Assembly: GCA_002869015.1 (NCBI GenBank)
Contig: PKTT01000065.1
Span: forward strand, 17,272 to 81,271
Length of the DNA stretch: 64,000 nucleotides
Source: Deltaproteobacteria bacterium
GTDB lineage: Bacteria; Desulfobacterota; Deferrisomatia; Deferrisomatales; BM512
Direction: 5' to 3'
Shown piece by piece: positions 1 to 64,000 of this stretch. A program made the translations under genes and the position numbers. The notes under the pieces are model-generated. The model did no database searches, was not told the origin of the DNA, and saw nothing but the letters and a program-made list of their open reading frames with translations. The stretch's first letter is position 1. Each line of letters starts with the position of its first letter.

Positions 1-80
1 GCCCTAACGGGGCTGTTTACGCCACCAGGTATAATTTTTTTGGCTTCTTCAAAGAGTGCTGAGGATTGGTCGTGCTTCAT
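1..80 (-). CDS. hemL: glutamate-1-semialdehyde 2,1-aminomutase, N-terminal fragment (runs off window)
   Basis: The reverse strand from the ATG at 80 reads MKHDQSSALFEEAKKIIPGG followed by VNSPVRA. This is the characteristic start of HemL, the PLP enzyme that makes 5-aminolevulinate from glutamate-1-semialdehyde in C5 tetrapyrrole synthesis. A GGAGG Shine-Dalgarno sits about 9 nt upstream of the ATG. Only 26 codons lie in the window, too short for the ORF track. It is divergent from the operon starting at 275. A paralogous class-III aminotransferase lies at 28026-29366, but it lacks the VNSPVR signature. Confidence 0.88.
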   Translation of the reverse strand, partial: MKHDQSSALFEEAKKIIPGGVNSPVR

Positions 81-180
81 AGTTTGCTGCCTCCGATCGG
101 AGCATTGAAAGTTCTGAAAATACCCGGTTTTTTCTAGCATGTTAATTGTGGCAAGGCAACCCGCAATAACCGTGAACGCC

Positions 181-210
181 TTGAATAATTGTGAAGTCGC
201 ATGCTATATT
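181..210 (+). promoter_or_regulatory. putative sigma70 promoter with extended -10
   Basis: TTGAAT (181-186), an 18-nt spacer, then TATATT (205-210) preceded by TGC, which gives an extended -10. It lies about 65 nt upstream of the first gene of the operon at 275 and points toward it. Sequence match only. Confidence 0.45.
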
Positions 211-274
211 CAGCGCTTGAGTGTAAAAGTTGTTTTTACCCCTATTTCCGGGGATTGCAGGGGAGTGCGATACC

Positions 275-1993
275 ATGAAATTCTTAAAGCTGGCGGCGGC
301 GACGCCTCTCCTACTGCTAGCCTTTGGCGCCAATGCAGCTGTTGGAGTTTTCGGAGAGCCGGAGTTCGCGAGGAATATCTTCGCGACGCCCGATAAAATC
401 TTTCTATCCGGAAACGCCGGTATTACAGGCATCGCAGCAGACAGCGCCAATAATATGTACCTGACAACAAATAATAGCGGCCTTATGGCCGTTACTATTT
501 CCGGTGAAAATTTCAATCGCATATCAACTTCATTTCCAGCCAATAATAACAGATACCCCGGCGAATATCTGCTCAGCGACTCCTTGAGCGCCATAGCCTT
601 CGCCTCATTCGGGGGCAATGAATACTTTTTCTTCTCTTCTGCCGACCCTGCCGGAAGCGCGGGGGTTCAGTGGGGACGCTTTACGGACAGGTTCCAGTTT
701 GAGGACCGTATCGCCCTTCGCGCAGGCGCAAGCGCCGAGGCCGCAAAGGATATACCGGTTAACGACCTCGCCTATGAGCCGGTTAACAATATAATCTACG
801 CTGCCTCCGAGGAGGGGCTTGTTGAGATTGAAATCAACGAAGACTCGGGACCATCTGTTTCCAGAGTCGATCCATACACACTCTCCTCGACCCGCCCAGA
901 CCTAAACAGAATCTGGCGTGTGGTAAATGCCACTGAGTTCAATTTGGATACGCCAGCAGTGGCCTTTATTACAAAAGAGGTTTCAGGTGAAGACCAGACA
1001 GGAAAAAGCATATACCTATTTACTCCGGGTGATGAGAATCCAATCTCCGTTGTTGGACAACCGATGCCCCTTGCCAGGATTGCTGCGATAAAGGATATAG
1101 GAGGCGATCTCTGGTACGCCCAAAAGGGTGTGGACACGGGGATATCGGTAAGTTCACGTCTGCGCAGGGTTGGGAAATATGTAAACAACGCAGGGTCCTA
1201 CCAGAGGGTCTCCGTGGCTGATTTTGAGCCGCCGCAGGGCTACTATACAAATGACAGTTTCCTGGTCACGGATTTTACCGTAGATTCTGAAACAGGGGCT
1301 ATCTGGCTTGCGACGACGGGGCGTGCATTTTACCAGACACCAGATATCAATGGATTTTACTCATCACGTGTTTGCGAACCGGGGGATTGGACCGACCCAT
1401 CCGATGACTTCTACTCGGTCGACAGCTCATCCTGCGCGTTCGCCGGGGGTGGTTGGCGCCCGATTATGAAAAACGACAACTTGACAGAGGGTGTCCCCAA
1501 CAGCACGCCGCACCAGTATTTCAAGGCGGTCAGCGACGGTGGCGGCAATATATGGCTTGGTTCCAGCCTAGGTGTCAGGGGGTTCATCTCTCGGTATATG
1601 GCTTTAAGCGCTACACGCTACATTGGTGTTAACTCAGTTGCAGAGGTTAACTTGGATGACGTCAGCCCGGGGCCCGCGCCATATATCTCCATTACAGTTG
1701 GGGCAAATACCGTTCAGCAGCCAATCTTGCTGGATGCAGAAGGAAAGCTGACGCTCTACTTCGGATTCACATACGATGAGCAGCTAATCCTCTCTCCACT
1801 TACCTTCCCGGTTACATCAACACCGGACGGCGTAGATATAACCGTAGAATACTACAAAGATATAGATGATATCCTTAACAGCCTCCCCCCGACACTGACC
1901 GCTGCCGCAACATGGGCTGAGATTTTGGATTTTGAAGATGACCTCTTCATAGGCGGCCCCTGCTTTCTCGAGACGCTGGGTTGCGTCAAGTGA
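275..1993 (+). CDS. secreted propeller-like protein of unknown function
   Basis: A 572-aa exported protein. The ORF track starts at 230, but the ATG at 275 is preferred: it has an AGGGGAG-type ribosome site and opens a classical signal peptide (MKFLKLAAATPLLLLAFGANA, cut before AVG). The mature part carries spaced segments such as GAIWLATT and GNIWLGSS, which resemble the blades of two-component-regulator-type beta-propellers. I cannot count blades with confidence. Four cysteines fall in two C-terminal-half pairs (RVCEPG/SSCAFA and GGPCFLETLGC), plausible disulfides in the periplasm or outside the cell. Its stop overlaps the LysM gene start in a GTGA, so the two are translationally coupled. 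Function is unknown. Confidence 0.6.
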   Translation: MKFLKLAAATPLLLLAFGANAAVGVFGEPEFARNIFATPDKIFLSGNAGITGIAADSANNMYLTTNNSGLMAVTISGENFNRISTSFPANNNRYPGEYLLSDSLSAIAFASFGGNEYFFFSSADPAGSAGVQWGRFTDRFQFEDRIALRAGASAEAAKDIPVNDLAYEPVNNIIYAASEEGLVEIEINEDSGPSVSRVDPYTLSSTRPDLNRIWRVVNATEFNLDTPAVAFITKEVSGEDQTGKSIYLFTPGDENPISVVGQPMPLARIAAIKDIGGDLWYAQKGVDTGISVSSRLRRVGKYVNNAGSYQRVSVADFEPPQGYYTNDSFLVTDFTVDSETGAIWLATTGRAFYQTPDINGFYSSRVCEPGDWTDPSDDFYSVDSSSCAFAGGGWRPIMKNDNLTEGVPNSTPHQYFKAVSDGGGNIWLGSSLGVRGFISRYMALSATRYIGVNSVAEVNLDDVSPGPAPYISITVGANTVQQPILLDAEGKLTLYFGFTYDEQLILSPLTFPVTSTPDGVDITVEYYKDIDDILNSLPPTLTAAATWAEILDFEDDLFIGGPCFLETLGCVK

Positions 1994-3684
1994 TAAAGGG
2001 AGCAATAGCCGCAGCGCTGCTTTTAGCCCTGATAGCTGGCGGGCAGGTCTATGGAGCTGATGAGGCTCCCCCGCCCCAGGATTCAAAGATCCATTTAAAG
2101 AAGGCCCTCTATGTTCATCGCGCAGCAGGTGACAAGATTTTCGCAGAATCCCGTAAAATTAAAAGGGGCGATATACTCTGGAATATCCTTAAAAACGATT
2201 ATGGGATTTCGGATGATGATATTCCGGAGTTCATAGAGGCGTTTAGGGAAGTAAATCCAGGTGTTGACCCCAACAGGCTCTTTGTAGGCCAGGAGATAAG
2301 GGTTCCTTTTAAGGTAGAGATAGACGCTGCCCCTCCGCCGGTGCAAGCTGAGCTTGCCATGGAGGAGGACACATATCAGGTGCGCTCCGGCGACAACCTC
2401 TGGAAAATCCTCAGGCGGGATTATGGGGTTACCAAAGCCGGAATGGGCAGGGCTATTACAGCGGTAAAGAGGGCCAACCCCTCTATCAAAGACTTGGGTA
2501 AATTGTGGGTCGGTCAATTTATAGTAATCCCCTTTGAGCGGCACATAGAAGAGGAGCCAGAGAAAGCCCCGGCGACTCCCACCATCGTCGCTGGAAAAGG
2601 CGCTCCTAAAGAGAGCCTCTCGGCCAAACAGGGGATACCAGAGGGTGTACTCACGATACTATCCCTATTAGAAGAGTTGGAGTGCCGTGTAGAGAGGACA
2701 GGGGAGCGCTTCATTCCCCTATCCAGAGGAAGAACGGTCAGGCTGGATGGCAGCGATTTCCCCTTTATTACCGGCCCTGCTGGTGGAAAGGTGATCCTGG
2801 ACCCGATGAATCGCCTCTCAGCGCCGCTTGAAGAGGCTGTTGAAGCCAGCTGGGGCTACACAGTGCTGAAAGGCGCGCCTGAGTCGGTTGAGGAATACCT
2901 TGGTAAACTCTTCGAGGTTCTTAAATTCAACCAACTGAAGAAGGGCTCCACTATAATTTCGTTGAAAGAGAATGAAACCTTGGAGGCTTCCCCGCGCTGG
3001 ACGGTAACTCCAAATCCGGACTCCCTTTGGGAGGGCGGAGTACATATGGTTTTCAGCGGCACCGAAGGTATCGACCCAATACTTGCCGGGTTGTTGAGCG
3101 GCAAAGGCTTTGTTCTGCATTCCCTAGGCGAAAGCCGGATTAGACAGGAAAAAATAAAGACTAGCTTCAAGGTTGCTACGCTCCTTCAGAGCGGCTCCAT
3201 GGAGGGGGCGGCGAGCCTTTTATCCCTGCTGGGTGTTGAGAACAAATTGAGCCCCGCCGTTGTTCTTAAGCTTGATTCCGGCGTCAGCTATACGATAAGG
3301 CCCCCGATAACTTTCGAGCATGGCTCTTTAAAGTATGCAGCAATTCCCAAAAAGCCCGCCAAGGCTGAATCTGTTTTGTTAAGAGCGGGATATTTTACCT
3401 TTTCATGGGATGGCGAGAGTCCAGCGCTAGGAAGAGTCGCCGACCTAATGGTTCTTCTAGGCGTAGAACATCAGTTAAAAGAGTTGGCGCTTCCGGCAGA
3501 GGGTTCACTGCGGCTTATCCTTTCCGGCATTGAGATAAACAATCAGCTTCTTTTGTCCAAACTCTATCCAGACCTTGTAGAAGACGTTGAGGGGAAGAAA
3601 ATATTCTGCACAGATGTCCAAATGGGTGAGGAGGAAGCGGCGCTGCTTTTCAGGGAGGGGTGCCTCCCCTTGGTGCTTGAGTGA
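1990..3684 (+). CDS. exported protein with two LysM domains and a long unknown C-terminal region
   Basis: About 564 aa. The ORF track uses TTG at 1981; the GTG at 1990, which overlaps the previous stop as GTGA, fits the signal peptide better ([22 protein letters not shown]). Two LysM domains follow: one around residues 50-110 ([17 protein letters not shown] ... VGQEIRVPF) and one around 128-182 ([18 protein letters not shown] ... VGQFIVIPF). They should bind peptidoglycan in the periplasm. The remaining ~380 residues match no domain I recognise and show no enzymatic motif. The stop overlaps the next start (GTGA at 3681), so the three-gene set 275-4178 is probably one operon. A second LysM protein occurs at 62856. 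Confidence 0.72.
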
Positions 3685-4178
3685 AGACCCTTGGGGCCGT
3701 TTCAGTAGATACGCTGCTAGCCTTCCTTAAGCCCCTTAGGGCTTCGGGAAAAAAGATTGTCTTTACAAATGGTTGCTTTGATCTGATACATCCGGGCCAT
3801 GTTACCTACCTGTCAAAGGCTCGCGAGCTGGGCGATATATTAGTCGTTGGGCTAAATACCGATGAATCGGTCAGGCGTCAGGGTAAAGGGGATGGCAGGC
3901 CGGTGATGCATGAGGATGAGCGGGCAACAGTTCTCTCAGCGCTCTCATCAGTAGACTATGTCGTACTTTTTGATGATGACACGCCCTTATCCCTGATTGA
4001 GATGGTCCAGCCGGATATTTTGGTCAAGGGTGGAGATTGGCCCATTGAGGGTATCGTCGGTCGCGAGGTGGTTGAGGGTAGAGGCGGCCGGGTGCTATCA
4101 ATCTCCCTCGTTGAGGGGCTATCCACCACAGATATTATTTCTCGTGTGGCAAAGCTGCCGGAGGTAAAAGGCTCCTGA
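3681..4178 (+). CDS. rfaE2: D-glycero-beta-D-manno-heptose 1-phosphate adenylyltransferase (HldE C-terminal-type)
   Basis: A 165-aa cytidylyltransferase-fold protein with the nucleotide-binding signature [17 protein letters not shown] near residue 28 and the later KGGDWP and GLSTTDII segments typical of the HldE adenylyltransferase domain. It transfers AMP to heptose-1-phosphate, making ADP-heptose for the LPS inner core. It is a stand-alone domain; the kinase half (HldE N-terminal) is not in the window. The GTG start is fused to the previous stop (GTGA). It converges on the minus-strand cytochrome gene with no gap. Confidence 0.9.
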
Positions 4179-5753
4179 TTATTCAGCCCTGTCACATCTT
4201 ATAGCTTCATAATCCTTATCGAAGTCGAAGCTGGAGTTTTCGTGGTAACCCTTATGGCATGAAGCGCAAACAACCTCTGCTACCTTTCTTTTGATATTTC
4301 CATCCGCTGCATTGTGTTTGGAGCCTTTGCCATGGCAAGCCTCGCAGCCGACGAGATTCTCAATAGCCCCCCCTTTTATAAAGCTTAACTTAGTAGCATG
4401 GCAGCTCAGGCAGTTGGGGTCCCTCTTTTGCTCATTGGAAAGATTTAGAGAGGCGCGGGAGTGACCGGTCCTGATCCATGACCTGTAGGCGTCGGTGTGG
4501 CAGCGTCGGCAGGACATGGCGCCGGTATTATAAGGCTCTCCATCTGGTAGCGCAGAGGCCTTTGTCGAAGAGGCGGAGCTTCGTCTTGCCTGCTGTGGCG
4601 TTGGGGGCCGAATAGGTCTAGAAACCCTCTTTTGGGGTAATTTTTGCCTGTTTTTAGCGGGGTCCGGGCCGAGATCCTTCAGCGTTTCTTCCACATATAG
4701 GTCGTCTTTTGTCTGGGAAGAGAGGACAGTTATGGAGTGGTTGTAGCCGCCCCCATTCTTTGATATCTCACGAATGGACTCCTCCAGAGGTGCAGCAAGT
4801 TTTTGCAGTTTGGCAATCTCCGCCCGGCCTTTTGAGCTTTCCCCTCTTGCCTCAATGCTGGCAATCCTGCGTGTTATTGTGTTCAAGCGCTCCCGGAGGT
4901 TGACCACCTTCGAGGCCTCTACGGCCAGAGGCCATCCTTTGCCGGCCATGTTTGGCGGCAGGTCCAAAACTCCTAGCTGCCTGCCCCTGTCGGCGCACCT
5001 TAAAATCAAGGTCTCCTCAACTCTTGAGGGTGAACTGAGAATTCTTTGCCCCTCGCCCATTCCAATAATAATATTTATCCCTTTAACCTCGCGGGCAAGG
5101 GCGTGGTCATCTTTGAACCCCAGGTCACTGAGGCAGATAACCATATCGGCATCTTTTGTTAGGTCTACTACCTTTTTGGCTGTATCCACGGGGTCGAGTA
5201 CGTTTATTCCGAGGGTCGCGTCGAAGTTCGGCATCGAGCGTGTAAGGCTGAATATGGCGACTTCGTTTTCCCCCCACTTTACCCTCCTGAGAGAGGGAAA
5301 GGGGTGAGTTGAGCCAACAGCCATTGTTATGTTGGATGAGATGAAGGGAAGACCGCTATCTTTCTCAATATCCTTTAGCAGTTTTATCCCTTTAACTATA
5401 TCTTTTCTCCCCACGCCGACTGCAGCGGGGTTCATTGAGGAAAGGGCGTCAGCAATTATCTTCGCCCTAGCGAATAGCCATTCGGAATCATCCGCAAAGC
5501 CCTGTGACTGTTCAAAGTGAAAGAGAGCGCTGCCGCCGTCTAAGTAGATGGTGTCGAGGCTGCTCTTTCTAAGTTCATTTATTTTCGTTGCTCTTCGGGC
5601 CAGACCGCCGAACTTGCCTGATTTTCAACCGCAGGGGTGTGTCTCACCCGAGATAGAGGAGCCATATACGAGGCGAAGTGGTGCGTCAGTATCGGCAAAG
5701 CAGTTGGCTGCCGCAAAAATGATAAGCGAAATTATGGCGGCTCTTAAAAACAT
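4179..5753 (-). CDS. predicted selenoprotein: secreted 5'-nucleotidase-like domain fused to a tetraheme cytochrome c, in-frame UGA at codon 43
   Basis: The ORF track begins only at the Met at 5435. Extending upstream in the same frame gives continuous coding sequence to ATG 5753, interrupted only by TGA (5625-5627). The extension starts with a signal peptide (MFLRAAIISLIIFAAANCFA) and has an AAGGAG ribosome site 7 nt before the ATG. It then reads ETHPCG-U-KSGKFGGLARRATKI. Known UshA/5'-nucleotidase-like relatives have PCGC followed by a GGLARRAT stretch, so the UGA replaces the second Cys of a CxC pair. Full length is 524 aa. After the phosphoesterase-like part come a linker and four CxxCH heme sites (CRRCH, CLSCH, CEACH, CASCH). 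Metallophosphoesterase metal motifs look degenerate (LDGGSALF where GD is usual). I infer a periplasmic redox protein. The alternative is a pseudogene with one nonsense codon. Confidence 0.8.
5590..5627 (-). promoter_or_regulatory. bSECIS-like hairpin directly after the in-frame UGA
   Basis: Following UGA (5627-5625) on the mRNA sense, UUCGGC (5612-5607) can pair with GCC and GAA (5600-5598 and 5596-5594) around a single bulged C (5597). This leaves the apical loop GGUCUG. The loop starts 18 nt after the UGA. Bacterial SECIS elements need a stem-loop just downstream of UGA with a G in the first loop positions; the E. coli fdhF element has a GGUCU loop and a bulged base. Pairing was done by eye, not by folding. 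Confidence 0.65.
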
Positions 5754-5760
5754 GAAGATA

Positions 5761-5766
5761 CTCCTT
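5761..5766 (-). promoter_or_regulatory. ribosome binding site fixing the selenoprotein start
   Basis: AAGGAG on the minus strand, 7 nt before ATG 5753. It supports translation starting upstream of the in-frame UGA rather than at the internal Met at 5435. The rest of 5754-6035 holds only a weak promoter-like pair reading toward this gene (TTGAAT, 17 nt, TATTCC). Confidence 0.65.
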
Positions 5767-6035
5767 GAACTTGAAATTGACCCCTTTAGGAATACTCCCA
5801 TAGTGGATTTGATTCAACCCCGACATATTTTGACCCTGACGGGCCACAGTAAGAAATTTAACCGACGTCGCCCAGCCTTGGCCCCAAGAGAAGGACTTTA
5901 TCGCTTAGCTGACAAGTTCACCCGCGCAATAAATGGTTGAATATGCGACGTGTGTTAAAGCAATAAAGTTTAAGTGAACTCTTCCGAATTGGAGCGCGGT
6001 CGTTTATCATATCGTGAGGTGTAAAAAGGGGGATA

Positions 6036-7523
6036 ATGGCTTGGGTTAACCTCATCGAGAGTTTGCGGATGGAAGCTGGAAAATACGTCGGACGAGTCCT
6101 GGTCGTAGACGATGAAAGAGATATAACGGCAGTCCTTGAGGATGTCCTTGAGGGCAAGGGCTACAGCACCATCGCCGCGCATAACGCGCAGGACGCTATC
6201 GAGCTCTTTGCAAGAGAAAAGTTCGATATAGTTATCACCGACTTAAAGATGCCAGGCAAATCGGGTTTGGATCTCCTGGCGGCCGTTAAAGATCAGAACC
6301 CAGATACCATAGTCATCATAATGACGGGCTATGCAACGGTCGAAACAGCTATAGACGCGCTTAAGAAGGGGGCCTACGACTACATACTGAAGCCATTTAA
6401 GATAAGTGAGCTTCTGAAGATCGTTGAGCGCGCCTTTGAGAAAATTCTACTGGCCACAGAGAACATGCAGCTCAAAGAGCAGGTCGCCCTCCTTGAGCTT
6501 AGTGAGGCGGTTTCCTCAAGCCTTTCGCTCAACGATATATTGTTAATGGTAGTGAAAGCTGCTCAACGGGAGCTGGATGCCGACGGAATAGAGCTGTTGT
6601 TCAGGCAGCCCGGCTCATCTGAATTTGCGCGAAGGGTCTCAGCGGGTATATGCGCCAGCAAAGAACGTTTCGTTGCTAATACAGCCCTGCTTGAAGCAAA
6701 AGTGAGAGAGTCCAACGCCGTGCAGTGGCGCGGAGATGAGTTAACCACGATCTTAAATGGCGGAGCCCCGCAGCTGCCCGAGGGGACTATGCTTAGCGTT
6801 CCGCTTAGGCGCGGTTCAGAGCTCCTCGGAGTATTAAACGCAGTGGCGACCAGCAGCAATCGCTACTTTCTTCCGAGGGAGGAGAAAGCCCTATTCGTCC
6901 TCGGCGACAGGGCTGCCACCAGCATTGAAAATGCCCTCCTCTACGCAGACCTTGAGGCAACGTTTAAAGAGACGATAAAGTCACTTGCGCTTGCCCTTGA
7001 AGCAAAAGACGCATACACCCACGGCCACTCGGAGAATGTTACACGCCTCTCAGCCAGGACAGCTAAAGAGATGGGTTGTAGCCAGGACTTTGTAGAGACT
7101 ATAACCCAGGCGGGCATCCTTCATGATATAGGTAAAATTGGGATTTCAGGTGCTATATTAAATAAACCCAGCAAGCTGACACCAGCTGAGCACTCTATAA
7201 TCCAATCCCATCCACAGATGGGCAAGAGAATCCTTGAGAATATAAGCTTCCTTGGCGAGGTGGTGCCGATCGTCTACCACCACCATGAGCGGTTCGATGG
7301 AAGCGGCTATCCTGAAGGTCTCTCCGGTGAGGATATACCCCTTGGTGCCAGGATAATGCAGGTCGCCGACACCTACGATGCTATGACATCGAATCGCCCT
7401 TACCGCAACGGCCTCTCGCATGAGGCGGCCCGTGATGAAATACTTCGATGTCGGGGTACGCAGCTAGACCCGCAGTGTGTCGATGCTTTTATGCGTATGT
7501 GGGAGAAGGAAAACGCCGAATGA
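6036..7523 (+). CDS. response regulator with receiver, GAF and HD-GYP domains (probable c-di-GMP phosphodiesterase)
   Basis: 495 aa. The receiver domain (about 19-130) has the acidic pair in VVDDERD, phospho-acceptor Asp69 in ITDLKMPG, and the conserved Lys in YILKPF. A GAF-like region follows (about 155-300). The C-terminal HD-GYP domain carries ILHDIGKIG, YHHHERFDGSGYPEGL and QVADTYDAMTS, the metal-binding residues and GYP loop of c-di-GMP hydrolases. It is expected to lower c-di-GMP when phosphorylated. The purine-rich AAAAAGGGGG precedes the ATG. No kinase is adjacent. Its stop overlaps pgpA (ATGA), so it may head the pgpA-recA operon. Confidence 0.88.
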   Translation: MAWVNLIESLRMEAGKYVGRVLVVDDERDITAVLEDVLEGKGYSTIAAHNAQDAIELFAREKFDIVITDLKMPGKSGLDLLAAVKDQNPDTIVIIMTGYATVETAIDALKKGAYDYILKPFKISELLKIVERAFEKILLATENMQLKEQVALLELSEAVSSSLSLNDILLMVVKAAQRELDADGIELLFRQPGSSEFARRVSAGICASKERFVANTALLEAKVRESNAVQWRGDELTTILNGGAPQLPEGTMLSVPLRRGSELLGVLNAVATSSNRYFLPREEKALFVLGDRAATSIENALLYADLEATFKETIKSLALALEAKDAYTHGHSENVTRLSARTAKEMGCSQDFVETITQAGILHDIGKIGISGAILNKPSKLTPAEHSIIQSHPQMGKRILENISFLGEVVPIVYHHHERFDGSGYPEGLSGEDIPLGARIMQVADTYDAMTSNRPYRNGLSHEAARDEILRCRGTQLDPQCVDAFMRMWEKENAE

Positions 7524-7981
7524 GGGGGAAGCTAATAAAGCTTCTCGCCTCGGGCTTCGGTCTGGGCCTTGCCCCATATATTCCAGGTACTGTAGGAACG
7601 CTCTCCGGTATACCCTTCGCGCTCATACTGGCTGCTCTTCCAAAACCGATTGCGCTGCTCACCGTAGCACTTCTTTTGCCTCTCGGAGCTCATATCTGCG
7701 GGGAGGGCGCCAAGCTCGACGGGAAGGCAAGCGACCCCGGCTGGGTAGTATTTGACGAGCTGATAGGCTTTCTCTTCGCCACAATTTTCCTTACCCCAAC
7801 TGTTTTTGGGTATTTGACCGCGTTTTTTTTGTTTCGCCTCTTTGATATAATTAAGCCTCCCCCCGTAAGCTGGTTAGATGAGCGAGTAAAAGGGGGCTGG
7901 GGTATACTCCTCGATGATGTAGCTGCGGGAATAATGGCTAGGGCCGCCCTCTACCTTATCTCCTTGTCGGGCGTGCTTTAA
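7520..7981 (+). CDS. pgpA: phosphatidylglycerophosphatase A
   Basis: 153 aa. The ORF track starts upstream at 7448, but the ATG at 7520 overlaps the previous stop (ATGA) and opens the family pattern KLLASGFGLGLAPYIPGTVG. Conserved features are PGTVGTL near the N terminus, DPGWVVFDELIGF and the FDIIKPPP motif, with about three to four hydrophobic helices. It dephosphorylates phosphatidylglycerophosphate to phosphatidylglycerol at the inner membrane. pgpA next to pncC/cinA and recA is a common arrangement in deltaproteobacteria. Confidence 0.9.
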   Translation: MRGKLIKLLASGFGLGLAPYIPGTVGTLSGIPFALILAALPKPIALLTVALLLPLGAHICGEGAKLDGKASDPGWVVFDELIGFLFATIFLTPTVFGYLTAFFLFRLFDIIKPPPVSWLDERVKGGWGILLDDVAAGIMARAALYLISLSGVL

Positions 7982-7993
7982 AGGAGCTTTGTA

Positions 7994-8473
7994 TTGGCCG
8001 ACTTACTTCCTGAGGAGCGGATCCACGGCGCTTTGTTAATAAGAAAAAAGAAGCTTGCGCTTGCGGAGTCCTGCACGGGTGGGATGATTGGTATGCGGAT
8101 AACAGCTCTGCCCGGCAGTTCTGAGTATTTTGACTCATCGGTCGTGGTATACTCCAACGACGCAAAATCAAGATTTCTTGGGGTTCCCGATAGCGTTATT
8201 AACGGTCCGGGCGCAGTCTCCAGCGAATGCGCCGAAGCGATGGCCGTTGGTTTGCTTGACCGCACTGGAGTTGATTACGCGGGTGCAGTTACAGGGATTG
8301 CGGGACCAGAGGGCGGCACTCCGGAAAAGCCTGTAGGCACTGTCTGGATCGCATGGGGCTCAGCGGGAGAAATATCGACTGAGTTGTTAAAGCTCTCCGG
8401 TGATAGGGCTGCGGTGCGAAAAAGCGCTGCTACGGCTCTTTTGGAGAGGTTGGCTCAGCTGGTAGTGAGGTGA
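7994..8473 (+). CDS. pncC: nicotinamide-nucleotide amidohydrolase (CinA C-terminal domain family)
   Basis: 159 aa, consisting only of the CinA C-terminal domain: LALAESCTGGMIGMRIT near residue 22, SSVVVYSNDAKSRFLGV, GAVSSECAEAMA and AVTGIAGPEGGTPEKPVGTVWI. PncC deamidates NMN to nicotinate mononucleotide, a pyridine-nucleotide salvage step. The start is TTG at 7994 with AAGGAG 8 nt upstream. The N-terminal CinA (MoaB-like) domain is absent. Lies between pgpA and thpR in the same operon. Confidence 0.9.
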   Translation: MADLLPEERIHGALLIRKKKLALAESCTGGMIGMRITALPGSSEYFDSSVVVYSNDAKSRFLGVPDSVINGPGAVSSECAEAMAVGLLDRTGVDYAGAVTGIAGPEGGTPEKPVGTVWIAWGSAGEISTELLKLSGDRAAVRKSAATALLERLAQLVVR

Positions 8474-8476
8474 TTT

Positions 8477-9037
8477 TTGCGTCTCTTCATCGCTGCCAAG
8501 TTACCTCCGGGAGCCAGGAGTGAGCTTGCCGGCGTTATGGAGCAAATAAAGGGCACGTTACCGGCGAAATATAGGTGGGTGAAGCCAGCTAATATTCACC
8601 TTACTTTGAACTTCCTGGGCGAAGTGTCTTGCGGGGAGGCAGCAAACATTGAGGCTGCATTTGGGGCGCCGCTATCCATTGGTGGTCCAATATACCTAAA
8701 ATCAGAAGGGATTGGTGCTTTTCCATCGTTGGCGCGGGCTCAAACCCTTTGGGTTGGGTTGGGCGGCGAGGTTAGCCGGCTGGCTGCCCTGCAAGAGCTG
8801 ACTACAAAAAGGCTTTTAAAAGCTAATATATCGGTGGAAAAGAGGGGTTTTAAACCACACCTTACATTGGCAAGGGCCAAGGGGCGCGGGCGCCCACCAG
8901 ATATTTTAGATCAAGCGGAGAGGTTCGTAGGCTTTTACGGTCCCTACTTTAAATTGGATGAAGTTATACTTTTCGAGAGTGATTTGCGGCCGGGGGGGCC
9001 AATCTACACACCTCGAGTTCGCGTTAACATTGTGTAG
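8477..9037 (+). CDS. thpR: RNA 2',3'-cyclic phosphodiesterase (LigT/ThpR family)
   Basis: 186 aa with two HxTx motifs, HLTLNFLG near residue 41 and HLTLAR near 126, which form the active site of the 2H phosphoesterases. The start MRLFIAAKLPP is typical of ThpR (usually RLFIAL). The start codon is TTG with an AGGTGA site. It opens 2',3'-cyclic phosphate ends of RNA; its physiological target is uncertain. Placement between cinA/pncC and recA is a known arrangement. Confidence 0.88.
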   Translation: MRLFIAAKLPPGARSELAGVMEQIKGTLPAKYRWVKPANIHLTLNFLGEVSCGEAANIEAAFGAPLSIGGPIYLKSEGIGAFPSLARAQTLWVGLGGEVSRLAALQELTTKRLLKANISVEKRGFKPHLTLARAKGRGRPPDILDQAERFVGFYGPYFKLDEVILFESDLRPGGPIYTPRVRVNIV

Positions 9038-9053
9038 AAGATAAGAGGATGAG

Positions 9054-10076
9054 ATGAAGGATCAGCGAGACGACGCGGTAAAGTTGGCAATTGGGCAGAT
9101 AGAAAAACAGTTTGGCAAGGGCTCCATTATGAAGATGGGAGAGGCCGGCGTAGCCCAGGGGATCGAGGCGATCTCTTCGGGGGCGCTCTCCATCGACATA
9201 GCGATGGGGGTCGGAGGTTTTCCCAAAGGGCGCGTTGTTGAGATTTTCGGGCCGGAGTCCTCGGGCAAGACGACCCTCGCGCTTCACGCCATAGCCGAAG
9301 CGCAAAAAGCCGGGGGTATTGCCGCTATCGTCGATGCGGAGCACGCGCTAGACGTTTCCTACGCCAAGAAGCTTGGAGTAAATATTGACGAGCTACTTGT
9401 GAGTCAGCCGGATTTCGGCGAGCAGGCACTGGAAATAACGGAAGTATTGGTTCGCTCCGGCGCAGTTGACGTAGTCGTCGTAGACTCAGTAGCGGCATTG
9501 GTGCCTAGGGCGGAGATTGAGGGTGAGATGGGCGACGCCCATGTAGGTTTGCAGGCAAGGCTTATGAGCCAGGCGCTTAGAAAGCTTACCTCAACGGTTG
9601 CCCGTTCCCACACACTGCTCATCTTTATCAATCAGATTCGCCACAAAATAGGTGTAATGTTCGGCAACCCTGAAACGACAACTGGTGGCAACGCGCTAAA
9701 ATTCTACTCCTCGATGCGTCTGGATATCAGGCGCATAGGAGCGCTAAAAGAGGGTGACGAGTCGATTGGCAACCGCACCAGAATCACGGTTGTAAAGAAC
9801 AAGGTTGCGCCGCCGTTTCGCAAGGTTGAGTTTGACATACTCTATGGCGAGGGGATCAGTCGGGAGGGAGATCTCATCGACCTGGCTGTTTCCAAAGATG
9901 TTATTGATAAACGAGGCTCCTGGTATGTGTATGGGGATGACCGCATAGGGCAGGGGCGCGAGAATGTTCGCCGTTACCTTAAAGAGCATCCGGAGCTGCG
10001 TGATGAGATAACGGCGAAGGTCAAGGCCCTCTATGGCCTCGACGCCCCTAAGGGTGAAGAGGTAGAGAAGGAATAA
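9054..10076 (+). CDS. recA: recombinase RecA
   Basis: 340 aa, the usual RecA length. Walker [14 protein letters not shown] lies near residue 64, with [10 protein letters not shown] at the N terminus, Walker B region [21 protein letters not shown], loop region [21 protein letters not shown], and the acidic C-terminal tail GEEVEKE. It performs strand exchange and LexA co-protease activation. AGAGGATGAG precedes the ATG. No LexA-type operator is obvious in the 16 nt before the gene, so it probably relies on an upstream operon promoter. No recX follows; pilT does. Confidence 0.97.
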
Positions 10077-10079
10077 GCG

Positions 10080-11201
10080 ATGGAACTCAATGCGGTTCTC
10101 AAGGCAGCTGTTGACGCAAACGCCTCGGACATTCACCTGAAAGCAGGGCTGCCCCCGATTTTCAGGTCAAACTCAGCCCTTAGACCATATAAGGCTGTTG
10201 GGCGGCTTACTCCCGATGTCCTTGCGTCGCTTGCCGAGGAGCTGATGAACGCCGGACAGCGTGACTCCTTTGAGCGAAACAGGGAGATCGATATGGGTTA
10301 CGGCGTTGCGGGTCTTGGGCGCTTTCGCCTCAATATCTTTCAGCAGCGCGGCTCCATAGGGATGGTTTTCAGGGTCATCCCAACCGAGGTGAAAACCGTG
10401 CGGCAGCTGGCTTTACCGAAAGTCGTCGAGACTTTGGCAGAGGAGCAGCGCGGGCTCATCCTGGTTACCGGGACCACCGGCTCCGGCAAATCAACTACTT
10501 TGGCGGCGATGATAGATCACATCAACGCCAGCCGCACAAGCCACGTGATGACAATTGAGGACCCAATCGAGTTCTTGCACCGCGACAAAAAATCTATAAT
10601 CAATCAGCGCGAGGTGGGCTTTGATACCCATAGCTTCTCCGGTGCATTGAAATCAGCTTTAAGGCAGGACCCCGATGTGATACTCGTCGGTGAGATGCGC
10701 GACTTTGAGACTATAGAGACAGCGTTGGTAGCGGCGGAGACGGGCCATCTGGTTCTCTCTACTCTGCATACGGTGGACGCAGGTGAGACAATCAACCGAA
10801 TCATCTCCGTCTTTCCCCCCTATCAGCAAAAGCAGGTTCGCTTGCAGCTAGCCTCCATAATCAAAGGAATAGTATCACAGCGCCTAGTGAACAGGGCAGA
10901 TGGCAAGGGGCGCGTGCCCGCCGTTGAGGTCATGGTATCCACCTCAAGGATAAGGGAGTGCATCGAATCTCCCGAAAAGACAAAAGAGATAACTACCGCC
11001 ATTTCCGAGGGCTATACGACTTACAAGATGCAAACCTTTGACCAGTCGCTTTTGGGACTATTACAGTCGAAGCTAATAACTTACAAGGAGGCATTGCGCC
11101 AATCCTCCAACCCCGACGACCTTGCGCTAAAGGTCTCCGGTATAAGCTCGACACACGACAGCCGCTGGGAGCCTTTCGAGGGGCAATCGGGCAAAAAATA
11201 A
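10080..11201 (+). CDS. pilT: type IV pilus retraction ATPase PilT
   Basis: 373 aa. It has the PilT N-terminal domain (ANASDIHLKAGLPP), Walker A GTTGSGKSTTLAAM, Asp box IEDPIEF, Walker B DPDVILVGEMRD, His box ETGHLVLSTLHT, and the C-terminal arm near SYTTYKMQTFDQSL. Hexameric motor that depolymerises pili for twitching. It follows recA by 3 nt and precedes alaS. A second PilT-family ATPase lies at 21991-23088. No other pilus genes are in the window. Confidence 0.93.
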   Translation: MELNAVLKAAVDANASDIHLKAGLPPIFRSNSALRPYKAVGRLTPDVLASLAEELMNAGQRDSFERNREIDMGYGVAGLGRFRLNIFQQRGSIGMVFRVIPTEVKTVRQLALPKVVETLAEEQRGLILVTGTTGSGKSTTLAAMIDHINASRTSHVMTIEDPIEFLHRDKKSIINQREVGFDTHSFSGALKSALRQDPDVILVGEMRDFETIETALVAAETGHLVLSTLHTVDAGETINRIISVFPPYQQKQVRLQLASIIKGIVSQRLVNRADGKGRVPAVEVMVSTSRIRECIESPEKTKEITTAISEGYTTYKMQTFDQSLLGLLQSKLITYKEALRQSSNPDDLALKVSGISSTHDSRWEPFEGQSGKK

Positions 11202-11240
11202 TTAACGATAATTTCTATAGATAAATCGAGAGGACCACAA

Positions 11241-13889
11241 ATGACCGGAGCAGAAGTCCGGAAGCTCTTTCTGGATTACTTTGAGAAGAAGGGCCACAAG
11301 GTTGTCGCCAGCAGCTCCCTTGTGCCGCAGAACGACCCCACGCTCCTATTTACCAACGCGGGGATGAATCAGTTCAAGAACATCTTCACCGGCGTTGAAA
11401 ATCGCGATTACAAACGCGCCACAACCTGCCAGAAGTGCCTTAGGGTCTCGGGTAAGCATAACGACCTTGAGAACGTCGGCCGCACCGCACGCCATCACAC
11501 CTTTTTTGAGATGTTGGGCAACTTCAGCTTTGGAGATTATTTCAAGCGGGACGCCATCATTTTTGGCTGGGAGTTTCTAACCGAGGTAGTCGGCCTTGAT
11601 AAAGATCGCTTATGGGTAACCATCTTTGATGATGACGACGAGGCGGATACCCTCTGGCGCGAGCTAACACCGGTCCCCCCTGAGCGAATAATACGTTGCG
11701 GCGAGAAAGACAACTTTTGGGCCATGGGCGATACAGGCCCATGTGGGCCTTGCAGCGAGATACACTTTGACCAGGGCCCGGGTATATACCCCTGCCCGGA
11801 CCCGGAAAATTGCGGCCCGGAGTGCGACTGCGACAGATATCTTGAGCTTTGGAACCTTGTCTTTATGCAGTTCGAGAGGGATGCCTCCGGCACTCTTAAC
11901 CCCCTGCCCAAACCCTCAATTGATACCGGGATGGGGCTTGAGCGCATTACCTCCGTGGTGCAAGGCAAGCTCAACAATTACGATACTGACCTCTTTAGCC
12001 CGCTTATTGATTTTACAGCCAATTTGGCTGGTACTAAGTATGGGGCCTCTGAGGACTCCGACGTTAGCCTACGCGTCATAGCCGACCATATACGTTCGGC
12101 TGTATTCCTTATTGGTGACGGCATCCTTCCCTCCAATGAGGGGCGAGGTTACGTGTTGAGGCGAGTTATGCGCCGGGCAATGCGGCACGGGAGACTTCTT
12201 GGCTTCACGGAGCCCTTCTTCCACGAGGTCGCAGGGGTCGTTATCACCTCTATGGAGGAGAGCTACCCTGATTTGGCCGATAAACGTGACTATGTAGCCA
12301 AGGTCATTCTGCATGAGGAGGAGCGCTTTATACGCACCCTCGACCGCGGCCTTCAGCTCCTTGAGTCCGAGGTTGAAAAGGTGGAGGCTGCGGGCAGCGG
12401 CGTCCTCCCCGGCGAGGTTATTTTTCGCCTTTATGACACCTACGGTTTCCCGGTAGATTTAACTGCGGATATCGTTGTCGACAGGGGCATTGTATTAGAT
12501 GAAGCGGGCTTTGAGGCTGAGATGGAGGCGCAGCGGGAGAAGGCGAGGAGCGCCTGGAAGGGCTCAGGGGAGGAGGCCGTTAGCAGCGCTTACAGAGAGC
12601 TCGTAGAGGGGGGCCACCGCGTTACCTTCACAGGTTATGATCTCCTTGAGAATGAAACTGAAGTGAAGGCGCTCATTGTGGACGGATCCATTGTTGATGA
12701 AGCCGCTGAAGGGGCCTTAGTGGAGCTTATCCTCGGCGAGTCGCCTTTCTACGGAGAGAGCGGCGGGCAGATGGGCGATACAGGCGTCGTTACCGGCGAA
12801 GGCTTCAAGGTAAAGGTAACAACCGCTCAAAAGCCTTTGGACGGCCTTATTGTACTCCATGGTGAAGTAACGGAGGGCAAAGCCTCTGTAGGCGCTAAAG
12901 TACATGCGAAGGTGAAAAGCGGCGAGCGCTTTGCCACAGCGCAAAACCACTCCGCTACCCACCTCATGCATGCTGCACTCCAGGAGGTCTTGGGGGACCA
13001 TGTAAAACAGGCTGGCTCCCTTGTTGGACCGGATAGACTCCGCTTTGACTTCTCCCACTTCGCGCCCATGACTAAGGAGGAGATTCGCAAAGTTGAGGAG
13101 TTGGTCAATGTTTGGGCCGCTAAAAATGACCCCATCTCTGTCTCAGAAGAGAATTATGACGCCGCCGTAAAGAAAGGAGTAAAGGCCCTCTTCGGTGAGA
13201 AGTATGGTGACAAGGTCCGCGTGGTTAAGATGGGAGAGGTTTCTGCCGAGCTATGCGGGGGCACCCACGCATCCTCAACTGGAGAAATAGGCCTTTTTAA
13301 GATACTTTCTGAGGCAGGCGTAGCCGCCGGGGTAAGGCGTATTGAGGCAGCTACCGGTGAGCGGGCACTTTCGGCTATGTGGGATACCGAGGATAAGCTG
13401 GATGCTGTCGCTTCGGCGCTCAAATCTTCCCCCGACGAGGCGGCTGAACGCATAAAGAAGATACAAGCCGCAATGAGAGAACAAGAAAAAGAGATAACAT
13501 CGCTACGTGGACAGCTTGCAAGCGGCACTTCAAGGGATATCCTTTCAGAGAAGCGTGAGATTGCAGGTGTGGATGTTCTTGCAGCCCGCGCTCCGGTTTC
13601 AGACGCTAAGGGCATCAGGGAATTCGCCGATACCCTGCGGGACCGCATGAAGAGCGGCATCTTTGCCCTAGGCGCCGAGGCGGATGGTAAGGCGGTGCTG
13701 CTTGTGGGTGTTACCGCCGACTTGACCGCAAAGGTCAAGGCTGGCGAGTTGATCCGCCCCATCGCGGAAGTTGTTGGCGGTCGTGGAGGAGGAAAGCCCG
13801 AGCTGGCTCAGGCTGGTGGAAGTGAACCCGCTAAGCTGGATGAAGCTTTAGCGCTCTTTTATGATGTTGTAGCTAAAGGGCTCGGCTAA
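11241..13889 (+). CDS. alaS: alanyl-tRNA synthetase
   Basis: 882 aa, full length. Catalytic core starts with RKLFLDYFEKKGHKVV and TARHHTFFEMLGNFSFGDYF. The editing domain carries HSATHLMHAAL (HxxxH) and CGGTHASSTGEIG for zinc binding. A C-terminal coiled and DHHA1-like region ends with GGRGGGKPELAQAGG. An extra Cys-rich insertion in the catalytic domain (CGPCSEIHFD ... CPDPENCGPECDCDRYLELWN) matches a known AlaS variant. GAGAGGA ribosome site. Follows pilT by 39 nt. Confidence 0.97.
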   Translation: MTGAEVRKLFLDYFEKKGHKVVASSSLVPQNDPTLLFTNAGMNQFKNIFTGVENRDYKRATTCQKCLRVSGKHNDLENVGRTARHHTFFEMLGNFSFGDYFKRDAIIFGWEFLTEVVGLDKDRLWVTIFDDDDEADTLWRELTPVPPERIIRCGEKDNFWAMGDTGPCGPCSEIHFDQGPGIYPCPDPENCGPECDCDRYLELWNLVFMQFERDASGTLNPLPKPSIDTGMGLERITSVVQGKLNNYDTDLFSPLIDFTANLAGTKYGASEDSDVSLRVIADHIRSAVFLIGDGILPSNEGRGYVLRRVMRRAMRHGRLLGFTEPFFHEVAGVVITSMEESYPDLADKRDYVAKVILHEEERFIRTLDRGLQLLESEVEKVEAAGSGVLPGEVIFRLYDTYGFPVDLTADIVVDRGIVLDEAGFEAEMEAQREKARSAWKGSGEEAVSSAYRELVEGGHRVTFTGYDLLENETEVKALIVDGSIVDEAAEGALVELILGESPFYGESGGQMGDTGVVTGEGFKVKVTTAQKPLDGLIVLHGEVTEGKASVGAKVHAKVKSGERFATAQNHSATHLMHAALQEVLGDHVKQAGSLVGPDRLRFDFSHFAPMTKEEIRKVEELVNVWAAKNDPISVSEENYDAAVKKGVKALFGEKYGDKVRVVKMGEVSAELCGGTHASSTGEIGLFKILSEAGVAAGVRRIEAATGERALSAMWDTEDKLDAVASALKSSPDEAAERIKKIQAAMREQEKEITSLRGQLASGTSRDILSEKREIAGVDVLAARAPVSDAKGIREFADTLRDRMKSGIFALGAEADGKAVLLVGVTADLTAKVKAGELIRPIAEVVGGRGGGKPELAQAGGSEPAKLDEALALFYDVVAKGLG

Positions 13890-13912
13890 AGGGATGTAAA
13901 TGGGAGCAAATT

Positions 13913-14215
13913 ATGATTGAAGTTTTACGTAAGGCGATGTTGGCTGGTATAGGTGCACTGACGCTTACAGAGGCCAAAGCGCGGTCTATTGTCGACGAGC
14001 TGGTAGAGCATGGAAAACTCTCCAAAGAGGAGGGCGAAGGGCTTGTTGAAGAGCTGTTGGCAAAGGCGGCGGTATCGCGCAAAGAGCTTGAACAGAAAAC
14101 AACCGAGTTTTTGAAAGAGGGCCTTAAAAAGATGGACCTCGTAATGCGCAGCGAATTTGATGAGCTAAAGGCCAGGGTAGCGCTCCTTGAGGAGAAGTTA
14201 ACTAAAGAGAAGTAG
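13913..14215 (+). CDS. small phasin-like / PHA-granule-associated helical protein
   Basis: 100 aa, highly charged and almost entirely helical. It opens with MIEVLRKAMLAGIGALTLTEAKA, continues through VDELVEHGKLSKEEGEGLVEELL, and ends in a coiled coil (RVALLEEKLTKEK). This matches the small phasin / polyhydroxyalkanoate-regulator-like family found in many proteobacteria. A PHA role is not supported by any neighbour, so the functional label is tentative. It is probably cotranscribed with alaS and ends just before an intrinsic terminator. Confidence 0.65.
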   Translation: MIEVLRKAMLAGIGALTLTEAKARSIVDELVEHGKLSKEEGEGLVEELLAKAAVSRKELEQKTTEFLKEGLKKMDLVMRSEFDELKARVALLEEKLTKEK

Positions 14216-14238
14216 GGTCTTTTTGTGCCCTTTGATTA

Positions 14239-14275
14239 AAGAAGGCGTCATCTTAGGGTGACGCCTTCTTCTTTG
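14239..14275 (+). terminator. intrinsic terminator after alaS / phasin-like gene
   Basis: AAGAAGGCGTCA (14239-14250) pairs perfectly with TGACGCCTTCTT (14259-14270) around an 8-nt loop. A pyrimidine-rich, mixed T tract follows. Confidence 0.7.
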
Positions 14276-14319
14276 GTGTCAGGTCTTGAAGAGCGCTGTT
14301 GCTGTGGTAGAATAAATCC

Positions 14320-15159
14320 ATGACAAGACCAGTGAGAGTGGAATTTCCCGGCGCGGTTTACTTCATCACAGCCCGTTCAGTTGGTGGTGAGGCGCTTTTT
14401 CGTGGTGATGATGACCGCTCCAGCTTTCTGTATATTATTTCCCATGTTGTCTCTAGGTACAGTTGGAATGTGTGGGGGTACGCCCTTTTAAAAGGCGAAT
14501 ACCTTCTTTTAATCGAAACCCCTGAGGCTAATCTTTCCAAAGGCATGCGCCAGCTTGGGGGGCTCTATACCCAACGCTACAATGAAAAGTATGGGCGTAA
14601 AGGCAAGCTCTTCAGGGGCAGGTATAAATCGCTGCTGGTCGAGCGGGGTGACAAGGTTCTTGAGGTAGTTCGGCACATTGCGCTTGCTCCCGTACGCGCT
14701 AAATTATCTACCGGCCCGGAATTTTATATCTATTCAAGCCACAGGCCGCTGTCGGGGTTGGCCCGGCGTCCCGAATGGCTAGATGCGGATGGCTTGCTTC
14801 AATTTTTCGGTGGTGAAGAACCGGTGAAAAAATACGCCAACTACATCTATTCTGTGGACGCTGCGGCAACTATTTTGTCAGGTGCCAGACGGCAGCTAGC
14901 CCTTGGCGGGGACGAATTGCTTGAAAAAAGTAGTGAGTTGGCGAGGAAAAAGGTATCAGGCCGTGGGGTTAGGCGCCCATCGCTTGCAAAGTTAAAACGA
15001 ATTGTCGGGAAAAAATTCAACTCTAAGGATGAGCGAAATCTAGCGGTTTATGCTGCTTACGATGAAGGCGGCTACACCCTTGAAGAGATTGGCGAGGCCA
15101 TTGGCCTCCACTACGCTACCATTAGCCGCATAATCAAAAAGGTTGAGGAAGCGAGCTAA
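14320..15159 (+). CDS. REP-associated tyrosine transposase (RAYT/Y1)-like protein with lost HUH motif and C-terminal HTH
   Basis: 279 aa. The N-terminal ~175 residues follow the RAYT/IS200-like fold: MTRPVRVEFPGAVYFITARS, GYALLKGEYLLLIETP, QRYNEKYGRKGKLFRGRYKS, VVRHIALAPVRAKL. Active relatives have HVT in the first motif and NHFHLLI or NHVHLLI in the second. Here the histidines are gone (YFIT and KGEYLLLI), while a Tyr remains in LYTQRYNEKYG. The C-terminal ~70 residues resemble a DnaA-like or Trp-repressor-like HTH (EGGYTLEEIGEAIGLHYATISRIIKK). It is probably a domesticated, catalytically dead DNA-binding protein. It sits between two hairpins and is convergent with rho. Confidence 0.8.
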   Translation: MTRPVRVEFPGAVYFITARSVGGEALFRGDDDRSSFLYIISHVVSRYSWNVWGYALLKGEYLLLIETPEANLSKGMRQLGGLYTQRYNEKYGRKGKLFRGRYKSLLVERGDKVLEVVRHIALAPVRAKLSTGPEFYIYSSHRPLSGLARRPEWLDADGLLQFFGGEEPVKKYANYIYSVDAAATILSGARRQLALGGDELLEKSSELARKKVSGRGVRRPSLAKLKRIVGKKFNSKDERNLAVYAAYDEGGYTLEEIGEAIGLHYATISRIIKKVEEAS

Positions 15160-15180
15160 AGACTAAGCTTTATGAGCGTA

Positions 15181-15209
15181 AAAAAGGCCGCACGAATGTG
15201 CGGCCTTTT
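15181..15209. terminator. bidirectional intrinsic terminator between RAYT-like gene and rho
   Basis: AAAAAGGCCGCAC (15181-15193), GAAT loop, GTGCGGCCTTTT (15198-15209). The A and T flanks let it work in both directions between convergent genes. Confidence 0.82.
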
Positions 15210-15232
15210 CAATTTCTAAGGAGTTGGGCTCA

Positions 15233-16480
15233 TCAATCGCTCATTGACTCAAAAAATTCCGTGTTGGATTCCGTTCCCTTCATCCTGTCCAAGAGGAACT
15301 CCATGGCGTCCTGGGGATTTAGCGCCGAAAGCACCTTCCTGAGTATCCAAATACGGTTCATCTCCATTTCGTTGAGAATGAGATCCTCTCTTCTGGTGCC
15401 GGAACGCTGTATGTCAATGGCTGGGAAGACCCGGCGGTCTGCAAGCTTGCGGTCCAGCACAAGCTCCATGTTGCCCGTTCCCTTAAATTCCTCGAAGATG
15501 ACCTCATCCATTCTGGAGCCGGTGTCAACAAGCGCGGTTGCGATGATTGTAAGGCTCCCTCCCTCCTCAATATTACGCGCCGCGCCGAAAAAGCGCTTTG
15601 GTTTGTGCAGGGCGTTCGAATCAACGCCGCCGGAGAGGATTTTGCCGGAGTGCGGTACGACCGTGTTGTAAGCTCGGGCGAGGCGTGTGATTGAGTCTAA
15701 GAGTATTACAACGTCTTTGCGGTGCTCAACCAGGCGCTTGGCCTTCTCAATGACCATATCCGCCACCTGAACATGCCGCTGTGCCTGCTCATCGAAGGTG
15801 GAGGAGATGACCTCGCCCTTGACTGAGCGCTGCATATCGGTGACCTCTTCGGGTCGCTCATCTATCAGGAGAACTATCTGCTCGATTTCGGGGTGGTTGG
15901 CGGTAATGGAGTTGGAAATTTCTTTAAGTAGGACTGTTTTTCCTGTTCTTGGCGGTGCGACAATCAGTCCGCGTTGCCCCATGCCTACCGGTGAGGTTAT
16001 GTCCATCACTCGCATTGTGTAGATAGAGGGCCCCACCTCTAACTTTATGCGCTGGTCAGGGAATATTGGGGTAAGGTTCTCAAAGAGCATCCTGTTTCTG
16101 GCCTGCTCAGGGGTGTCGCCATTTATAGTGGAAACTTTCAGTAGGGCGAAATATCGTTCAGAATCCTTGGGTGGCCTAATCTGACCATTTACTGTATCGC
16201 CTGTACGAAGCCCAAAGCGCCTTATCTGGCTAGGGGAGACGTAGATATCGTCCGGCCCGGGCAGATAGCTGTAGTCTGGTGAGCGGAGAAAGCCGAAACC
16301 ATCTGGAAGGAGCTCCAGCGTTCCCTCTCCAAATATGTTCCCATTCTGCTCGGAGGTCGCTTTAAGAATGGCAAAGATTAGATCCTGCCTGCGCAGCCGA
16401 GTCGCGCCCTCGATCTCCAGTGATTCCCCAAGCTCGGTGAGCTCGCTGATAGCTTTTTTCTTGAGTTCTTGCAGATGCAT
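15233..16480 (-). CDS. rho: transcription termination factor Rho
   Basis: 415 aa. N-terminal helical domain ([19 protein letters not shown]), RNA-binding cold-shock-like domain ([35 protein letters not shown]), and ATPase domain with Walker [13 protein letters not shown] and Walker B-type [17 protein letters not shown]-loop and R-loop regions follow ([15 protein letters not shown]). Hexameric RNA helicase that ends transcripts. GGAG precedes the ATG by about 10 nt. A leader of about 200 nt separates it from its likely promoter; I found no obvious regulatory structure in it. Confidence 0.96.
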
Positions 16481-16690
16481 GGATTAGTGCTCCGGGCTTT
16501 TGCGGCCCTCTGTTGTGAAGTTTTTTAACATTAACAATTTAATTGGAAAGAGCTTCTTGGCGGTCGGACGAATCGGTCCTCTTTAGAAGTCTGTTTGAAT
16601 AAATAACGGTAGCTTTTCGCTCTCTATGAGGCCCCTTCAAGGGATACCGTGAAATTGTGCGGGGAGTGTTTTTGGAATAACTGATTTAAA

Positions 16691-16719
16691 CTATTAGACA
16701 TCGAACGTTAATTTGTCAA
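16691..16719 (-). promoter_or_regulatory. putative sigma70 promoter for rho
   Basis: On the minus strand TTGACA (16719-16714), 17 nt, then TAATAG (16696-16691). It overlaps the last codons of coaE and reads into the ~210-nt rho leader. Perfect -35, moderate -10. Confidence 0.45.
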
Positions 16720-17384
16720 GGTTTTTCAGCCTTAGGATATTTATCGTTGTGTCTAATAATGGCATCTACGAAACTTTCAACCTCGGCCTCAAGGTCTTCA
16801 CGTGAGCCGTTATTATCTATCACCCAATCGCTTCTCTTCGCTTTCTCATCGATATCTAGCTGCGCGGCAATTCGAGCCTTGGCCTGAGCTTCGACCATCG
16901 TTGCGCGTGCCATTATTCTTCCAAGCTGAAGGGCAGCGGCGGTATGTACAACAACCACCAAGTCGAATTGTTTCTCCATACCCGTCTCATAGAGTAGCGG
17001 CACATCATAGACCGCGAATCCAACGGTGGAGCTTTCAAGAAGACGGGTAAATTCCGAGCTTGCCTCTGCAGAGACCCGTGGATGAACTATTGCGTTTAGG
17101 TCGGCTAGGGCCTGAGGGTTTTCAAATACTACTTTAGCTAATGACTCTCTGTTGAGAGTGCCGTCCGGGTTGATGACGTTTTTGCCAAAACGATTTCGTA
17201 TTTCATTTAGGGCGGGCTGTCCAGGGGAAACCACACGCTTAGCAAGTTCGTCGGCGTCTATAACGGGCACCCCAAGCCCTCTTAGTATATTTGCGGCCGT
17301 TGACTTCCCTGTTCCAATGGAGCCGGTAAGCCCAATCCGTTTAATTTTATGGTTGGGTAAAGATTTATTCACCCCTGACTCCAA
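16716..17384 (-). CDS. coaE: dephospho-CoA kinase
   Basis: 222 aa. P-loop GLTGSIGTGKSTAA near residue 18, then GVPVIDADELAKRVV, the HPRV segment (IVHPRVSAEA) and VYDVPLLYETGME, all CoaE signatures. It phosphorylates dephospho-CoA at the 3' position in the last step of CoA synthesis. The first ~14 residues before KRIGLTG look like an extension, so the start may be slightly downstream. Overlaps the end of pgeF by 20 nt, which implies cotranscription. Confidence 0.93.
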   Translation of the reverse strand: MESGVNKSLPNHKIKRIGLTGSIGTGKSTAANILRGLGVPVIDADELAKRVVSPGQPALNEIRNRFGKNVINPDGTLNRESLAKVVFENPQALADLNAIVHPRVSAEASSEFTRLLESSTVGFAVYDVPLLYETGMEKQFDLVVVVHTAAALQLGRIMARATMVEAQAKARIAAQLDIDEKAKRSDWVIDNNGSREDLEAEVESFVDAIIRHNDKYPKAEKP

Positions 17385-18090
17385 TGAATGAGCACATCCG
17401 CTCCTTCTCGCCTGAGCGCCGGTGTGAGAAAAATGAGCTATCCTCGCAAAGGGTGCAGAGACCTGTATCCTCGATACTATCCTCCGCTACTCCTCCATTC
17501 AAAAGCTGGCCCTTAACCAGCGATGGGAGGTCCAGGTAGAATTTACCCCCATCGGCTGGTTTTAGATAACTATCATCAACCATCTTCTCAAACTCAGCAC
17601 CGACTTCAAAGCAGCACGGGCCGAGCGCAGGTCCAATAGCACATAGCAAGTTGCCGGTGTTGACTCCAATGGACTGAAAGAGGTCAAGCGCTGAGGGCAC
17701 TATTTCAGCGAGCGTGCTTCTCCAACCGCAATGGAGCGCGGCTAAATGCTTAGTGATAGGGTCAAAGAGCAGCAAGGGCAGACAGTCAGCGGTTTTGATG
17801 CCGTAAAGCACTCCAGCTACGCCCTCTCCGAACCAGCCGTCACCCTCAGGAAGGTGGCGCATCTCAGAGGTGCGGATGATCTCTTTGCCGTGGACCTGCG
17901 TCAAAAGTCTAAGCTCTTGCATGCCCGTTTGTCTGAGGAGTCTGGATGAGGTGTTTTCGTCGAGTATGTTGCCGGCGTTTCTGGTGGTGAAGCCGTGGAT
18001 TAGCCCGATTTGTCCTGACAGGGAGGACGCATGTATAATTGCTCCATCTTCAAAGGAGCGCTTTACGTGTATCTTTTTAAAATGAGACAT
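17365..18090 (-). CDS. pgeF: peptidoglycan editing factor PgeF / multicopper-oxidase-like laccase-domain protein
   Basis: 241 aa YlmD/YfiH family protein. Seen: GLIHGFTTRNAG, LTQVHGKEI, KTADCLPLLLFDP, ALHCGWRSTLAEIV, IGPALGPCCFEVG, and the terminal SHRRSGEKERMCSFIGV. Family members act on nucleosides (LACC1-like) and, in E. coli, remove misincorporated L-Ser from UDP-MurNAc intermediates. The conserved His and Cys of the active site are present. Its start codon lies inside the divergent DUF3108 gene region, so regulation of the two may be linked. Confidence 0.87.
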   Translation of the reverse strand: MSHFKKIHVKRSFEDGAIIHASSLSGQIGLIHGFTTRNAGNILDENTSSRLLRQTGMQELRLLTQVHGKEIIRTSEMRHLPEGDGWFGEGVAGVLYGIKTADCLPLLLFDPITKHLAALHCGWRSTLAEIVPSALDLFQSIGVNTGNLLCAIGPALGPCCFEVGAEFEKMVDDSYLKPADGGKFYLDLPSLVKGQLLNGGVAEDSIEDTGLCTLCEDSSFFSHRRSGEKERMCSFIGVRGE

Positions 18091-18885
18091 TTAATAGCTT
18101 TCGTCCCTCTCGCGCTTTACCTTTTGTTGTTTTTTGCGCCCACCATTAATGCCGCGCCTAACACCTTGAGGTTGGCGGAACTTTCAGGTGAGCTTCTTCA
18201 TTATGACATAAAGTGGTCTGGAATGTCCGCTGGAGAAGCTACAATGAAGGTTTCCACCGAGGGAAGAAATCTTCGCTTTACCACCACAGCTAAAACCGGC
18301 TCCAAGGTCTCCTGGCTTTACCCGCTCGATATCCGTTACGAGTCTGTCATTAACGGTAAAAATTTTTCCGCCATTTCCTACCTGAAAAAGGGAAAGGAGG
18401 GTTACGGAGACCCCCACGAACGGTTGGTGCTCTTTGACCACGATGAGGGTGTAACTAGATATATAAAGGATGGCAAGCTAAGAAAAACGATTGAGGTGAG
18501 CAGCTTTGCCTACGATCCCATCTCTGTAATTTACGCGATCAGGGTTATGGAGATACCGGAGGTAGGGGGCGTCATACCCATTGAGGTCAGCGATGGTAAG
18601 AAGATGGCTTCCGGGACCGTTACCGTGGCCGGAAGAGAGCGAATAAAGGTGCCGGCAGGTGAGTTTGACGCTGTAAGGGTTACGCCGAGGATGGATGGCG
18701 TTAAAGGGCTTTTTGGGGATGGTTCTTCGATGAGCGTCTGGCTGGCTGAGGATGATGATCGGCGCATCCTCAAGATAGAGACCAGCGTCGCAGTAGGCGC
18801 CTTTGTTGCAGTCCTTGCTAAGGTGATAGATCCCGAAGAGAACCCCCTAGATCTTCAATCAGCGAGCGGAGCCGCGGTGGAATAG
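18082..18885 (+). CDS. exported DUF3108-family protein
   Basis: About 267 aa from the ATG at 18082 (284 if from 18031). The shorter form begins directly with a signal peptide, MRHLIAFVPLALYLLLFFAP...NA. The longer form has a better ribosome site (GGGAGG, 4 nt before ATG 18031), so the start is unresolved. The mature part matches DUF3108: GELLHYDIKWSGMSAGEATMKV, PLDIRYESVINGKNF, VPAGEFDAVRV and a final SVWLAEDDDRRILKIE stretch. Probably a periplasmic or outer-membrane-facing beta-rich protein of unknown function. The 3' end overlaps rluD by 68 nt, convergently. Confidence 0.78.
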   Translation: MRHLIAFVPLALYLLLFFAPTINAAPNTLRLAELSGELLHYDIKWSGMSAGEATMKVSTEGRNLRFTTTAKTGSKVSWLYPLDIRYESVINGKNFSAISYLKKGKEGYGDPHERLVLFDHDEGVTRYIKDGKLRKTIEVSSFAYDPISVIYAIRVMEIPEVGGVIPIEVSDGKKMASGTVTVAGRERIKVPAGEFDAVRVTPRMDGVKGLFGDGSSMSVWLAEDDDRRILKIETSVAVGAFVAVLAKVIDPEENPLDLQSASGAAVE

Positions 18886-19804
18886 GGGCTGTGATATCAA
18901 GAAGCTTACCGGTGGCAGGGTGGGTGAAGGAGACCTGCCATGCGTGGAGCGCCTGAGCATGCTCCCTCAATAGACGCTGTCGGATAACCTTATCCATTAT
19001 CCCTCTTGCCCGGGCAGCGCCACCATAAAGTGGGTCTCCGACAACGGGATGCCCTGCCTCCGCCATGTGAACCCTTATCTGGTGAGTGCGCCCTGTCTCA
19101 ATTTCTACTTTCAGTAGAGTAGCCCCGTTTAGAGAGACAATAGACCGCCAATGAGTCACGGCACGCTTCCCACGCTGGTTAGCCCCTGACATCTTCTTTC
19201 GCTCAGTTGGGTGACGCCCTATGGGGCTATCAATTGTTCCGCTGCCCTCCATCTTGCCCAATACCACCGCAAGATAAACCTTTCTGACTTCACGGTTTTT
19301 AAAGCTCTTCTGTAGTTTCTGATGTGTTGCATCATCCTTGGCAACAAGAATCACTCCGCTTGTATCTTTGTCCAGGCGGTGAACAATGCCAGGGCGGCTC
19401 ACTCCTCCGATCCCGGACAAATCTTTAACATGGTATAAAAGGGCGTTGACGAGGGTGCCGGAGCGATTCCCAGGGGCCGGATGAACTACCAGCCCAGCCG
19501 GCTTAGCTACCGCGAGGAGGTGCTCATCTTCATATAGGATATCCAGCGCCATCTCCTCGGCAGCAGCCTCGGCGGGTTCAGGCGAGGGAATCTTTACACG
19601 TATCTTTGCGCCGGGTTGTAGCTTCTTTGAGGGCCTTGCAGAGTCACCATTGACAGTTACAAGCCCATCTTCAATAAGCTTTTTCAACCTGGAGCGACTC
19701 AGCTCGGGCGCTCGCTGTGACAGAAATGTGTCAAGCCGCTCACCCATAGTGTCGCAGAGAAATTCCAAAATTTTCTCTTCTATCAATCCAGTGCCTTCAC
19801 CCAT
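18818..19804 (-). CDS. rluD: 23S rRNA pseudouridine synthase, RluD type
   Basis: 328 aa. S4 RNA-binding domain at about residues 22-75 (RLDTFLSQRAPELSRSRLKKLI). The RluA-family catalytic domain has GIVHRLDKDTSGVILVAK with the catalytic Asp, VYLAVVLG, and ETGRTHQIRVHMAEAGHPVVGDPLYGG. RluD isomerises uridines in helix 69 of 23S rRNA. The first ~19 residues may be an over-extended start; MGERLDTF is a good alternative. Stand-alone gene, convergent with DUF3108 and divergent from dapF. A second RluA-family enzyme is at 25173. Confidence 0.92.
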   Translation of the reverse strand: MGEGTGLIEEKILEFLCDTMGERLDTFLSQRAPELSRSRLKKLIEDGLVTVNGDSARPSKKLQPGAKIRVKIPSPEPAEAAAEEMALDILYEDEHLLAVAKPAGLVVHPAPGNRSGTLVNALLYHVKDLSGIGGVSRPGIVHRLDKDTSGVILVAKDDATHQKLQKSFKNREVRKVYLAVVLGKMEGSGTIDSPIGRHPTERKKMSGANQRGKRAVTHWRSIVSLNGATLLKVEIETGRTHQIRVHMAEAGHPVVGDPLYGGAARARGIMDKVIRQRLLREHAQALHAWQVSFTHPATGKLLDITAPIPPRLRSLIEDLGGSLRDLSP

Positions 19805-19912
19805 GTATGGGTTTGATATGCGGTCTTTTATGGTTAGGATAATTGGAGTAGAGTATCCGACACGGTTATTTTAAGGTCAAGGGGCAGGCCAGCTCCGAGA
19901 GGTATAAGAATT

Positions 19913-20734
19913 ATGAAGCTAAATTTTACAAAAATGCATGGTCTCGGAAACGACTTTGCTTTGGTTGACTGCCGCAATGTTGATCCTGGGGGGTGGAATG
20001 AGCTTGCTCGAAAGATGGGTGACCGTCGTTTGGGCGTGGGTTTTGACCAGCTTCTCCTGCTCCGCGAGTCAAGTGTTGCGGATTATATGATGGAGATTTT
20101 TAACTCCGATGGCTCCCGCGTTGAGATGTGCGGTAACGGCATCCGCTGCTTTGCCAAGTACCTTCGAGACAACGGCATCTTCACCGGTGATATTTTAAAA
20201 GTTGAGACAATGGCTGGCATTCAGATATGCACCTTCGATGGAGAGATGGTGGTTGTCGATATGGGTGAGCCAATCCTTGAAGGACGGCAGATACCAGTCA
20301 ATGCGGATGGAAAGGTAAGGGAGTACCCGCTTCCCCTTGAGGAGGGAAGCATAAATATCACCTGCGTATCCATGGGCAACCCTCACGCCGTTATCTTTGT
20401 AGATGATGCGGAGAGTTATCCAGTGGAGGAGGTGGGCCCTGTTGTTGAAAATCACTCCTTTTTTCCAAATCGCACCAATGTTGAGTTTGTCCAGAGCCTG
20501 GGAGAGGGCCGGGTGAGGATGCGTGTCTGGGAGCGTGGCGCGGGTGTGACGATGGCCTGCGGCACAGGGGCGTGCGCCACCGCTGTGGCCTCCTTCTGGA
20601 CGGGACGTACTGAGCGGGACGTAGAGGTGGTCCTTGATGGAGGCTCTCTTTTTATCAGGTGGGACAGGGATAGCAACCATGTCTTTATGACTGGCCCTGC
20701 CGCAACTGTTTATAGTGGAGAGTATCTACTTTAA
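19913..20734 (+). CDS. dapF: diaminopimelate epimerase
   Basis: 273 aa. MHGLGNDFALVD at the N terminus. Two catalytic cysteines lie in EMCGNGIRCFAKYL and MACGTGACATAVA, with GNPHAVIFVDD between them. It converts LL- to meso-diaminopimelate for lysine and peptidoglycan. Together with the complete mur set later in the window, this supports an mDAP-type cell wall. GAGAGG lies 11 nt before the ATG. Stand-alone between rluD (divergent) and dnaJ. Confidence 0.95.
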   Translation: MKLNFTKMHGLGNDFALVDCRNVDPGGWNELARKMGDRRLGVGFDQLLLLRESSVADYMMEIFNSDGSRVEMCGNGIRCFAKYLRDNGIFTGDILKVETMAGIQICTFDGEMVVVDMGEPILEGRQIPVNADGKVREYPLPLEEGSINITCVSMGNPHAVIFVDDAESYPVEEVGPVVENHSFFPNRTNVEFVQSLGEGRVRMRVWERGAGVTMACGTGACATAVASFWTGRTERDVEVVLDGGSLFIRWDRDSNHVFMTGPAATVYSGEYLL

Positions 20735-20847
20735 TCTCTATTTTTCTCCACATGGCTTGACAATACCGGCTCGAAACCTTACCTAATTCTAGCCCCCTTT
20801 TTGGGGGCGCCTCCCCGTTTGCCAATTTCAATGATGAGTTAATTACA

Positions 20848-21984
20848 ATGGGTAAAGATTTTTACAAAATCCTCGGCGTTGAAAGAAGCGCCTCCATCGA
20901 AGTTATTAAAAAGGCTTACCGCAAAAAAGCGATGGAGCTGCATCCAGACCGCAACCCGGGAAACAAAGAGGCCGAAGAGGGGTTCAAGGCTTGCGCAGAG
21001 GCATTTGAGGTTCTTTCAGATGAAAACAAGCGCCGCATGTATGATCAATATGGTGAGGAGGGGCTAAACTCCCACGGTATGCACCATGGTTTTGGAGATG
21101 TGGGTGATATCTTCAGCGCCTTCGGCGACATCTTTGGCGATATATTTGGAGGCATGGGAGGTTTTGGCGGCAGCGCCAGGCGGCAGCGTCGCGGGAGAAA
21201 TCTTGCCCATGAGATTAGCGTCTCTTTAAAAGAGGTAATTAAGGGTGGCAAACGGAAGATCAAGGTAAGAAAACCGGCGCCATGTGAGGCCTGCGAGGGC
21301 TCCGGTGCCGCTAACCCAGAGGACGTTGAGCGCTGTGAAACGTGTGGTGGGCGTGGCGTAGTGACCAGGGTTATACGTCAGGGTTTTGCCACCTTTCAGA
21401 CTTCGGGAGCTTGTCAAGACTGCAATGGAGCGGGAAAGAGGATTAAAGAGCCTTGCGTAGATTGCGGCGGCTCCGGGATGGCGAGAATTGAGAAGGTCGT
21501 CGAGATAGAGATACCCCCGGGCATTGAAAGCGGACAGCAGATTCGTATGCGCGGGGAGGGCGAGGAGATTCCCGACGGCCCCCCAGGAGACCTCTATATA
21601 TCTTTCCGCGAGGAGGAAAATGATAAATTTGAGCGGCGTGGCGTTGACCTTTTCTCGCCGCTTTATATAGACCTAACTACAGCAGTTAACGGCGGAACAG
21701 TTGAGTTTGAGGGGGCAGACGGCGAGACCTTGAAAGTTAAGCTCGATGAAGGTGAGCAGTCTGGAAAAGTTAAGAAGTTAAGGGGGGAGGGTGTTCCTCT
21801 TATCAACAGAAAGCACGCCCGGGGGGATCTATTCCTGCAAATTTGGGTGCGTACGCCTACGGGGCTTAGCAAGGAAAGCAAAAAGCAGCTAGCCAAGTTA
21901 CTTGAGGGGCAACCCCTCTGTAGCGATGGCGGACACGAGCACAAGGGATGGAAGGAGTACCTGCGTGACCTCTTCGGGGGTTAG
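20848..21984 (+). CDS. dnaJ: chaperone DnaJ
   Basis: 378 aa with complete type I Hsp40 architecture: J domain with HPD (ELHPDRNPG, residues ~32-34), Gly/Phe-rich linker (about 78-112, [12 protein letters not shown]), and a zinc finger of four CxxCxGxG repeats ([32 protein letters not shown]). Then come the C-terminal substrate-binding domains and a His-rich tail (DGGHEHKG). No dnaK or grpE is adjacent, and no CIRCE element is visible. CTTGACA at 20756 could be part of a promoter, but its -10 is poor. Confidence 0.95.
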
Positions 21985-21990
21985 CTACAC

Positions 21991-23088
21991 CTAGTCGGGC
22001 ATATCTCCGCCGGTATCGAGGAGCACCTGCCTTTCGAAGTCGCTTGGGTGGGTTGCCGCCGCGTGGGCCGTATCATAGGAGATGGCTCCATCTTTGAATA
22101 GCCACATAAGATGCTGGTCAAAGGACTGTGTACTGTAGGAATCATGCCCCTGCTCTATAACATCCTTAAGCTGGAATGTTTTTAGCGGGTCTTTTATGCA
22201 CTCTTCCACAGTCTTTGTCATCCGCATGATTTCACAAGCGGGAACCCTCCCTTTTCCCTCCTTAATCGGAATCAACCTTTGACTTACGGTGGCGACCAGG
22301 CTCTCTGCAAGGCGCAGCCTTGTCGTTGCCTGCTTGTCTGACGGGAAGACGCTTATCAACCTGTTGATGGTGCTTTGCGCGTCAGTTGTGTGAGCCGTCG
22401 AGAGAACCAGATGCCCCGTTTCGGCTGCTCTTAAGGCTGTATCTATAGTCTCGTAATCGCGCATCTCACCAACAAGAATAATATCGGGGTCCTTCCTTAA
22501 CGCCGAGCGCAGGGCGAGACTGAAGTTTTCAGTATCAAGGCCGATCTCCCGCTGGCTAATTGAAGACTTGATATTTTTGTGCATGAACTCAAGGGGGTCC
22601 TCAATCGTAAGAATGTGGCATTTGCGATTGTTGTTTATGTGGTTGACCATAGCAGCGAGAGTTGATGATTTGCCGCTTCCTGTAACCCCTGTAACAAGAA
22701 TAAGCCCCCGGCTCTCAAGCGAAATCTTCTTCAAAATCTCCGGAAGCTTTAAACTCTCGAAGTTTGGTATTTCGAAGGGAATTGCACGCATAATAAGCGC
22801 TATAGTGTTTCTTTGACGGTATACGTTTACACGGAACCTGCTTACTCCCGGAACCGAATAGGAGCCATCCCATTCCCTGAGGTGCTCGGCTTCGACGGGG
22901 GGGTAGGCGTTTACTAATACGGATTTAGCTATCGAGTAAGTGTCCTCGGCTGTGAGAATGGGACTTTTTGTCTCCATCAATTCGCCGTTGATCCTTAGTA
23001 ATATAGGTGCGCCGACTTTGAAGTGGATGTCGCTAGCTTTTGATTGGTGGGCGAGGGTAAGCACTTTTTCAAATATTGCAGTGTCCAT
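21991..23088 (-). CDS. PilT/PilU-family pilus retraction ATPase (second paralogue)
   Basis: 365 aa. SKASDIHFKVGAPILLRINGEL, Walker A GVTGSGKSSTLAAM, IEDPLEFMH, DPDIILVGEMRDYETIDTALRAAETGHLVLSTAHT and the C-terminal arm (YSTQSFDQHLMWLF). It belongs to the PilT/PilU group, clearly diverged from the copy at 10080. Many deltaproteobacteria carry several PilT paralogues; whether this one is PilU is not decidable by eye. Convergent with dnaJ (6-nt gap) and divergent from the small Cys-rich gene. Confidence 0.88.
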   Translation of the reverse strand: MDTAIFEKVLTLAHQSKASDIHFKVGAPILLRINGELMETKSPILTAEDTYSIAKSVLVNAYPPVEAEHLREWDGSYSVPGVSRFRVNVYRQRNTIALIMRAIPFEIPNFESLKLPEILKKISLESRGLILVTGVTGSGKSSTLAAMVNHINNNRKCHILTIEDPLEFMHKNIKSSISQREIGLDTENFSLALRSALRKDPDIILVGEMRDYETIDTALRAAETGHLVLSTAHTTDAQSTINRLISVFPSDKQATTRLRLAESLVATVSQRLIPIKEGKGRVPACEIMRMTKTVEECIKDPLKTFQLKDVIEQGHDSYSTQSFDQHLMWLFKDGAISYDTAHAAATHPSDFERQVLLDTGGDMPD

Positions 23089-23186
23089 GTGTCCTCTTTC
23101 TACGGTAACTGTGCCTGCTCTCGTAAGTTCTGGTATCTTCGTAATTTATCGGCAACTGTAACAATAAGTTGAGGAGTCATTATCAG

Positions 23187-23345
23187 ATGTCAGGAGGCTG
23201 GGGTTGTCCGCATGACGTTGATGGAAGGTGTGAGATTCGTGGAGCTGAGTGCGAACCCGGTGACCCGGGGTGCGTCCTTGAGGAGAGGATGAGGATTAAA
23301 GTACTTAACCGTAAGCTTCAGGATGGAGACAATGGCGATGGATAG
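23187..23345 (+). CDS. small Cys-rich protein, 52 aa (below ORF-track cutoff)
   Basis: ATG 23187 to TAG 23343-23345, with GAGGAG 10 nt upstream. Sequence MSGGWGCPHDVDGRCEIRGA followed by ECEPGDPGCVLEERMRIKVL and a short tail. Four cysteines (C7, C15, C22, C29) occur in a CPH...C...C.PG..GCVL pattern. I believe this belongs to a small conserved deltaproteobacterial family with the same CPH and GCVL signature, but I recall no function. A metal or Fe-S site is possible. It lies between a divergent pilus ATPase and the convergent queE. Confidence 0.62.
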   Translation: MSGGWGCPHDVDGRCEIRGAECEPGDPGCVLEERMRIKVLNRKLQDGDNGDG

Positions 23346-23356
23346 AGGATTGGGTT

Positions 23357-24004
23357 TTAAACTCCACGATCAGTATCGGGCCAGATTAATTTATGCAGCT
23401 GTAGTTGCATCCTGACAGAAAGCTTTTCCTCCATTATCCATGATGCAAGCAGCGGCGCCTCTAAAGAGCCCCATAGTGGTGAAAGACTAACCCGTATCCC
23501 GCTGGCAATTTTTGTTCTTAGTGCGCTAAGCGCCCACTCGAAGTCGGACCTGTCCGCTATAATGATCTTAACTTCGTCTCTTTGAGGCGAAAGTTCATTT
23601 AAATTACTCCACTCGATTGAATCCGATTCACCGGAGGAGGGTGGTTTCAGGTCCATGATTATGTGGACCTTGGGGTCGATTCCTTTTATGGGTAATGACC
23701 CGTTTGTCTCTAGTAGCACCTCGCCAGGGTGCTCGCTTGCTAGCGTGCTCAATAGCTCATGCGCGCCCTCCTGCAATAGAGGTTCGCCCCCGGTGACTTC
23801 AACCGTTGGCAGCCCTTCCTTGAGTGCAAAATCAACTAAATCGGAGATATCCCTCTGGCAGCCACCCTCCCACGCGTAGCGGGTGTCACACCAGGAGCAG
23901 CGAAGATTACATCCGGTGAGACGTATGAAGGTGCAGGGATACCCGGCCCAATGCGACTCGCCCTGTATGGAGGAGAATATTTCGGAGATAATTAGCTTCG
24001 ACAT
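23357..24004 (-). CDS. queE: 7-carboxy-7-deazaguanine synthase (radical SAM)
   Basis: About 215 aa from ATG 24004; the ORF track extends to a TTG at 24040. MSKLIISEIFSSIQGESHWAGYPCTFIRLTGCNLRCSWCD contains the radical SAM cluster motif CNLRCSWC in the QueE form CxxxCxxC. Later VEVTGGEPLLQ and LLETNGSLPI are QueE features. It builds the 7-deazaguanine core of preQ0 and queuosine. queC, queD and queF are not in this window. Start chosen by homology to the usual QueE N terminus. Confidence 0.92.
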   Translation of the reverse strand: MSKLIISEIFSSIQGESHWAGYPCTFIRLTGCNLRCSWCDTRYAWEGGCQRDISDLVDFALKEGLPTVEVTGGEPLLQEGAHELLSTLASEHPGEVLLETNGSLPIKGIDPKVHIIMDLKPPSSGESDSIEWSNLNELSPQRDEVKIIIADRSDFEWALSALRTKIASGIRVSLSPLWGSLEAPLLASWIMEEKLSVRMQLQLHKLIWPDTDRGV

Positions 24005-24225
24005 GTCTTGAAAATTACCACTTAGTTGCAATGCCTTCAATGAGTCACTTGCCGCCCCTCATCTATCGCGCCTATAAGGTTCTGAAAATTTTTCTTCAAC
24101 AGTGAAGGGGATTTTTGATTTCCCGGTACTAACACGGTTTTGGAAATGGAAGGCGGTGATATTTATAGAAACAAATATATTGCTGAAATCATTGAATACT
24201 TTTTTAAAAAAACAGCGTTTTACTA

Positions 24226-24254
24226 TTGCAACGCGGTATGTGCTTATGTATATT
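24226..24254 (+). promoter_or_regulatory. putative sigma70 promoter upstream of phosphorylase gene
   Basis: TTGCAA (24226-24231), 17 nt, TATATT (24249-24254). The predicted start of transcription (~24261) is only ~25 nt before a strong terminator-like hairpin and ~115 nt before ATG 24375. Confidence 0.5.
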
Positions 24255-24285
24255 CAACTCATGCGGTATACGCAACTCCTCCCTC

Positions 24286-24308
24286 GGGGCCCACGGGCCC
24301 CTATTTTT
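24286..24308 (+). terminator. intrinsic terminator or attenuator in leader of the phosphorylase gene
   Basis: GGGGCCC ACGGGCCCC (24286-24301) forms a short, very strong GC stem, followed by TATTTTTTT. No plus-strand gene ends nearby: the nearest is the 52-aa gene ~940 nt upstream. The hairpin therefore sits in the 5' leader of the gene at 24375. Confidence 0.6.
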
Positions 24309-24374
24309 TTGCCCTGATTCCAAGGTCGCGCCTCCTGTGGTAGTTTATCCAAAATTTTTCATAAGGAGTATTTC

Positions 24375-25172
24375 ATGGGTACGAACAATCCAGAGTTGGG
24401 AGACCCTCGCCGCGTAGTGGGCGTAGCGCTAGGTTGCGCTCCTGAAGATATAGCGCCAAATGTAATAATTACCCCCTTCATGCCGCTGAGGGCGTTTCGT
24501 AGACATTTTGATGCCGACTCTATTAAGGAATTATCTCCCCCCTTCTTCTTTGATGGGTTAACGGGAGTACGCGGCGGGAAACGAATAACTGTAATTCGCA
24601 CCGGCATAGGCCCTTCCAGAGTTGGTGACTGTATCTCAATTCTCTCAATGACCCCGGCGAAAAACCTTCTATTTATAGGCGCTGTTGGCTCGCTGAGTGA
24701 TGGCCACCAGATAGGAGATATATTTCTACCCTCCGAAGCTGCGGACGGCGAGGGGTACACCAGATATCTAAGGAGCAGTTTTTCAGAGCTGGTGGCGAGC
24801 GCGGCGCGGGTCTCTTGTAATGGAGGCCTTGAGGGCAGGCTGGAGAAATTTCTCGAGGTGGAAGGGCTAAACGTAAAAAGAGGGCCAGTTTTCACAATTG
24901 GTTCAATAACTTTTGAATCGAATGAGAACCTTGAAACCATTAAGGATAGTGGTTTTGACGCCATTGAGATGGAGCTTTCAGCATTCTTTTCCGCCGCCGC
25001 CCATCACGACCTTGGCTTTGCCGCGCTGACCTACATAAGCGATTTGCCCTTAAGGTCTTCGCTGTGGGATGAAAAGAGTGACAATGAGACAAAGCGATTA
25101 AAAGAGACCTATCGTTCCATACCCATCCTCTCTATGGATTTTTTCTCCTCCTCAGATATCGGCGAAGTGTAG
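24375..25172 (+). CDS. nucleoside phosphorylase / nucleosidase superfamily protein
   Basis: 265 aa. PNP_UDP_1-type fold: ITPFMPLRAFRRHF, TVIRTGIGPSRV, LLFIGAVGSLSDGHQIGDIFLPSEA, GPVFTIGSITFES, and IEMELSAFFSAAAHHDLGFAAL with the ribose-binding MEL. Substrate cannot be assigned; it is diverged from MtnN and from futalosine hydrolase. AAGGAG lies 6 nt before the ATG. Its stop abuts the start of the pseudouridine synthase, so the two are cotranscribed, perhaps under leader control by the hairpin at 24286. Confidence 0.75.
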   Translation: MGTNNPELGDPRRVVGVALGCAPEDIAPNVIITPFMPLRAFRRHFDADSIKELSPPFFFDGLTGVRGGKRITVIRTGIGPSRVGDCISILSMTPAKNLLFIGAVGSLSDGHQIGDIFLPSEAADGEGYTRYLRSSFSELVASAARVSCNGGLEGRLEKFLEVEGLNVKRGPVFTIGSITFESNENLETIKDSGFDAIEMELSAFFSAAAHHDLGFAALTYISDLPLRSSLWDEKSDNETKRLKETYRSIPILSMDFFSSSDIGEV

Positions 25173-26222
25173 ATGGACAAGCTCATCCCCGTTGAGCGGG
25201 CCATTAAGGTTGAGGATGCCTGGAACGGGCTCTCCCTCTTGGAAGCAGTGCGCATAGCCCTCCCTGCGCTCTCTTCCCGCGAGATATTTAAAAAGGTGAG
25301 AATGGGTGAGCTTAATGTCAATGGTTCCCGTCGTTCACCTATGGACCTGATTTATACTGGAGATATTATTAAAGTAACGCTTAGCGTGCCGCCTCCGCCG
25401 GTTAAGGTGCCGGTGCTAAGGGAAAATGTGTATGTCAAGACACCGGCGGGGCCATTCACTGTGGTGCGTGAGGATGAGGAACTACTTATAGTTACAAAGC
25501 CGCCAGGTTGCGCTAGCCACCCCGCACTGCGCCACAGCGGAGATACTTTGATAGAAAGAGTTCGCTTTTACCTTGAGGTTAGCGAGGAAGATGAGTTTCA
25601 GCCAGCCCTTGCCAACCGCCTGGATATTGAAACCAGCGGCATCGTTCTTGTCGGTAAAAGCGTGAAGGCGAGACAGAAGCTGGGTATTGCGTTGCAAAAA
25701 GGACTCGTTGGGAAACGATATATAGCGCTTGTTGCGGGTAGGCTGGAGGCGGGTGAGGGTGAGATTTTAAAGCCCCTGGAAAAGAGGGTGGATTCACGCG
25801 ATATCGCAAAATACCCGGCGGGTCACCCGCGCCTTACAGGCAGAGTTCAGGAGGCCCATACTAGGTATAGGGTGCTGGCTCAAAGTCAATATCCCCTTCC
25901 TGTTACTCTCGTCGAGGTTGAGCTCCTTACCGGACGTAATCACCAGATACGAAGACATTTTGCAGATTTGGGGTACCCGGTAGTTATGGATAACAGATAT
26001 GGGGACCGAAATTTCAATGGTGAAATTGATGAGCTCACAGCTTTAGGGCGCATGTTCCTTCATGCATGGCGCGTAACCCTCGACCATCCAAAGAGCAGAG
26101 AGCCTTTGAAAGTAATTTCACCTCTACCGACAGCTTTGGAGGATGCTTTAAAAATTTTTGGGCTGAATGGTTCAAAGAGTATAGATGAAGCTGGTGATTG
26201 GAGATGGGGTGAGGGAGGTTAA
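25173..26222 (+). CDS. RluA-family pseudouridine synthase
   Basis: 349 aa. N-terminal S4-like domain (SLLEAVRIALPALSSREIFKKVRMGELNVNG). Catalytic domain with NRLDIETSGIVLVGKS (catalytic Asp), GKRYIALVAGRLE, and LLTGRNHQIRRHFADLGYPVVMDNRYGD. The NRLDIETSG form places it in the RluC-like branch rather than with RluD. Target nucleotide unknown. Starts directly after the preceding stop; ends with a 4-nt convergent overlap with the PilZ gene. Confidence 0.87.
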   Translation: MDKLIPVERAIKVEDAWNGLSLLEAVRIALPALSSREIFKKVRMGELNVNGSRRSPMDLIYTGDIIKVTLSVPPPPVKVPVLRENVYVKTPAGPFTVVREDEELLIVTKPPGCASHPALRHSGDTLIERVRFYLEVSEEDEFQPALANRLDIETSGIVLVGKSVKARQKLGIALQKGLVGKRYIALVAGRLEAGEGEILKPLEKRVDSRDIAKYPAGHPRLTGRVQEAHTRYRVLAQSQYPLPVTLVEVELLTGRNHQIRRHFADLGYPVVMDNRYGDRNFNGEIDELTALGRMFLHAWRVTLDHPKSREPLKVISPLPTALEDALKIFGLNGSKSIDEAGDWRWGEGG

Positions 26223-26593
26223 GCGTCCTTCGCAACCGCTTCTACCCACTCATCGATATATAGGGCGTCCTTTTCAGGCAAATCCAAAAATTCCACGCCA
26301 AAGCCAGCAGGTAAGGGTGAGTTGTGCCGGTAGCCGCGAGACCAGACAACGCGGGCTTTGCAGGAGAAAAGTCTGGTGTTTTCTCCGGGCAGTGAGAATT
26401 GAATCTCATAAATCTCTCCAGCTTCCCTCAGCTTCGCAGTAGAAATGAAGAGCCCGCTACGGCTAATATTCTGTGCGTAGCCGAAGAAGACCTCCATGCC
26501 GCAGATGTAGCGTGCTTCGCGCACCACCACAGGGCTCCTCGGGTAAGCCCTTCTATTCGCTTCTCTATCTGTGGAGGATTGCTTTGTCGCCAT
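26219..26593 (-). CDS. PilZ-domain protein
   Basis: 124 aa, a single PilZ domain. The c-di-GMP-binding elements are present: the N-terminal arginine motif ANRRAYPRSPV (RxxxR) and AQNISRSGLFIST (D/NxSxxG, with Asn for Asp). A beta-barrel follows, and GFGVEFLDLPEKDA is typical of the domain's end. It should sense c-di-GMP made or degraded by proteins such as those at 57507 and 6036. No partner gene is adjacent. Confidence 0.85.
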   Translation of the reverse strand: MATKQSSTDREANRRAYPRSPVVVREARYICGMEVFFGYAQNISRSGLFISTAKLREAGEIYEIQFSLPGENTRLFSCKARVVWSRGYRHNSPLPAGFGVEFLDLPEKDALYIDEWVEAVAKDA

Positions 26594-26643
26594 GCGGGTG
26601 GTGCCTCTCCCTTTTTAGTAAAGACCTTCACAGCTTAGCAGAT

Positions 26644-27588
26644 TTAGTGCTCAACCTCAAAAGCTCCACCTACTTCTTTTAGCGTGCCCAAATAAGGAGC
26701 AAGGTCAAGGCCCTGCTCGCGAGCTTTTAAGACTGCTTCATCGGCGTATCGGAGCGCTTTATCTTGCCGCCCCTCACCATAGGCAGCGAGGGCAAGATTA
26801 TTGAGCGGCTCGGGTCTATCGGGAGCAAGCTTTGTAGCTGTTTCAAGGTGTTTTATACCATCGGCAGTGTTGCCGGAAAGGTAAAGGGCGCCGCCCAAAG
26901 AAAAGTGCCCCCTCCAGGATTTTGGATATCTGACCAGGAACGCCCTGAAGCCCGCTATCGCTTCCTCCCTTTGCCCGGCTCCTTCAAGCTCGATTATGGA
27001 GGTGAGGATATCTCCCTCACCCCCCTCAGCTGGAAGTTCTCCGGGCGGTAGGGCGAGAAGCCCCTGGCTTCCACTTCGTGCCCATGTTCTGGAAAAAGTG
27101 TCGAGGGCTTCTTTGGCAGGCTCTTGATCGCCCTGATATAGGGTGACCGTTTCATCCAGCAAGTCATATCCGGCCAAAACAGAGTAATGATAGAGAGGGC
27201 TGAAAGATAGGCCCCTGTTCTCAAGTACAAGCACCGGGTGGCCCGCCTCAAGCTCTCTAAAGAGCGACAAGAGCTTTGGTTCTACCCTGTGCGCAAGTCT
27301 ACCGTTCGCTCGTATTTCACCTGCTAGGTCATGGAGGAAGGAACCCTCCTTGGCGGGAGTGTAAACTGAAGGGTTGAGGGCCTCAGGGGTGGCGTCCGGG
27401 ATGCCGCTCCACCTGAGAATTGTTGCAAGAGAGGCCGGGCCGCACTGGTTTTCGCGCTGATTAAAACCTTGTAGTGGAGAGATATTGACCGCGTTGGGCA
27501 GCCCCTCATTTGCGAGCTCGGTTGAAACGGCGGCGCACCCCGTAAGAAGTAGCGCCGCCGCAATAGCCGTTAAGGATAAACCTTTCAG
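26644..27588 (-). CDS. PA2778-like lipoprotein: C39-like cysteine peptidase with TPR repeats, apparent CTG start
   Basis: The ORF track begins only at a TTG at 27270. The frame stays open upstream to 27600 and encodes a clear lipoprotein signal ([18 protein letters not shown], lipobox LTGC). There is no ATG, GTG or TTG before it, so CTG at 27588 is the most likely start, with AAGGG about 9 nt upstream. The mature domain has the C39-like active-site motif ENQCGPASLATILRWSG and a later His (LYHYSVLAGYD). About three TPR-like helical pairs follow (HFSLGGALYLSGNTADGIKHL; PLNNLALAAYGEGRQDKALRYAD). The total is 314 aa. It matches the PA2778 family and is paired with PA2779-like 27604-27993. Confidence 0.75.
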   Translation of the reverse strand: MKGLSLTAIAAALLLTGCAAVSTELANEGLPNAVNISPLQGFNQRENQCGPASLATILRWSGIPDATPEALNPSVYTPAKEGSFLHDLAGEIRANGRLAHRVEPKLLSLFRELEAGHPVLVLENRGLSFSPLYHYSVLAGYDLLDETVTLYQGDQEPAKEALDTFSRTWARSGSQGLLALPPGELPAEGGEGDILTSIIELEGAGQREEAIAGFRAFLVRYPKSWRGHFSLGGALYLSGNTADGIKHLETATKLAPDRPEPLNNLALAAYGEGRQDKALRYADEAVLKAREQGLDLAPYLGTLKEVGGAFEVEH

Positions 27589-27603
27589 CGTATTTTCCCT
27601 TTA

Positions 27604-27993
27604 TTAGTACTGTGGGTTAACGAAGGGGAATACGTTGGTATAACCGAGGATGTCTGTCACAAGAAGGACTACAAAGACAAAAACAATCGCCCCAATTACG
27701 GGAGAACCGCCCGCAGGCATTGTCTCAAGCTGGTCAAGGGCTCTTTGCGCCTCGGCATCGGTCATTCTCGCTACGCGCCTCACTGCCTCATTGGGATCTA
27801 TGCCCATAGAGGTCAGGCTTTCAGTTACCTCCTGTCGTTCTACCATGGAGATGAGCTTGGCCTTGGGAGAATTTATCATCTCACCGTTGGAGACCCATCC
27901 GGCCATAGCGGGTGACGCGGGAAGAAAGAGTAGTAGGTAGGCGAGCGCTACGATAAAGCTGATACTTTTTAGGGATTTGCGGTTAAAAGACAT
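27604..27993 (-). CDS. PA2779-family small membrane protein
   Basis: 129 aa. N-terminal signal or TM segment (SISFIVALAYLLLFLPASPAMA), a helical middle (ERQEVTESLTSMGIDPNEAVRRVARMTDAEA), then a C-terminal TM segment ending IVFVFVVLLVTDILGYTNVFPF. The combination of GIDP..A..R...MTD and VFVVLL.TDILG...VFPF is the PA2779 pattern. Function unknown; the conserved pairing with a C39-like TPR lipoprotein suggests a joint envelope role. AAAGGAG lies 8 nt before the ATG; the lipoprotein starts 15 nt downstream. Confidence 0.82.
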   Translation of the reverse strand: MSFNRKSLKSISFIVALAYLLLFLPASPAMAGWVSNGEMINSPKAKLISMVERQEVTESLTSMGIDPNEAVRRVARMTDAEAQRALDQLETMPAGGSPVIGAIVFVFVVLLVTDILGYTNVFPFVNPQY

Positions 27994-28025
27994 TGCTGCT
28001 CCTTTCTAAAAATTCAAGGTAATTG

Positions 28026-29366
28026 CTAAATCTGTAGCTCATTTTTAAGGTCTTGAGCCGCCGCCTCATATGCGTCGAGCATCGTTGATACTTCTTTTTC
28101 ACCGTGGGTTGCGGAGATCGCGCCGCCGCCGTGCATCGTATATACACCATGGTTCAAGAGGGAAATTTTGAGCTCCCTGTCGGCGACGCGGGAGTGAGTC
28201 TTCTCCGCTATATCTCCAGGTGATGTGATCAAATCATCGTCGCCTTTTAGTATGTGAGTCATAAAGAGGCTGCCCATCCCCGTACACGCGGCGGGAAGGC
28301 CGATTGCCTTGAAACGCTCTTCAATTCCCTTTCGCATCGCATCTCCTCTCGTTGCGAGGAGGTTATATAATGAGCTTTGTTGTTTGCGCAGGGAATCCAT
28401 TGTGGCTAGCCCGGCAGCCATAGTTGCAGGGTTGGCTGAGAAGGTGCCGCCTCCCACAAGCACAGGCCGCCCGGGGCTCTCCGGCTGGAATGGATTTGCC
28501 AACTCCATGATATCCTCACGGCCGCCGTAGACGCCTATCGGGAAACCGCCTCCCACAATCTTACCGAGGGTTACGAGGTCAGGAGACACTTCGTATTCAT
28601 CTGCAAGTATCCCATATCTAAAGCGAAAGCCGGTAATGATCTCATCGAAAATCAGTACCGCCCCGATATCGTCGCAGGCCTTTCGCAAGAACTCAAGATA
28701 CTCTTTAGTAGCGGGGATAAAACCGCCGGAGCCGAGCATGGGCTCTACGATGATCGCTGCGATATGGTCCTGGTGGAGGTTTATGACCCTCTTGGACTCC
28801 CCGATATTATTAAATGTAAGGTGGGCTACCCCCTGCATATCGGGCTCCAAAAGACCTGGTCCTTCTGGCTCCTCGTATGGTGGACGGACAGCGAAGCTAA
28901 GGTCAGTTGAAGCGCCGTGCCATCCTCCGGCAACCTTCAGCACCCAACCCTTTCCGGTGAACGCCCGCGCCAATCTTACAGCGTACATAGTTGCTTCAGT
29001 TCCCGTACAGCAAAAGCGCAGCTTCTTAATAACAGGTGCGGCGAGCATGATTTCATCCGCCAATCGAAGCTCCAACTCATGGGGCATGCCCCAGTGCCAG
29101 CCGCTATCAAGAACATTATTTACCGCCCGCTTGACTGCTCCGAATGCGTGGCCGAAGATGAGCGAGTAGTGACCCATCCACAAGTCTATGATATCCCTGC
29201 CATCTACATCGGTGAAGCGGGGTCCCTCCGAATGGCGTGGGAAAACAGGGTGTGGGTGAAAGGCCCTAATGTTATGGCAGATGCCGCCGGGGAAAAGGTG
29301 CTTGGCATGGCCGTAAAGTGTGCGGGAGCCAAGAGTAAGCTCCTTATATTTTTCTTCTATACTCAC
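28026..29366 (-). CDS. class-III PLP aminotransferase (glutamate-1-semialdehyde aminomutase-like)
   Basis: 446 aa. LFPGGICHNIRAFHPHPVFP, CTGTEATMYAVRLARAFTGK (PLP phosphate site), VEPMLGSGGFIPA, LIFDEIITGFRFRYG and the PLP lysine in LVTLGKIVGGGFPIGVYGG. Related to HemL, but it lacks the NSPVRA signature and has a GDD insertion near the end, so it is probably not the tetrapyrrole enzyme. hemL itself is at the window edge. Start is GTG at 29366 with AAGGAG 6 nt upstream. Substrate unknown. Confidence 0.85.
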   Translation of the reverse strand: MSIEEKYKELTLGSRTLYGHAKHLFPGGICHNIRAFHPHPVFPRHSEGPRFTDVDGRDIIDLWMGHYSLIFGHAFGAVKRAVNNVLDSGWHWGMPHELELRLADEIMLAAPVIKKLRFCCTGTEATMYAVRLARAFTGKGWVLKVAGGWHGASTDLSFAVRPPYEEPEGPGLLEPDMQGVAHLTFNNIGESKRVINLHQDHIAAIIVEPMLGSGGFIPATKEYLEFLRKACDDIGAVLIFDEIITGFRFRYGILADEYEVSPDLVTLGKIVGGGFPIGVYGGREDIMELANPFQPESPGRPVLVGGGTFSANPATMAAGLATMDSLRKQQSSLYNLLATRGDAMRKGIEERFKAIGLPAACTGMGSLFMTHILKGDDDLITSPGDIAEKTHSRVADRELKISLLNHGVYTMHGGGAISATHGEKEVSTMLDAYEAAAQDLKNELQI

Positions 29367-29449
29367 AGGATTCTCCTTAACGGGCCTGAAGTTGTGCTAA
29401 AGGAAATTTGTAACATGACTGGTCCTTTCGGGCAAGGCGCTCAGATTGG

Positions 29450-29480
29450 TTGCCTTAAAGATTATAAAGTCAGTTATAAT
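29450..29480 (+). promoter_or_regulatory. putative sigma70 promoter for small membrane protein
   Basis: TTGCCT (29450-29455), 19 nt, perfect TATAAT (29475-29480). The spacing is long. The inferred start of transcription lies only a few nt before ATG 29495, which hints that the Met at 29537 may be the true start. Confidence 0.4.
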
Positions 29481-29494
29481 CTTACATGTAATCA

Positions 29495-29971
29495 ATGCTA
29501 AAAACTCAGAGGAGTTTCAAGATAAGTTCTTCAAAGATGCTTCGTTCATTAAAACCAGCCGGGTCTGCCTCAGTGCAACTTTTTTTGGCTGCGCTTCTCT
29601 GGTCGTCAATCGGGACCTTTCTTCTCTATAGAGGCGCTAGAGCAGCGCTCTCCCTTACCCCGGCAATGATGGTATTAGTTATAGCCGTTGCCCTTGCGAT
29701 AGGCCTCTTTAAAGGCTACCGCGTTATGCGCCCGGTCTCGACGCGCTCGATAACTCGCATAATTGAGCGTGGAGATGGTACGTGCATAGGCGGGTTCTTA
29801 TCTTGGAAAAGCTGGCTTTTCGTCCTTGGCATGAGCTTGATGGGCAAGTGGTTGCGCTCGGCATCACTGCCCCCATGGCTTACCGGCGTACTTCTGGGGG
29901 GCGTAGGGTTGGCCCTGCTTGTAGGCTCATTGTTTTTCTGGCGCGCCTGGGTCTATCGTCTCTGGGGATGA
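29495..29971 (+). CDS. hypothetical membrane protein, about four TM helices
   Basis: 158 aa (144 if started at ATG 29537). Hydrophobic segments: VQLFLAALLWSSIGTFLLYRG, LTPAMMVLVIAVALAIGLFKG, a weaker SWLFVLGMSLMGKWL, and WLTGVLLGGVGLALLVGSLFFW. Charged loops (RIIERGDGTCIGGF) lie between. It resembles small conserved inner-membrane proteins of deltaproteobacteria, but I recognise no named family. The C terminus overlaps the acyltransferase gene convergently by 45 nt. Start uncertain. Confidence 0.55.
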   Translation: MLKTQRSFKISSSKMLRSLKPAGSASVQLFLAALLWSSIGTFLLYRGARAALSLTPAMMVLVIAVALAIGLFKGYRVMRPVSTRSITRIIERGDGTCIGGFLSWKSWLFVLGMSLMGKWLRSASLPPWLTGVLLGGVGLALLVGSLFFWRAWVYRLWG

Positions 29972-30778
29972 GGCCCCCCAAAGGGCTAATTCTTCCGTTA
30001 TGAATTTGACCGTAGCCCTGTGCGCGGCGTCTCCCTTTCCCTCCGGTTCCAAAGGACTGGCGAATTTAAAGTGGACCGTATTGGCGGGCAAGATGGGTCC
30101 AAAATCTTTAAGGCGTTTCCCGTTGGACCAAAAATCCGTCTTTAACGCTAATGGCACTAGCTTGACTCCAGACCTTGCCGCCAGCTTTGCGCCGATAGAG
30201 TTAAAGGCTGTGGGGTCAAAGTATGGAGCCCGTGTGGTTTGTGGGAATACGATAACGCTCATTCCTTCTTCGAGCCTGGCCTTGCCCTCCCGAAGAACAG
30301 TTGTAAGGTCCTCCCTTGGGTTTGAGCGCCCAACCGCTATGGGGTTTCTAGAGCGCATAACCCATCCGAAGACGGGATAGCGTAGAAGCTGCTCCTTGAT
30401 TACAAAGGTAACGGGGCCTTTTGGTCGGAGAATGGAGGGGAGCAAAAAGGTCTCGAGGGTAGACATATTATTAGCTACGTATACGACCGGGCTCCCATCG
30501 TAAGGCAGGTTCTCCATTCCCTCGATGAGTACATTTCCCCCAGAGCGCTCTACTGCATTAAGGACCTCAAGAGAGCTTTTAATCCAAGCATCCCCATCAT
30601 ATAAACCCGCCTTTGCAATCTTGGCGGCTCTGTACACAGTGCTGAAAATCCTGGGGTAAAAAGCCAGCGAAGGCGATAGCTTACTTACCAGGCAACGCCT
30701 TTTTTTGCTTTCGGTGCTATATGTGTTCATCCCTGCAAAGGGGGATGAACTAACTTTTGAAGTGAGGTCCTTTTTCAT
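29927..30778 (-). CDS. lysophospholipid acyltransferase-like protein (PlsC family), catalytic His replaced by Asn
   Basis: 283 aa. PlsC-type blocks are present: block I VANNMSTLETFLLPS, then VTFVIKEQLLRYPVFGWVMRSRNPIAVGR, block III VIVFPQTTRAPYFDP, and KLVPLALKTDFW. Normal PlsC enzymes have HxxxxD; close relatives of this subtype have NHMSTLET. Here the His is Asn (codon AAT), so either activity is lost or the chemistry differs. Four-nucleotide ATGA overlap with the GT2 gene upstream implies an operon, perhaps for an envelope lipid. Confidence 0.8.
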   Translation of the reverse strand: MKKDLTSKVSSSPFAGMNTYSTESKKRRCLVSKLSPSLAFYPRIFSTVYRAAKIAKAGLYDGDAWIKSSLEVLNAVERSGGNVLIEGMENLPYDGSPVVYVANNMSTLETFLLPSILRPKGPVTFVIKEQLLRYPVFGWVMRSRNPIAVGRSNPREDLTTVLREGKARLEEGMSVIVFPQTTRAPYFDPTAFNSIGAKLAARSGVKLVPLALKTDFWSNGKRLKDFGPILPANTVHFKFASPLEPEGKGDAAHRATVKFITEELALWGASSPETIDPGAPEKQ

Positions 30779-31842
30779 AGACGATTCCGTATAAAGCTAA
30801 AAGGTTGCAGCGAGCCCAGCCAAATAGTTAACATCCAGGCAAGCAATGCAGAACCCGCAAGTGTTCTGAAAATGAAATTATCCTTCAAATTGTGGAATAA
30901 TGAAATGCCCCTTTTGGTGTAATTAAGCTCTACCAAGTGGCTGTCCATACCTCTTTGTCTGGCATAAGTGCACTCAAGCCATGCAATAGTTTGCCAGGCA
31001 TTCATTGCCGCGAAAGCGCCCAGTCCAGATATGTTTCCTCTTATCGAGCCTGAAAATAGCTCACGGAAAAAGAGGTTTATGAATGGGGCAAGTGTTAGCT
31101 TTTCCGTTGAGGGCTGGTCCCTGTAAAGCTCAGGCGCCCTCTTAAGGAACCTTTTCAGGCCAAGCTCCTCGGCGACCCTGATCAGCGCATTTAGCGACAA
31201 GCGCGCCTTTCTCCCCTCTTTTTCAAAGCGCCTGGGTGAGGTCAAAATTTCTCCTGGAAGGGTTATCCACCGTCCCTCCGCGGCCACGTGCTTTGAAAGG
31301 CGCAAGTCCTCGAGGAAGGGAAGCGACTCATCCATTCCCCCAAGCTCATCGAAATACTCCCTTGAAATCCATTGACCCTGATCGCCATTGACACACTCTG
31401 GAAGTCCAAACCTTGATTTTGCTTCAATGTAATAAAATGATGGTACTGCAAGTTCACTCCCCAACCTGAGCGGAAAGTGCCCCGCCACCCTCTTTGAAGC
31501 CCTTCGCGCAAGGGCCATGGCCTCGCTTCCCCGGGTGAGGAGGGTTAAAGAGGGTATTCGTGTGTCGGCATGGAGAAATAGGAGGTCATTTCCCTCCGCA
31601 TGCTTAACCCCCTCATTGAGTTGCCTACCCCTGCCCCTTTCACAGATTACAATCTTTGTTTTTAAATTTTTGGTTTTAAAACCTATGGGTGGCGTCGCAG
31701 TGTCACTGTTGGGGGTTGCTGAAGCAATTACAACCTCAAAGGATATTCCCTCCTGGGAATCAAGATCTTTAAGTAGCAGGGAGAGGTTTTCCTCCACTCC
31801 CAGAGTGGGAATAATTATTGATAGAAGTGGCTTTTCAGACAT
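30775..31842 (-). CDS. family 2 glycosyltransferase
   Basis: 355 aa. GT-A fold: LSIIIPTLGVEENL at the N terminus, RGRGRQLNEGVKHAEGNDLLFLHADTRIP with the DxD-like HAD, and GDQGQWISREYFDELGGMDESLPFLEDLRLS. These match the TIGR04283-type group of GT2 enzymes (RQ.N.G....LLFLHAD and F.EDL). About 150 extra C-terminal residues carry one or two TM segments (LAGSALLAWMLTIWLGSLQPF). Acceptor unknown. Translationally coupled to the PlsC-like gene. Confidence 0.83.
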   Translation of the reverse strand: MSEKPLLSIIIPTLGVEENLSLLLKDLDSQEGISFEVVIASATPNSDTATPPIGFKTKNLKTKIVICERGRGRQLNEGVKHAEGNDLLFLHADTRIPSLTLLTRGSEAMALARRASKRVAGHFPLRLGSELAVPSFYYIEAKSRFGLPECVNGDQGQWISREYFDELGGMDESLPFLEDLRLSKHVAAEGRWITLPGEILTSPRRFEKEGRKARLSLNALIRVAEELGLKRFLKRAPELYRDQPSTEKLTLAPFINLFFRELFSGSIRGNISGLGAFAAMNAWQTIAWLECTYARQRGMDSHLVELNYTKRGISLFHNLKDNFIFRTLAGSALLAWMLTIWLGSLQPFSFIRNRL

Positions 31843-32102
31843 CTTTAAAAAGTCTTTCCCTAAAACGTATCAGAAGAATTAAGGGGGCTGAAAAGGCGCC
31901 TTTGTTTCACAAATGTAGATTTAAGCGCGGCGAACTCTTTCACATCTTGCCCAGCCTCTTTTTCAAATACTTTATCAGAACGGGTGTACATCGAAAATGT
32001 AACTTTAAAAGGTAAAACCAATAAATTTGATGCAATTTTATACTTTTTCGTGCTACCTTGCCTGACCGAAACAAATTTGTATTTTTAACTTATGGAGGGT
32101 CC

Positions 32103-33662
32103 ATGGCTCCTGTACGTTCCCCTGAAAAGAGAATAGAAGAGCTCTCAACCTTATATGAAGTGAGCCAGGCGCTAGCGCAAAGCCTCGACCTTCAGCAGGT
32201 GCTTGAGCGAATTCTGGATATCCTCTCGGAGCGGCTTGGAATGAGCCGGGGAACCGTTGCATTGGTGAGCCCCTTTACAGGGGAGATACAGATAGAAACT
32301 TCTCTCGGGCTGAGCCCTGCTGAGAAAAGGCGCGGACGTTACCGCCCCGGAGAAGGTGTAACGGGCCGGGTGGTAGCGAGCGGCGAACCTATGGTAGTGC
32401 CGCAGATTGGGAAGGAACCACTTTTTCTCAATAGGACATTAAGCCGCGGTGACCTGGAAGAGATGGAGATATCATTTCTCTGCGTTCCAATTAGGGCTGG
32501 CGACGTAGTTGTCGGCGCTCTTTCAGTCGACAGGATATTTAGCAAAGAGTCCTTTGACGTGGATGTATCCTTTGAGGAAGAGGTCAACTTCCTGGAAATC
32601 ATAGCTTCAATGATTGGACAGGCGGTCAAGGTTCACCGAATGGTGGAGGATGAGCGGTCCAAGCTGGTAGCGGAGAAGGAGCGTTTACAGGCGGACCTTG
32701 CAGAGAAATACAATATAAGCAACTTAATTGGAAACTCCAAGGCGATGCACAAGGTCTTCTCAATGGTCGCGCAGGTGGCAAAGTCAAATGCAACTGTGTT
32801 GATTAGAGGGGAGTCGGGTACGGGTAAGGAGCTTATTGCAAATGCAATACATTACGGAAGCCCAAGGGCTCAAAAGCCGCTTATAAAGGTAAACTGCTCC
32901 GCCATCCCGGAAACTTTGATAGAGAGTGAACTTTTCGGACATGAGAAGGGAGCATTTACCGGCGCCGCAGAGTCAAAGCCGGGACGATTTGAGTTGGCCT
33001 CTGGCGGAACGATCTTCTTGGATGAGATAGGCGAGTTGAACCAGACTACACAGGTGAAGCTGCTCCGAGTTTTACAGGAAAAAGAGTTTGAGCGGGTCGG
33101 CGGAGTCAAGACAATTAAGGCCAATATAAGAATAATAGCTGCTACAAACAGGAACCTTGAAGAGCAGATGTCTTCCGGCGAATTCAGGGAGGACCTTTAT
33201 TACCGCCTAAATGTCTTTCCCATCTATATGCCCGCGCTTAGGGAGCGCCGCACCGATATTTTGCTTCTTGCAGACCATTTCCTCGAAAAATATTCGAAAG
33301 AAAATGGAAAAGAAATTAAGAGAATTACGACGCCTGCGATAGATATGCTGATGAGTTACCATTGGCCGGGTAACGTAAGAGAGCTGGAAAACTGCATGGA
33401 ACGCGCGGTGCTTCTATGTGACAGGAGCTCGATCCACTCATACCATCTGCCTCCCACCCTTCAGACAGCCGAGACCACTGCGATGGGGGAGGGATTATCC
33501 CTTGAGGAATCGGTCTCTACATTTGAGACAGACCTCATTATAGATGCCCTAAAGGGTACTCGCGGCAATATCCGCGCAGCAGCGGAGCGATTAAAAACCA
33601 CCCCCAGAATTTTAGGTTACAAGGTAAATAAATACGGGATAGAGGCTAAGCGGTATAGATAG
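32103..33662 (+). CDS. sigma54-dependent activator, NifA-like (GAF-AAA-Fis)
   Basis: 519 aa from ATG 32103 (ribosome site GGAGGG); the ORF track extends to TTG 32058. GAF domain at about 25-180, then the AAA+ domain with Walker [16 protein letters not shown], intact GAFTGA sigma54-contact loop, Walker [13 protein letters not shown] and the arginine-rich sensor [13 protein letters not shown]. The Fis-type HTH at the C terminus ends [14 protein letters not shown], close to NifA. Activates RpoN promoters. No nif genes or -24/-12 sites were seen here, so the regulon is unknown. Confidence 0.88.
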
Positions 33663-33664
33663 GG

Positions 33665-35731
33665 TCAACCGATCACCACATCTTCTGGTGACGTGCTGAA
33701 CTGCTTGTTCGACGGAGTTTCCTCGAATGCCGGCAGCCTCACCTCAAAACAGGCGCCGCCATCCTCTGATCTCTTGTATCTAATCTTGCCGCCATGGCGC
33801 TCGACGACACCGAAGGCTATGGCGAGCCCTAGCCCGGTACCTTTACCGGCCTCCTTGGTTGTGAAGAAGGGGTCGAAGATTATCTTGGCAATGTGTGGCG
33901 GTATTCCGGGTCCATTATCAGCTATCGAGAAGGATGCCCACTCTCTTGATTCGTCGCACCAAGATTCAAGGGTAATTCTGCCATTAGATCCGATGGCATC
34001 CAGAGAGTTAATCGCCATATTAAGAATAAGCTGTTGAAGTTGCTTCTCATCGCCTTTAATCCGCGGCATGTTCTTGCCTGGATTCCATAGGACCTCTGCA
34101 GACTTGGCGGCAGGCTTAAAAATCTTTATAGCTCCTTCAATTACATCATTTAAATCTAGAACCTGACGTATTTCATCGCCTGTACGGCTAAAGGCAAGAA
34201 GCTGCCTAACCACATCCGCGCCTCTATATGCCGCACTCTCTATCCTGTCCAGATATCTCAGGGTCTTCTCATCGTTTGATTGAAGCCTAATCATCTCTAC
34301 CCCTGGAATGATAGAGGCCAGGGCGTTGTTAAATTCGTGGGCGACCCCACCGGCCAACCTCGATACAGCTTCCAGCTTCTGCGCTTGAAGAAGCTGCTCC
34401 TCAATAGCCCGCTTAGATGTTTCATCGCGTATCAGGGCAAGGGTCCTGCCCATCTCCAAGCGGTTTGCGCTTAAGACAAACTTACGTCCGTCCACTTCCA
34501 TAGTGTAATCCCGGCCGCGCTCAAGCGCCGAGAGGAGGGCTACATAGAGCCCTTGTGGCAGCCGCTCTCCAATCCCTGTGCCAAAGTCCTTTTCCGTGAC
34601 GCGATTACAAAAGGCGATGGTGTCGTCACCGTCAAGGAGGATAACCGCCTGGGGCATATCGGAGAGTATCTCCTGTAGCAGTTCGTGGTTTGCTACTATA
34701 TCTTGGGTCTTCTCTTTTACTTGTTCCTCAAGCCGCTCATTTTGCGCCTTCAACTCATCTCCCGTGTGTTTTAACCTTTTTACCAGGCTCGCAAAAGCAC
34801 CTGAGAGGGTGGAGAGCTCAAGGTAGCGCCCCTGCGGGGGCTCAATTTTGGGGTTTTCAGCTGAATCGCGCGCCCATGATGTGAGCTCTCTTAGGTCTTG
34901 GGTGGCGCGTGCTACAGTTGAGTAGTAAAGAATGATGAAGGCCAAGAGGGCCAAGGTGAAGACTGCGGTTTGAAGCCCCCCGATCTGGAAAGCTAGCTTT
35001 TGTAGAGGGCTTGCTGGAGAGAATACCGCAAACCAAGCGCTATTCGCCACCCCGAAGGACAAGGGCAACAGCCTGAAGCCGTACAGCTCCCCCCCAATCT
35101 CAAGCAGTGAACTTTTGTCTAGTGAAGATAGTGGAACGCTGAGCTCATTTGTGATTTGGAAGCTTGAGAGGATTATTGAGGTGTCATCGCTGCAAATCGC
35201 TAAATGGCCGCCGAGAAGAGCGCTCGTCTCCTCTACCCACTTCTCGTTCAATATGAATGAGGATATTAATCTTTGTCCTATAAATTGGCCGGTATTTATA
35301 GTGCCGGCAACGAGAAGCTCAATGCCGCCGTCATTGACACTGCCAAGTGTTATTGCTGTTTCGTCGGACCAAAGCTCGGAAGTTTTATGCGAGCTCATTC
35401 CATAGGAGTCCTCCCACCATGTTTTGGTTCCGATACCCAGGATGATTAGCTCGCTATAGCCTCTGCGAACTGAGAATTCAGTAGGAAGGTTTTCTTTTGG
35501 GATTATTTCAGCTAGTTCACCAACCCACTCGATGAGGTTATTTTTAAGCCGCTCCAATTCGCTATTTAGCTTGTTTGAGGTCTGCTTGGTGTTTTCGGTA
35601 AGTGTGTTGGCGTAAAAGAGATAGAGGGAAGTGCTGGTGAGGGCTATTGATAAGAGCCCGGTTATAACGATTATTATGATAAATCTTACCGCGAAAGTTT
35701 TTCTGAATAGAGGCAATTGATGCTTTGACAT
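33665..35731 (-). CDS. membrane sensor histidine kinase
   Basis: 688 aa. TM1 near residue 12-38 ([20 protein letters not shown]), a ~220-residue periplasmic sensor, TM2 ([19 protein letters not shown]), then HAMP-like and coiled-coil segments and a PAS-like domain ([20 protein letters not shown]). The HisKA domain has [17 protein letters not shown] with the phospho-His; the ATPase has N box [11 protein letters not shown]1 [19 protein letters not shown] and G2 [10 protein letters not shown]. No receiver domain and no adjacent response regulator; convergent with the sigma54 activator (2-nt gap), a possible partner. Confidence 0.9.
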
Positions 35732-35784
35732 TTGCGCTCACATCCCTGCGGCAAAGTTAACGTTAAATTATATTATCGCATAAA

Positions 35785-37347
35785 TTAATTTGATTTATCA
35801 GAGCAAAGACCGCATGGTTCGCATCCTTTGGATGGGCAGGCTTGGGGAGGGTTAAGGGCTTTAGCGCGCTCCGCTTCACCAAGGAGACTTCGAGGGGAGG
35901 GCACGTTGGTTATAAAGTCCCAGGGAAGCCTTGACCCAAGCGGCTTTGCGCCGAGGATAGCTTCGGCTTCAGGACTTTTGAGGATGCGGTTCCAGTCGCC
36001 GCTGCCGGGGTTTTCAGCGAGCCACCGCCCTGCTTCCCGGCCCGCTCTCGAGAGGAGTCCCTGCACCTGCGCCCATTTTGGGGATTCGGCGGATACGTTC
36101 AAGCCTTTTACTTTGCCTGCCCCGCTTTTAATAGCGCGAATTCTCCTCGTCAAGGTATCACGGGAGGCCATTGCTTCCCATTGAAATGGAGTGTTGGGCT
36201 TTGGCACAAAGGGTGAAACGCCTAGGTTGACAACCCCGCGTCCCATCTCTCGGCGCGCTTTAGTGACCAAGTCAATCAGGGAGTCTATATCGCCATCGGT
36301 TTCACCGGGCAGGCCCACCATTGCGTAGATTTTAAGTGTTCTAATGTCGTGTGAGCGGGCAAGGGCGGCGGCCTTCAAAAGCACCTCGTCCTTCATTTTC
36401 TTTCCAACCTTTAGACGCAGGTCTTCGCAGCCAGCCTCCAGCGCGACGGTCAAAGTTCTTTGCCCGCCTTGTTTTAAAAGGGACAGATACTCATCATTAA
36501 TATTCTCCGCGCGAAAAGATGAGAGGGTGAAGGAGCCCGCGTGAGTCAGGGCAAACTCGGCGATCTCCTTAAATCTGGGGTGGTCGGAAACTGCCGCTCC
36601 GACAAAACCCAATCGGCCAGTTATCTTTGCGCCTTCGATTATCCATGGTTCAAGGTCGGAAACGGGGATAAAGCGGGTGGGGCGGTTTATGTATCCCGTG
36701 GCGCAGAATCGGCAACCGTGGGGGCAGCCTCGGCTTACTTCTAGAAGGTATGCACCCGAAAAAGCGTCCTCCTCTGAAATTATTCTGGTATGTGCCGGCT
36801 CCCAACCGGGAGGGGCTTTTTGCACAGCCACAGGTGTCGGCGCTGTTTTTTCGGGGATGTATATTCCAGGTATATTTTGTTTCTTTAAAAGCTTTAGAAG
36901 TTCCCCTCTGCCCGCGCCCCGATTTTCTATAAGAAAATCGATTAGGGACGGGAAGGTACCCTCCGCTTCGCCAAGATAGAAAACATCGATGAAGGCAGAG
37001 AGTGGCTCGGGGTTTATGGTGATTGCCATACCACCCGCTACTACAAGTGGGTGAACTTCATCTCTATTTTCTGCTATAGGCTCTAAACCATTATTAAGCA
37101 GAAACGCCACCACCCCCGGGTAATCGCCCTCAAAGGAGAGGGAAAAGGCGATCGTCCCAAAGGAGGATGGCGGCGTTACGTTTTTATTGAGCGGGCCGTC
37201 ACTGAAGAAAAGTTCGCAACTGGCATCGCTCTCGGTTATGAGGCCGTAGATTGTCTGTACGCCAAGGTTAGAGATCCCAACGCTTAAGCGATTGGGAAAG
37301 ACCAGGGCAAAGTCGTCTCTTGAGGCGTACCCCCTTCCACGGCCCAA
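35785..37347 (-). CDS. B12-binding-like radical SAM protein (TIGR03960-type N-terminal half), downstream of ftsZ
   Basis: About 520 aa from TTG 37347, just after the ftsZ stop; the ORF track extends 78 nt into ftsZ. N-terminal half FALVFPNRLSVGISNLG ... LVVAGGMAITINPEPLSAFIDVFYLGEAEG resembles a cobalamin-binding-like fold. The radical SAM core has the cluster motif SRGCPHGCRFCATGYI, KIYAMVGLPGE and NLGVSPFVPKPNTPFQWE. The C-terminal tail is unusually Cys-rich: CPSKGCEPCGLCSDKSN. A radical SAM gene behind ftsZ is recurrent in Geobacter-like genomes. The reaction is unknown. Confidence 0.82.
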   Translation of the reverse strand: MGRGRGYASRDDFALVFPNRLSVGISNLGVQTIYGLITESDASCELFFSDGPLNKNVTPPSSFGTIAFSLSFEGDYPGVVAFLLNNGLEPIAENRDEVHPLVVAGGMAITINPEPLSAFIDVFYLGEAEGTFPSLIDFLIENRGAGRGELLKLLKKQNIPGIYIPEKTAPTPVAVQKAPPGWEPAHTRIISEEDAFSGAYLLEVSRGCPHGCRFCATGYINRPTRFIPVSDLEPWIIEGAKITGRLGFVGAAVSDHPRFKEIAEFALTHAGSFTLSSFRAENINDEYLSLLKQGGQRTLTVALEAGCEDLRLKVGKKMKDEVLLKAAALARSHDIRTLKIYAMVGLPGETDGDIDSLIDLVTKARREMGRGVVNLGVSPFVPKPNTPFQWEAMASRDTLTRRIRAIKSGAGKVKGLNVSAESPKWAQVQGLLSRAGREAGRWLAENPGSGDWNRILKSPEAEAILGAKPLGSRLPWDFITNVPSPRSLLGEAERAKALNPPQACPSKGCEPCGLCSDKSN

Positions 37348-37354
37348 ATGCTGC

Positions 37355-38611
37355 TCAGTCTGCCTGCTTACGCAGGAAGGTTGGGGCGTCAAGGTCGTGC
37401 GAATAATCCTGATCGCCGGTTGCAACTCTTGTTATGCGCATAGCGCCGCCGAGGCGATTTCGCTCTTTCCTGATAAAAGTGGGTTCGTCTATGGAGCCCT
37501 CTCTCTGGAGTGGCTGGTCAGGCCCGTTTACAACCTTCGCGGCCGGCAGGTCCAGTAATGAAGCCGCAGCTTTGGCTTCATCAAAACCTGTTGCGATTAC
37601 TGTCACCTGAACGGAGGAACCCATATCTTCATCAATAACGTGACCGAAGAATATCTCAGCTTCTTCGTGCGCGGCCTCCTCAATGAAGCTTGCCGCCTCT
37701 GTTATCTCGCCTATGGTGAGGTCCGCTGGTCCGCGAAAGTTGATCAGCACCGAGCGGGCTCCCTGAATAGAGGCGTTTGCAAGCAGCGGGCTTGAGACTG
37801 CATCATGCGCCGCCGCCGCCGCGCGGTCCTCGCCATCTCGCCGACCCGTGCCCATGAGCGCCATTCCCTTGCGGCTCATAACAGCCCGTACATCGGCAAA
37901 GTCAACATTGATCCTGCCCGATGTGGTTATGAGGTCGGATATGCCTCTAACCGCCTGGCAGAGGACGTTGTCGACCATTGCATAAGCCTCTTCAGTTGAG
38001 GCGTCTTCCCCTGCAATTTCGAGGAGCCTTTCGTTGGGAATAATCAGGAGGGTGTCAACAGCTGCCTTCAATGCCTCAATTCCCTCGTCGGCGCGCTTCA
38101 TCCTCCTGCGCCCCTCAAAGGTGAAAGGCTTTGTAACTACGCCCACAGTCAGGGCGCCTGCATCTTTAGCCTGCTGGGCTATTATGGGGCTAGCCCCGGT
38201 ACCCGTTCCGCCGCCCATACCTGCTGTGATGAAGACCATGTCAGTGCCGGTTAACTCATCCTTTATGGAGGGGATGGACTCAAGCGCCGATTGTCTTCCC
38301 ACCTCAGGGTCGCCGCCTGCGCCGAGGCCGCGGGTTAGCCCAACGCCCAGCTGGAGCCTGGCGTCTGTGCGCTTATCCTCTAGCGCCTGCATATCAGTGT
38401 TGGCCACTACAAAGTCAACGCCGGTAACTCCCGATTCGATCATCGTATCGAGGACATTTCCGCCTGCGCCGCCTACGCCGATCACCTTGATCTTGGCCTG
38501 ATGCCTTGCTGAGGTTGGCGGCCTCTTTAGAGGCGCTTCCATCTGTTTGGGTGCCTCTTGCTCCTGAGGCGGCGTCGCTTGAGCCGGTGGCTCCAAAAAG
38601 AATTTCATCAT
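37355..38611 (-). CDS. ftsZ: cell division protein FtsZ
   Basis: 418 aa. A Pro/Gln-rich extension of ~38 residues (PPAQATPPQEQEAPKQMEAP) precedes the tubulin-like core KIKVIGVGGAGGNVLDTMI. The GTP signature AGMGGGTGTGASPI, T7 loop NVDFADVRAVM and a C-terminal conserved peptide DAPTFLRKQAD are present. Forms the division ring. AAGGAG is upstream of the tandem ATGATG. Last division gene of the dcw cluster; 79 nt separate it from ftsA. Confidence 0.96.
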   Translation of the reverse strand: MMKFFLEPPAQATPPQEQEAPKQMEAPLKRPPTSARHQAKIKVIGVGGAGGNVLDTMIESGVTGVDFVVANTDMQALEDKRTDARLQLGVGLTRGLGAGGDPEVGRQSALESIPSIKDELTGTDMVFITAGMGGGTGTGASPIIAQQAKDAGALTVGVVTKPFTFEGRRRMKRADEGIEALKAAVDTLLIIPNERLLEIAGEDASTEEAYAMVDNVLCQAVRGISDLITTSGRINVDFADVRAVMSRKGMALMGTGRRDGEDRAAAAAHDAVSSPLLANASIQGARSVLINFRGPADLTIGEITEAASFIEEAAHEEAEIFFGHVIDEDMGSSVQVTVIATGFDEAKAAASLLDLPAAKVVNGPDQPLQREGSIDEPTFIRKERNRLGGAMRITRVATGDQDYSHDLDAPTFLRKQAD

Positions 38612-38690
38612 CCCGTTCTCTCCTTTGTCTCTGCCCTTTTGAGACGGCCACTTAAAAATTTATTTACACCGCCGTGGCTAACGGTAGCTT

Positions 38691-39935
38691 TTATTCATCG
38701 CCGAAGAAAAAGTGCTGGAACCAGCCCTTCATCTTCTGGGTTATCCTTCCAAAGAGGTTCTCATCCGACTCGTTGAGCACGGCGTGTTGCTCTGACCTGT
38801 TTTTAATAGCATGCTCCACCAGGCCGACCCCGGTGGCGTAAGAGGGGTCCTTCAGCTGGTCCACAAGGCCCTCTATGTGCCTCGGCATTCCACGCCTCAC
38901 CGGGAGGCCGAAGACCTGCTCCGCGAGCTCAACCGAGCCCTCCAAGAGCGATGCCCCGCCGCAGAGAACCACACCTGATACCGCAGCCTCTTCGACTCCC
39001 CGCTTCTGTAGGTCCATTCTCACTAGAGAAAATATCTCTTCGGCCCGCGGCTCAACAATCTCAGCCAGTATTCGTCGGTTCAAAATCCGCGGGCGTCTGC
39101 CCCCGACACCCGGCACCTCGATAGTCTCGTCTTTACCCACCTTGCTGATTAGCGCGCAAGCATGCTTTCTCTTTATTTTTTCCGCTTCGGCGGAGGGGGT
39201 GCGAAGCCCCATGGCGATATCGCTGGTTACGTGGTTTCCGCCTAGGGTGAGCACAGAGGTGTGCTTTACCGACCCCTGTGCGATGACTACAATGTCCGTG
39301 GTGCCGCCGCCCATATCAACCAAAGCCACGCCAAGTTCACGCTCATCATCCGTTAAAACCGCCTCGGCCGAAGCCAGGGGTTCAAGTATGATGTCCGCTA
39401 CGTCCAGCCCGGCGCGGTTGCAACATTTGACGATATTCTGGGCGGCCGCCACCGCGCCTGTTATGACGTGCACATGGGCCTCAAGCCTAACCCCGCACAT
39501 CCCTACAGGCTCGCTTATGCCGTCCTGATCGTCGATAATGAACTCCTGGGGTATGATGTGCAGCACCTCGCGGTCCATCGGTATCGCGACGGCTTTTGCG
39601 GCATCGATAACTCTTCTTACCTCGTTTGGAGTAACCTCCTGATCCTTTAGCGCTATTACCCCGTGGCTATTGAAAGCCTGAATGTGACCACCCGCTATTC
39701 CCGCGTAGACCTGCCTAATCTCCCTCCCGCTCATCAGCTCCGCCTCCTCGACAGCGCGCTTGATGGACTGGACGGTGGACTCGATATTTATAACGACTCC
39801 TTTTCTTAGCCCGCTCGCGGGGTGAGTGCCGAAACCGAGGATGTGTAGCCCTTCTGGGGTTTCCTCGGCGACAACCGCGCATATCTTGGTGGTTCCTATA
39901 TCGAGGCCGACAACGGTGTTGGACCGGGGTTTCAT
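38691..39935 (-). CDS. ftsA: cell division protein FtsA
   Basis: 414 aa actin-like ATPase. VVGLDIGTTKICAVVAE (phosphate 1), the SHS2/1C region near VQSIKRAVEEAELMSGREI, GVALVDMGGGTTDIVVIAQG (phosphate 2) and VVLCGGASLLEGS (adenosine). The C terminus ends in an amphipathic membrane-targeting helix (ITQKMKGWFQHFFFGDE). It tethers FtsZ to the inner membrane. ATGA overlap with ftsQ upstream. Confidence 0.96.
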   Translation of the reverse strand: MKPRSNTVVGLDIGTTKICAVVAEETPEGLHILGFGTHPASGLRKGVVINIESTVQSIKRAVEEAELMSGREIRQVYAGIAGGHIQAFNSHGVIALKDQEVTPNEVRRVIDAAKAVAIPMDREVLHIIPQEFIIDDQDGISEPVGMCGVRLEAHVHVITGAVAAAQNIVKCCNRAGLDVADIILEPLASAEAVLTDDERELGVALVDMGGGTTDIVVIAQGSVKHTSVLTLGGNHVTSDIAMGLRTPSAEAEKIKRKHACALISKVGKDETIEVPGVGGRRPRILNRRILAEIVEPRAEEIFSLVRMDLQKRGVEEAAVSGVVLCGGASLLEGSVELAEQVFGLPVRRGMPRHIEGLVDQLKDPSYATGVGLVEHAIKNRSEQHAVLNESDENLFGRITQKMKGWFQHFFFGDE

Positions 39936-40690
39936 TGTTTTCCTCGCTCTCTCACGCTCGGCTCGAGCCGAGCGACGATCCTGTCGTCGTAGGTCAGATC
40001 GGCGGTCTTTGCGAACTCTCCGCGCCTTTCGAGGGTCTTTCTCAAGCGCGTGAGGAGGTCAAGTTTGCGGTCCAGTTCCCCCCTGCCGAAGCGTATCCGG
40101 GAGCAAAAGGGAAAATCACCGGTTACGAAAAAGCCATCTTCCGCGTCAAAATGAATCTCTTCGACCCTGCCTCCAAAGTTTTCTTCGCTGACCTTGCCGA
40201 GAAGCTCCATGAGCTCGCCTCTCTTTTGTTTGTCTCCCTCAAGGGAGCTCCAGCTAAAACCGGTGATGACGGGAAAATCAAGGCCGCCTCCCAGCGGCGC
40301 CTCTATAACCTTCCCATCGGCGGAGAAGTAATAAAGCCTCCCGGCCAAACTTATCAAGTAGGCGGGCTGGTATTCCTCTACCGCAATGTAAAGGGTGGAG
40401 GGGAGACGCCTCGTTACTTTTGCTCCCCGTACCCAGGGGAGCTTGGCAATGTCTTCACCAACATCGTCAATATCCCGCTTGAAGATTGATTCTCCCTCGA
40501 CCAGCCCGGCTATTCGCATGACGTGCTCGGGGGGGGTTCTAGTGTTTCCGCTAAGCTCAATCTTTCCAAGCTTGAAGGGGCTGACGTCAACAAGGGCAGA
40601 GGCGCCGAAAAAGAGCGCGCCCGCGACGCCCATCGTCGCCGCCGCCCAGATTGCGCCGTAAAATTGTCTCTTGCCGCCCTCTCTCTTCAT
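39932..40690 (-). CDS. ftsQ: cell division protein FtsQ
   Basis: 252 aa. Short cytoplasmic tail, one TM (FYGAIWAAATMGVAGALFFGAS), POTRA domain (FKLGKIELSGNTRTPPEHVMRIAGL ... LPWVRGAKVTRRLPSTLYIAVEEYQPAYLI) and the FtsQ beta domain. Bitopic divisome scaffold that contacts FtsL and FtsB. Overlaps ddl and ftsA by 4 nt on either side. Confidence 0.93.
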   Translation of the reverse strand: MKREGGKRQFYGAIWAAATMGVAGALFFGASALVDVSPFKLGKIELSGNTRTPPEHVMRIAGLVEGESIFKRDIDDVGEDIAKLPWVRGAKVTRRLPSTLYIAVEEYQPAYLISLAGRLYYFSADGKVIEAPLGGGLDFPVITGFSWSSLEGDKQKRGELMELLGKVSEENFGGRVEEIHFDAEDGFFVTGDFPFCSRIRFGRGELDRKLDLLTRLRKTLERRGEFAKTADLTYDDRIVARLEPSVRERGKQ

Positions 40691-41592
40691 GCTTTCAGTG
40701 AAGCCTCCGAAACCATTCTATCGACCAGCTCATTAAAGGAGATGCCAGCCGCCGCCGCCGCCTTGGGCAGGAGGCTCGTAGGGGTCATCCCCGGAATCGT
40801 ATTTACCTCAAGCACCCATGCATTGCCCTCCCCATCGAGGAGGATGTCGGTGCGCGCTGCCCCGGAACAACCAAGAGCAGCGTACGCGCGCGCTCCAAGT
40901 TCCTTGACTCTCTCTGTAGTTTCATCATCAAGCGTTGCGGGGCACGTATAGCGGGTTTTCCCCGGTGTATATTTAGCTTCAAAATCATATACGCCGCTCT
41001 CCGGCGTTATTTCGACTATTGGGAGTGCCTCGCCCGCGCCAAGAACGCCTACGGTGAGCTCCCTGCCTACTATGAATTTCTCTATGAGAACCGAACCATT
41101 TGTGCTCTCCCTAGCGGCCCGGATCGCGTCGCCAATATTTTCAGCGGCGTGAGCAATTCCCATACCTATGCTGGAGCCCTCCAGCGGCGCCTTCGCTACC
41201 AGAGGTGCTTTAAGCTCAACAGCGTCTGCCTCTTCATTGGCGCCAAGCACCTGAAATGGAGGCGTGGCTATACCTCTTGCTGCGAATACCTCTTTGGAGA
41301 GGATTTTGTCCATTGCCAGCGCGCTGGCGGTTACCGATGAGCCCGTGTAAGGGAGCCCCATGATTTCGAGCAAGCCCTGGACAGTGCCATCTTCTCCCCA
41401 ACGTCCGTGGAGGGCTATGAACACCACTTCAGGATCAATCTCCGCCAGGCGCAGGGGTAGTTCCCTATCAACGTCAACTTCCGTAACGAAATGTCCATTC
41501 TCCCGGAGGGCGGTTACCACGGCGCCGCCAGTCACGAGGCTAACCTCGCGTTCTTTACTCAAGCCTCCTTTGAGAACAGCTATTTTTGCCAC
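40687..41592 (-). CDS. ddl: D-alanine--D-alanine ligase
   Basis: 301 aa ATP-grasp enzyme. KIAVLKGGLSKEREVSLVTG, VFIALHGRWGEDGTVQGLLE, PYTGSSVTASALAMDKILSKE and VLEVNTIPGMTPTSLLPKAAAAAG show the complete DdlB-type active site. Start is GTG at 41592. Makes the D-Ala-D-Ala end of the peptidoglycan stem. Part of the dcw run between murB and ftsQ. Confidence 0.95.
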   Translation of the reverse strand: MAKIAVLKGGLSKEREVSLVTGGAVVTALRENGHFVTEVDVDRELPLRLAEIDPEVVFIALHGRWGEDGTVQGLLEIMGLPYTGSSVTASALAMDKILSKEVFAARGIATPPFQVLGANEEADAVELKAPLVAKAPLEGSSIGMGIAHAAENIGDAIRAARESTNGSVLIEKFIVGRELTVGVLGAGEALPIVEITPESGVYDFEAKYTPGKTRYTCPATLDDETTERVKELGARAYAALGCSGAARTDILLDGEGNAWVLEVNTIPGMTPTSLLPKAAAAAGISFNELVDRMVSEASLKA

Positions 41593-41603
41593 TTAATATT
41601 CCC

Positions 41604-42557
41604 CTATTTGCGTATCCGCAGCCGTTCACCAAGGCTGCTCCCAACCAAGCCTACTTTGAGGCTAAGACGGACCTTATGCTTTACATAAACTCGCTCTTGC
41701 ACCATTCCGATGAGCGCTATCAACTGACTCGCTGTGGCCTCCCCGATGTTGATGATGTAATTTGCATGGTCGCAGGAGACCTCCGCGTCACCGACGCGGA
41801 TACCTTTTAAGCCGCATCTGTCTATCAGCTCTCCCGCGGAGAGCCCCTCTTCAGGGTTTTTAAAGACCATACCAACAGTCGCCGCCTCAAAAGGCTGGGT
41901 CATCATCCTCTTGTCAAGCCACTCCTCTGTTAAAGCTTTAACCTCGTCGGGGCTTGCCTTTTTACCAGCGAAGGTGGCTGAGAGAATTATCGTGCCGAGC
42001 GGAAGATTGGAGGTTCTGTATCCAAAGCTGAAAGCATCCTTAGAAAGGATTTTTCTCTCAGCTTTTGAGTCCATTATCTCCAGCTCTTTTACACGTTTCC
42101 CGATTGACTCTCCCCAACCACCGGAGTTTTTATAGAGCGCGCCGCCAAGCGTGCCCGGTATACCCGCGAGGCTCTCGAAGCCGGATATTCCAGATGATGC
42201 CGCCCATTTTACCAGCTCACCAAGCATCACCCCGGCCTCTGCACGCACTGTCGTTTTGCCGCTCTCATCCTCCAGTGCCTCTATGCTGTCGAAGCGCTCT
42301 TTTAGTGCTATAACCGCCCCCCTTATGCCTCCATCACGCACGATGATTCCAGAGCCTCCGCCGAGGACGAAATAACCGATCTCCCGTTCCGAGAGAAACT
42401 TAACCACCTTGGCGAGGTCATCTCTGTCAGCGGGGGTTATTAGGATGTCGGCGTTTCCTCCCGTTCGCATAGTTGTGCGTTCGCGCATAGGAACATTCAG
42501 CTCCGCCACGCCGGAGATCTCCTTACGGAGAAGTTCGAGAGCGTTCGCTTTAGCCAT
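41604..42557 (-). CDS. murB: UDP-N-acetylenolpyruvoylglucosamine reductase
   Basis: 317 aa from ATG 42557 (GGAGGGG site); the ORF track starts 27 nt upstream. FAD-binding TTMRTGGNADILITPAD, LGGGSGIIVRDGG, LAGIPGTLGGALYKNSGGWG and TVGMVFKNPEEGLSAGELID, with the type I layout. It reduces UDP-GlcNAc-enolpyruvate to UDP-MurNAc. Its first codons overlap the murC stop (ATGGCTAA). Confidence 0.94.
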   Translation of the reverse strand: MAKANALELLRKEISGVAELNVPMRERTTMRTGGNADILITPADRDDLAKVVKFLSEREIGYFVLGGGSGIIVRDGGIRGAVIALKERFDSIEALEDESGKTTVRAEAGVMLGELVKWAASSGISGFESLAGIPGTLGGALYKNSGGWGESIGKRVKELEIMDSKAERKILSKDAFSFGYRTSNLPLGTIILSATFAGKKASPDEVKALTEEWLDKRMMTQPFEAATVGMVFKNPEEGLSAGELIDRCGLKGIRVGDAEVSCDHANYIINIGEATASQLIALIGMVQERVYVKHKVRLSLKVGLVGSSLGERLRIRK

Positions 42558-43932
42558 CACACCCCTCCTGAAGGGTGTCGACAAGGGCCTCCGAAACCTG
42601 CCAGATATTCCCTGCGCCCAGAGTAACTATGAGGTCGCCCTCCTTGGCAACTTCAAGTACAGCTTCAGCGGCATCGTCTATCTTGCCAACATAGGTGACG
42701 GAGCGGTGCCCGTGGGCCCTGATACGTTCCGCCAATGTCTCTCCGCTGATGCCATCGATTGGCTTCTCCCCTGCGGGGTAGATATCTGTCACAAAGAGTA
42801 TGTCAGCGCCGTAAAAGGCGGTGGAAAAGCGCTCAGCCAAATCCTGCGTGCGTGAGTATCTGTGTGGCTGGAAAATTGCGATAATTCTCCTGTCCCATGC
42901 CTCGCGCATTCCCGAGAGCATGGCTTCGATCTCGGTTGGATGATGCGCATAGTCATCCACAACCATTATCCCACGCCCCTCGCCTTTTATCTGTGAGCGG
43001 CGGTCAACCCCGTCGAAGCCGCTAAGAGCCCTCGCTATTACCTCAGGCTTTACCCCGAGCTCGAGCCCGACAGAAAAGGCTGCAAGAGCGTTCAGGACAT
43101 TGTGCTGCCCGGGCAAAGAGAGTTTGACCTCTGCTATCGGCACCTGATTCCGTAACACCTCAAATGTCGTCTTCCCCTCAGCCATACTTACGTGGCGAGC
43201 TGAAAGGTCTGCCTGGCGGCTTAGTCCATAGGTGATGGTGCGGCGATTTATTCTTGGTAAAACCTCCTGAACGCGCTGATCTTCCAAGCAGAGGACAACC
43301 GCTCCGTAAAAGGGAACTTTGTTGGCGAAATCGACGAAGGCATCCTCCATCGCCTCATCTGTACCGTAGTGGTTCATGTGCTCTCGGTCGATGTTGGTAA
43401 CAACCGCTATCGAGGGGGCGAGCAGTAGAAATGAACCATCGCTCTCATCAGCTTCCGCAACAAGAAATTTTCCCTGCCCAAGCCGCGCGTTGCTACCTAT
43501 TTTCCCCAGCTTGCCGCCAACCACGACTGTTGGGTCAAGCCCACCTTCGGAGAGGATGCATGCCACCAGCGAGGTGGTTGTGGTTTTGCCGTGAACGCCA
43601 GCCACCGCAACTGAATATTTCATGCGCATCAACTCTGCGAGCATCTCTGCGCGTGGAATTACAGGGATCAAATTATTCTGGGCTGTTACAACCTCCGGGT
43701 TGTCATCGTTTACCGCGGAGGAGATAACAACTACAAAGGAATCGCCTACATTTTCAGGTGAGTGGCCCAGATATATTTTTGCGCCGAGAGCTTCAAGCCG
43801 CTCCGTTATAGGTGAACTCCTGAGGTCCGAGCCGCTGACCTTGTAGCCGAGGTTAAGCAGAACCTCTGCGATTCCGCTCATTCCGATTCCGCCTATCCCC
43901 ACAAAATGTATTTTACGGTCTGTTTTGAACAT
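42550..43932 (-). CDS. murC: UDP-N-acetylmuramate--L-alanine ligase
   Basis: 460 aa from ATG 43932, one base after the murG stop, with GGGGAGG upstream; the ORF track starts earlier at 43950. IHFVGIGGIGMSGIAEVL, ATP motif VAGVHGKTTTTSLVA, and MNHYGTDEAMEDAF. The C-terminal domain includes VDDYAHHPTEIEAML and FQPHRYSRTQDL. Adds L-Ala to UDP-MurNAc. Confidence 0.95.
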   Translation of the reverse strand: MFKTDRKIHFVGIGGIGMSGIAEVLLNLGYKVSGSDLRSSPITERLEALGAKIYLGHSPENVGDSFVVVISSAVNDDNPEVVTAQNNLIPVIPRAEMLAELMRMKYSVAVAGVHGKTTTTSLVACILSEGGLDPTVVVGGKLGKIGSNARLGQGKFLVAEADESDGSFLLLAPSIAVVTNIDREHMNHYGTDEAMEDAFVDFANKVPFYGAVVLCLEDQRVQEVLPRINRRTITYGLSRQADLSARHVSMAEGKTTFEVLRNQVPIAEVKLSLPGQHNVLNALAAFSVGLELGVKPEVIARALSGFDGVDRRSQIKGEGRGIMVVDDYAHHPTEIEAMLSGMREAWDRRIIAIFQPHRYSRTQDLAERFSTAFYGADILFVTDIYPAGEKPIDGISGETLAERIRAHGHRSVTYVGKIDDAAEAVLEVAKEGDLIVTLGAGNIWQVSEALVDTLQEGCDG

Positions 43933-43933
43933 G

Positions 43934-45001
43934 TTATGCCTCCCCGGCAAGCGCTAGGAGGTTGTCCACGATATTGGCCGCCGCCCTTGTATTAGCTGAG
44001 TTGGCTGCTGCGTCAGCCATGGCGGAGAGTTTGGCTGGGTTATCCAGCCAATCTTTGATTTGCTCTGTTATTGCTTCGGGAGTTAGTTCATTTTCGGTCA
44101 AGCAGATAGCCGCGCCACGCGCTTCAGCCGAGCGGGCGTTGGCCTCCTGATGGTTACCGGCGGCATAAGGAAAGGGGATTAAAAGCGCAGGACGGGCCGA
44201 AGCCGCCAGCTCCGCTACGGTTAGTGCGCCTGCACGGGCTATAACGATCTGGGCCCGCCCATATGCCTCATCCATCTCTTCAATGAACTCCACTACCTTT
44301 ACCCTCTCCATATCACCATACCGAACTTTGACCTCCTCAAGATTACCCTTTCCGCACTGATGAACTACCTCAACTTCACTGCCAATGGACCTAATTGCTT
44401 CAGGGACCTTTGTGTTAAGGCTCCTGGCACCTTGGCTGCCGCCAAGAACGAGGACTCTGACTGCTCCCTCCCCAGGAATTTCGTAAGGCTTCGGTGATGA
44501 GAAAACTGCCCTTAAAGGATTGCCGGTCAACACGGCTTTACCCTCTGGAAACTCTGCTTTAGCACCCTCATCGCCTAGAAAAACACTCCTCACCAACTTG
44601 CCTAGAACGCGATTTGCAAGCCCTGCCTTCGCGTTTTGTTCCTGTATCGCGGATGGAACGCCCCGTAGCGCGCTCCATGCGACGACGGGGAAGGAGACAT
44701 AGCCGCCTACGCCAATTGTCGCATCAGGTTTAAAGCGTCGAATCAGCGCCGAGGCCTCTCCAAAGCCCTTTAGCACGCTCAATAAACCTTTGACCTTACC
44801 CGCCAAGCCTTTACCTACAATCCCGCCTGAGGTGACAGGAGCGAACTCTAATCCAAGACCGGGGAGCACCCGCGCCTCAATACCTGATGGGCTGCCCGCA
44901 TAAATAACCTCATGGCCGCCCCTTGAGAGTAGCTCTTGCGCTATGGCGACACCCGGATAAAGGTGCCCCCCTGTTCCGCCGCCGGTCACGAGGAGCCTCA
45001 C
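43934..45001 (-). CDS. murG: undecaprenyldiphospho-muramoylpentapeptide beta-N-acetylglucosaminyltransferase
   Basis: 355 aa GT-B enzyme. RLLVTGGGTGGHLYPGVAIAQEL (G-loop 1), GVGGYVSFPVVAWSA, AIQEQNAKAGLANRVL, VLVLGGSQGARSLN and IARAGALTVAELAASARPALLIPFPYAAGNHQEANA. Transfers GlcNAc to lipid I, giving lipid II at the inner membrane. GTG start overlaps the ftsW stop as GTGA. Confidence 0.95.
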   Translation of the reverse strand: MRLLVTGGGTGGHLYPGVAIAQELLSRGGHEVIYAGSPSGIEARVLPGLGLEFAPVTSGGIVGKGLAGKVKGLLSVLKGFGEASALIRRFKPDATIGVGGYVSFPVVAWSALRGVPSAIQEQNAKAGLANRVLGKLVRSVFLGDEGAKAEFPEGKAVLTGNPLRAVFSSPKPYEIPGEGAVRVLVLGGSQGARSLNTKVPEAIRSIGSEVEVVHQCGKGNLEEVKVRYGDMERVKVVEFIEEMDEAYGRAQIVIARAGALTVAELAASARPALLIPFPYAAGNHQEANARSAEARGAAICLTENELTPEAITEQIKDWLDNPAKLSAMADAAANSANTRAAANIVDNLLALAGEA

Positions 45002-46116
45002 CTTCTAACCTCCTTTGGTGCCAGCCCTGCGAGCAGCCCTGCCGCCGCCAGGCAAGCGACCAGCCCTGTTCCTCCGTAGGAGAGAAAGGGAAGCGGCAGC
45101 CCTTTTGTCGGCAGCGCCCCCAGCACAACCAGAGCGTTAATAGAGGCTTGAAGCCCAAGCCAGGAGGTGATTCCAATAGCTAGGAATCGCGTGAATGGCT
45201 CCTCCTGCTTTAGCGCTATTATTATTCCTCTTATAGTGAGGGTGCTGAAGATGGCGAGTATGAAGAGCGTCCCTGCGAGGCCGGCCTCTTCCCCCCACAC
45301 AGAGAGAATGAAGTCCGTATGCGCCTCCGGTAGATAAAAAAGTTTTTGCTGCCCGGAGCCTATGCCAACTCCCCATGCACCGCCGGTGGAGAAAGCAAGC
45401 TTTGATTGGGTTAGCTGGAAAGCGCTTCCAAGGGCGTTCTCCTCCGGGTGGAGGAAGGCTGTTATGCGGGCCATCCTATAGGGAGTCCTAATTATCTCGA
45501 TTGCTACAATGACCAAGGCAAGCAGCGCCGTCGTGACAAGGTGCTTAAGTCTTGCGCCTGAGGTGAAGATCATAGCGTAAGCTATGGCGCCGAGGACGAC
45601 CGCTGTTCCCAGATCAGGCTCTTTTAGCACTAGAAGGATCGGTACACTTGCTATGAAAAGGTGAGGGAGGAAGCCGTAGCGCAAGGTGCGCATCTTCTCA
45701 ACCCCTCTCCTGGCAAGGGAGTCGGCGAGAAATATCACCAGCGCCAGCTTTGTGAACTCAGAGGGCTGGAAACGCAGCGGCCCTAGCTTTAGCCACCTTG
45801 TTGCCTCATTGGCTTTGATTCCAAGGGGGGAGAAGAGAACCATAGCTAAAAGCGCGATGCAAAGTATAAGGGCTGGTATAGAGAGTTTTCTCAAAAAGCC
45901 CATAGGCATCCGCGCTGCTATAAGATACGCGGCGGCGCCCACAATGGCGTAGATAAATTGCTTTTGGAAGTGGCTGGTAACAACGCGTACCTCTCCTCCG
46001 TTCGCCACCAGCTTTGAGGTGGAGAATGTGAGGATAAGCCCGACAGCGGTAAGAGTCGCGACGGTGGCCGTTACCACCAGATCGGGCATCCGCGAAGGTT
46101 CGTTTTTGTTATGCAC
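44998..46116 (-). CDS. ftsW: SEDS glycosyltransferase FtsW
   Basis: About 372 aa from GTG 46116, which overlaps the murD stop; the ORF track's 46218 start would run 110 nt into murD. Roughly ten TM helices. SEDS motifs include ATRWLKLGPLRFQPSEFTKLALVIFLA, LKEPDLGTAVVLG, YQ-less variant FQLTQSKLAFSTGGAWGVGIGSGQQKLFYLPEAHTDFILSVWGEEAG and LPFLSYGGTGL. Polymerises septal glycan together with the ftsI product. Confidence 0.92.
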   Translation of the reverse strand: MHNKNEPSRMPDLVVTATVATLTAVGLILTFSTSKLVANGGEVRVVTSHFQKQFIYAIVGAAAYLIAARMPMGFLRKLSIPALILCIALLAMVLFSPLGIKANEATRWLKLGPLRFQPSEFTKLALVIFLADSLARRGVEKMRTLRYGFLPHLFIASVPILLVLKEPDLGTAVVLGAIAYAMIFTSGARLKHLVTTALLALVIVAIEIIRTPYRMARITAFLHPEENALGSAFQLTQSKLAFSTGGAWGVGIGSGQQKLFYLPEAHTDFILSVWGEEAGLAGTLFILAIFSTLTIRGIIIALKQEEPFTRFLAIGITSWLGLQASINALVVLGALPTKGLPLPFLSYGGTGLVACLAAAGLLAGLAPKEVRR

Positions 46117-47479
46117 TAACTTCCATCCGCTTAGTCTCTTCTTTACAGAGCTGTTGAAATACCTCTCCGCGCTCAACGTAATTTTTGAAAAAATCAAAAC
46201 TTGATGCCGCCGGGGCAAGCAGCACAGTATCGCCAGCCTTTGCAGCGCCTATTCCTGTCGCTACCGCTTCGGACCAATTTGAGGCCCTTTCGATTGGAGC
46301 GCTGCCCTCAAGCTCTTTAGCCATCCGCTCCGACGAAGGGCCCACGATAACGGCCAGAACGCCCCTCTTTGTGAGCGCTGCCCTCATAGGCGAATAATCC
46401 GCGCCTTTATCCTTGCCGCCGGCAAGTAGAATTATTCGGCCCTCAACAGTATCCATGGCCCTAACAGCCGCATCGACGTTGGTAGCTTTGGAATCGTCAA
46501 TGAAGGTTATTCCACGCCACTTCAAAAACTCCTCCAGCCGGTGGGGGAGCCCCTTGAAAGTTTTTACAGCCCCCCATGCATCTTTTGGTTTTACCCCAAG
46601 GGAAGCTGCCGCCAGCGTAGCGGCCATGGCGTTGCCGAGGTTGTGTAGCCCTTTCAGCGCCAGCGCGCGCGCGTCAAGCCGTACTCCGTCGGTGCCGGGC
46701 ATCAGGATCACCACGTCATCACCCTCGAGCCATGCACCAACACCGAGGATGCGCTCTGTGGAGTAAGGCAAAACTGTTCCACCGCTCACTTTGGAGGCTT
46801 CCCATACGGCGTCATCGTCTCGGTTGACTATGGCGACCTCTTCTGCGCCCTGATTGGCAAAAATTTTGGCCTTTGCCTTGGCGTACTCTATGAGGTTGCC
46901 ATGACGGTCCAAATGGTCTCCGGTCAAATTTAGCCAAACCGCAACCTTGGGTTTAAAGGTGCTGCAACCCTCAAGTTGGAAGCTCGAAACTTCCGCTACT
47001 ATGGAGTCGAATTGCCCTCCTGCCGCTTCTATAAGCGGTGTGCCAACATTCCCGCCGACAAAGACCCTACGTCCAGAAGCTTTAAGCATTGCCCCGGTAA
47101 GCTCAGTCACAGTAGTTTTGCCATTGGTGCCGGTTATTGCCACTATCGGCGTTGCAATCTCTCTGGCCGCCAGCTCGAGTTCGCTTATGACCTCTACCCC
47201 AGCGCTTACAAGAGCCTTTACGCGCTCGTCCCCAATGGAGATCCCGGGGCTCAAGACGCAAAGGTCGAAATCTGTACCAGCCCGCTCCAGCGGTGAGACA
47301 AACTCCGCGCCAGCCTTTACAAGGTCAGCCACAATTTCGCCGAGCGCCTCAAGGGGTGTATCGTCTGCTATTGTTACTTGCATCTTTTGGGCTAGACAAA
47401 ATGCGGCCGCAGCCCTGCCGGATATTCCGGCACCCGCGACAAGCACTTTCACTCCAGCCCTATCAGCCATCAACTTCAC
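46109..47479 (-). CDS. murD: UDP-N-acetylmuramoylalanine--D-glutamate ligase
   Basis: 456 aa. VLVAGAGISGRAAAAFCLAQ, LCVLSPGIS, ATP motif VAITGTNGKTTVTELTGAML, SSFQLEGCSTFKP, NLTGDHLDRHG, GLPHRLEEFLKWRGITFIDDSKATN and a final APAASSFDFFKNYVERGEVF. The GTG start at 47479 is fused to the mraY stop (GTGA); ATG 47470 is an alternative. Adds D-Glu to the stem peptide. Confidence 0.95.
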   Translation of the reverse strand: MKLMADRAGVKVLVAGAGISGRAAAAFCLAQKMQVTIADDTPLEALGEIVADLVKAGAEFVSPLERAGTDFDLCVLSPGISIGDERVKALVSAGVEVISELELAAREIATPIVAITGTNGKTTVTELTGAMLKASGRRVFVGGNVGTPLIEAAGGQFDSIVAEVSSFQLEGCSTFKPKVAVWLNLTGDHLDRHGNLIEYAKAKAKIFANQGAEEVAIVNRDDDAVWEASKVSGGTVLPYSTERILGVGAWLEGDDVVILMPGTDGVRLDARALALKGLHNLGNAMAATLAAASLGVKPKDAWGAVKTFKGLPHRLEEFLKWRGITFIDDSKATNVDAAVRAMDTVEGRIILLAGGKDKGADYSPMRAALTKRGVLAVIVGPSSERMAKELEGSAPIERASNWSEAVATGIGAAKAGDTVLLAPAASSFDFFKNYVERGEVFQQLCKEETKRMEVSA

Positions 47480-48555
47480 CTGACTTTCAGCGTTGCAAAG
47501 GCAATAAGCGCAAGGATTATCGATATTATCCAGAAACGCACGGTTATCTTAGGCTCTTCCCAACCCTTCTTCTCGAAGTGGTGGTGTATTGGAGCCATGA
47601 GGAAAATCCGACGTTTCGTTCTTTTGTAGTAGAGCACCTGTATGATCACCGAAAGGGTCTCCATGACGAAGACTCCGCCTACGACTCCCAGAACGATCTC
47701 GAATTTACAGATAATCGCCGCAATACCCAGCGCGCCGCCTATGGCGAGGGAGCCCACATCTCCCATGAATACCTGCGCCGGGTAGGTGTTGAACCAGAGG
47801 AAGCCCAAAGTGCCTCCCGCTAACGCCGCGCAGAAGATAGCTACCTCTCCGGCGCCGGGGATATAAGCAATCTGTAAATATTCTGCGATGACGGAATGGC
47901 CCGCCGCGTAGCAAAAGAATGTATAGGTAAGGCTTGAAATAATCGCCGGGCCGGAAGCTAGCCCGTCAAGGCCGTCCGTAAGGTTCACAGCGTTGCCTGC
48001 GCCCACGACTACAAAGATTGCGAAGGGCAGGTACCACAAACCAAGATCTGGCTGTACATTCTTTAAAAATGGCAGGTAAAGCTTTGTGCTGAACCCCGGT
48101 TGCGCCATCAAAAACGCGCATCCGGCACCTGCTACGAGGATCATTAGCAGTAACTTGACCTTGCCCCTCATGCCGCCGCTCGGCTTTTTCTTTATCTTCA
48201 TATAATCGTCGACAAAACCGATCGCCCCGAAACCGAGGGTAACTAGCAGCGCCACCCAAACTTGGTGAGTTTCGGGGTTGCCCCATGCGACCACCGCTAA
48301 GGTTAGGCATAGGAGTATTAAAACTCCCCCCATCGTCGGTGTAGCCTTTTTGACCTTGGAATGCTCCTGAGGGGTGTGCTTGCGCGTTACGTCACCGATA
48401 TTGAGCTCGCGAAGTTTCTCTATGACCCAAGGCCCCATGAGGAGAGAGACCGCGAGGGTGGTCAGCATCGCCAACACCGTACGGAAGGTGATGTAACGGA
48501 AGACATTTAGCCCTCCGAGAGAATCTTGAAAATAAAATAGGAGCTTGTACAACAT
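47476..48555 (-). CDS. mraY: phospho-N-acetylmuramoyl-pentapeptide-transferase
   Basis: 359 aa, about ten TM helices. KKATPTMGGVLILLC, GFVDDYMKIKKKPSGGMRGKVKLLL (catalytic DD), VNLTDGLDGLASGPAI, VFMGDVGSLAIGGALG and a terminal APIHHHFEKKGWEEPKITVRFWIIS. Forms lipid I on undecaprenyl phosphate. 3-nt gap after murF. Confidence 0.96.
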   Translation of the reverse strand: MLYKLLFYFQDSLGGLNVFRYITFRTVLAMLTTLAVSLLMGPWVIEKLRELNIGDVTRKHTPQEHSKVKKATPTMGGVLILLCLTLAVVAWGNPETHQVWVALLVTLGFGAIGFVDDYMKIKKKPSGGMRGKVKLLLMILVAGAGCAFLMAQPGFSTKLYLPFLKNVQPDLGLWYLPFAIFVVVGAGNAVNLTDGLDGLASGPAIISSLTYTFFCYAAGHSVIAEYLQIAYIPGAGEVAIFCAALAGGTLGFLWFNTYPAQVFMGDVGSLAIGGALGIAAIICKFEIVLGVVGGVFVMETLSVIIQVLYYKRTKRRIFLMAPIHHHFEKKGWEEPKITVRFWIISIILALIAFATLKVR

Positions 48556-48558
48556 CTC

Positions 48559-49950
48559 TTAGCGCGCCGCCCGTTTAGTGTCGTTCGCCAGCATCTCTGC
48601 CAGAATGTCAAGTTTGTGCGACCGGCTCCCTTTTATCAGCAGCCAGTCACCCTCGGTGAGGGTCTCTAAAAGTGTATTTGCTAATGTTTCGAGGGAGTCC
48701 TCCCTCATTATTGCGTCCGCTTTAAGCCCTGCCTCCCGCGCTTCCTCCGCTGTGAACCGGGTTTCCGGGCCTATCAAGAAGAGCTTCTCTACGCCGCATT
48801 TGGCCGCGAAGGCTCCTACCTTCCGGTGCTCCTTCTCGCTAAGGCTGCCGAGCTCTTTCATCTCACCTAGCAAAAAGAGCTTTCTATGGTCTCCGGCGAG
48901 CTCTGCCAGATTCTCCAGAGCTGCCACCACCGCCCTCGGATTGGCGTTATAGCAGTCTACGAGAAGGGTTGAGCCCTTAGGCCCGGGAACAACTGACCCT
49001 CTAAGTCCGGCGTCGAGTTCTTCTCCAAAGGGAGCCAACCTATCCTTAGCTGTTACCCCAAGCTCATTTACCAGCGCCCATGCAGCTAGTGCATTATGGG
49101 CGTTGTGCCTACCCGGGAGTGGCAGGGATACCTCTCTACCGGCGATAGTAAAGGTGGAGCCGCGAACACCACGCGACACATAGTCAGCCCCCCGGTAATC
49201 GGCCCCAGCCTCCCAGCCGAATGTGACCACCTTTAAATCACCCCTCAGCGCCTCTACCCTCTTTATAAGCTCCTCTTCATCTGCTGGGAGCACCACCGTG
49301 CCGCCGTGTGTGGCCGCTTCAGCTATCTTCACCTTCTCCGTGGCAACCCCGTCAATAGAGCCAAGCCCCTCTGTATGTGCTGCGGAAACTCCCGTTATGA
49401 GGGCCACATCCGGCTCTATAATCGAAGAGAGCCTTGACATCTCACCAGGCAGGGAGATACCCGCCTCAATAACCGCATACTCCTCATCCCCGGATGCCGA
49501 TAAGAGTGTTTGCGGCACGCCGATGAGGTTGTTTAGATTGCCTTTTGTGCCGAGCGCATGAACTCCGGCATTTTCAAGCAGCGATATAGCAAGGTTTTTA
49601 GTCGAAGTTTTGCCGTAGCTGCCTGTAAGCGCGCCGACTTTAAACCCTGCTTTCCACCTGACCATATTGCCAAGGGCACCTAAAGCCTTTAGGGTGTCCT
49701 CAACTACTATCTCTGGAATAGCGAGCCCTTCGCTACGTCTCTCAACTATTGCCGCCAGCGCCCCCGCTTCAGCCGCGGCCTCAACATAGTCATGCCCATC
49801 GAAGCGCTCACCCGCCAAAGCTAGGAAGATAAGCCCCGTTAGCTCGCCCCTGCTGTCTGTGGAGAGCCCTGCAAACTCAATATCCAAATCTCCCCCGCCG
49901 TAAACGCGCCCGCCAGTGGCGCGGAGAGCTTCGGCGAGGGTGAACTTCAT
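48559..49950 (-). CDS. murF: UDP-N-acetylmuramoyl-tripeptide--D-alanyl-D-alanine ligase
   Basis: 463 aa. Mur N-terminal domain (GLSTDSRGELTGLIFLALAGERFDGHDYVEAA), ATP motif LTGSYGKTSTKNLAISLL, GNLNNLIGVPQTLL, VALITGVSAAHTEGLGSID, and LLVDCYNANPRAVVAALENLAEL. The P-loop is GSYGKTS rather than the commoner GSxGKTT. Adds D-Ala-D-Ala. ATGA overlap with murE. Confidence 0.93.
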   Translation of the reverse strand: MKFTLAEALRATGGRVYGGGDLDIEFAGLSTDSRGELTGLIFLALAGERFDGHDYVEAAAEAGALAAIVERRSEGLAIPEIVVEDTLKALGALGNMVRWKAGFKVGALTGSYGKTSTKNLAISLLENAGVHALGTKGNLNNLIGVPQTLLSASGDEEYAVIEAGISLPGEMSRLSSIIEPDVALITGVSAAHTEGLGSIDGVATEKVKIAEAATHGGTVVLPADEEELIKRVEALRGDLKVVTFGWEAGADYRGADYVSRGVRGSTFTIAGREVSLPLPGRHNAHNALAAWALVNELGVTAKDRLAPFGEELDAGLRGSVVPGPKGSTLLVDCYNANPRAVVAALENLAELAGDHRKLFLLGEMKELGSLSEKEHRKVGAFAAKCGVEKLFLIGPETRFTAEEAREAGLKADAIMREDSLETLANTLLETLTEGDWLLIKGSRSHKLDILAEMLANDTKRAAR

Positions 49951-51443
49951 CCAGAGCCCCTCTCTGCAAGGGCGTTTCTGGCTTCTTCCCGGTCATCGAA
50001 ATGCTCTTTTTTGCCGCCGAGGATTTGGTAGTCTTCGTGACCTTTGCCCGCAAGCAGTACTATGTCGCCGGGCTTTGCTTCCTTGACTGCCCAAAAGATA
50101 GCCTCTCTCCTGTCGGGTAGCCTGACCAGCGCTGAGGAGGTGATGCCAAGAGGCCCAGGCCATCCCTCTGGAATTCCCTCCTCAATATCATTAATTATTG
50201 CCGCCGTATCCTCCGAGCGTGAGTTGTCGGCTGTAAGCACGATGATGTCTGACCACCTTGTAGCGGCTTCGCCCATTAGTGGGCGCTTGGTCTTGTCACG
50301 ATCCCCGCCGCAGCCGAAGACGCAGATAAGGCGATTTTTGGCAAGAGGCCTTAATGCCTCTAAAACCCTACCAAGAGCGTCTGGTGTGTGGGCGTAATCA
50401 ACGTACAGGCCGAAGCCCTGATCGGTGTCAATTTTTTCTAGCCTGCCCGGCGTCTGGGGTGCCTTTGCCAGTGAGGCGGCCGCCTTTTCAAAGTCGAGGC
50501 CCAAAGCCCACGCGACGCCCAGAGCGGCGGCGGCATTCTGAGCGTTGAAATCACCGGGCAAGGGCAGCGTGAAGGGTGCCTTGCCTCCGGGGTGGTGGAT
50601 TAGACCTTTTGTACCCATGGAGGTATATTCTTTTACTTCCAGCCTGACGTCGCCCTCATCGCCGAGTCCGAAGGTTACGACGTGCCCCCCAAGCTCAGGA
50701 GCAAGCGCGCGGCACCAGGGGTCGTCAACGTTGATCACCGCTTCGACAAGCCTTGGATAATCAGTGAAGAGTAGCTTTTTGGCCTCGAAGTACTCCTCCA
50801 TAGAGCCGTGAAAGTCCAGATGGTCCTGAGATAGGTTTGTGAAAACGGTGCATGCAAAGGCGCACCCGGTGGTGCGCTTTCGCATCAGCGCGTGTGAGCT
50901 TATCTCCGCGACCACCGCTTGAGCCCCCTGCTCAACCATTTTGGCGAGTACAGCTTGCAACGTCGGGGCGTCAGGGGTGGTGAGTGGAGAGTCCTCATCC
51001 TCGCCGGAGGGATATGAGTAGCCCACTGTGCCTATCCTGCCAGCTGCGATCCCCGCATCGCTTAATATCTGTTGTATTAAGTGGGCAGTGGTTGTTTTGC
51101 CATTGGTCCCCGTTATGCCGACAAGGGTCAGCTGGCGAGACGGGTGGTCCCAGAAAGCGCAGGAGGCCCAGCCGAGCGCCTCCTCGGAGTTCTCGGCAAC
51201 GACCTTGTCCATCGAATATGTATCAATGTCTTCATCTTCAACGATGCACGCCACTGCCCCGGCATCTGCAGCGGCCTTTAAAAAATCGTGCCCATCGCTT
51301 GCCTCCCCCTTTACGGCTACAAATAGAGAGCCCTCGCCAACCCGGCGTGAATCACACGCGACACCGCTTATATCCGGGTCTCCTGCTGGGAGAACCTTGA
51401 GGGCGGGCACCTGAGAAAGGATTTCGCTAAGCTTCACTCTCAT
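49947..51443 (-). CDS. murE: UDP-N-acetylmuramoyl-L-alanyl-D-glutamate--2,6-diaminopimelate ligase
   Basis: 498 aa. GVACDSRRVGEGSLFVAVKGEASDGHDFL, ATP motif VGITGTNGKTTTAHLIQQIL, TTPDAPTLQAVLAKM, FTNLSQDHLDFHGSMEEYF and LYVDYAHTPDALGRVLEAL. The amino-acid-selecting loop reads ADNSRSED instead of the usual DNPRSE of meso-DAP enzymes; Arg is kept, so mDAP remains likely. dapF at 19913 agrees. Confidence 0.93.
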   Translation of the reverse strand: MRVKLSEILSQVPALKVLPAGDPDISGVACDSRRVGEGSLFVAVKGEASDGHDFLKAAADAGAVACIVEDEDIDTYSMDKVVAENSEEALGWASCAFWDHPSRQLTLVGITGTNGKTTTAHLIQQILSDAGIAAGRIGTVGYSYPSGEDEDSPLTTPDAPTLQAVLAKMVEQGAQAVVAEISSHALMRKRTTGCAFACTVFTNLSQDHLDFHGSMEEYFEAKKLLFTDYPRLVEAVINVDDPWCRALAPELGGHVVTFGLGDEGDVRLEVKEYTSMGTKGLIHHPGGKAPFTLPLPGDFNAQNAAAALGVAWALGLDFEKAAASLAKAPQTPGRLEKIDTDQGFGLYVDYAHTPDALGRVLEALRPLAKNRLICVFGCGGDRDKTKRPLMGEAATRWSDIIVLTADNSRSEDTAAIINDIEEGIPEGWPGPLGITSSALVRLPDRREAIFWAVKEAKPGDIVLLAGKGHEDYQILGGKKEHFDDREEARNALAERGSG

Positions 51444-51478
51444 CTGCCTTGCCGGGCCAAACCGGCGGAAGAAGCCAC

Positions 51479-53458
51479 TTATATGGCGTCGATGAACTCC
51501 AGCCTCACGATTGTCTCCTCCGTGAGGGATTGCCCCGCTCCGGGGGATTGCCTTATTAAGTATCCGGAGCCTGTAATCTCAACCTCAACCGGAACCCCGG
51601 CCTTCTCGATTCTTCTTAACGCCTCCCTCATGGGTAGACCATCAAGGTCGGGCATCTCACCGGAAGCAATCAGACCCTTGGGGTAAAGGGCGGGGGCTTT
51701 CCTTGCGCTTACCTTCGCCACCCGGGCCTTGTCGGCGCTCTTGTTAAGTCTGTCCGGCTTTACCCCCTCTTCGGGGAGAATTTTCCTGAAGACTTCGCTG
51801 AATACTGGCCCCGCTATTGCTCCCCCATACTCCCCGATAGATACGTCGGGGCGCTCAACTGCAAAGAGGGCGACGTATTTAGGGTCGCTGGCGGGCGCCA
51901 CTCCCATGAAACTCGCTACTACGTTTCTTTTGTCGTAGGTCTTTGTTTTGGGGTCAGGCTGCCAAGCGGTGCCCGTCTTTCCCGCCACCGTATATCCGGG
52001 GACCGCTGCTTTGGATGCGGTGCCGTCCTCGCCGTAAACAACCGCTTCCATCCACTTTATTATTGTCTTTGCGGTTTTAGCTGATACTGCCTGCCCCAAC
52101 GCCTCCGGCTCATTGCGCTTTACCACGGCGCCATCTGGGCCAAGGACCTCTTTTATTATATGTGGCTTCATCCTTATGCCGCCGTTAGCCAACGCCGCCA
52201 GCGCAGAGGTCAACTGCAAAGGAGTTACTGATATTCCCTGCCCATACGCTACCGTTAGGGGGGTCATCAAATTCCAATCCTTAGTTTCGAGCAGTATCCC
52301 AGGAGACTCCGCAGGCAACTCAACGCCAGTTTTCTCCCCAAAGCCAAATTTTCTAAGCCCGTCGTAAAACTCCTGTGGAGTTAAACTCTGGGAGAGTTTT
52401 GCAACCCCAATATTGCTGGAAACCTCAAGAACCTTTTCCACTGTAAGGGTGCCGTATCCATGGTGGTCATGTATGACATGACCATGCACCGGCCAGTTGC
52501 CGCGTTCGCAATAGACCGTATCACCCGGCTTTGACGTGCCCTCCTCAAGGAGAATGGCCATGAGGATTGACTTCATTGTCGAGCCAGGCTCATAGACGTT
52601 GGAGACAGTCTTTATGCTCCGGTTAACCATCTGTGCCGTGCTATAGAGATTGGAGTTGACCCTCGGTACATGAGCCAGGGCGAGTATCTCTCCTGTAGCC
52701 GGGTCCATTATTACCGCAGATGCACCCTCGGCCTTGTATTCGCTTACCGCTCGTTCTAACTCCTCTTCGACTATATGCTGAATGTTGACATCAAGCGTAA
52801 GCACCAGAGAGGAGCCCTTTGTCTCCTCGACCTTTGGGGCTTCATCGAGCATGGAAACCCTATCGCCGATACGTTTTGCCCGCACTGTCAGCGGACGCCC
52901 CTTGAGGAGCGAGTCGAATTTATTTTCAAGACCGCCGAGAGGCTGCACGCCATCCCTGACCGAGCCAATAACTTGCCCGGCGAGGGTGTTTTTGGGGTAG
53001 TAGCGGGTTGGCTGCGCGTCGATGGTTATATAGGGCGAATCCAGCTCTCTAAGCGCTGCAACCTCAGCAGGGGTAAGGCGTCGTTTTAATTGAGTCGCGC
53101 CGCCGCCGCGTTTAGCAACCCTTTTTGCAACATCATTGGCTCTAAGTCCTAGGACTTCGCAGATCTCATTGAACTTGGTGCGGTCATCCAGCGCTCTTGA
53201 GGAGGTCGTGCAAACCGTGTAGCCCTGCACGGACTTGGCCAGAACCTGATAGTTGCGGTCCAGGATATCTCCGCGCTCTGGCGGTATCCTCACCGTCAGG
53301 TTATGCTGGCGCTCCGCAAGTTTTGAAAGGCGTTCGTCCGGGAAGAGTTGAAGCCGCACGGCACACACCGCCGCACTCCCGAAAAGAGAGAGCAGGAGAA
53401 GGGCCAGGACCATTATCCTGGGCCTAAAGGTCGGAGTGGTGTTTCGCCGCTTATTCAT
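51479..53458 (-). CDS. ftsI: septal transpeptidase FtsI / PBP3 with C-terminal PASTA domain
   Basis: 659 aa. One TM (RIMVLALLLLSLFGSAAVCAV), pedestal domain (RIPPERGDILDRNYQVLAKS), and transpeptidase with active-site EPGSTMK, SSN (VSSNIGVAKL) and VAGKTGTAW. The C-terminal ~65 residues form a PASTA repeat (MPDLDGLPMREALRRIEKAGVPVEVE ... QSPGAGQSLTEE). PASTA on FtsI is unlike E. coli but common in deltaproteobacteria and Gram-positives. Overlaps ftsL by 8 nt. Confidence 0.94.
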   Translation of the reverse strand: MNKRRNTTPTFRPRIMVLALLLLSLFGSAAVCAVRLQLFPDERLSKLAERQHNLTVRIPPERGDILDRNYQVLAKSVQGYTVCTTSSRALDDRTKFNEICEVLGLRANDVAKRVAKRGGGATQLKRRLTPAEVAALRELDSPYITIDAQPTRYYPKNTLAGQVIGSVRDGVQPLGGLENKFDSLLKGRPLTVRAKRIGDRVSMLDEAPKVEETKGSSLVLTLDVNIQHIVEEELERAVSEYKAEGASAVIMDPATGEILALAHVPRVNSNLYSTAQMVNRSIKTVSNVYEPGSTMKSILMAILLEEGTSKPGDTVYCERGNWPVHGHVIHDHHGYGTLTVEKVLEVSSNIGVAKLSQSLTPQEFYDGLRKFGFGEKTGVELPAESPGILLETKDWNLMTPLTVAYGQGISVTPLQLTSALAALANGGIRMKPHIIKEVLGPDGAVVKRNEPEALGQAVSAKTAKTIIKWMEAVVYGEDGTASKAAVPGYTVAGKTGTAWQPDPKTKTYDKRNVVASFMGVAPASDPKYVALFAVERPDVSIGEYGGAIAGPVFSEVFRKILPEEGVKPDRLNKSADKARVAKVSARKAPALYPKGLIASGEMPDLDGLPMREALRRIEKAGVPVEVEITGSGYLIRQSPGAGQSLTEETIVRLEFIDAI

Positions 53459-53783
53459 CCAGAATGATGATCTCTTCCGTTCTGGGACGGACCAGCCCCA
53501 AAAGTTTTGCGCTTTTTTCCAGTTGCCCGGGTCTAACCCTAAAGCCCTGCTCCGTCCTTAACTTGTCAACTTCGAGGGAGAGGGCATTTCTCGTCTTATG
53601 AAGGTCGGTCAGCTGTGTGGATAGGCGCGTCGTCTCCATCCTTAGGCCAACGAGGCAGAGCAATGACATTATGAGCACAAAGGATGAAGCTACAACTGGC
53701 AGGGAGCTCTTCACCGCATCAAGCTTGGGTAGAGCTACAGTAGCCCTCGAAGCCGCCCTCTCCCTTGTATGTACGTTGCTCAT
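53451..53783 (-). CDS. ftsL: cell division protein FtsL
   Basis: 110 aa bitopic protein: cytoplasmic N terminus, one TM (LPVVASSFVLIMSLLCLVGL), and a periplasmic coiled coil (RLSTQLTDLHKTRNALSLEVDKLR). Identity rests mainly on position between rsmH and ftsI plus this layout, because FtsL sequences are poorly conserved. Would pair with FtsB and FtsQ. 4-nt overlap with rsmH. Confidence 0.85.
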   Translation of the reverse strand: MSNVHTRERAASRATVALPKLDAVKSSLPVVASSFVLIMSLLCLVGLRMETTRLSTQLTDLHKTRNALSLEVDKLRTEQGFRVRPGQLEKSAKLLGLVRPRTEEIIILDE

Positions 53784-54775
53784 TTGCTTCCCCCTGCGTT
53801 GTTCGCGTTAATCTCCGCGACTCTTAGTTTTGCGCTGCGCGCCCTTGGATTGGCCTCTATCTCCCGCTTACCAGGCTTTATGGCCTTGCGGGTGATGACA
53901 CGCATAATCCCCGGCTCCGAGCAGGTGCATACCGGCGCTGCTGCGGGGCATATGCAGTGAGGCTCAAGGGACCTAAGCGCCCTCTTCACCATCCGGTCCT
54001 CAAGGGAGTGGTAGGTGATTATCGCTACCCTTCCGCTCTCCTCTAAAAGGTCTGGAAATATTCCTAAAAACTTCTCCAGACCCTCAAGCTCCCTGTTGAC
54101 GGCGATTCGAAGTGCCTGAAATACCTTGGTCGCAGGGTGCTTCCCGCTGCGCCTCCCCAGGGCCTTTTCAATTGTCGCGGCTAGCTCGCCGGTTGTTTCA
54201 AAAGGTTTTTTCTCACGCGCGGCCACTATAGCCCGAGCTGCGCGCGGTGCCCGTGATTCCTCGCCATACTCATAAAAGAGCTTCTTCAGGGCCACCTCCG
54301 GCAGGGTGTTTACAAGCCGCGCCGCAGTATCTCCCTCTTCACCCATCCTCATATCAAGAGGCCCCGAGCGCATGAAGCTAAAGCCCCTTTTCCCTTCGTC
54401 AAGCTGGCGGGAGGATACCCCCAAGTCCAAGAGTATTCCCGATACTTTGACAATACCTAAGCCTCTGAGGAGGCTATCAACTTCGCTGTAGTTCCCCTTG
54501 ATTAGGGTGACTCTTCCGCCACTTGAACCGAAGCGCTCCCGGCAGCGGTCAAGCGCTTCAGGGTCTCTATCTATTCCGATGACCCTGCCCGCCGGTGATA
54601 GGCGCTCCAAAATAGCTGCAGTGTGTCCTCCGCCGCCCAAAGTCCCGTCGACATAGACCCCGCCGGTGTCGGTTATAAGACTCTCTATAACCTCCTCTTT
54701 AAGCACCGGTATATGGTAGGGCTCGCCCGCCTGCGCCTCTATCGGCCCTTCCCCGGAAACAGGTTCATATTCCAT
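53780..54775 (-). CDS. rsmH: 16S rRNA (cytosine-1402-N4)-methyltransferase
   Basis: 331 aa. YHIPVLKEEVIESL, SAM-binding YVDGTLGGGGHTAAIL, VIGIDRDPEAL, GILLDLGVSSRQLDEGKRGFSF, DMRM, and ALRIAVNRELEGLEKFL with IITYHSLEDRMVKRAL. It methylates C1402 of 16S rRNA. Second gene of the dcw cluster; ATG overlaps the mraZ end by 11 nt. Confidence 0.96.
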   Translation of the reverse strand: MEYEPVSGEGPIEAQAGEPYHIPVLKEEVIESLITDTGGVYVDGTLGGGGHTAAILERLSPAGRVIGIDRDPEALDRCRERFGSSGGRVTLIKGNYSEVDSLLRGLGIVKVSGILLDLGVSSRQLDEGKRGFSFMRSGPLDMRMGEEGDTAARLVNTLPEVALKKLFYEYGEESRAPRAARAIVAAREKKPFETTGELAATIEKALGRRSGKHPATKVFQALRIAVNRELEGLEKFLGIFPDLLEESGRVAIITYHSLEDRMVKRALRSLEPHCICPAAAPVCTCSEPGIMRVITRKAIKPGKREIEANPRARSAKLRVAEINANNAGGSK

Positions 54776-55205
54776 ATTCTCGTGCCGCCGCGAAGGATTC
54801 CCCCGAATTCTTCACGAAGGAGTCGTAGGACTTTTCGTATCTCTCCGGGTCCCAGATTTCAAAGGTGTTTACCATCCCGCAGATGAGGACATTTTTATCA
54901 AGGCCGCTCTGTTCCCTTAGGGTTTGGGGAAGCAATATCCTGCCGGCTTTATCAACAGTGACGTCGTGGGCCATTGAATAAAAATGGCGTTGAAGCATCC
55001 TGAGCTTGTTGTCGAAGACTGAAACCTCGTTGAACTTGGCTTCAAACACACGCCACTCGTCGGCAGGGAAGACTATTAAATGGTCCTCCTGCAAAGTGAC
55101 GTAGAGAGGCAGCTCATACCGTGTCTCCAAGAGTTCCCGATACTTGGAGGGTATTGAAAGGCGGCCCTTCCCGTCGATAGTGTGCTTGAACGTTCCTCGG
55201 AACAT
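54765..55205 (-). CDS. mraZ: transcriptional regulator MraZ
   Basis: 146 aa with two SpoVT/AbrB-like halves: MFRGTFKHTIDGKGRLSIPSKYRE and VTVDKAGRILLPQTLREQSGL, each with the DxxGR motif. MraZ represses its own dcw promoter by binding direct repeats. A matching 10-bp repeat array lies immediately upstream. First gene of the cluster. Confidence 0.95.
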   Translation of the reverse strand: MFRGTFKHTIDGKGRLSIPSKYRELLETRYELPLYVTLQEDHLIVFPADEWRVFEAKFNEVSVFDNKLRMLQRHFYSMAHDVTVDKAGRILLPQTLREQSGLDKNVLICGMVNTFEIWDPERYEKSYDSFVKNSGESFAAAREYGI

Positions 55206-55220
55206 TTTTCAGCCTCGGGC

Positions 55221-55260
55221 TCTCACCCACAGTATCCCACTATATGACACATTATCCCAC
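55221..55260 (-). promoter_or_regulatory. MraZ operator: four 10-bp tandem GTGGG-type repeats
   Basis: On the minus strand: GTGGGATAAT, GTGTCATATA, GTGGGATACT, GTGGGTGAGA, in exact 10-nt register. Three keep GTGGG; the second is degenerate. MraZ is known to bind TGGGN repeats spaced by 5 nt, i.e. the same period. The array lies between the promoter and the mraZ ATG. Confidence 0.8.
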
Positions 55261-55268
55261 ACTTGCGC

Positions 55269-55297
55269 ATACTACAGCCGCTACTTGCGGGTGTCAA
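55269..55297 (-). promoter_or_regulatory. dcw cluster promoter (Pmra)
   Basis: Minus strand TTGACA (55297-55292), 17 nt, TAGTAT (55274-55269). The predicted start falls at the edge of the MraZ repeats, so bound MraZ would block initiation or early elongation. Confidence 0.65.
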
Positions 55298-55395
55298 GGC
55301 GCAATGCTCCAAAAGTGGGCGTATTTTAAGGAGATATTTCTAGGCCAAGTTGTTCCTGAAATGCCTTTTTTGCGGTTGTTTTTGATTGCTTGCGG

Positions 55396-56691
55396 CTAGT
55401 CATCCCCTGAGGGGGGAGGAGGTGGGATTGGTGTGACACGAATTAAGAGAACCCGGTGTCCACTTGTGCGCTCAACGGTAAAACGAGAGTTTTCATAGAT
55501 GAAGGATTCCCCGGATTTGGGTATATGACCCAAAGTTGTCATTGCGAATCCCCCAAGTGTAACATCAACGTCGGTTGGTATTGCCAGACCGAGAGAGTTG
55601 TTTACGTCACGCAGGGAGGCTATTCCGCGCACCATGGCTTCGCCTCCGGGGAGAAATCTTATAGTGTCTCCCTCTAAATCATGTTCATCCTGGATCTCCC
55701 CGACTATCTCCTCCAGAACATCCTCAAGGGTCGCTATTCCCTCCACGCCGCTATACTCGTCGATGACAACCGCCATATGAGTACGTTTTTTCTGGAATTC
55801 AAATAGGAGGTCTTCGAGGGTCATTTTTTCAGGGACGTAAAGGATCTCGCGAATAACGGTACCAAGCTCTGCGGTTGAGCCGGAAGCAACCAACTCCAAA
55901 ACGTCCCTTGCGTGGCAGACGCCGATAATGGTGTCAAGGTTCTCACGGTAAACAGGCAGGCGGGTATAGCCGGTTTTTACAAAGCGACTTGCGGCTTCTG
56001 CTATAGGGGTTGATATCTCAAGGGTTTTGACCCTCGTTCGCGGAACCATAATCTCCCGGACAGTGTGCCGACTCATCTCAAAGATGCCGTGCAGCATCTT
56101 TCTCTTGTTTTCTGCCAATGAAGCCGAATCTGTGCTGTCGGAAATTATTGAGCTTATCTCCTCTTCGGAGAGCAGCTTCTGCTTTTTGACGAGGGCGCCT
56201 GCGCCAAGTATGCGGAGGAAGGCATTGGATATTGTTGTAATCCCAACAACCAGGGGAAAGAGTAACGTACTTAGCAGAGAGAAGGTTCGGGCTACTGAGA
56301 GGCCTACCTTTTCGGTGTGTGTGCTCGCATAGGTTTTAGGCGCTACCTCGCTGAAGATTAGTAGACAAACCGTCATTAAAGCTGTGGCAATCGCGATACC
56401 GCTATCCCCGAAAAAGGAGATTGCCAGCGCGGTTGCAATCGAGGAGGCAGCTACGTTTGCAATGTTGTTACCAACTAGGATGGTGCCAATGAGTATGTCG
56501 CGGCGGGAGAGGAGGTGCTTCAAGACCTTTGCGCGTTTATCACCTTTTCGCTCAAGGTACTTCAGCCGCAGCCAGTCGAAGCCAAGCATCGCCGTCTCCG
56601 ACCCTGAAAAGAAGGCGGAGATTATTAGCAGGATTACAAGGATGATCCCCAGAGGTAAGGGGTCTATGGATGATGATACGGGCGTTTCCAT
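55396..56691 (-). CDS. CNNM/CorC-type membrane protein (DUF21, two CBS, CorC_HlyC)
   Basis: 431 aa. DUF21 domain with about four TM helices (LGIILVILLIISAFFSGSETAML; ILIGTILVGNNIANVAASSIAT; MTVCLLIFSEVAPKTYA). Then two CBS domains (MVPRTRVKTLEISTPIAEAASRF; REILYVPEKMTLEDLLFEFQ) and a C-terminal transporter-associated domain (DVDVTLGGFAMTTLGHIPKSGESF). Such proteins are linked to Mg2+/Co2+ efflux or tolerance; older annotations call them hemolysins. A polyproline tail (PIPPPPPSGDD) ends it. Divergent neighbour of the dcw promoter region is absent; it reads in the same direction, upstream of mraZ. Confidence 0.88.
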   Translation of the reverse strand: METPVSSSIDPLPLGIILVILLIISAFFSGSETAMLGFDWLRLKYLERKGDKRAKVLKHLLSRRDILIGTILVGNNIANVAASSIATALAISFFGDSGIAIATALMTVCLLIFSEVAPKTYASTHTEKVGLSVARTFSLLSTLLFPLVVGITTISNAFLRILGAGALVKKQKLLSEEEISSIISDSTDSASLAENKRKMLHGIFEMSRHTVREIMVPRTRVKTLEISTPIAEAASRFVKTGYTRLPVYRENLDTIIGVCHARDVLELVASGSTAELGTVIREILYVPEKMTLEDLLFEFQKKRTHMAVVIDEYSGVEGIATLEDVLEEIVGEIQDEHDLEGDTIRFLPGGEAMVRGIASLRDVNNSLGLAIPTDVDVTLGGFAMTTLGHIPKSGESFIYENSRFTVERTSGHRVLLIRVTPIPPPPPSGDD

Positions 56692-56721
56692 ATTGACCTA
56701 GCGCTTGACCTCCTGAAAATT

Positions 56722-57363
56722 TCAATTAGTGAAGTTGACGGTGTGCCCGGTAACGCCCTCAGGCGGATTGCTAAAGAGCGCCATGAAGGGTGTCTTATCG
56801 CCGAATTCTCCAACCGGCTTGCCTGAGAGTTTCTCCTCGAGTTTCGAGATCGGGAGCTCTTTTAGCTCGGCGCTGGTAGCTATAACCCCTGGGGTGAATA
56901 TGGCAGCTACCGCAGCTTTCTCACCAGCGAAGAGCGTTACGGTGCCTTTGCTCTGCCCTTGAAGGCTGGCTGTCTTGACCCAGCCGGTGACCACCAATAT
57001 TTTGCCGCCGCCGTTACGCTCTATCAATGCTGCTTTAGAGGAGTCTGTAGTCATTACTGGCTGTGAAATTGCTAAAGAAGATAATTTCTTTATACCCTCT
57101 CCCGACAGCAACTTAAGATAATTAGGTTTGGCGACGAAAAGATAAGCAAGAAGGGCTATTAGTATCAGGAGCAGAATATAAAAGGTTGCGCCAAGACCCT
57201 TATCTTCCTTTGGCGTTGATGCTGTAACAGTTATCGGAGCCTCTTTGGGCTTGACGCCGAAGACCAGGCCGCAGCGGCAACATTCTACCAACTGCCCTGA
57301 GGGGTCTATTTTTTCCGCTGGTATTTCATAGTTTGTTTCGCAGTCAAGGCAAGCGATACGCAT
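56722..57363 (-). CDS. zinc-ribbon (MJ0042-type) membrane protein, DUF3426-like
   Basis: 213 aa. N-terminal zinc ribbon of CxxC pairs (RIACLDCETNYEIPAEKI ... VECCRCGLVFGV), one TM near residues 60-82 (ATFYILLLILIALLAYLFVA), and an extracytoplasmic domain (ILVVTGWVKTASLQGQSKGTVTLFAGEKAAV) like DUF3426. The role is unknown. Located 30 nt before the CorC-type gene and probably cotranscribed with it. Confidence 0.75.
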   Translation of the reverse strand: MRIACLDCETNYEIPAEKIDPSGQLVECCRCGLVFGVKPKEAPITVTASTPKEDKGLGATFYILLLILIALLAYLFVAKPNYLKLLSGEGIKKLSSLAISQPVMTTDSSKAALIERNGGGKILVVTGWVKTASLQGQSKGTVTLFAGEKAAVAAIFTPGVIATSAELKELPISKLEEKLSGKPVGEFGDKTPFMALFSNPPEGVTGHTVNFTN

Positions 57364-57506
57364 TTGAAGAATCCTTGTGAAGTTGGCGCAAATGCACTGA
57401 ACTTATATACATAAGGCAGCCACAGTATCTAATAACAAAGGATAAAGGGCAAGTTGTTAGTATCACTGGAGGGGTATGCAAAGTTGGAAAGAGACCGGGT
57501 CTATAG

Positions 57507-58574
57507 ATGACATGCGGTGACAATGCCTCTTCAAGGGAGAGAGAACTAGAGGTCTTAATAGACGTCGGCAAAGCGTTGTCCTCTACCCTTGACCTTAAAG
57601 AGATCCTACAGCTGGTTATGCAGCGTTTGGGGAACCTCTTTCCGGTAAGCCACAGAGCGCTTTTGGTGCTGGATATAGATGCGGACGATCTGTGCTACGA
57701 GGTCGTATCAGGAATACGTTCAGATGTTCTGCTCCATAGCCGTGTCAGAAAGGGCCGTTCAGTGGCGGGCTGGGTAGCAATGCATGGTGAGGTTGTCTTT
57801 GTGGAGGATGTTTACGAAGACAGCCGCTTTGACAGGAATATTTCCCGGAGCACCTATGAGCGTGACCGCTCTGTTTTGGTAGTCCCCCTAAAGTATAAAA
57901 ATCACGTAGTAGGTGTTATAGAATTTGCCAACCCTGACCCCGCTCCTTTTATGTGCATTGTTGCCAGGGAGGTGCTCTCGGCAGTAGCTAGTTTGGTAGC
58001 CGCAGCGGTTGATGGCGCAAGGAGCTACTCCCGTCTACAGCACATGGTGATTGTAGATGAGCTAACGGGGCTCTACAACGCCTCATATCTGATGGATTTT
58101 ATCGGCAACGAAATTGAAAGAGCGATCAGGTATAAAACACCCCTCTCGTTGATCTTCATTGATTTGGACTTCTTCAAAAGAGTTAATGACAGCCACGGGC
58201 ACATTGTAGGTTCGCGGACGATCACGGAGGTCGGGCTGCTTTTGAAGGCAAGCATAAGAAAGAGCGACATAGCTGCTCGCTATGGCGGGGACGAGTTCGT
58301 GCTCGTGCTGCCGAATACGGGTAAAGATGGCGCCAAGGTTCTTGCCTGTAACCTTAGGCGAGTTGTCGCGGAGAATGACTTCCTTGTAGAGGAGGGGTGC
58401 TTTATAAAGATAACCGCCAGCTTTGGAGTTGCATCATTCCCTGAGGACGGCGATTCAAAGCTTAAAGTTCTTCAAAACGCCGATAAGGCGATGTACCTAG
58501 CCAAGCAAAGTGGCCGCAACAGGGTGTGCAGTGTGTGCGGGGAGGTTTTATCTGAGCCCCAGGAGCTGTTTTAA
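57507..58574 (+). CDS. GAF-GGDEF diguanylate cyclase
   Basis: 355 aa. GAF domain at about 10-170 (ELEVLIDVGKALSSTLDLKEILQLVMQRL ... VVPLKYKNHVVGVIEFAN). GGDEF domain from VDELTGLYNASYL to ADKAMYLAKQSGRN. The signature GGDEF is intact, and RKSD five residues before it is a canonical RxxD inhibitory site. No membrane segment. It makes c-di-GMP in the cytoplasm. Two cysteines close the protein (CSVCGEV). A stop immediately precedes the ATG, so the start is fixed. Overlaps cbiA convergently by 27 nt. Confidence 0.92.
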   Translation: MTCGDNASSRERELEVLIDVGKALSSTLDLKEILQLVMQRLGNLFPVSHRALLVLDIDADDLCYEVVSGIRSDVLLHSRVRKGRSVAGWVAMHGEVVFVEDVYEDSRFDRNISRSTYERDRSVLVVPLKYKNHVVGVIEFANPDPAPFMCIVAREVLSAVASLVAAAVDGARSYSRLQHMVIVDELTGLYNASYLMDFIGNEIERAIRYKTPLSLIFIDLDFFKRVNDSHGHIVGSRTITEVGLLLKASIRKSDIAARYGGDEFVLVLPNTGKDGAKVLACNLRRVVAENDFLVEEGCFIKITASFGVASFPEDGDSKLKVLQNADKAMYLAKQSGRNRVCSVCGEVLSEPQELF

Positions 58575-59888
58575 AGCTTCCGGGTTTGAACCAAAAGCGA
58601 GGTGAATATACCCCCCGGTAGCGCTTCCCACATTATATCCCTCATCTTCAAGGGACTCTCCTCTGGCATTTTTTACTTTGAATAATCTTTTGACGTCGTC
58701 AGGCATCTTCTCAATTCTGCTATAGTGAAATTCGTGTCCCCTTGCGCTGAGCCCCGCGAGTGAAGACCCCGGTTTGCCTTCAACCTCCCGGTACCCAAGC
58801 CTGAAGCCCCGCTCCGTCATTCTTGCGCGGGTGGGAAAGAGCCCCGCCATGGGCCAACGTCTACCTGAGGGGTCCTCAACCTCCTCGCAAAGTGTCATAA
58901 AACCTCCGCACTCGCCGTAGATCGGCTTGCCTAAACGGTGAAAGTTCCTGAGCCCCTCGATAAAGCCCTTGTTTTCACTGATCTTTTCAGCGTTAAGCTC
59001 GGGATACCCACCGCCCAGGTAGACAGCGTCCGCCTCTGTTGGCAAGGCTTCCCCTTCGGTTGGGGCAAAGAGTAGAAGCTCTCCCCCAAGTTTCATTATC
59101 TGCCGCAGGTTCTCTTCATAGTAAAATGAATATGCCCTATCCCTTGGAAGCGCCACTTTATAATTACCCGTGGATTTAACTTGATCACTTTTGACTGTCA
59201 CCTCAACTGGTGTGGCGTCGAGGAGCTTGTCAATATCCACCGACTCCTCAGCGAGGAGTGCCAGGTCGGTTAAAAAGCTATCCTTAAATTGCATATCCTC
59301 TGGGGTGACGAGACCAAGGTGCCTTGAGGGGATCGCTATATCGTCACGCCTACCAAAGGCGCCAAGTGAGTGTGGAAGGTTTGCAGCCTCAAGCGCCTCG
59401 TCAAGTATTTTAAGGTGCGTGGGGCTCCCGACCCTGTTCCATATCACTCCGGCAAAATTGAGCTCACTAGAGAAGTTGACAAACCCGCTGACAAGAGCGG
59501 CTGCCGAGCGCGCCATTGAGCGGGCGTCTACGACGAGTATTACTGGGAGCCCGAGAAGGGCCGCCAGAGAGGAAGTCGACCCCACGTCGCGCTTGCCGTC
59601 CACACCATCGAAGAGCCCCATGACTCCCTCGACGACTCCGACCTCTGCATGAGCCATAGCGTTTGAAAATATAGCCTCGTTCATCTCTTTCGGGAGCATC
59701 CAGGTATCAAGATTCTCCCCCTTCATCCCTGTAACGAGGGCGTGATGGGCGGTGTCTATGTAATCTGGACCTGTTTTGAAGGGCTGCACCCTGACCCCTC
59801 TTTTTCTAAGCGCAGCCAAAATAGAGAGGGTTATAGTTGTTTTACCTGAGCCGGATGATGGGGCTGCTATTACAAAGGCGCTCTTCAT
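58548..59888 (-). CDS. cbiA: cobyrinate a,c-diamide synthase
   Basis: 446 aa. N-terminal P-loop APSSGSGKTTITLSILAAL, FKTGPDYIDTAHH, GVMGLFDGVDG, and a C-terminal class-I amidotransferase domain with the Cys nucleophile in YGECGGFMTLCEEV. Amidates cobyrinic acid a and c side chains in cobalamin synthesis. It is the only corrinoid gene here. Last gene of the DUF4911-tldD-acyP-cbiA operon, with an ATGA overlap with acyP. Confidence 0.92.
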   Translation of the reverse strand: MKSAFVIAAPSSGSGKTTITLSILAALRKRGVRVQPFKTGPDYIDTAHHALVTGMKGENLDTWMLPKEMNEAIFSNAMAHAEVGVVEGVMGLFDGVDGKRDVGSTSSLAALLGLPVILVVDARSMARSAAALVSGFVNFSSELNFAGVIWNRVGSPTHLKILDEALEAANLPHSLGAFGRRDDIAIPSRHLGLVTPEDMQFKDSFLTDLALLAEESVDIDKLLDATPVEVTVKSDQVKSTGNYKVALPRDRAYSFYYEENLRQIMKLGGELLLFAPTEGEALPTEADAVYLGGGYPELNAEKISENKGFIEGLRNFHRLGKPIYGECGGFMTLCEEVEDPSGRRWPMAGLFPTRARMTERGFRLGYREVEGKPGSSLAGLSARGHEFHYSRIEKMPDDVKRLFKVKNARGESLEDEGYNVGSATGGYIHLAFGSNPEALKQLLGLR

Positions 59889-60166
59889 GTAGTATGCCTT
59901 ATTTCAAATGGTGATTTGATTCCCGTCGGCTCCTCATCGTAGCGCTCGACTTTTGAAACCTTGGCTAATGGAGGCCCCACTTCGCACCACTTGAGCGCCT
60001 CTTCAACAGCAATAGCGTCCCCCTCGAAGAGGGCTTCAACGTCTCCGTTGGAGCGGTTTCTAACCCATCCGGCGAGGCCAAGCGCCTGGGCTTTTTCAAG
60101 GGTTGATTGCCGATACCAAACCCCCTGAACCTTGCCTGAAATGATGGCTCTGACTGAAATGGACAT
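59885..60166 (-). CDS. acyP: acylphosphatase
   Basis: 93 aa, the normal length. AIISGKVQGVWYRQSTLEKAQALGLAGWVRNRSNGDVEALFEGD shows the phosphate loop GKVQGVWYR with the catalytic Arg and the catalytic Asn in WVRN. Hydrolyses acylphosphates; physiological role unclear. 3 nt after tldD. Confidence 0.94.
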   Translation of the reverse strand: MSISVRAIISGKVQGVWYRQSTLEKAQALGLAGWVRNRSNGDVEALFEGDAIAVEEALKWCEVGPPLAKVSKVERYDEEPTGIKSPFEIRHTT

Positions 60167-60169
60167 CTG

Positions 60170-61543
60170 CTAAAGCTCCACCTCTCCGCCTACTATAAGC
60201 TCGGCTATCCTCAGTGTCGGCTGTCCATCGGCTACAGGAACCCCCTGATTATCTTTACCACAACTTCCCAGCGAGTATCCCAGGTCGTTACCTACCATAT
60301 CTATGGAGCGGAGCGCTTCGGGGCCATTGCCTGCTATCGTGGCACCACGAACAAGTTCACCAACCTCTCCATCCTCAATCAAAAAACCCTCAGCAACTTC
60401 GAAAACAAATTCTCCACTGAGGGTGTTTACCTCTCCTCCGCCCATCCTCGTTACGTAGAGACCACGTTTTGTGGATGCTATTACATCGGTTGGCAAACTC
60501 TCTCCCGGCGCTATTATAGTGTTGGACATGCGCGGAATGGGTGGGTAGAGGTAGGACTCACGCCTTGAATTTCCAGTCGCTGAAGCCCCAAGTATCTTAG
60601 CGCTTCGGCGGTCGGTTAGGTATCGCTTAAGTATTCCGTTCTCTATCAACAGAGTAGGTGAGGCAGCCGTACCCTCGTCGTCAAAGGCGTAGGCGCCATT
60701 TAAGCCTGTAAGTGTAGGGTCATCTATAACATTAATTAGAGGGGATGCTACCGGCGAGCCAATTTTTCCCTCGTAGACAGAGTGCCCCCCAATCACAAGG
60801 TCACCTTCAAGGCCATGGCCGACTGCTTCGTGTACCATGGTTCCACCGGCCTCGGCTGCCAGGACCACCGCCATCCTGCCTCCCGGCGCCTTCCTCGCTG
60901 ATACAAGTCTGGCCGCTCTTTTGGCCGCCATAATTGCCAGGGCCCCAATTCTTTCACTGTCGAGCAGCTCCCAGCCTCCCGTTCCCCCCAGCGATTCGTA
61001 TCCGGTTTGAGTCACTTCCCCGTTTGAGGCAATTGCGAGGATTGATATGTTCGCGCCGCAAATAATCTGCTCTACCAATAGCCCGCTTTGATTTGCGACT
61101 ATAGTTCGCCTGCGCCTAGTGCCTAAAGTCACCTTCACCTGCTTGATAATAGGGCCGCTCTCCCTGGCGCATCTTTCAGCAAATAGGCATAACTTTGTTT
61201 TTTCTTCCAGGGGAACATCTTCAAGAGGAAGGTTAACCGGTGTTGCCGAGCTTATCGGTGAAATATCCAGAGAAGCTCTTTTGCCGCCGGGAGAGGCTAT
61301 GCTGCGCGCAAGCTCGATGACACCTTCCGGAGAGGGCGAAGATGCTGAGGCGTGACGAGTCTCGGCACCTCTTTGCAACCTGGCCGTCGCCCCTTTGGTG
61401 GAAGAGCTCTGCGCAGAGACAACTCTTCGGTCCTCGACAACAACCCTCTCCCTGGATGAGTCCTCAAAGAATATGTCACCCGGATCGCCTTCACCGAGGA
61501 GCCCCGCTGCCTCAGCGAGCGCATCGTGGAGGTCGTTAATCAT
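60170..61543 (-). CDS. tldD: metalloprotease TldD
   Basis: 457 aa from ATG 61543 (GGGGGG site); the ORF track uses a GTG 15 nt upstream. The zinc site MVHEAVGHGLEGDLV (HExxxH) is intact, with SASGARK-like ARKAPGGRMAVVLAAEAGG and MSNTIIAPGE. TldD forms a heterodimeric protease with TldE/PmbA; no tldE is present in the window. Overlaps the DUF4911 gene by 8 nt. Confidence 0.92.
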   Translation of the reverse strand: MINDLHDALAEAAGLLGEGDPGDIFFEDSSRERVVVEDRRVVSAQSSSTKGATARLQRGAETRHASASSPSPEGVIELARSIASPGGKRASLDISPISSATPVNLPLEDVPLEEKTKLCLFAERCARESGPIIKQVKVTLGTRRRRTIVANQSGLLVEQIICGANISILAIASNGEVTQTGYESLGGTGGWELLDSERIGALAIMAAKRAARLVSARKAPGGRMAVVLAAEAGGTMVHEAVGHGLEGDLVIGGHSVYEGKIGSPVASPLINVIDDPTLTGLNGAYAFDDEGTAASPTLLIENGILKRYLTDRRSAKILGASATGNSRRESYLYPPIPRMSNTIIAPGESLPTDVIASTKRGLYVTRMGGGEVNTLSGEFVFEVAEGFLIEDGEVGELVRGATIAGNGPEALRSIDMVGNDLGYSLGSCGKDNQGVPVADGQPTLRIAELIVGGEVEL

Positions 61544-61799
61544 TGGCCCCCCACTCAATTATCTCCAGGCTGATATCGTCGGCGAAAGCAATTAATATCT
61601 CTTCAAGCTCTTTGCGCTGCTCCTCTGTGGTGATGACCTTTACCAACCCCTCCCTCCCCGGCAAGGTAGTGGGTATTCCCACGCCCTCATATGCTTCTAG
61701 GTTGTACCTCATGTAAAAGATCTCTTCTCGTGGTACTTTGCATAGTACCCAGATCTCTCTCGGTGGGTGATTTTTGTTAGATGTAGGGTCTTTGGTCAT
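61536..61799 (-). CDS. DUF4911-family small protein
   Basis: 87 aa. REIWVLCKVPREEIFYMRYNLEAYEGVGIPTTLPGREGLVKVITTEEQRKELEEIL matches the DUF4911 pattern (a single small alpha/beta domain). First gene of the operon with tldD, acyP and cbiA. No function is known. Confidence 0.8.
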   Translation of the reverse strand: MTKDPTSNKNHPPREIWVLCKVPREEIFYMRYNLEAYEGVGIPTTLPGREGLVKVITTEEQRKELEEILIAFADDISLEIIEWGAND

Positions 61800-61938
61800 T
61801 AGCGGTCACAATTTGTAGTGGTTATCTAAAGAGCGAAATCATCTTAAAACAATTTGGCTTGATTAATACACACCAAAAGGAAATTCAAGATTATCACCAT
61901 TAGCTGTTGATATGAATCTTACCAATAAGTGTCTTTTC

Positions 61939-61966
61939 TTGACTGAAACTGTAGAAATGGTATCGT
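61939..61966 (+). promoter_or_regulatory. putative sigma70 promoter for cpoB-LysM operon
   Basis: TTGACT (61939-61944), 16 nt, TATCGT (61961-61966), about 60 nt before ATG 62025. The rest of the AT-rich 61800-62024 gap shows nothing else. Confidence 0.35.
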
Positions 61967-62024
61967 ATTGCCGATAAAATATAGCATACTTGAAGTATCC
62001 TGAGAGGAGTGTGGGGAGCATATA

Positions 62025-62840
62025 ATGCTGCGAATTGCAATACCGGTCGCGCTCTCTTTGTTTTGTTTGACCGGTTGCGCTACCTCGCCTCAGGAGGTCA
62101 AGGTTGACCATTCGGCGCAGAGAGTTGATGCGTTGGAGAGAGCCTTGGCAAGAACCGAGCTCAGATTGGATGAGCTCTCTAAGGAGATAATCCTCCTTAG
62201 GGGAAAGGCCGATTCAATAGAGCGAAGGGTTTCAGAGGTAGCAATGTTGGCCGCCAGGGATCCTGAGCCAATTGCCGCGCCCATTGAAGTCGTGGAGGAG
62301 GAGGCACCTCTCCGCGAGGAAAAATTGGCAGTGAAACCCGGCCCCGTCCCAGCCGATAAAGGTGAGGGAGAGGAGTTGCAGGTGGTTTCTCCTGATCCTA
62401 TTGATGTGGAGATGCCAGAGCTTAAGCAGGTGGTTTTAACTCCCCATGGAGAAGTTGAAGGGGAGCCATCACCCGGGAAGGGGCTCTTTTCTCTGGCATA
62501 TTCTGAGTATAAAGAGGGGCGGTACGCCAGAGCGATCCTCGATTTTGAGGAGTTCGTGATGAGCTACCCGAACCACGCTGATGCTGACGATGCCAGCTTT
62601 TTCATCGGGGAGAGTTATTTCTCCCAAGGAGAATTCAGGCAGGCGTCGATAGAGTTCCAGAAGCTTTTGGAGCGGTACCCGGAGATGGGACGGGCTCCAT
62701 TCGCTTCATTAAAGGTCGCGCTTTGTTTTAAAGAGCTCGGCGACAACGAAAATTATATGGCGCAGCTGAGGAGGGTGGTTGAACGCTACCCGGATACTGA
62801 AGCGTCGAATAGTGCCGAGCGTATGCTCCAGTCCCCTTAG
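62025..62840 (+). CDS. YbgF/CpoB-like TPR lipoprotein
   Basis: 271 aa. Lipoprotein signal MLRIAIPVALSLFCLTGC, then a coiled coil (RVDALERALARTELRLDELSKEI) like the CpoB trimerisation helix, a Pro/Glu-rich linker (about 85-150), and three TPR units (YSEYKEGRYARAILDFEEFVMSYPNHADAD; FIGESYFSQGEFRQASIEFQKLLERYP; ALCFKELGDNENYMAQLRRVVERYP). CpoB works with the Tol-Pal system at division; no tol genes are adjacent, so the name is by architecture. GGGGAG site. Confidence 0.82.
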   Translation: MLRIAIPVALSLFCLTGCATSPQEVKVDHSAQRVDALERALARTELRLDELSKEIILLRGKADSIERRVSEVAMLAARDPEPIAAPIEVVEEEAPLREEKLAVKPGPVPADKGEGEELQVVSPDPIDVEMPELKQVVLTPHGEVEGEPSPGKGLFSLAYSEYKEGRYARAILDFEEFVMSYPNHADADDASFFIGESYFSQGEFRQASIEFQKLLERYPEMGRAPFASLKVALCFKELGDNENYMAQLRRVVERYPDTEASNSAERMLQSP

Positions 62841-62855
62841 GGGAAGGAGGTCGTC

Positions 62856-63896
62856 GTGAAGAAATCGCTGATTATTACTTGCTGCCTAGCTACCATGGCT
62901 GTTGCGCCTTTGAGCGTCGCCGAGGTCCACGAAGTAGTCAAGGGGGATACCCTTTGGGACCTATCCGGCACCTTTTGGAATCAGCCCCTTGAGTGGCCGA
63001 AACTTTGGGCAAACAATCCTCATATACATAACCCCCACTGGATTTATCCTGGTGATTTGGTGTCAACCGAGTTGATGGCTAAGCCCTCCAGTGATGCTAT
63101 GGAGGTCCGTCTCCCCTATGCGAAGCTCTATCCAGAGGTCATGGGCGAGCCTGAGGCCGCAATGGATGACTCCGCGAATATGGATGAGGGCTCAGCTGAT
63201 AATGGCGGGATGAATGAAAATGCCATTGTCCTCCTTGGCAGAGGGGTTGAGGATTACATCAGCCCTGCTCCAGTAGACAGGCTCGGTGATGTCCGCTCTT
63301 CCGGGGATAAGATTATGACCGCCCTCAGGGAAGAGGTCTTTTTCGACTTGGGCTCCCCCGATGCAATGGCTCCCGGAGACCTGGTTACTATCTTCAATGA
63401 CGATAGGGTCGTGATGCACCCTGGTGACATCGAGACTGTCTCAGGCCGCCACGTAAAAATTCTCGCTCACGCGGAAGTTCTGGAGGTTGTCGACTCGACC
63501 GCACGCGCGGTGGTCTTCAGCGTAAATGATGTAGTCACACCGGGCTGCGGCGTTATGGCTTACCGCGAGCCGGTTAATATTGTAGTTCCTAAAAAGGCCA
63601 ACGAAGAGATCGAGGGCGTTGTGCTGGCCGGTGATGATAATAAACTCCTCTATGGTGCTCATGACACCATCTTCATGGATAAAGGCGCGGCGCAGGGCGT
63701 TGAAGCCGGTATGATTCTAGAGGTTCCCTTCGACCCGGACCACAGAGCTGAGGGTATCTTGGTAGACGCCAGGAAGGCGGGCGCGACCATTGTCGTTGTG
63801 GCTACGGAGGAGGATTCATCGACGGCTTATATTCTAGACAGCCGCACCTCCGTCATCGCCGGGAATCGTTTCGCCGCGGCGGCCGTTTCTCCTTGA
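62856..63896 (+). CDS. exported LysM-domain protein
   Basis: 346 aa. Signal peptide MKKSLIITCCLATMAVAPLSVA, then an N-terminal LysM (HEVVKGDTLWDLSGTFWNQPLEWPKLWANNP ... IYPGDLV). The remaining ~270 residues are beta-rich repeats (FFDLGSPDAMAPGDLVTIF; IFMDKGAAQGVEAGMILEV). The LysM with NPHWIYPGD is common in Geobacter-like genomes. GTG start with a consensus AAGGAGG 5 nt upstream, giving strong translation. Cotranscribed with the CpoB-like gene. Confidence 0.88.
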   Translation: MKKSLIITCCLATMAVAPLSVAEVHEVVKGDTLWDLSGTFWNQPLEWPKLWANNPHIHNPHWIYPGDLVSTELMAKPSSDAMEVRLPYAKLYPEVMGEPEAAMDDSANMDEGSADNGGMNENAIVLLGRGVEDYISPAPVDRLGDVRSSGDKIMTALREEVFFDLGSPDAMAPGDLVTIFNDDRVVMHPGDIETVSGRHVKILAHAEVLEVVDSTARAVVFSVNDVVTPGCGVMAYREPVNIVVPKKANEEIEGVVLAGDDNKLLYGAHDTIFMDKGAAQGVEAGMILEVPFDPDHRAEGILVDARKAGATIVVVATEEDSSTAYILDSRTSVIAGNRFAAAAVSP

Positions 63897-63921
63897 CAGA
63901 TTAGAAACCCTCTCTTATAGT
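63893..63921 (+). promoter_or_regulatory. strong near-consensus sigma70 promoter
   Basis: TTGACA (63893-63898), exactly 17 nt, TATAGT (63916-63921). The -35 overlaps the LysM gene stop. It is the best promoter match in the window. It reads into a GC-rich ~50-nt leader and then the gene starting at 63981. Confidence 0.8.
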
Positions 63922-63980
63922 CTGCGTTTTCCGCGGATTCGGGGGGCCGCTCGGGGTGCGGGTGCGCCCAGGGGCCACGT

Positions 63981-64000
63981 ATGTTTGATAGCCTATCTGA
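63981..64000 (+). CDS. ffh: signal recognition particle protein Ffh, first residues only (runs off window)
   Basis: ATG at 63981 gives MFDSLS followed by an incomplete GA. MFDxLSD/E is the near-invariant start of Ffh. A purine-rich AGGGG lies ~8 nt upstream. Six residues cannot prove identity, so this is a recognition call. The preceding leader is very GC-rich. Confidence 0.5.

Follow-up and report, generated by a model that had tools for sequence, protein, structure and literature searches.

The features of TIRYTs, the terminal-inverted-repeat type that corresponds to TnpA-REP subclass 2.1, were described by Di Nocera 2013 (PMC3733652) and Quentin 2018 (PMC6006769). Their C-terminal domain is of the HTH_23/28 type or Bac_DnaA_C-like, and the published analysis doubted that terminal inverted repeats (TIRs) are recognized by these domains (PMC6006769). 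The chemistry of the superfamily involves metal coordination by two histidines and a 5'-phosphotyrosine intermediate (PMC8266576), and sequences without the motifs were set aside in the published survey as probably nonfunctional. All published TIRYTs that we aligned retained both HUH and the tyrosine.

The gene described here lies in a stretch of 64,000 nucleotides, the whole of which we refer to as the window. With TIRYTs it shares a Y1 core, a C-terminal helix-turn-helix (HTH), a length of about 280 aa, the absence of REPs, and a GGGGWSAS-type left TIR whose distance from the gene is the usual one; it differs from them in lacking HUH, the catalytic tyrosine, and the right TIR, and in occupying a fixed chromosomal locus. 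RAYTs of groups 2/3 (structure 4er8) have the same fold and N-terminal sequence in common with it, and they have also been called domesticated, single-copy, and vertically inherited. However, RAYTs keep HUH and the tyrosine and act on REPs, whereas the window protein has neither catalytic residues nor REPs and carries an added HTH. A likeness of another kind is offered by TldRs, nuclease-dead proteins originating from TnpB. TldR proteins act as transcription regulators (PMC13418256). Like these, the window protein would be an IS200/IS605-type transposon protein that lost catalysis and was kept as a regulator; however, TldRs are RNA guided and come from TnpB, whereas the window protein comes from the TnpA/Y1 side and is predicted to read one transposon end directly as a protein. 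Regulators made from dead transposon proteins are known in kind from TldR, and the open-access papers searched contained no report of HUH-less RAYT or TIRYT proteins as regulators.

The gene, its locus, and its descent

An earlier note on this DNA had described the gene as a single intact ORF, and this was confirmed: the frame runs from the ATG at 14320 to the stop codon ending at 15159 (279 aa) with no internal stops, and the start codon, identical in the ortholog of a sister species, backs the assigned ATG. The RAYT/Y1 kinship that the note had proposed was likewise borne out. NCBIfam NF047646 (REP_Tyr_transpos) matched the protein with an E value of 5e-10 and 39.4 bits, under the cut-off of 80 bits, which was not reached by the intact paralog of the same genome either (72.9 bits). 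Identity to this intact HUH TIRYT was 38%, and the top PDB match of the AlphaFold model (built from a 4-sequence alignment, mean pLDDT 71) in Foldseek was 4er8, a RAYT with its REP hairpin (E 2.4e-6). Pfam Y1_Tnp matched at an E value of 0.12 only, and a sequence search of solved structures returned nothing useful. For the C terminus, both a match to HTH_23 (E 3.7e-4, under Pfam's own cut-off) and a three-helix unit in the predicted model agreed with the HTH that the note had noticed.

Table 1 Features of the locus (positions are those of the window)
Feature	Position	Strand	Evidence or remark
alaS	11241-13889		Upstream of the gene
Phasin-like 100-aa ORF	13913-14215		Pfam Phasin, E 7.9e-8
Intrinsic terminator of the upstream alaS operon, 14-pair stem	14239..14270	+	Fold, compensatory changes
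Retained left TIR, GGTGTCAGGTCTTG	14275..14288	+	Relatives have GGGGTCAGGTCTTG; one change
Predicted promoter	14286..14313	+	-35 TTGAAG, 16-nt spacer, -10 TAGAAT
-35 TTGAAG	14286-14291	+	Overlaps the inner end of the TIR
-10 TAGAAT	14308-14313	+	Ends 6 nt before the ATG
TIRYT-derived protein, 279 aa, predicted catalytically dead	14320..15159	+	ORF, profile, model, and alignment evidence
Y1/HUH-fold domain	residues about 1-140		
Lost HUH motif, codons 60-62	14497..14505	+	H60 to E and H62 to L, fixed in both species
Lost catalytic tyrosine, codon 119	14674..14676	+	Y to H; sister species still Y
Variable linker	residues about 141-215		
C-terminal HTH, residues about 236-278	15025..15153	+	Profile match, model, ortholog identity
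Hairpin terminator, gene/convergent rho	15181..15209	.	Fold, compensatory changes in the sister species
rho	15233-16480		Convergent with the gene

The source of the gene needed revision. Relatives at 36 to 45% identity are proteins of about 280 aa with the same C-terminal HTH, and the genes of intact relatives are flanked by the inverted repeats GGGGTCAGGTCTTG / CAAGACCTGACCCC. The window protein is nested among these TIR-flanked, HTH-bearing relatives, which places it in TnpA-REP subclass 2.1; judged by this placement, it derives from TIRYTs and not from REP-associated RAYTs, the source suggested in the note.

The two flanking hairpins, which the note had proposed to search for as REP-like elements, fold much better than shuffled sequences (z of -7.1 and -4.4), and both stems are preserved in the ortholog through compensatory changes. 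A genome search with the first found no other close copy. We therefore rejected them as REPs: both fold and covary as terminators, and the flanking GTAG hairpin that marks active RAYTs is absent here. The second hairpin occupies the expected position of the right TIR.

The gene order is alaS, phasin-like ORF, terminator, gene, terminator, and convergent rho. The note had placed the gene between alaS and rho; alaS is not adjacent, since the phasin-like ORF and a terminator intervene. A phasin-like ORF directly 3' of alaS was also seen in other members of the family and order. In the sister species the order recA, pilT, alaS, phasin-like ORF, gene, and rho recurs (L033), so that the alaS-rho location of the gene is common to two species, both represented by draft assemblies. 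Conservation of the locus across the family was rejected: no other family genome has such a gene beside alaS. One of them (G004) has alaS and rho close together with a radical-SAM-like gene in between (L036:741-2189); in two others the two genes lie apart (G002) or on different contigs (G003). Because the other family genomes lack the gene beside alaS, and because no more than 2 of the 12 class genomes were found to carry it, we regard it as a genus-level acquisition. As a side observation, the alaS-rho interval appears to accept different insertions, such as the radical-SAM-like gene of G004.

Active-site loss before the species split and selection thereafter

In 41 intact relatives, eight alignment columns show the same residue without exception, and the window protein differs at all eight (H15F, N59G, H60E, H62L, H96K, Y119H, N123A, and W138Y). 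In the HUH region, NHYHLL of the intact relatives became GEYLLL, and in the tyrosine region, YVVLNPV became HIALAPV. The ortholog of the sister species, which belongs to the same genus (L004/L033), carries F15, E60, L62, K96, A123, and Y138 like the window protein; at 6 of the 8 positions the identical residue is thus fixed in both species, including N to A at codon 123. Codon 59, just before the lost HUH motif, encodes G in the window and D in the sister species, which retains Y119 alone of the eight invariant residues. The earlier note had reported both histidine motifs as replaced. The HUH histidines are indeed gone, but the histidine of its "YHVT" motif (H15) lies outside the HUH motif, although it is invariant in the intact relatives; moreover, the note had missed that the catalytic tyrosine, H96, N123, and W138 are also changed in the 41-relative alignment. 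Since the HUH loss is shared, whereas the tyrosine was lost in the window species only, HUH was lost before the two species separated, and position 119 became free to change. The losses common to both orthologs show that the active site was lost before the two species split. As judged from its residues, superfamily chemistry by the known mechanism is not possible for the window protein.

The two orthologs are 80% identical, with no indels in 279 codons and no stops, and differ at 53% of the third codon positions. Their omega was 0.056 by NG86 (bootstrap 0.036 to 0.113) and 0.050 by codon maximum likelihood (omega = 1 rejected, 2dlnL 222), both values being rough, as the dS of the pair is near saturation (2.7 to 2.8); with the dS of alaS (about 1.3) as the denominator, the ratio was still about 0.11. 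For comparison, omega was 0.030 for alaS and 0.124 for an intact TIRYT pair. Identity amounted to 83% in the Y1 domain (residues 1 to 140), 67% in the linker, and 90% in the HTH, which is the best-conserved part of the protein since the split. By these estimates, purifying selection acted after the split at a locus common to both species. The note had suggested domestication instead of a decaying transposon, and the same-locus ortholog, the common losses, the absence of indels, and the low omega support this; relatives that retain HUH and vary in position would have spoken against it, and the opposite was seen in the same-genus ortholog. The gene very probably encodes a retained, noncatalytic host protein.

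The retained left end and its proposed role

The left TIR belongs to an 18-nt block, TTGGTGTCAGGTCTTGAA, in which the two species do not differ, and the exact TIR motif occurs in one copy per genome in both species, at the gene only. No right TIR exists at the window gene, so that the pair of repeats found at active TIRYTs is missing. Comparison of the two species shows the left TIR and promoter conserved and the right TIR absent. The layout of TIR, promoter, and ATG is similar in intact and dead relatives, with little difference in how far the TIR lies from the ATG, and by this comparison it is ancestral; the mRNA is predicted to be leaderless or nearly so. The conservation of the TIR goes beyond what a promoter would account for, because its outer half lies outside the core promoter. 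What is conserved at the gene's own promoter is an operator-like site with a footprint beyond the -35 box. In a regulon search of both species, exact sites were unique, most of those with one mismatch lay within ORFs (polA and trpC, for example), and other near-matches fell mostly within unrelated ORFs, so that no regulon was seen.

We favor, with a probability of roughly 0.55, the reading that the gene encodes a dead protein derived from a TIRYT that probably binds the retained TIR and regulates its own promoter. In an ancestor of the genus, a TIRYT element would have entered the interval that separates the alaS operon from rho and lost its chemistry (HUH and then the tyrosine) together with its right end, and the host would have kept it as a predicted DNA-binding protein. 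The protein would bind its own single remaining TIR as duplex DNA (predicted target site GGKGTCAGGTCTTG) via the HTH and possibly also via the old Y1 domain. Since the bound TIR overlaps the -35 box, binding would regulate the nearly leaderless promoter, and for the same reason repression is more likely than activation. One point against this reading is that the same TIR accompanies relatives whose tail is of the DnaA-C type, so that the TIR may be read by the Y1 domain rather than by the HTH.

Alternatively, the protein could have a structural or architectural role, binding hairpins or replication forks through the old Y1 domain, with the TIR serving as a promoter only. The good conservation of the entire Y1 domain, which also models as a RAYT fold, would fit such a role, as would the absence of a second operator from the genome search; however, a promoter could do without the outer half of the TIR, and yet this half shows full conservation in the species pair and in five species of another dead lineage (f16; see below). 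We consider this explanation unlikely. We give less credence still to a transposition silencer, in which the dead protein would restrain intact TIRYT copies in a dominant-negative manner by occupying their TIRs. The window's own genome does contain one intact TIRYT (contig C59) with two TIRs, GGGGTCAGGCCTTG, but these differ from the site of the dead gene at two positions. In the sister species, the dead gene is equally constrained, yet of a possible intact copy no more than a 67-aa fragment turned up (assembly 92% complete), which makes a silencing-only role less likely. An enzyme kept alive by a different active site, such as E60/Y61/H119, is highly improbable: the two orthologs do have a conserved pocket region, but they differ at position 119 (H or Y) and at position 59 (G or D), and the window protein has lost all eight of the residues that are invariant in the family. 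Slimmer yet is the chance of a recently dead mobile copy in decay, for although the gene is dead, single copy, and deprived of one end, and a related dead copy in G330 has an internal stop, the same losses and locus occur in two species at dS > 1 with no indel or stop and an omega of 0.05.

Dead relatives in other lineages

Among relatives with enough flanking sequence, a matched TIR pair (at least 11/12) was present at 54 of 59 intact (HUH plus tyrosine) genes versus 0 of 11 dead genes. The enrichment is suggestive, and its Fisher p of 2e-9 is not a calibrated value, because the sequences are not independent: the test counts related sequences, with only 2 to 3 independent pairs. Nine of the 11 dead genes kept the left TIR 44 to 46 nt before the ATG; they represent up to four lineages (the window genus, f16, L034, and L071).

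In f16, a group apart from the window lineage, five of the six genomes covered for its class (L105, L106, L107, L108, and L111) carry a dead relative directly upstream of ino1, the identity of which was checked for one gene (Pfam Inos-1-P_synth, E 1.8e-36). The proteins show the motifs DHYH and RHM(V,M)LNPV, with tyrosine changed to histidine and H15 and H96 lost. Their left TIR, GGGGACAGGTCTTGCATTTT, is invariant over 20 nt in the 5 species while its flanks are unconserved; no right TIR was found at the ino1-upstream genes of these 5 genomes. The omega of the f16 dead genes was 0.033 to 0.050. By analogy, the dead relative would regulate a metabolic operon here.

A tree built without the catalytic columns gave at least 2 to 3 origins of the dead state, and a single origin for all dead proteins was weakly rejected (AU p 0.037). 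The grouping of f16 with the window lineage (94/85) is not firm. The two have in common L57 and the loss of H15, N59, and H96 and, when the sister species is included, also D59 and G99. The two lineages may form one old dead clade; the grouping may be real, given the common losses, or reflect long-branch attraction. Relatives in other groups seem to have made the same change separately.

We tentatively suggest that these proteins belong to a general class of bacterial transcription factors, so far overlooked, that arose from Y1 (TnpA-type) transposases and have the left end as promoter and operator of the regulator or of its operon. If it is real, its members would have lost catalysis and the right end at the alaS-rho locus, at the ino1 operon, and in further lone cases, and the class would mirror, on the TnpA side, the TldR regulators that derive from TnpB. 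Dead lineages with an HTH and exactly one promoter repeat would amount to a natural separation-of-function experiment, suggesting that the repeat serves both as a promoter element and as a site that is bound in duplex form. As HUH- or tyrosine-less members were set aside in the main survey, such regulators would have been missed.

Several other RAYT-like proteins were observed along the way. The window's own genome encodes a second one of 220 aa (L003:1501-2163; contig C8:78569-79228), without HUH (NSVS) and without the tyrosine; its tail, RGRKPK, is basic and similar to an AT-hook. With its orthologs (L074, L075, and L076) it occurs in 4 family genomes in all, beside the same neighbor in the sister species, and has an omega of 0.10 to 0.13; it is an independent dead RAYT kept in this genome. 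Another RAYT-like protein lacks HUH and ends in a DnaA domain IV-like tail; its gene lies just before an apparent rpmH-rnpA-yidC cluster (L035:4892-5881), where no TIR was seen. Three RAYT-like proteins from the same order (L016, L017, and L019) kept HUH, have histidine in place of the tyrosine (VHVHLNPV), and carry long C-terminal extensions. Finally, in two genomes of one genus (L125 and L126), both HUH histidines of a TIRYT relative are replaced by glutamine (DDQYQIV); with TIRs absent and an internal TAG in one copy, this relative looks like real decay.
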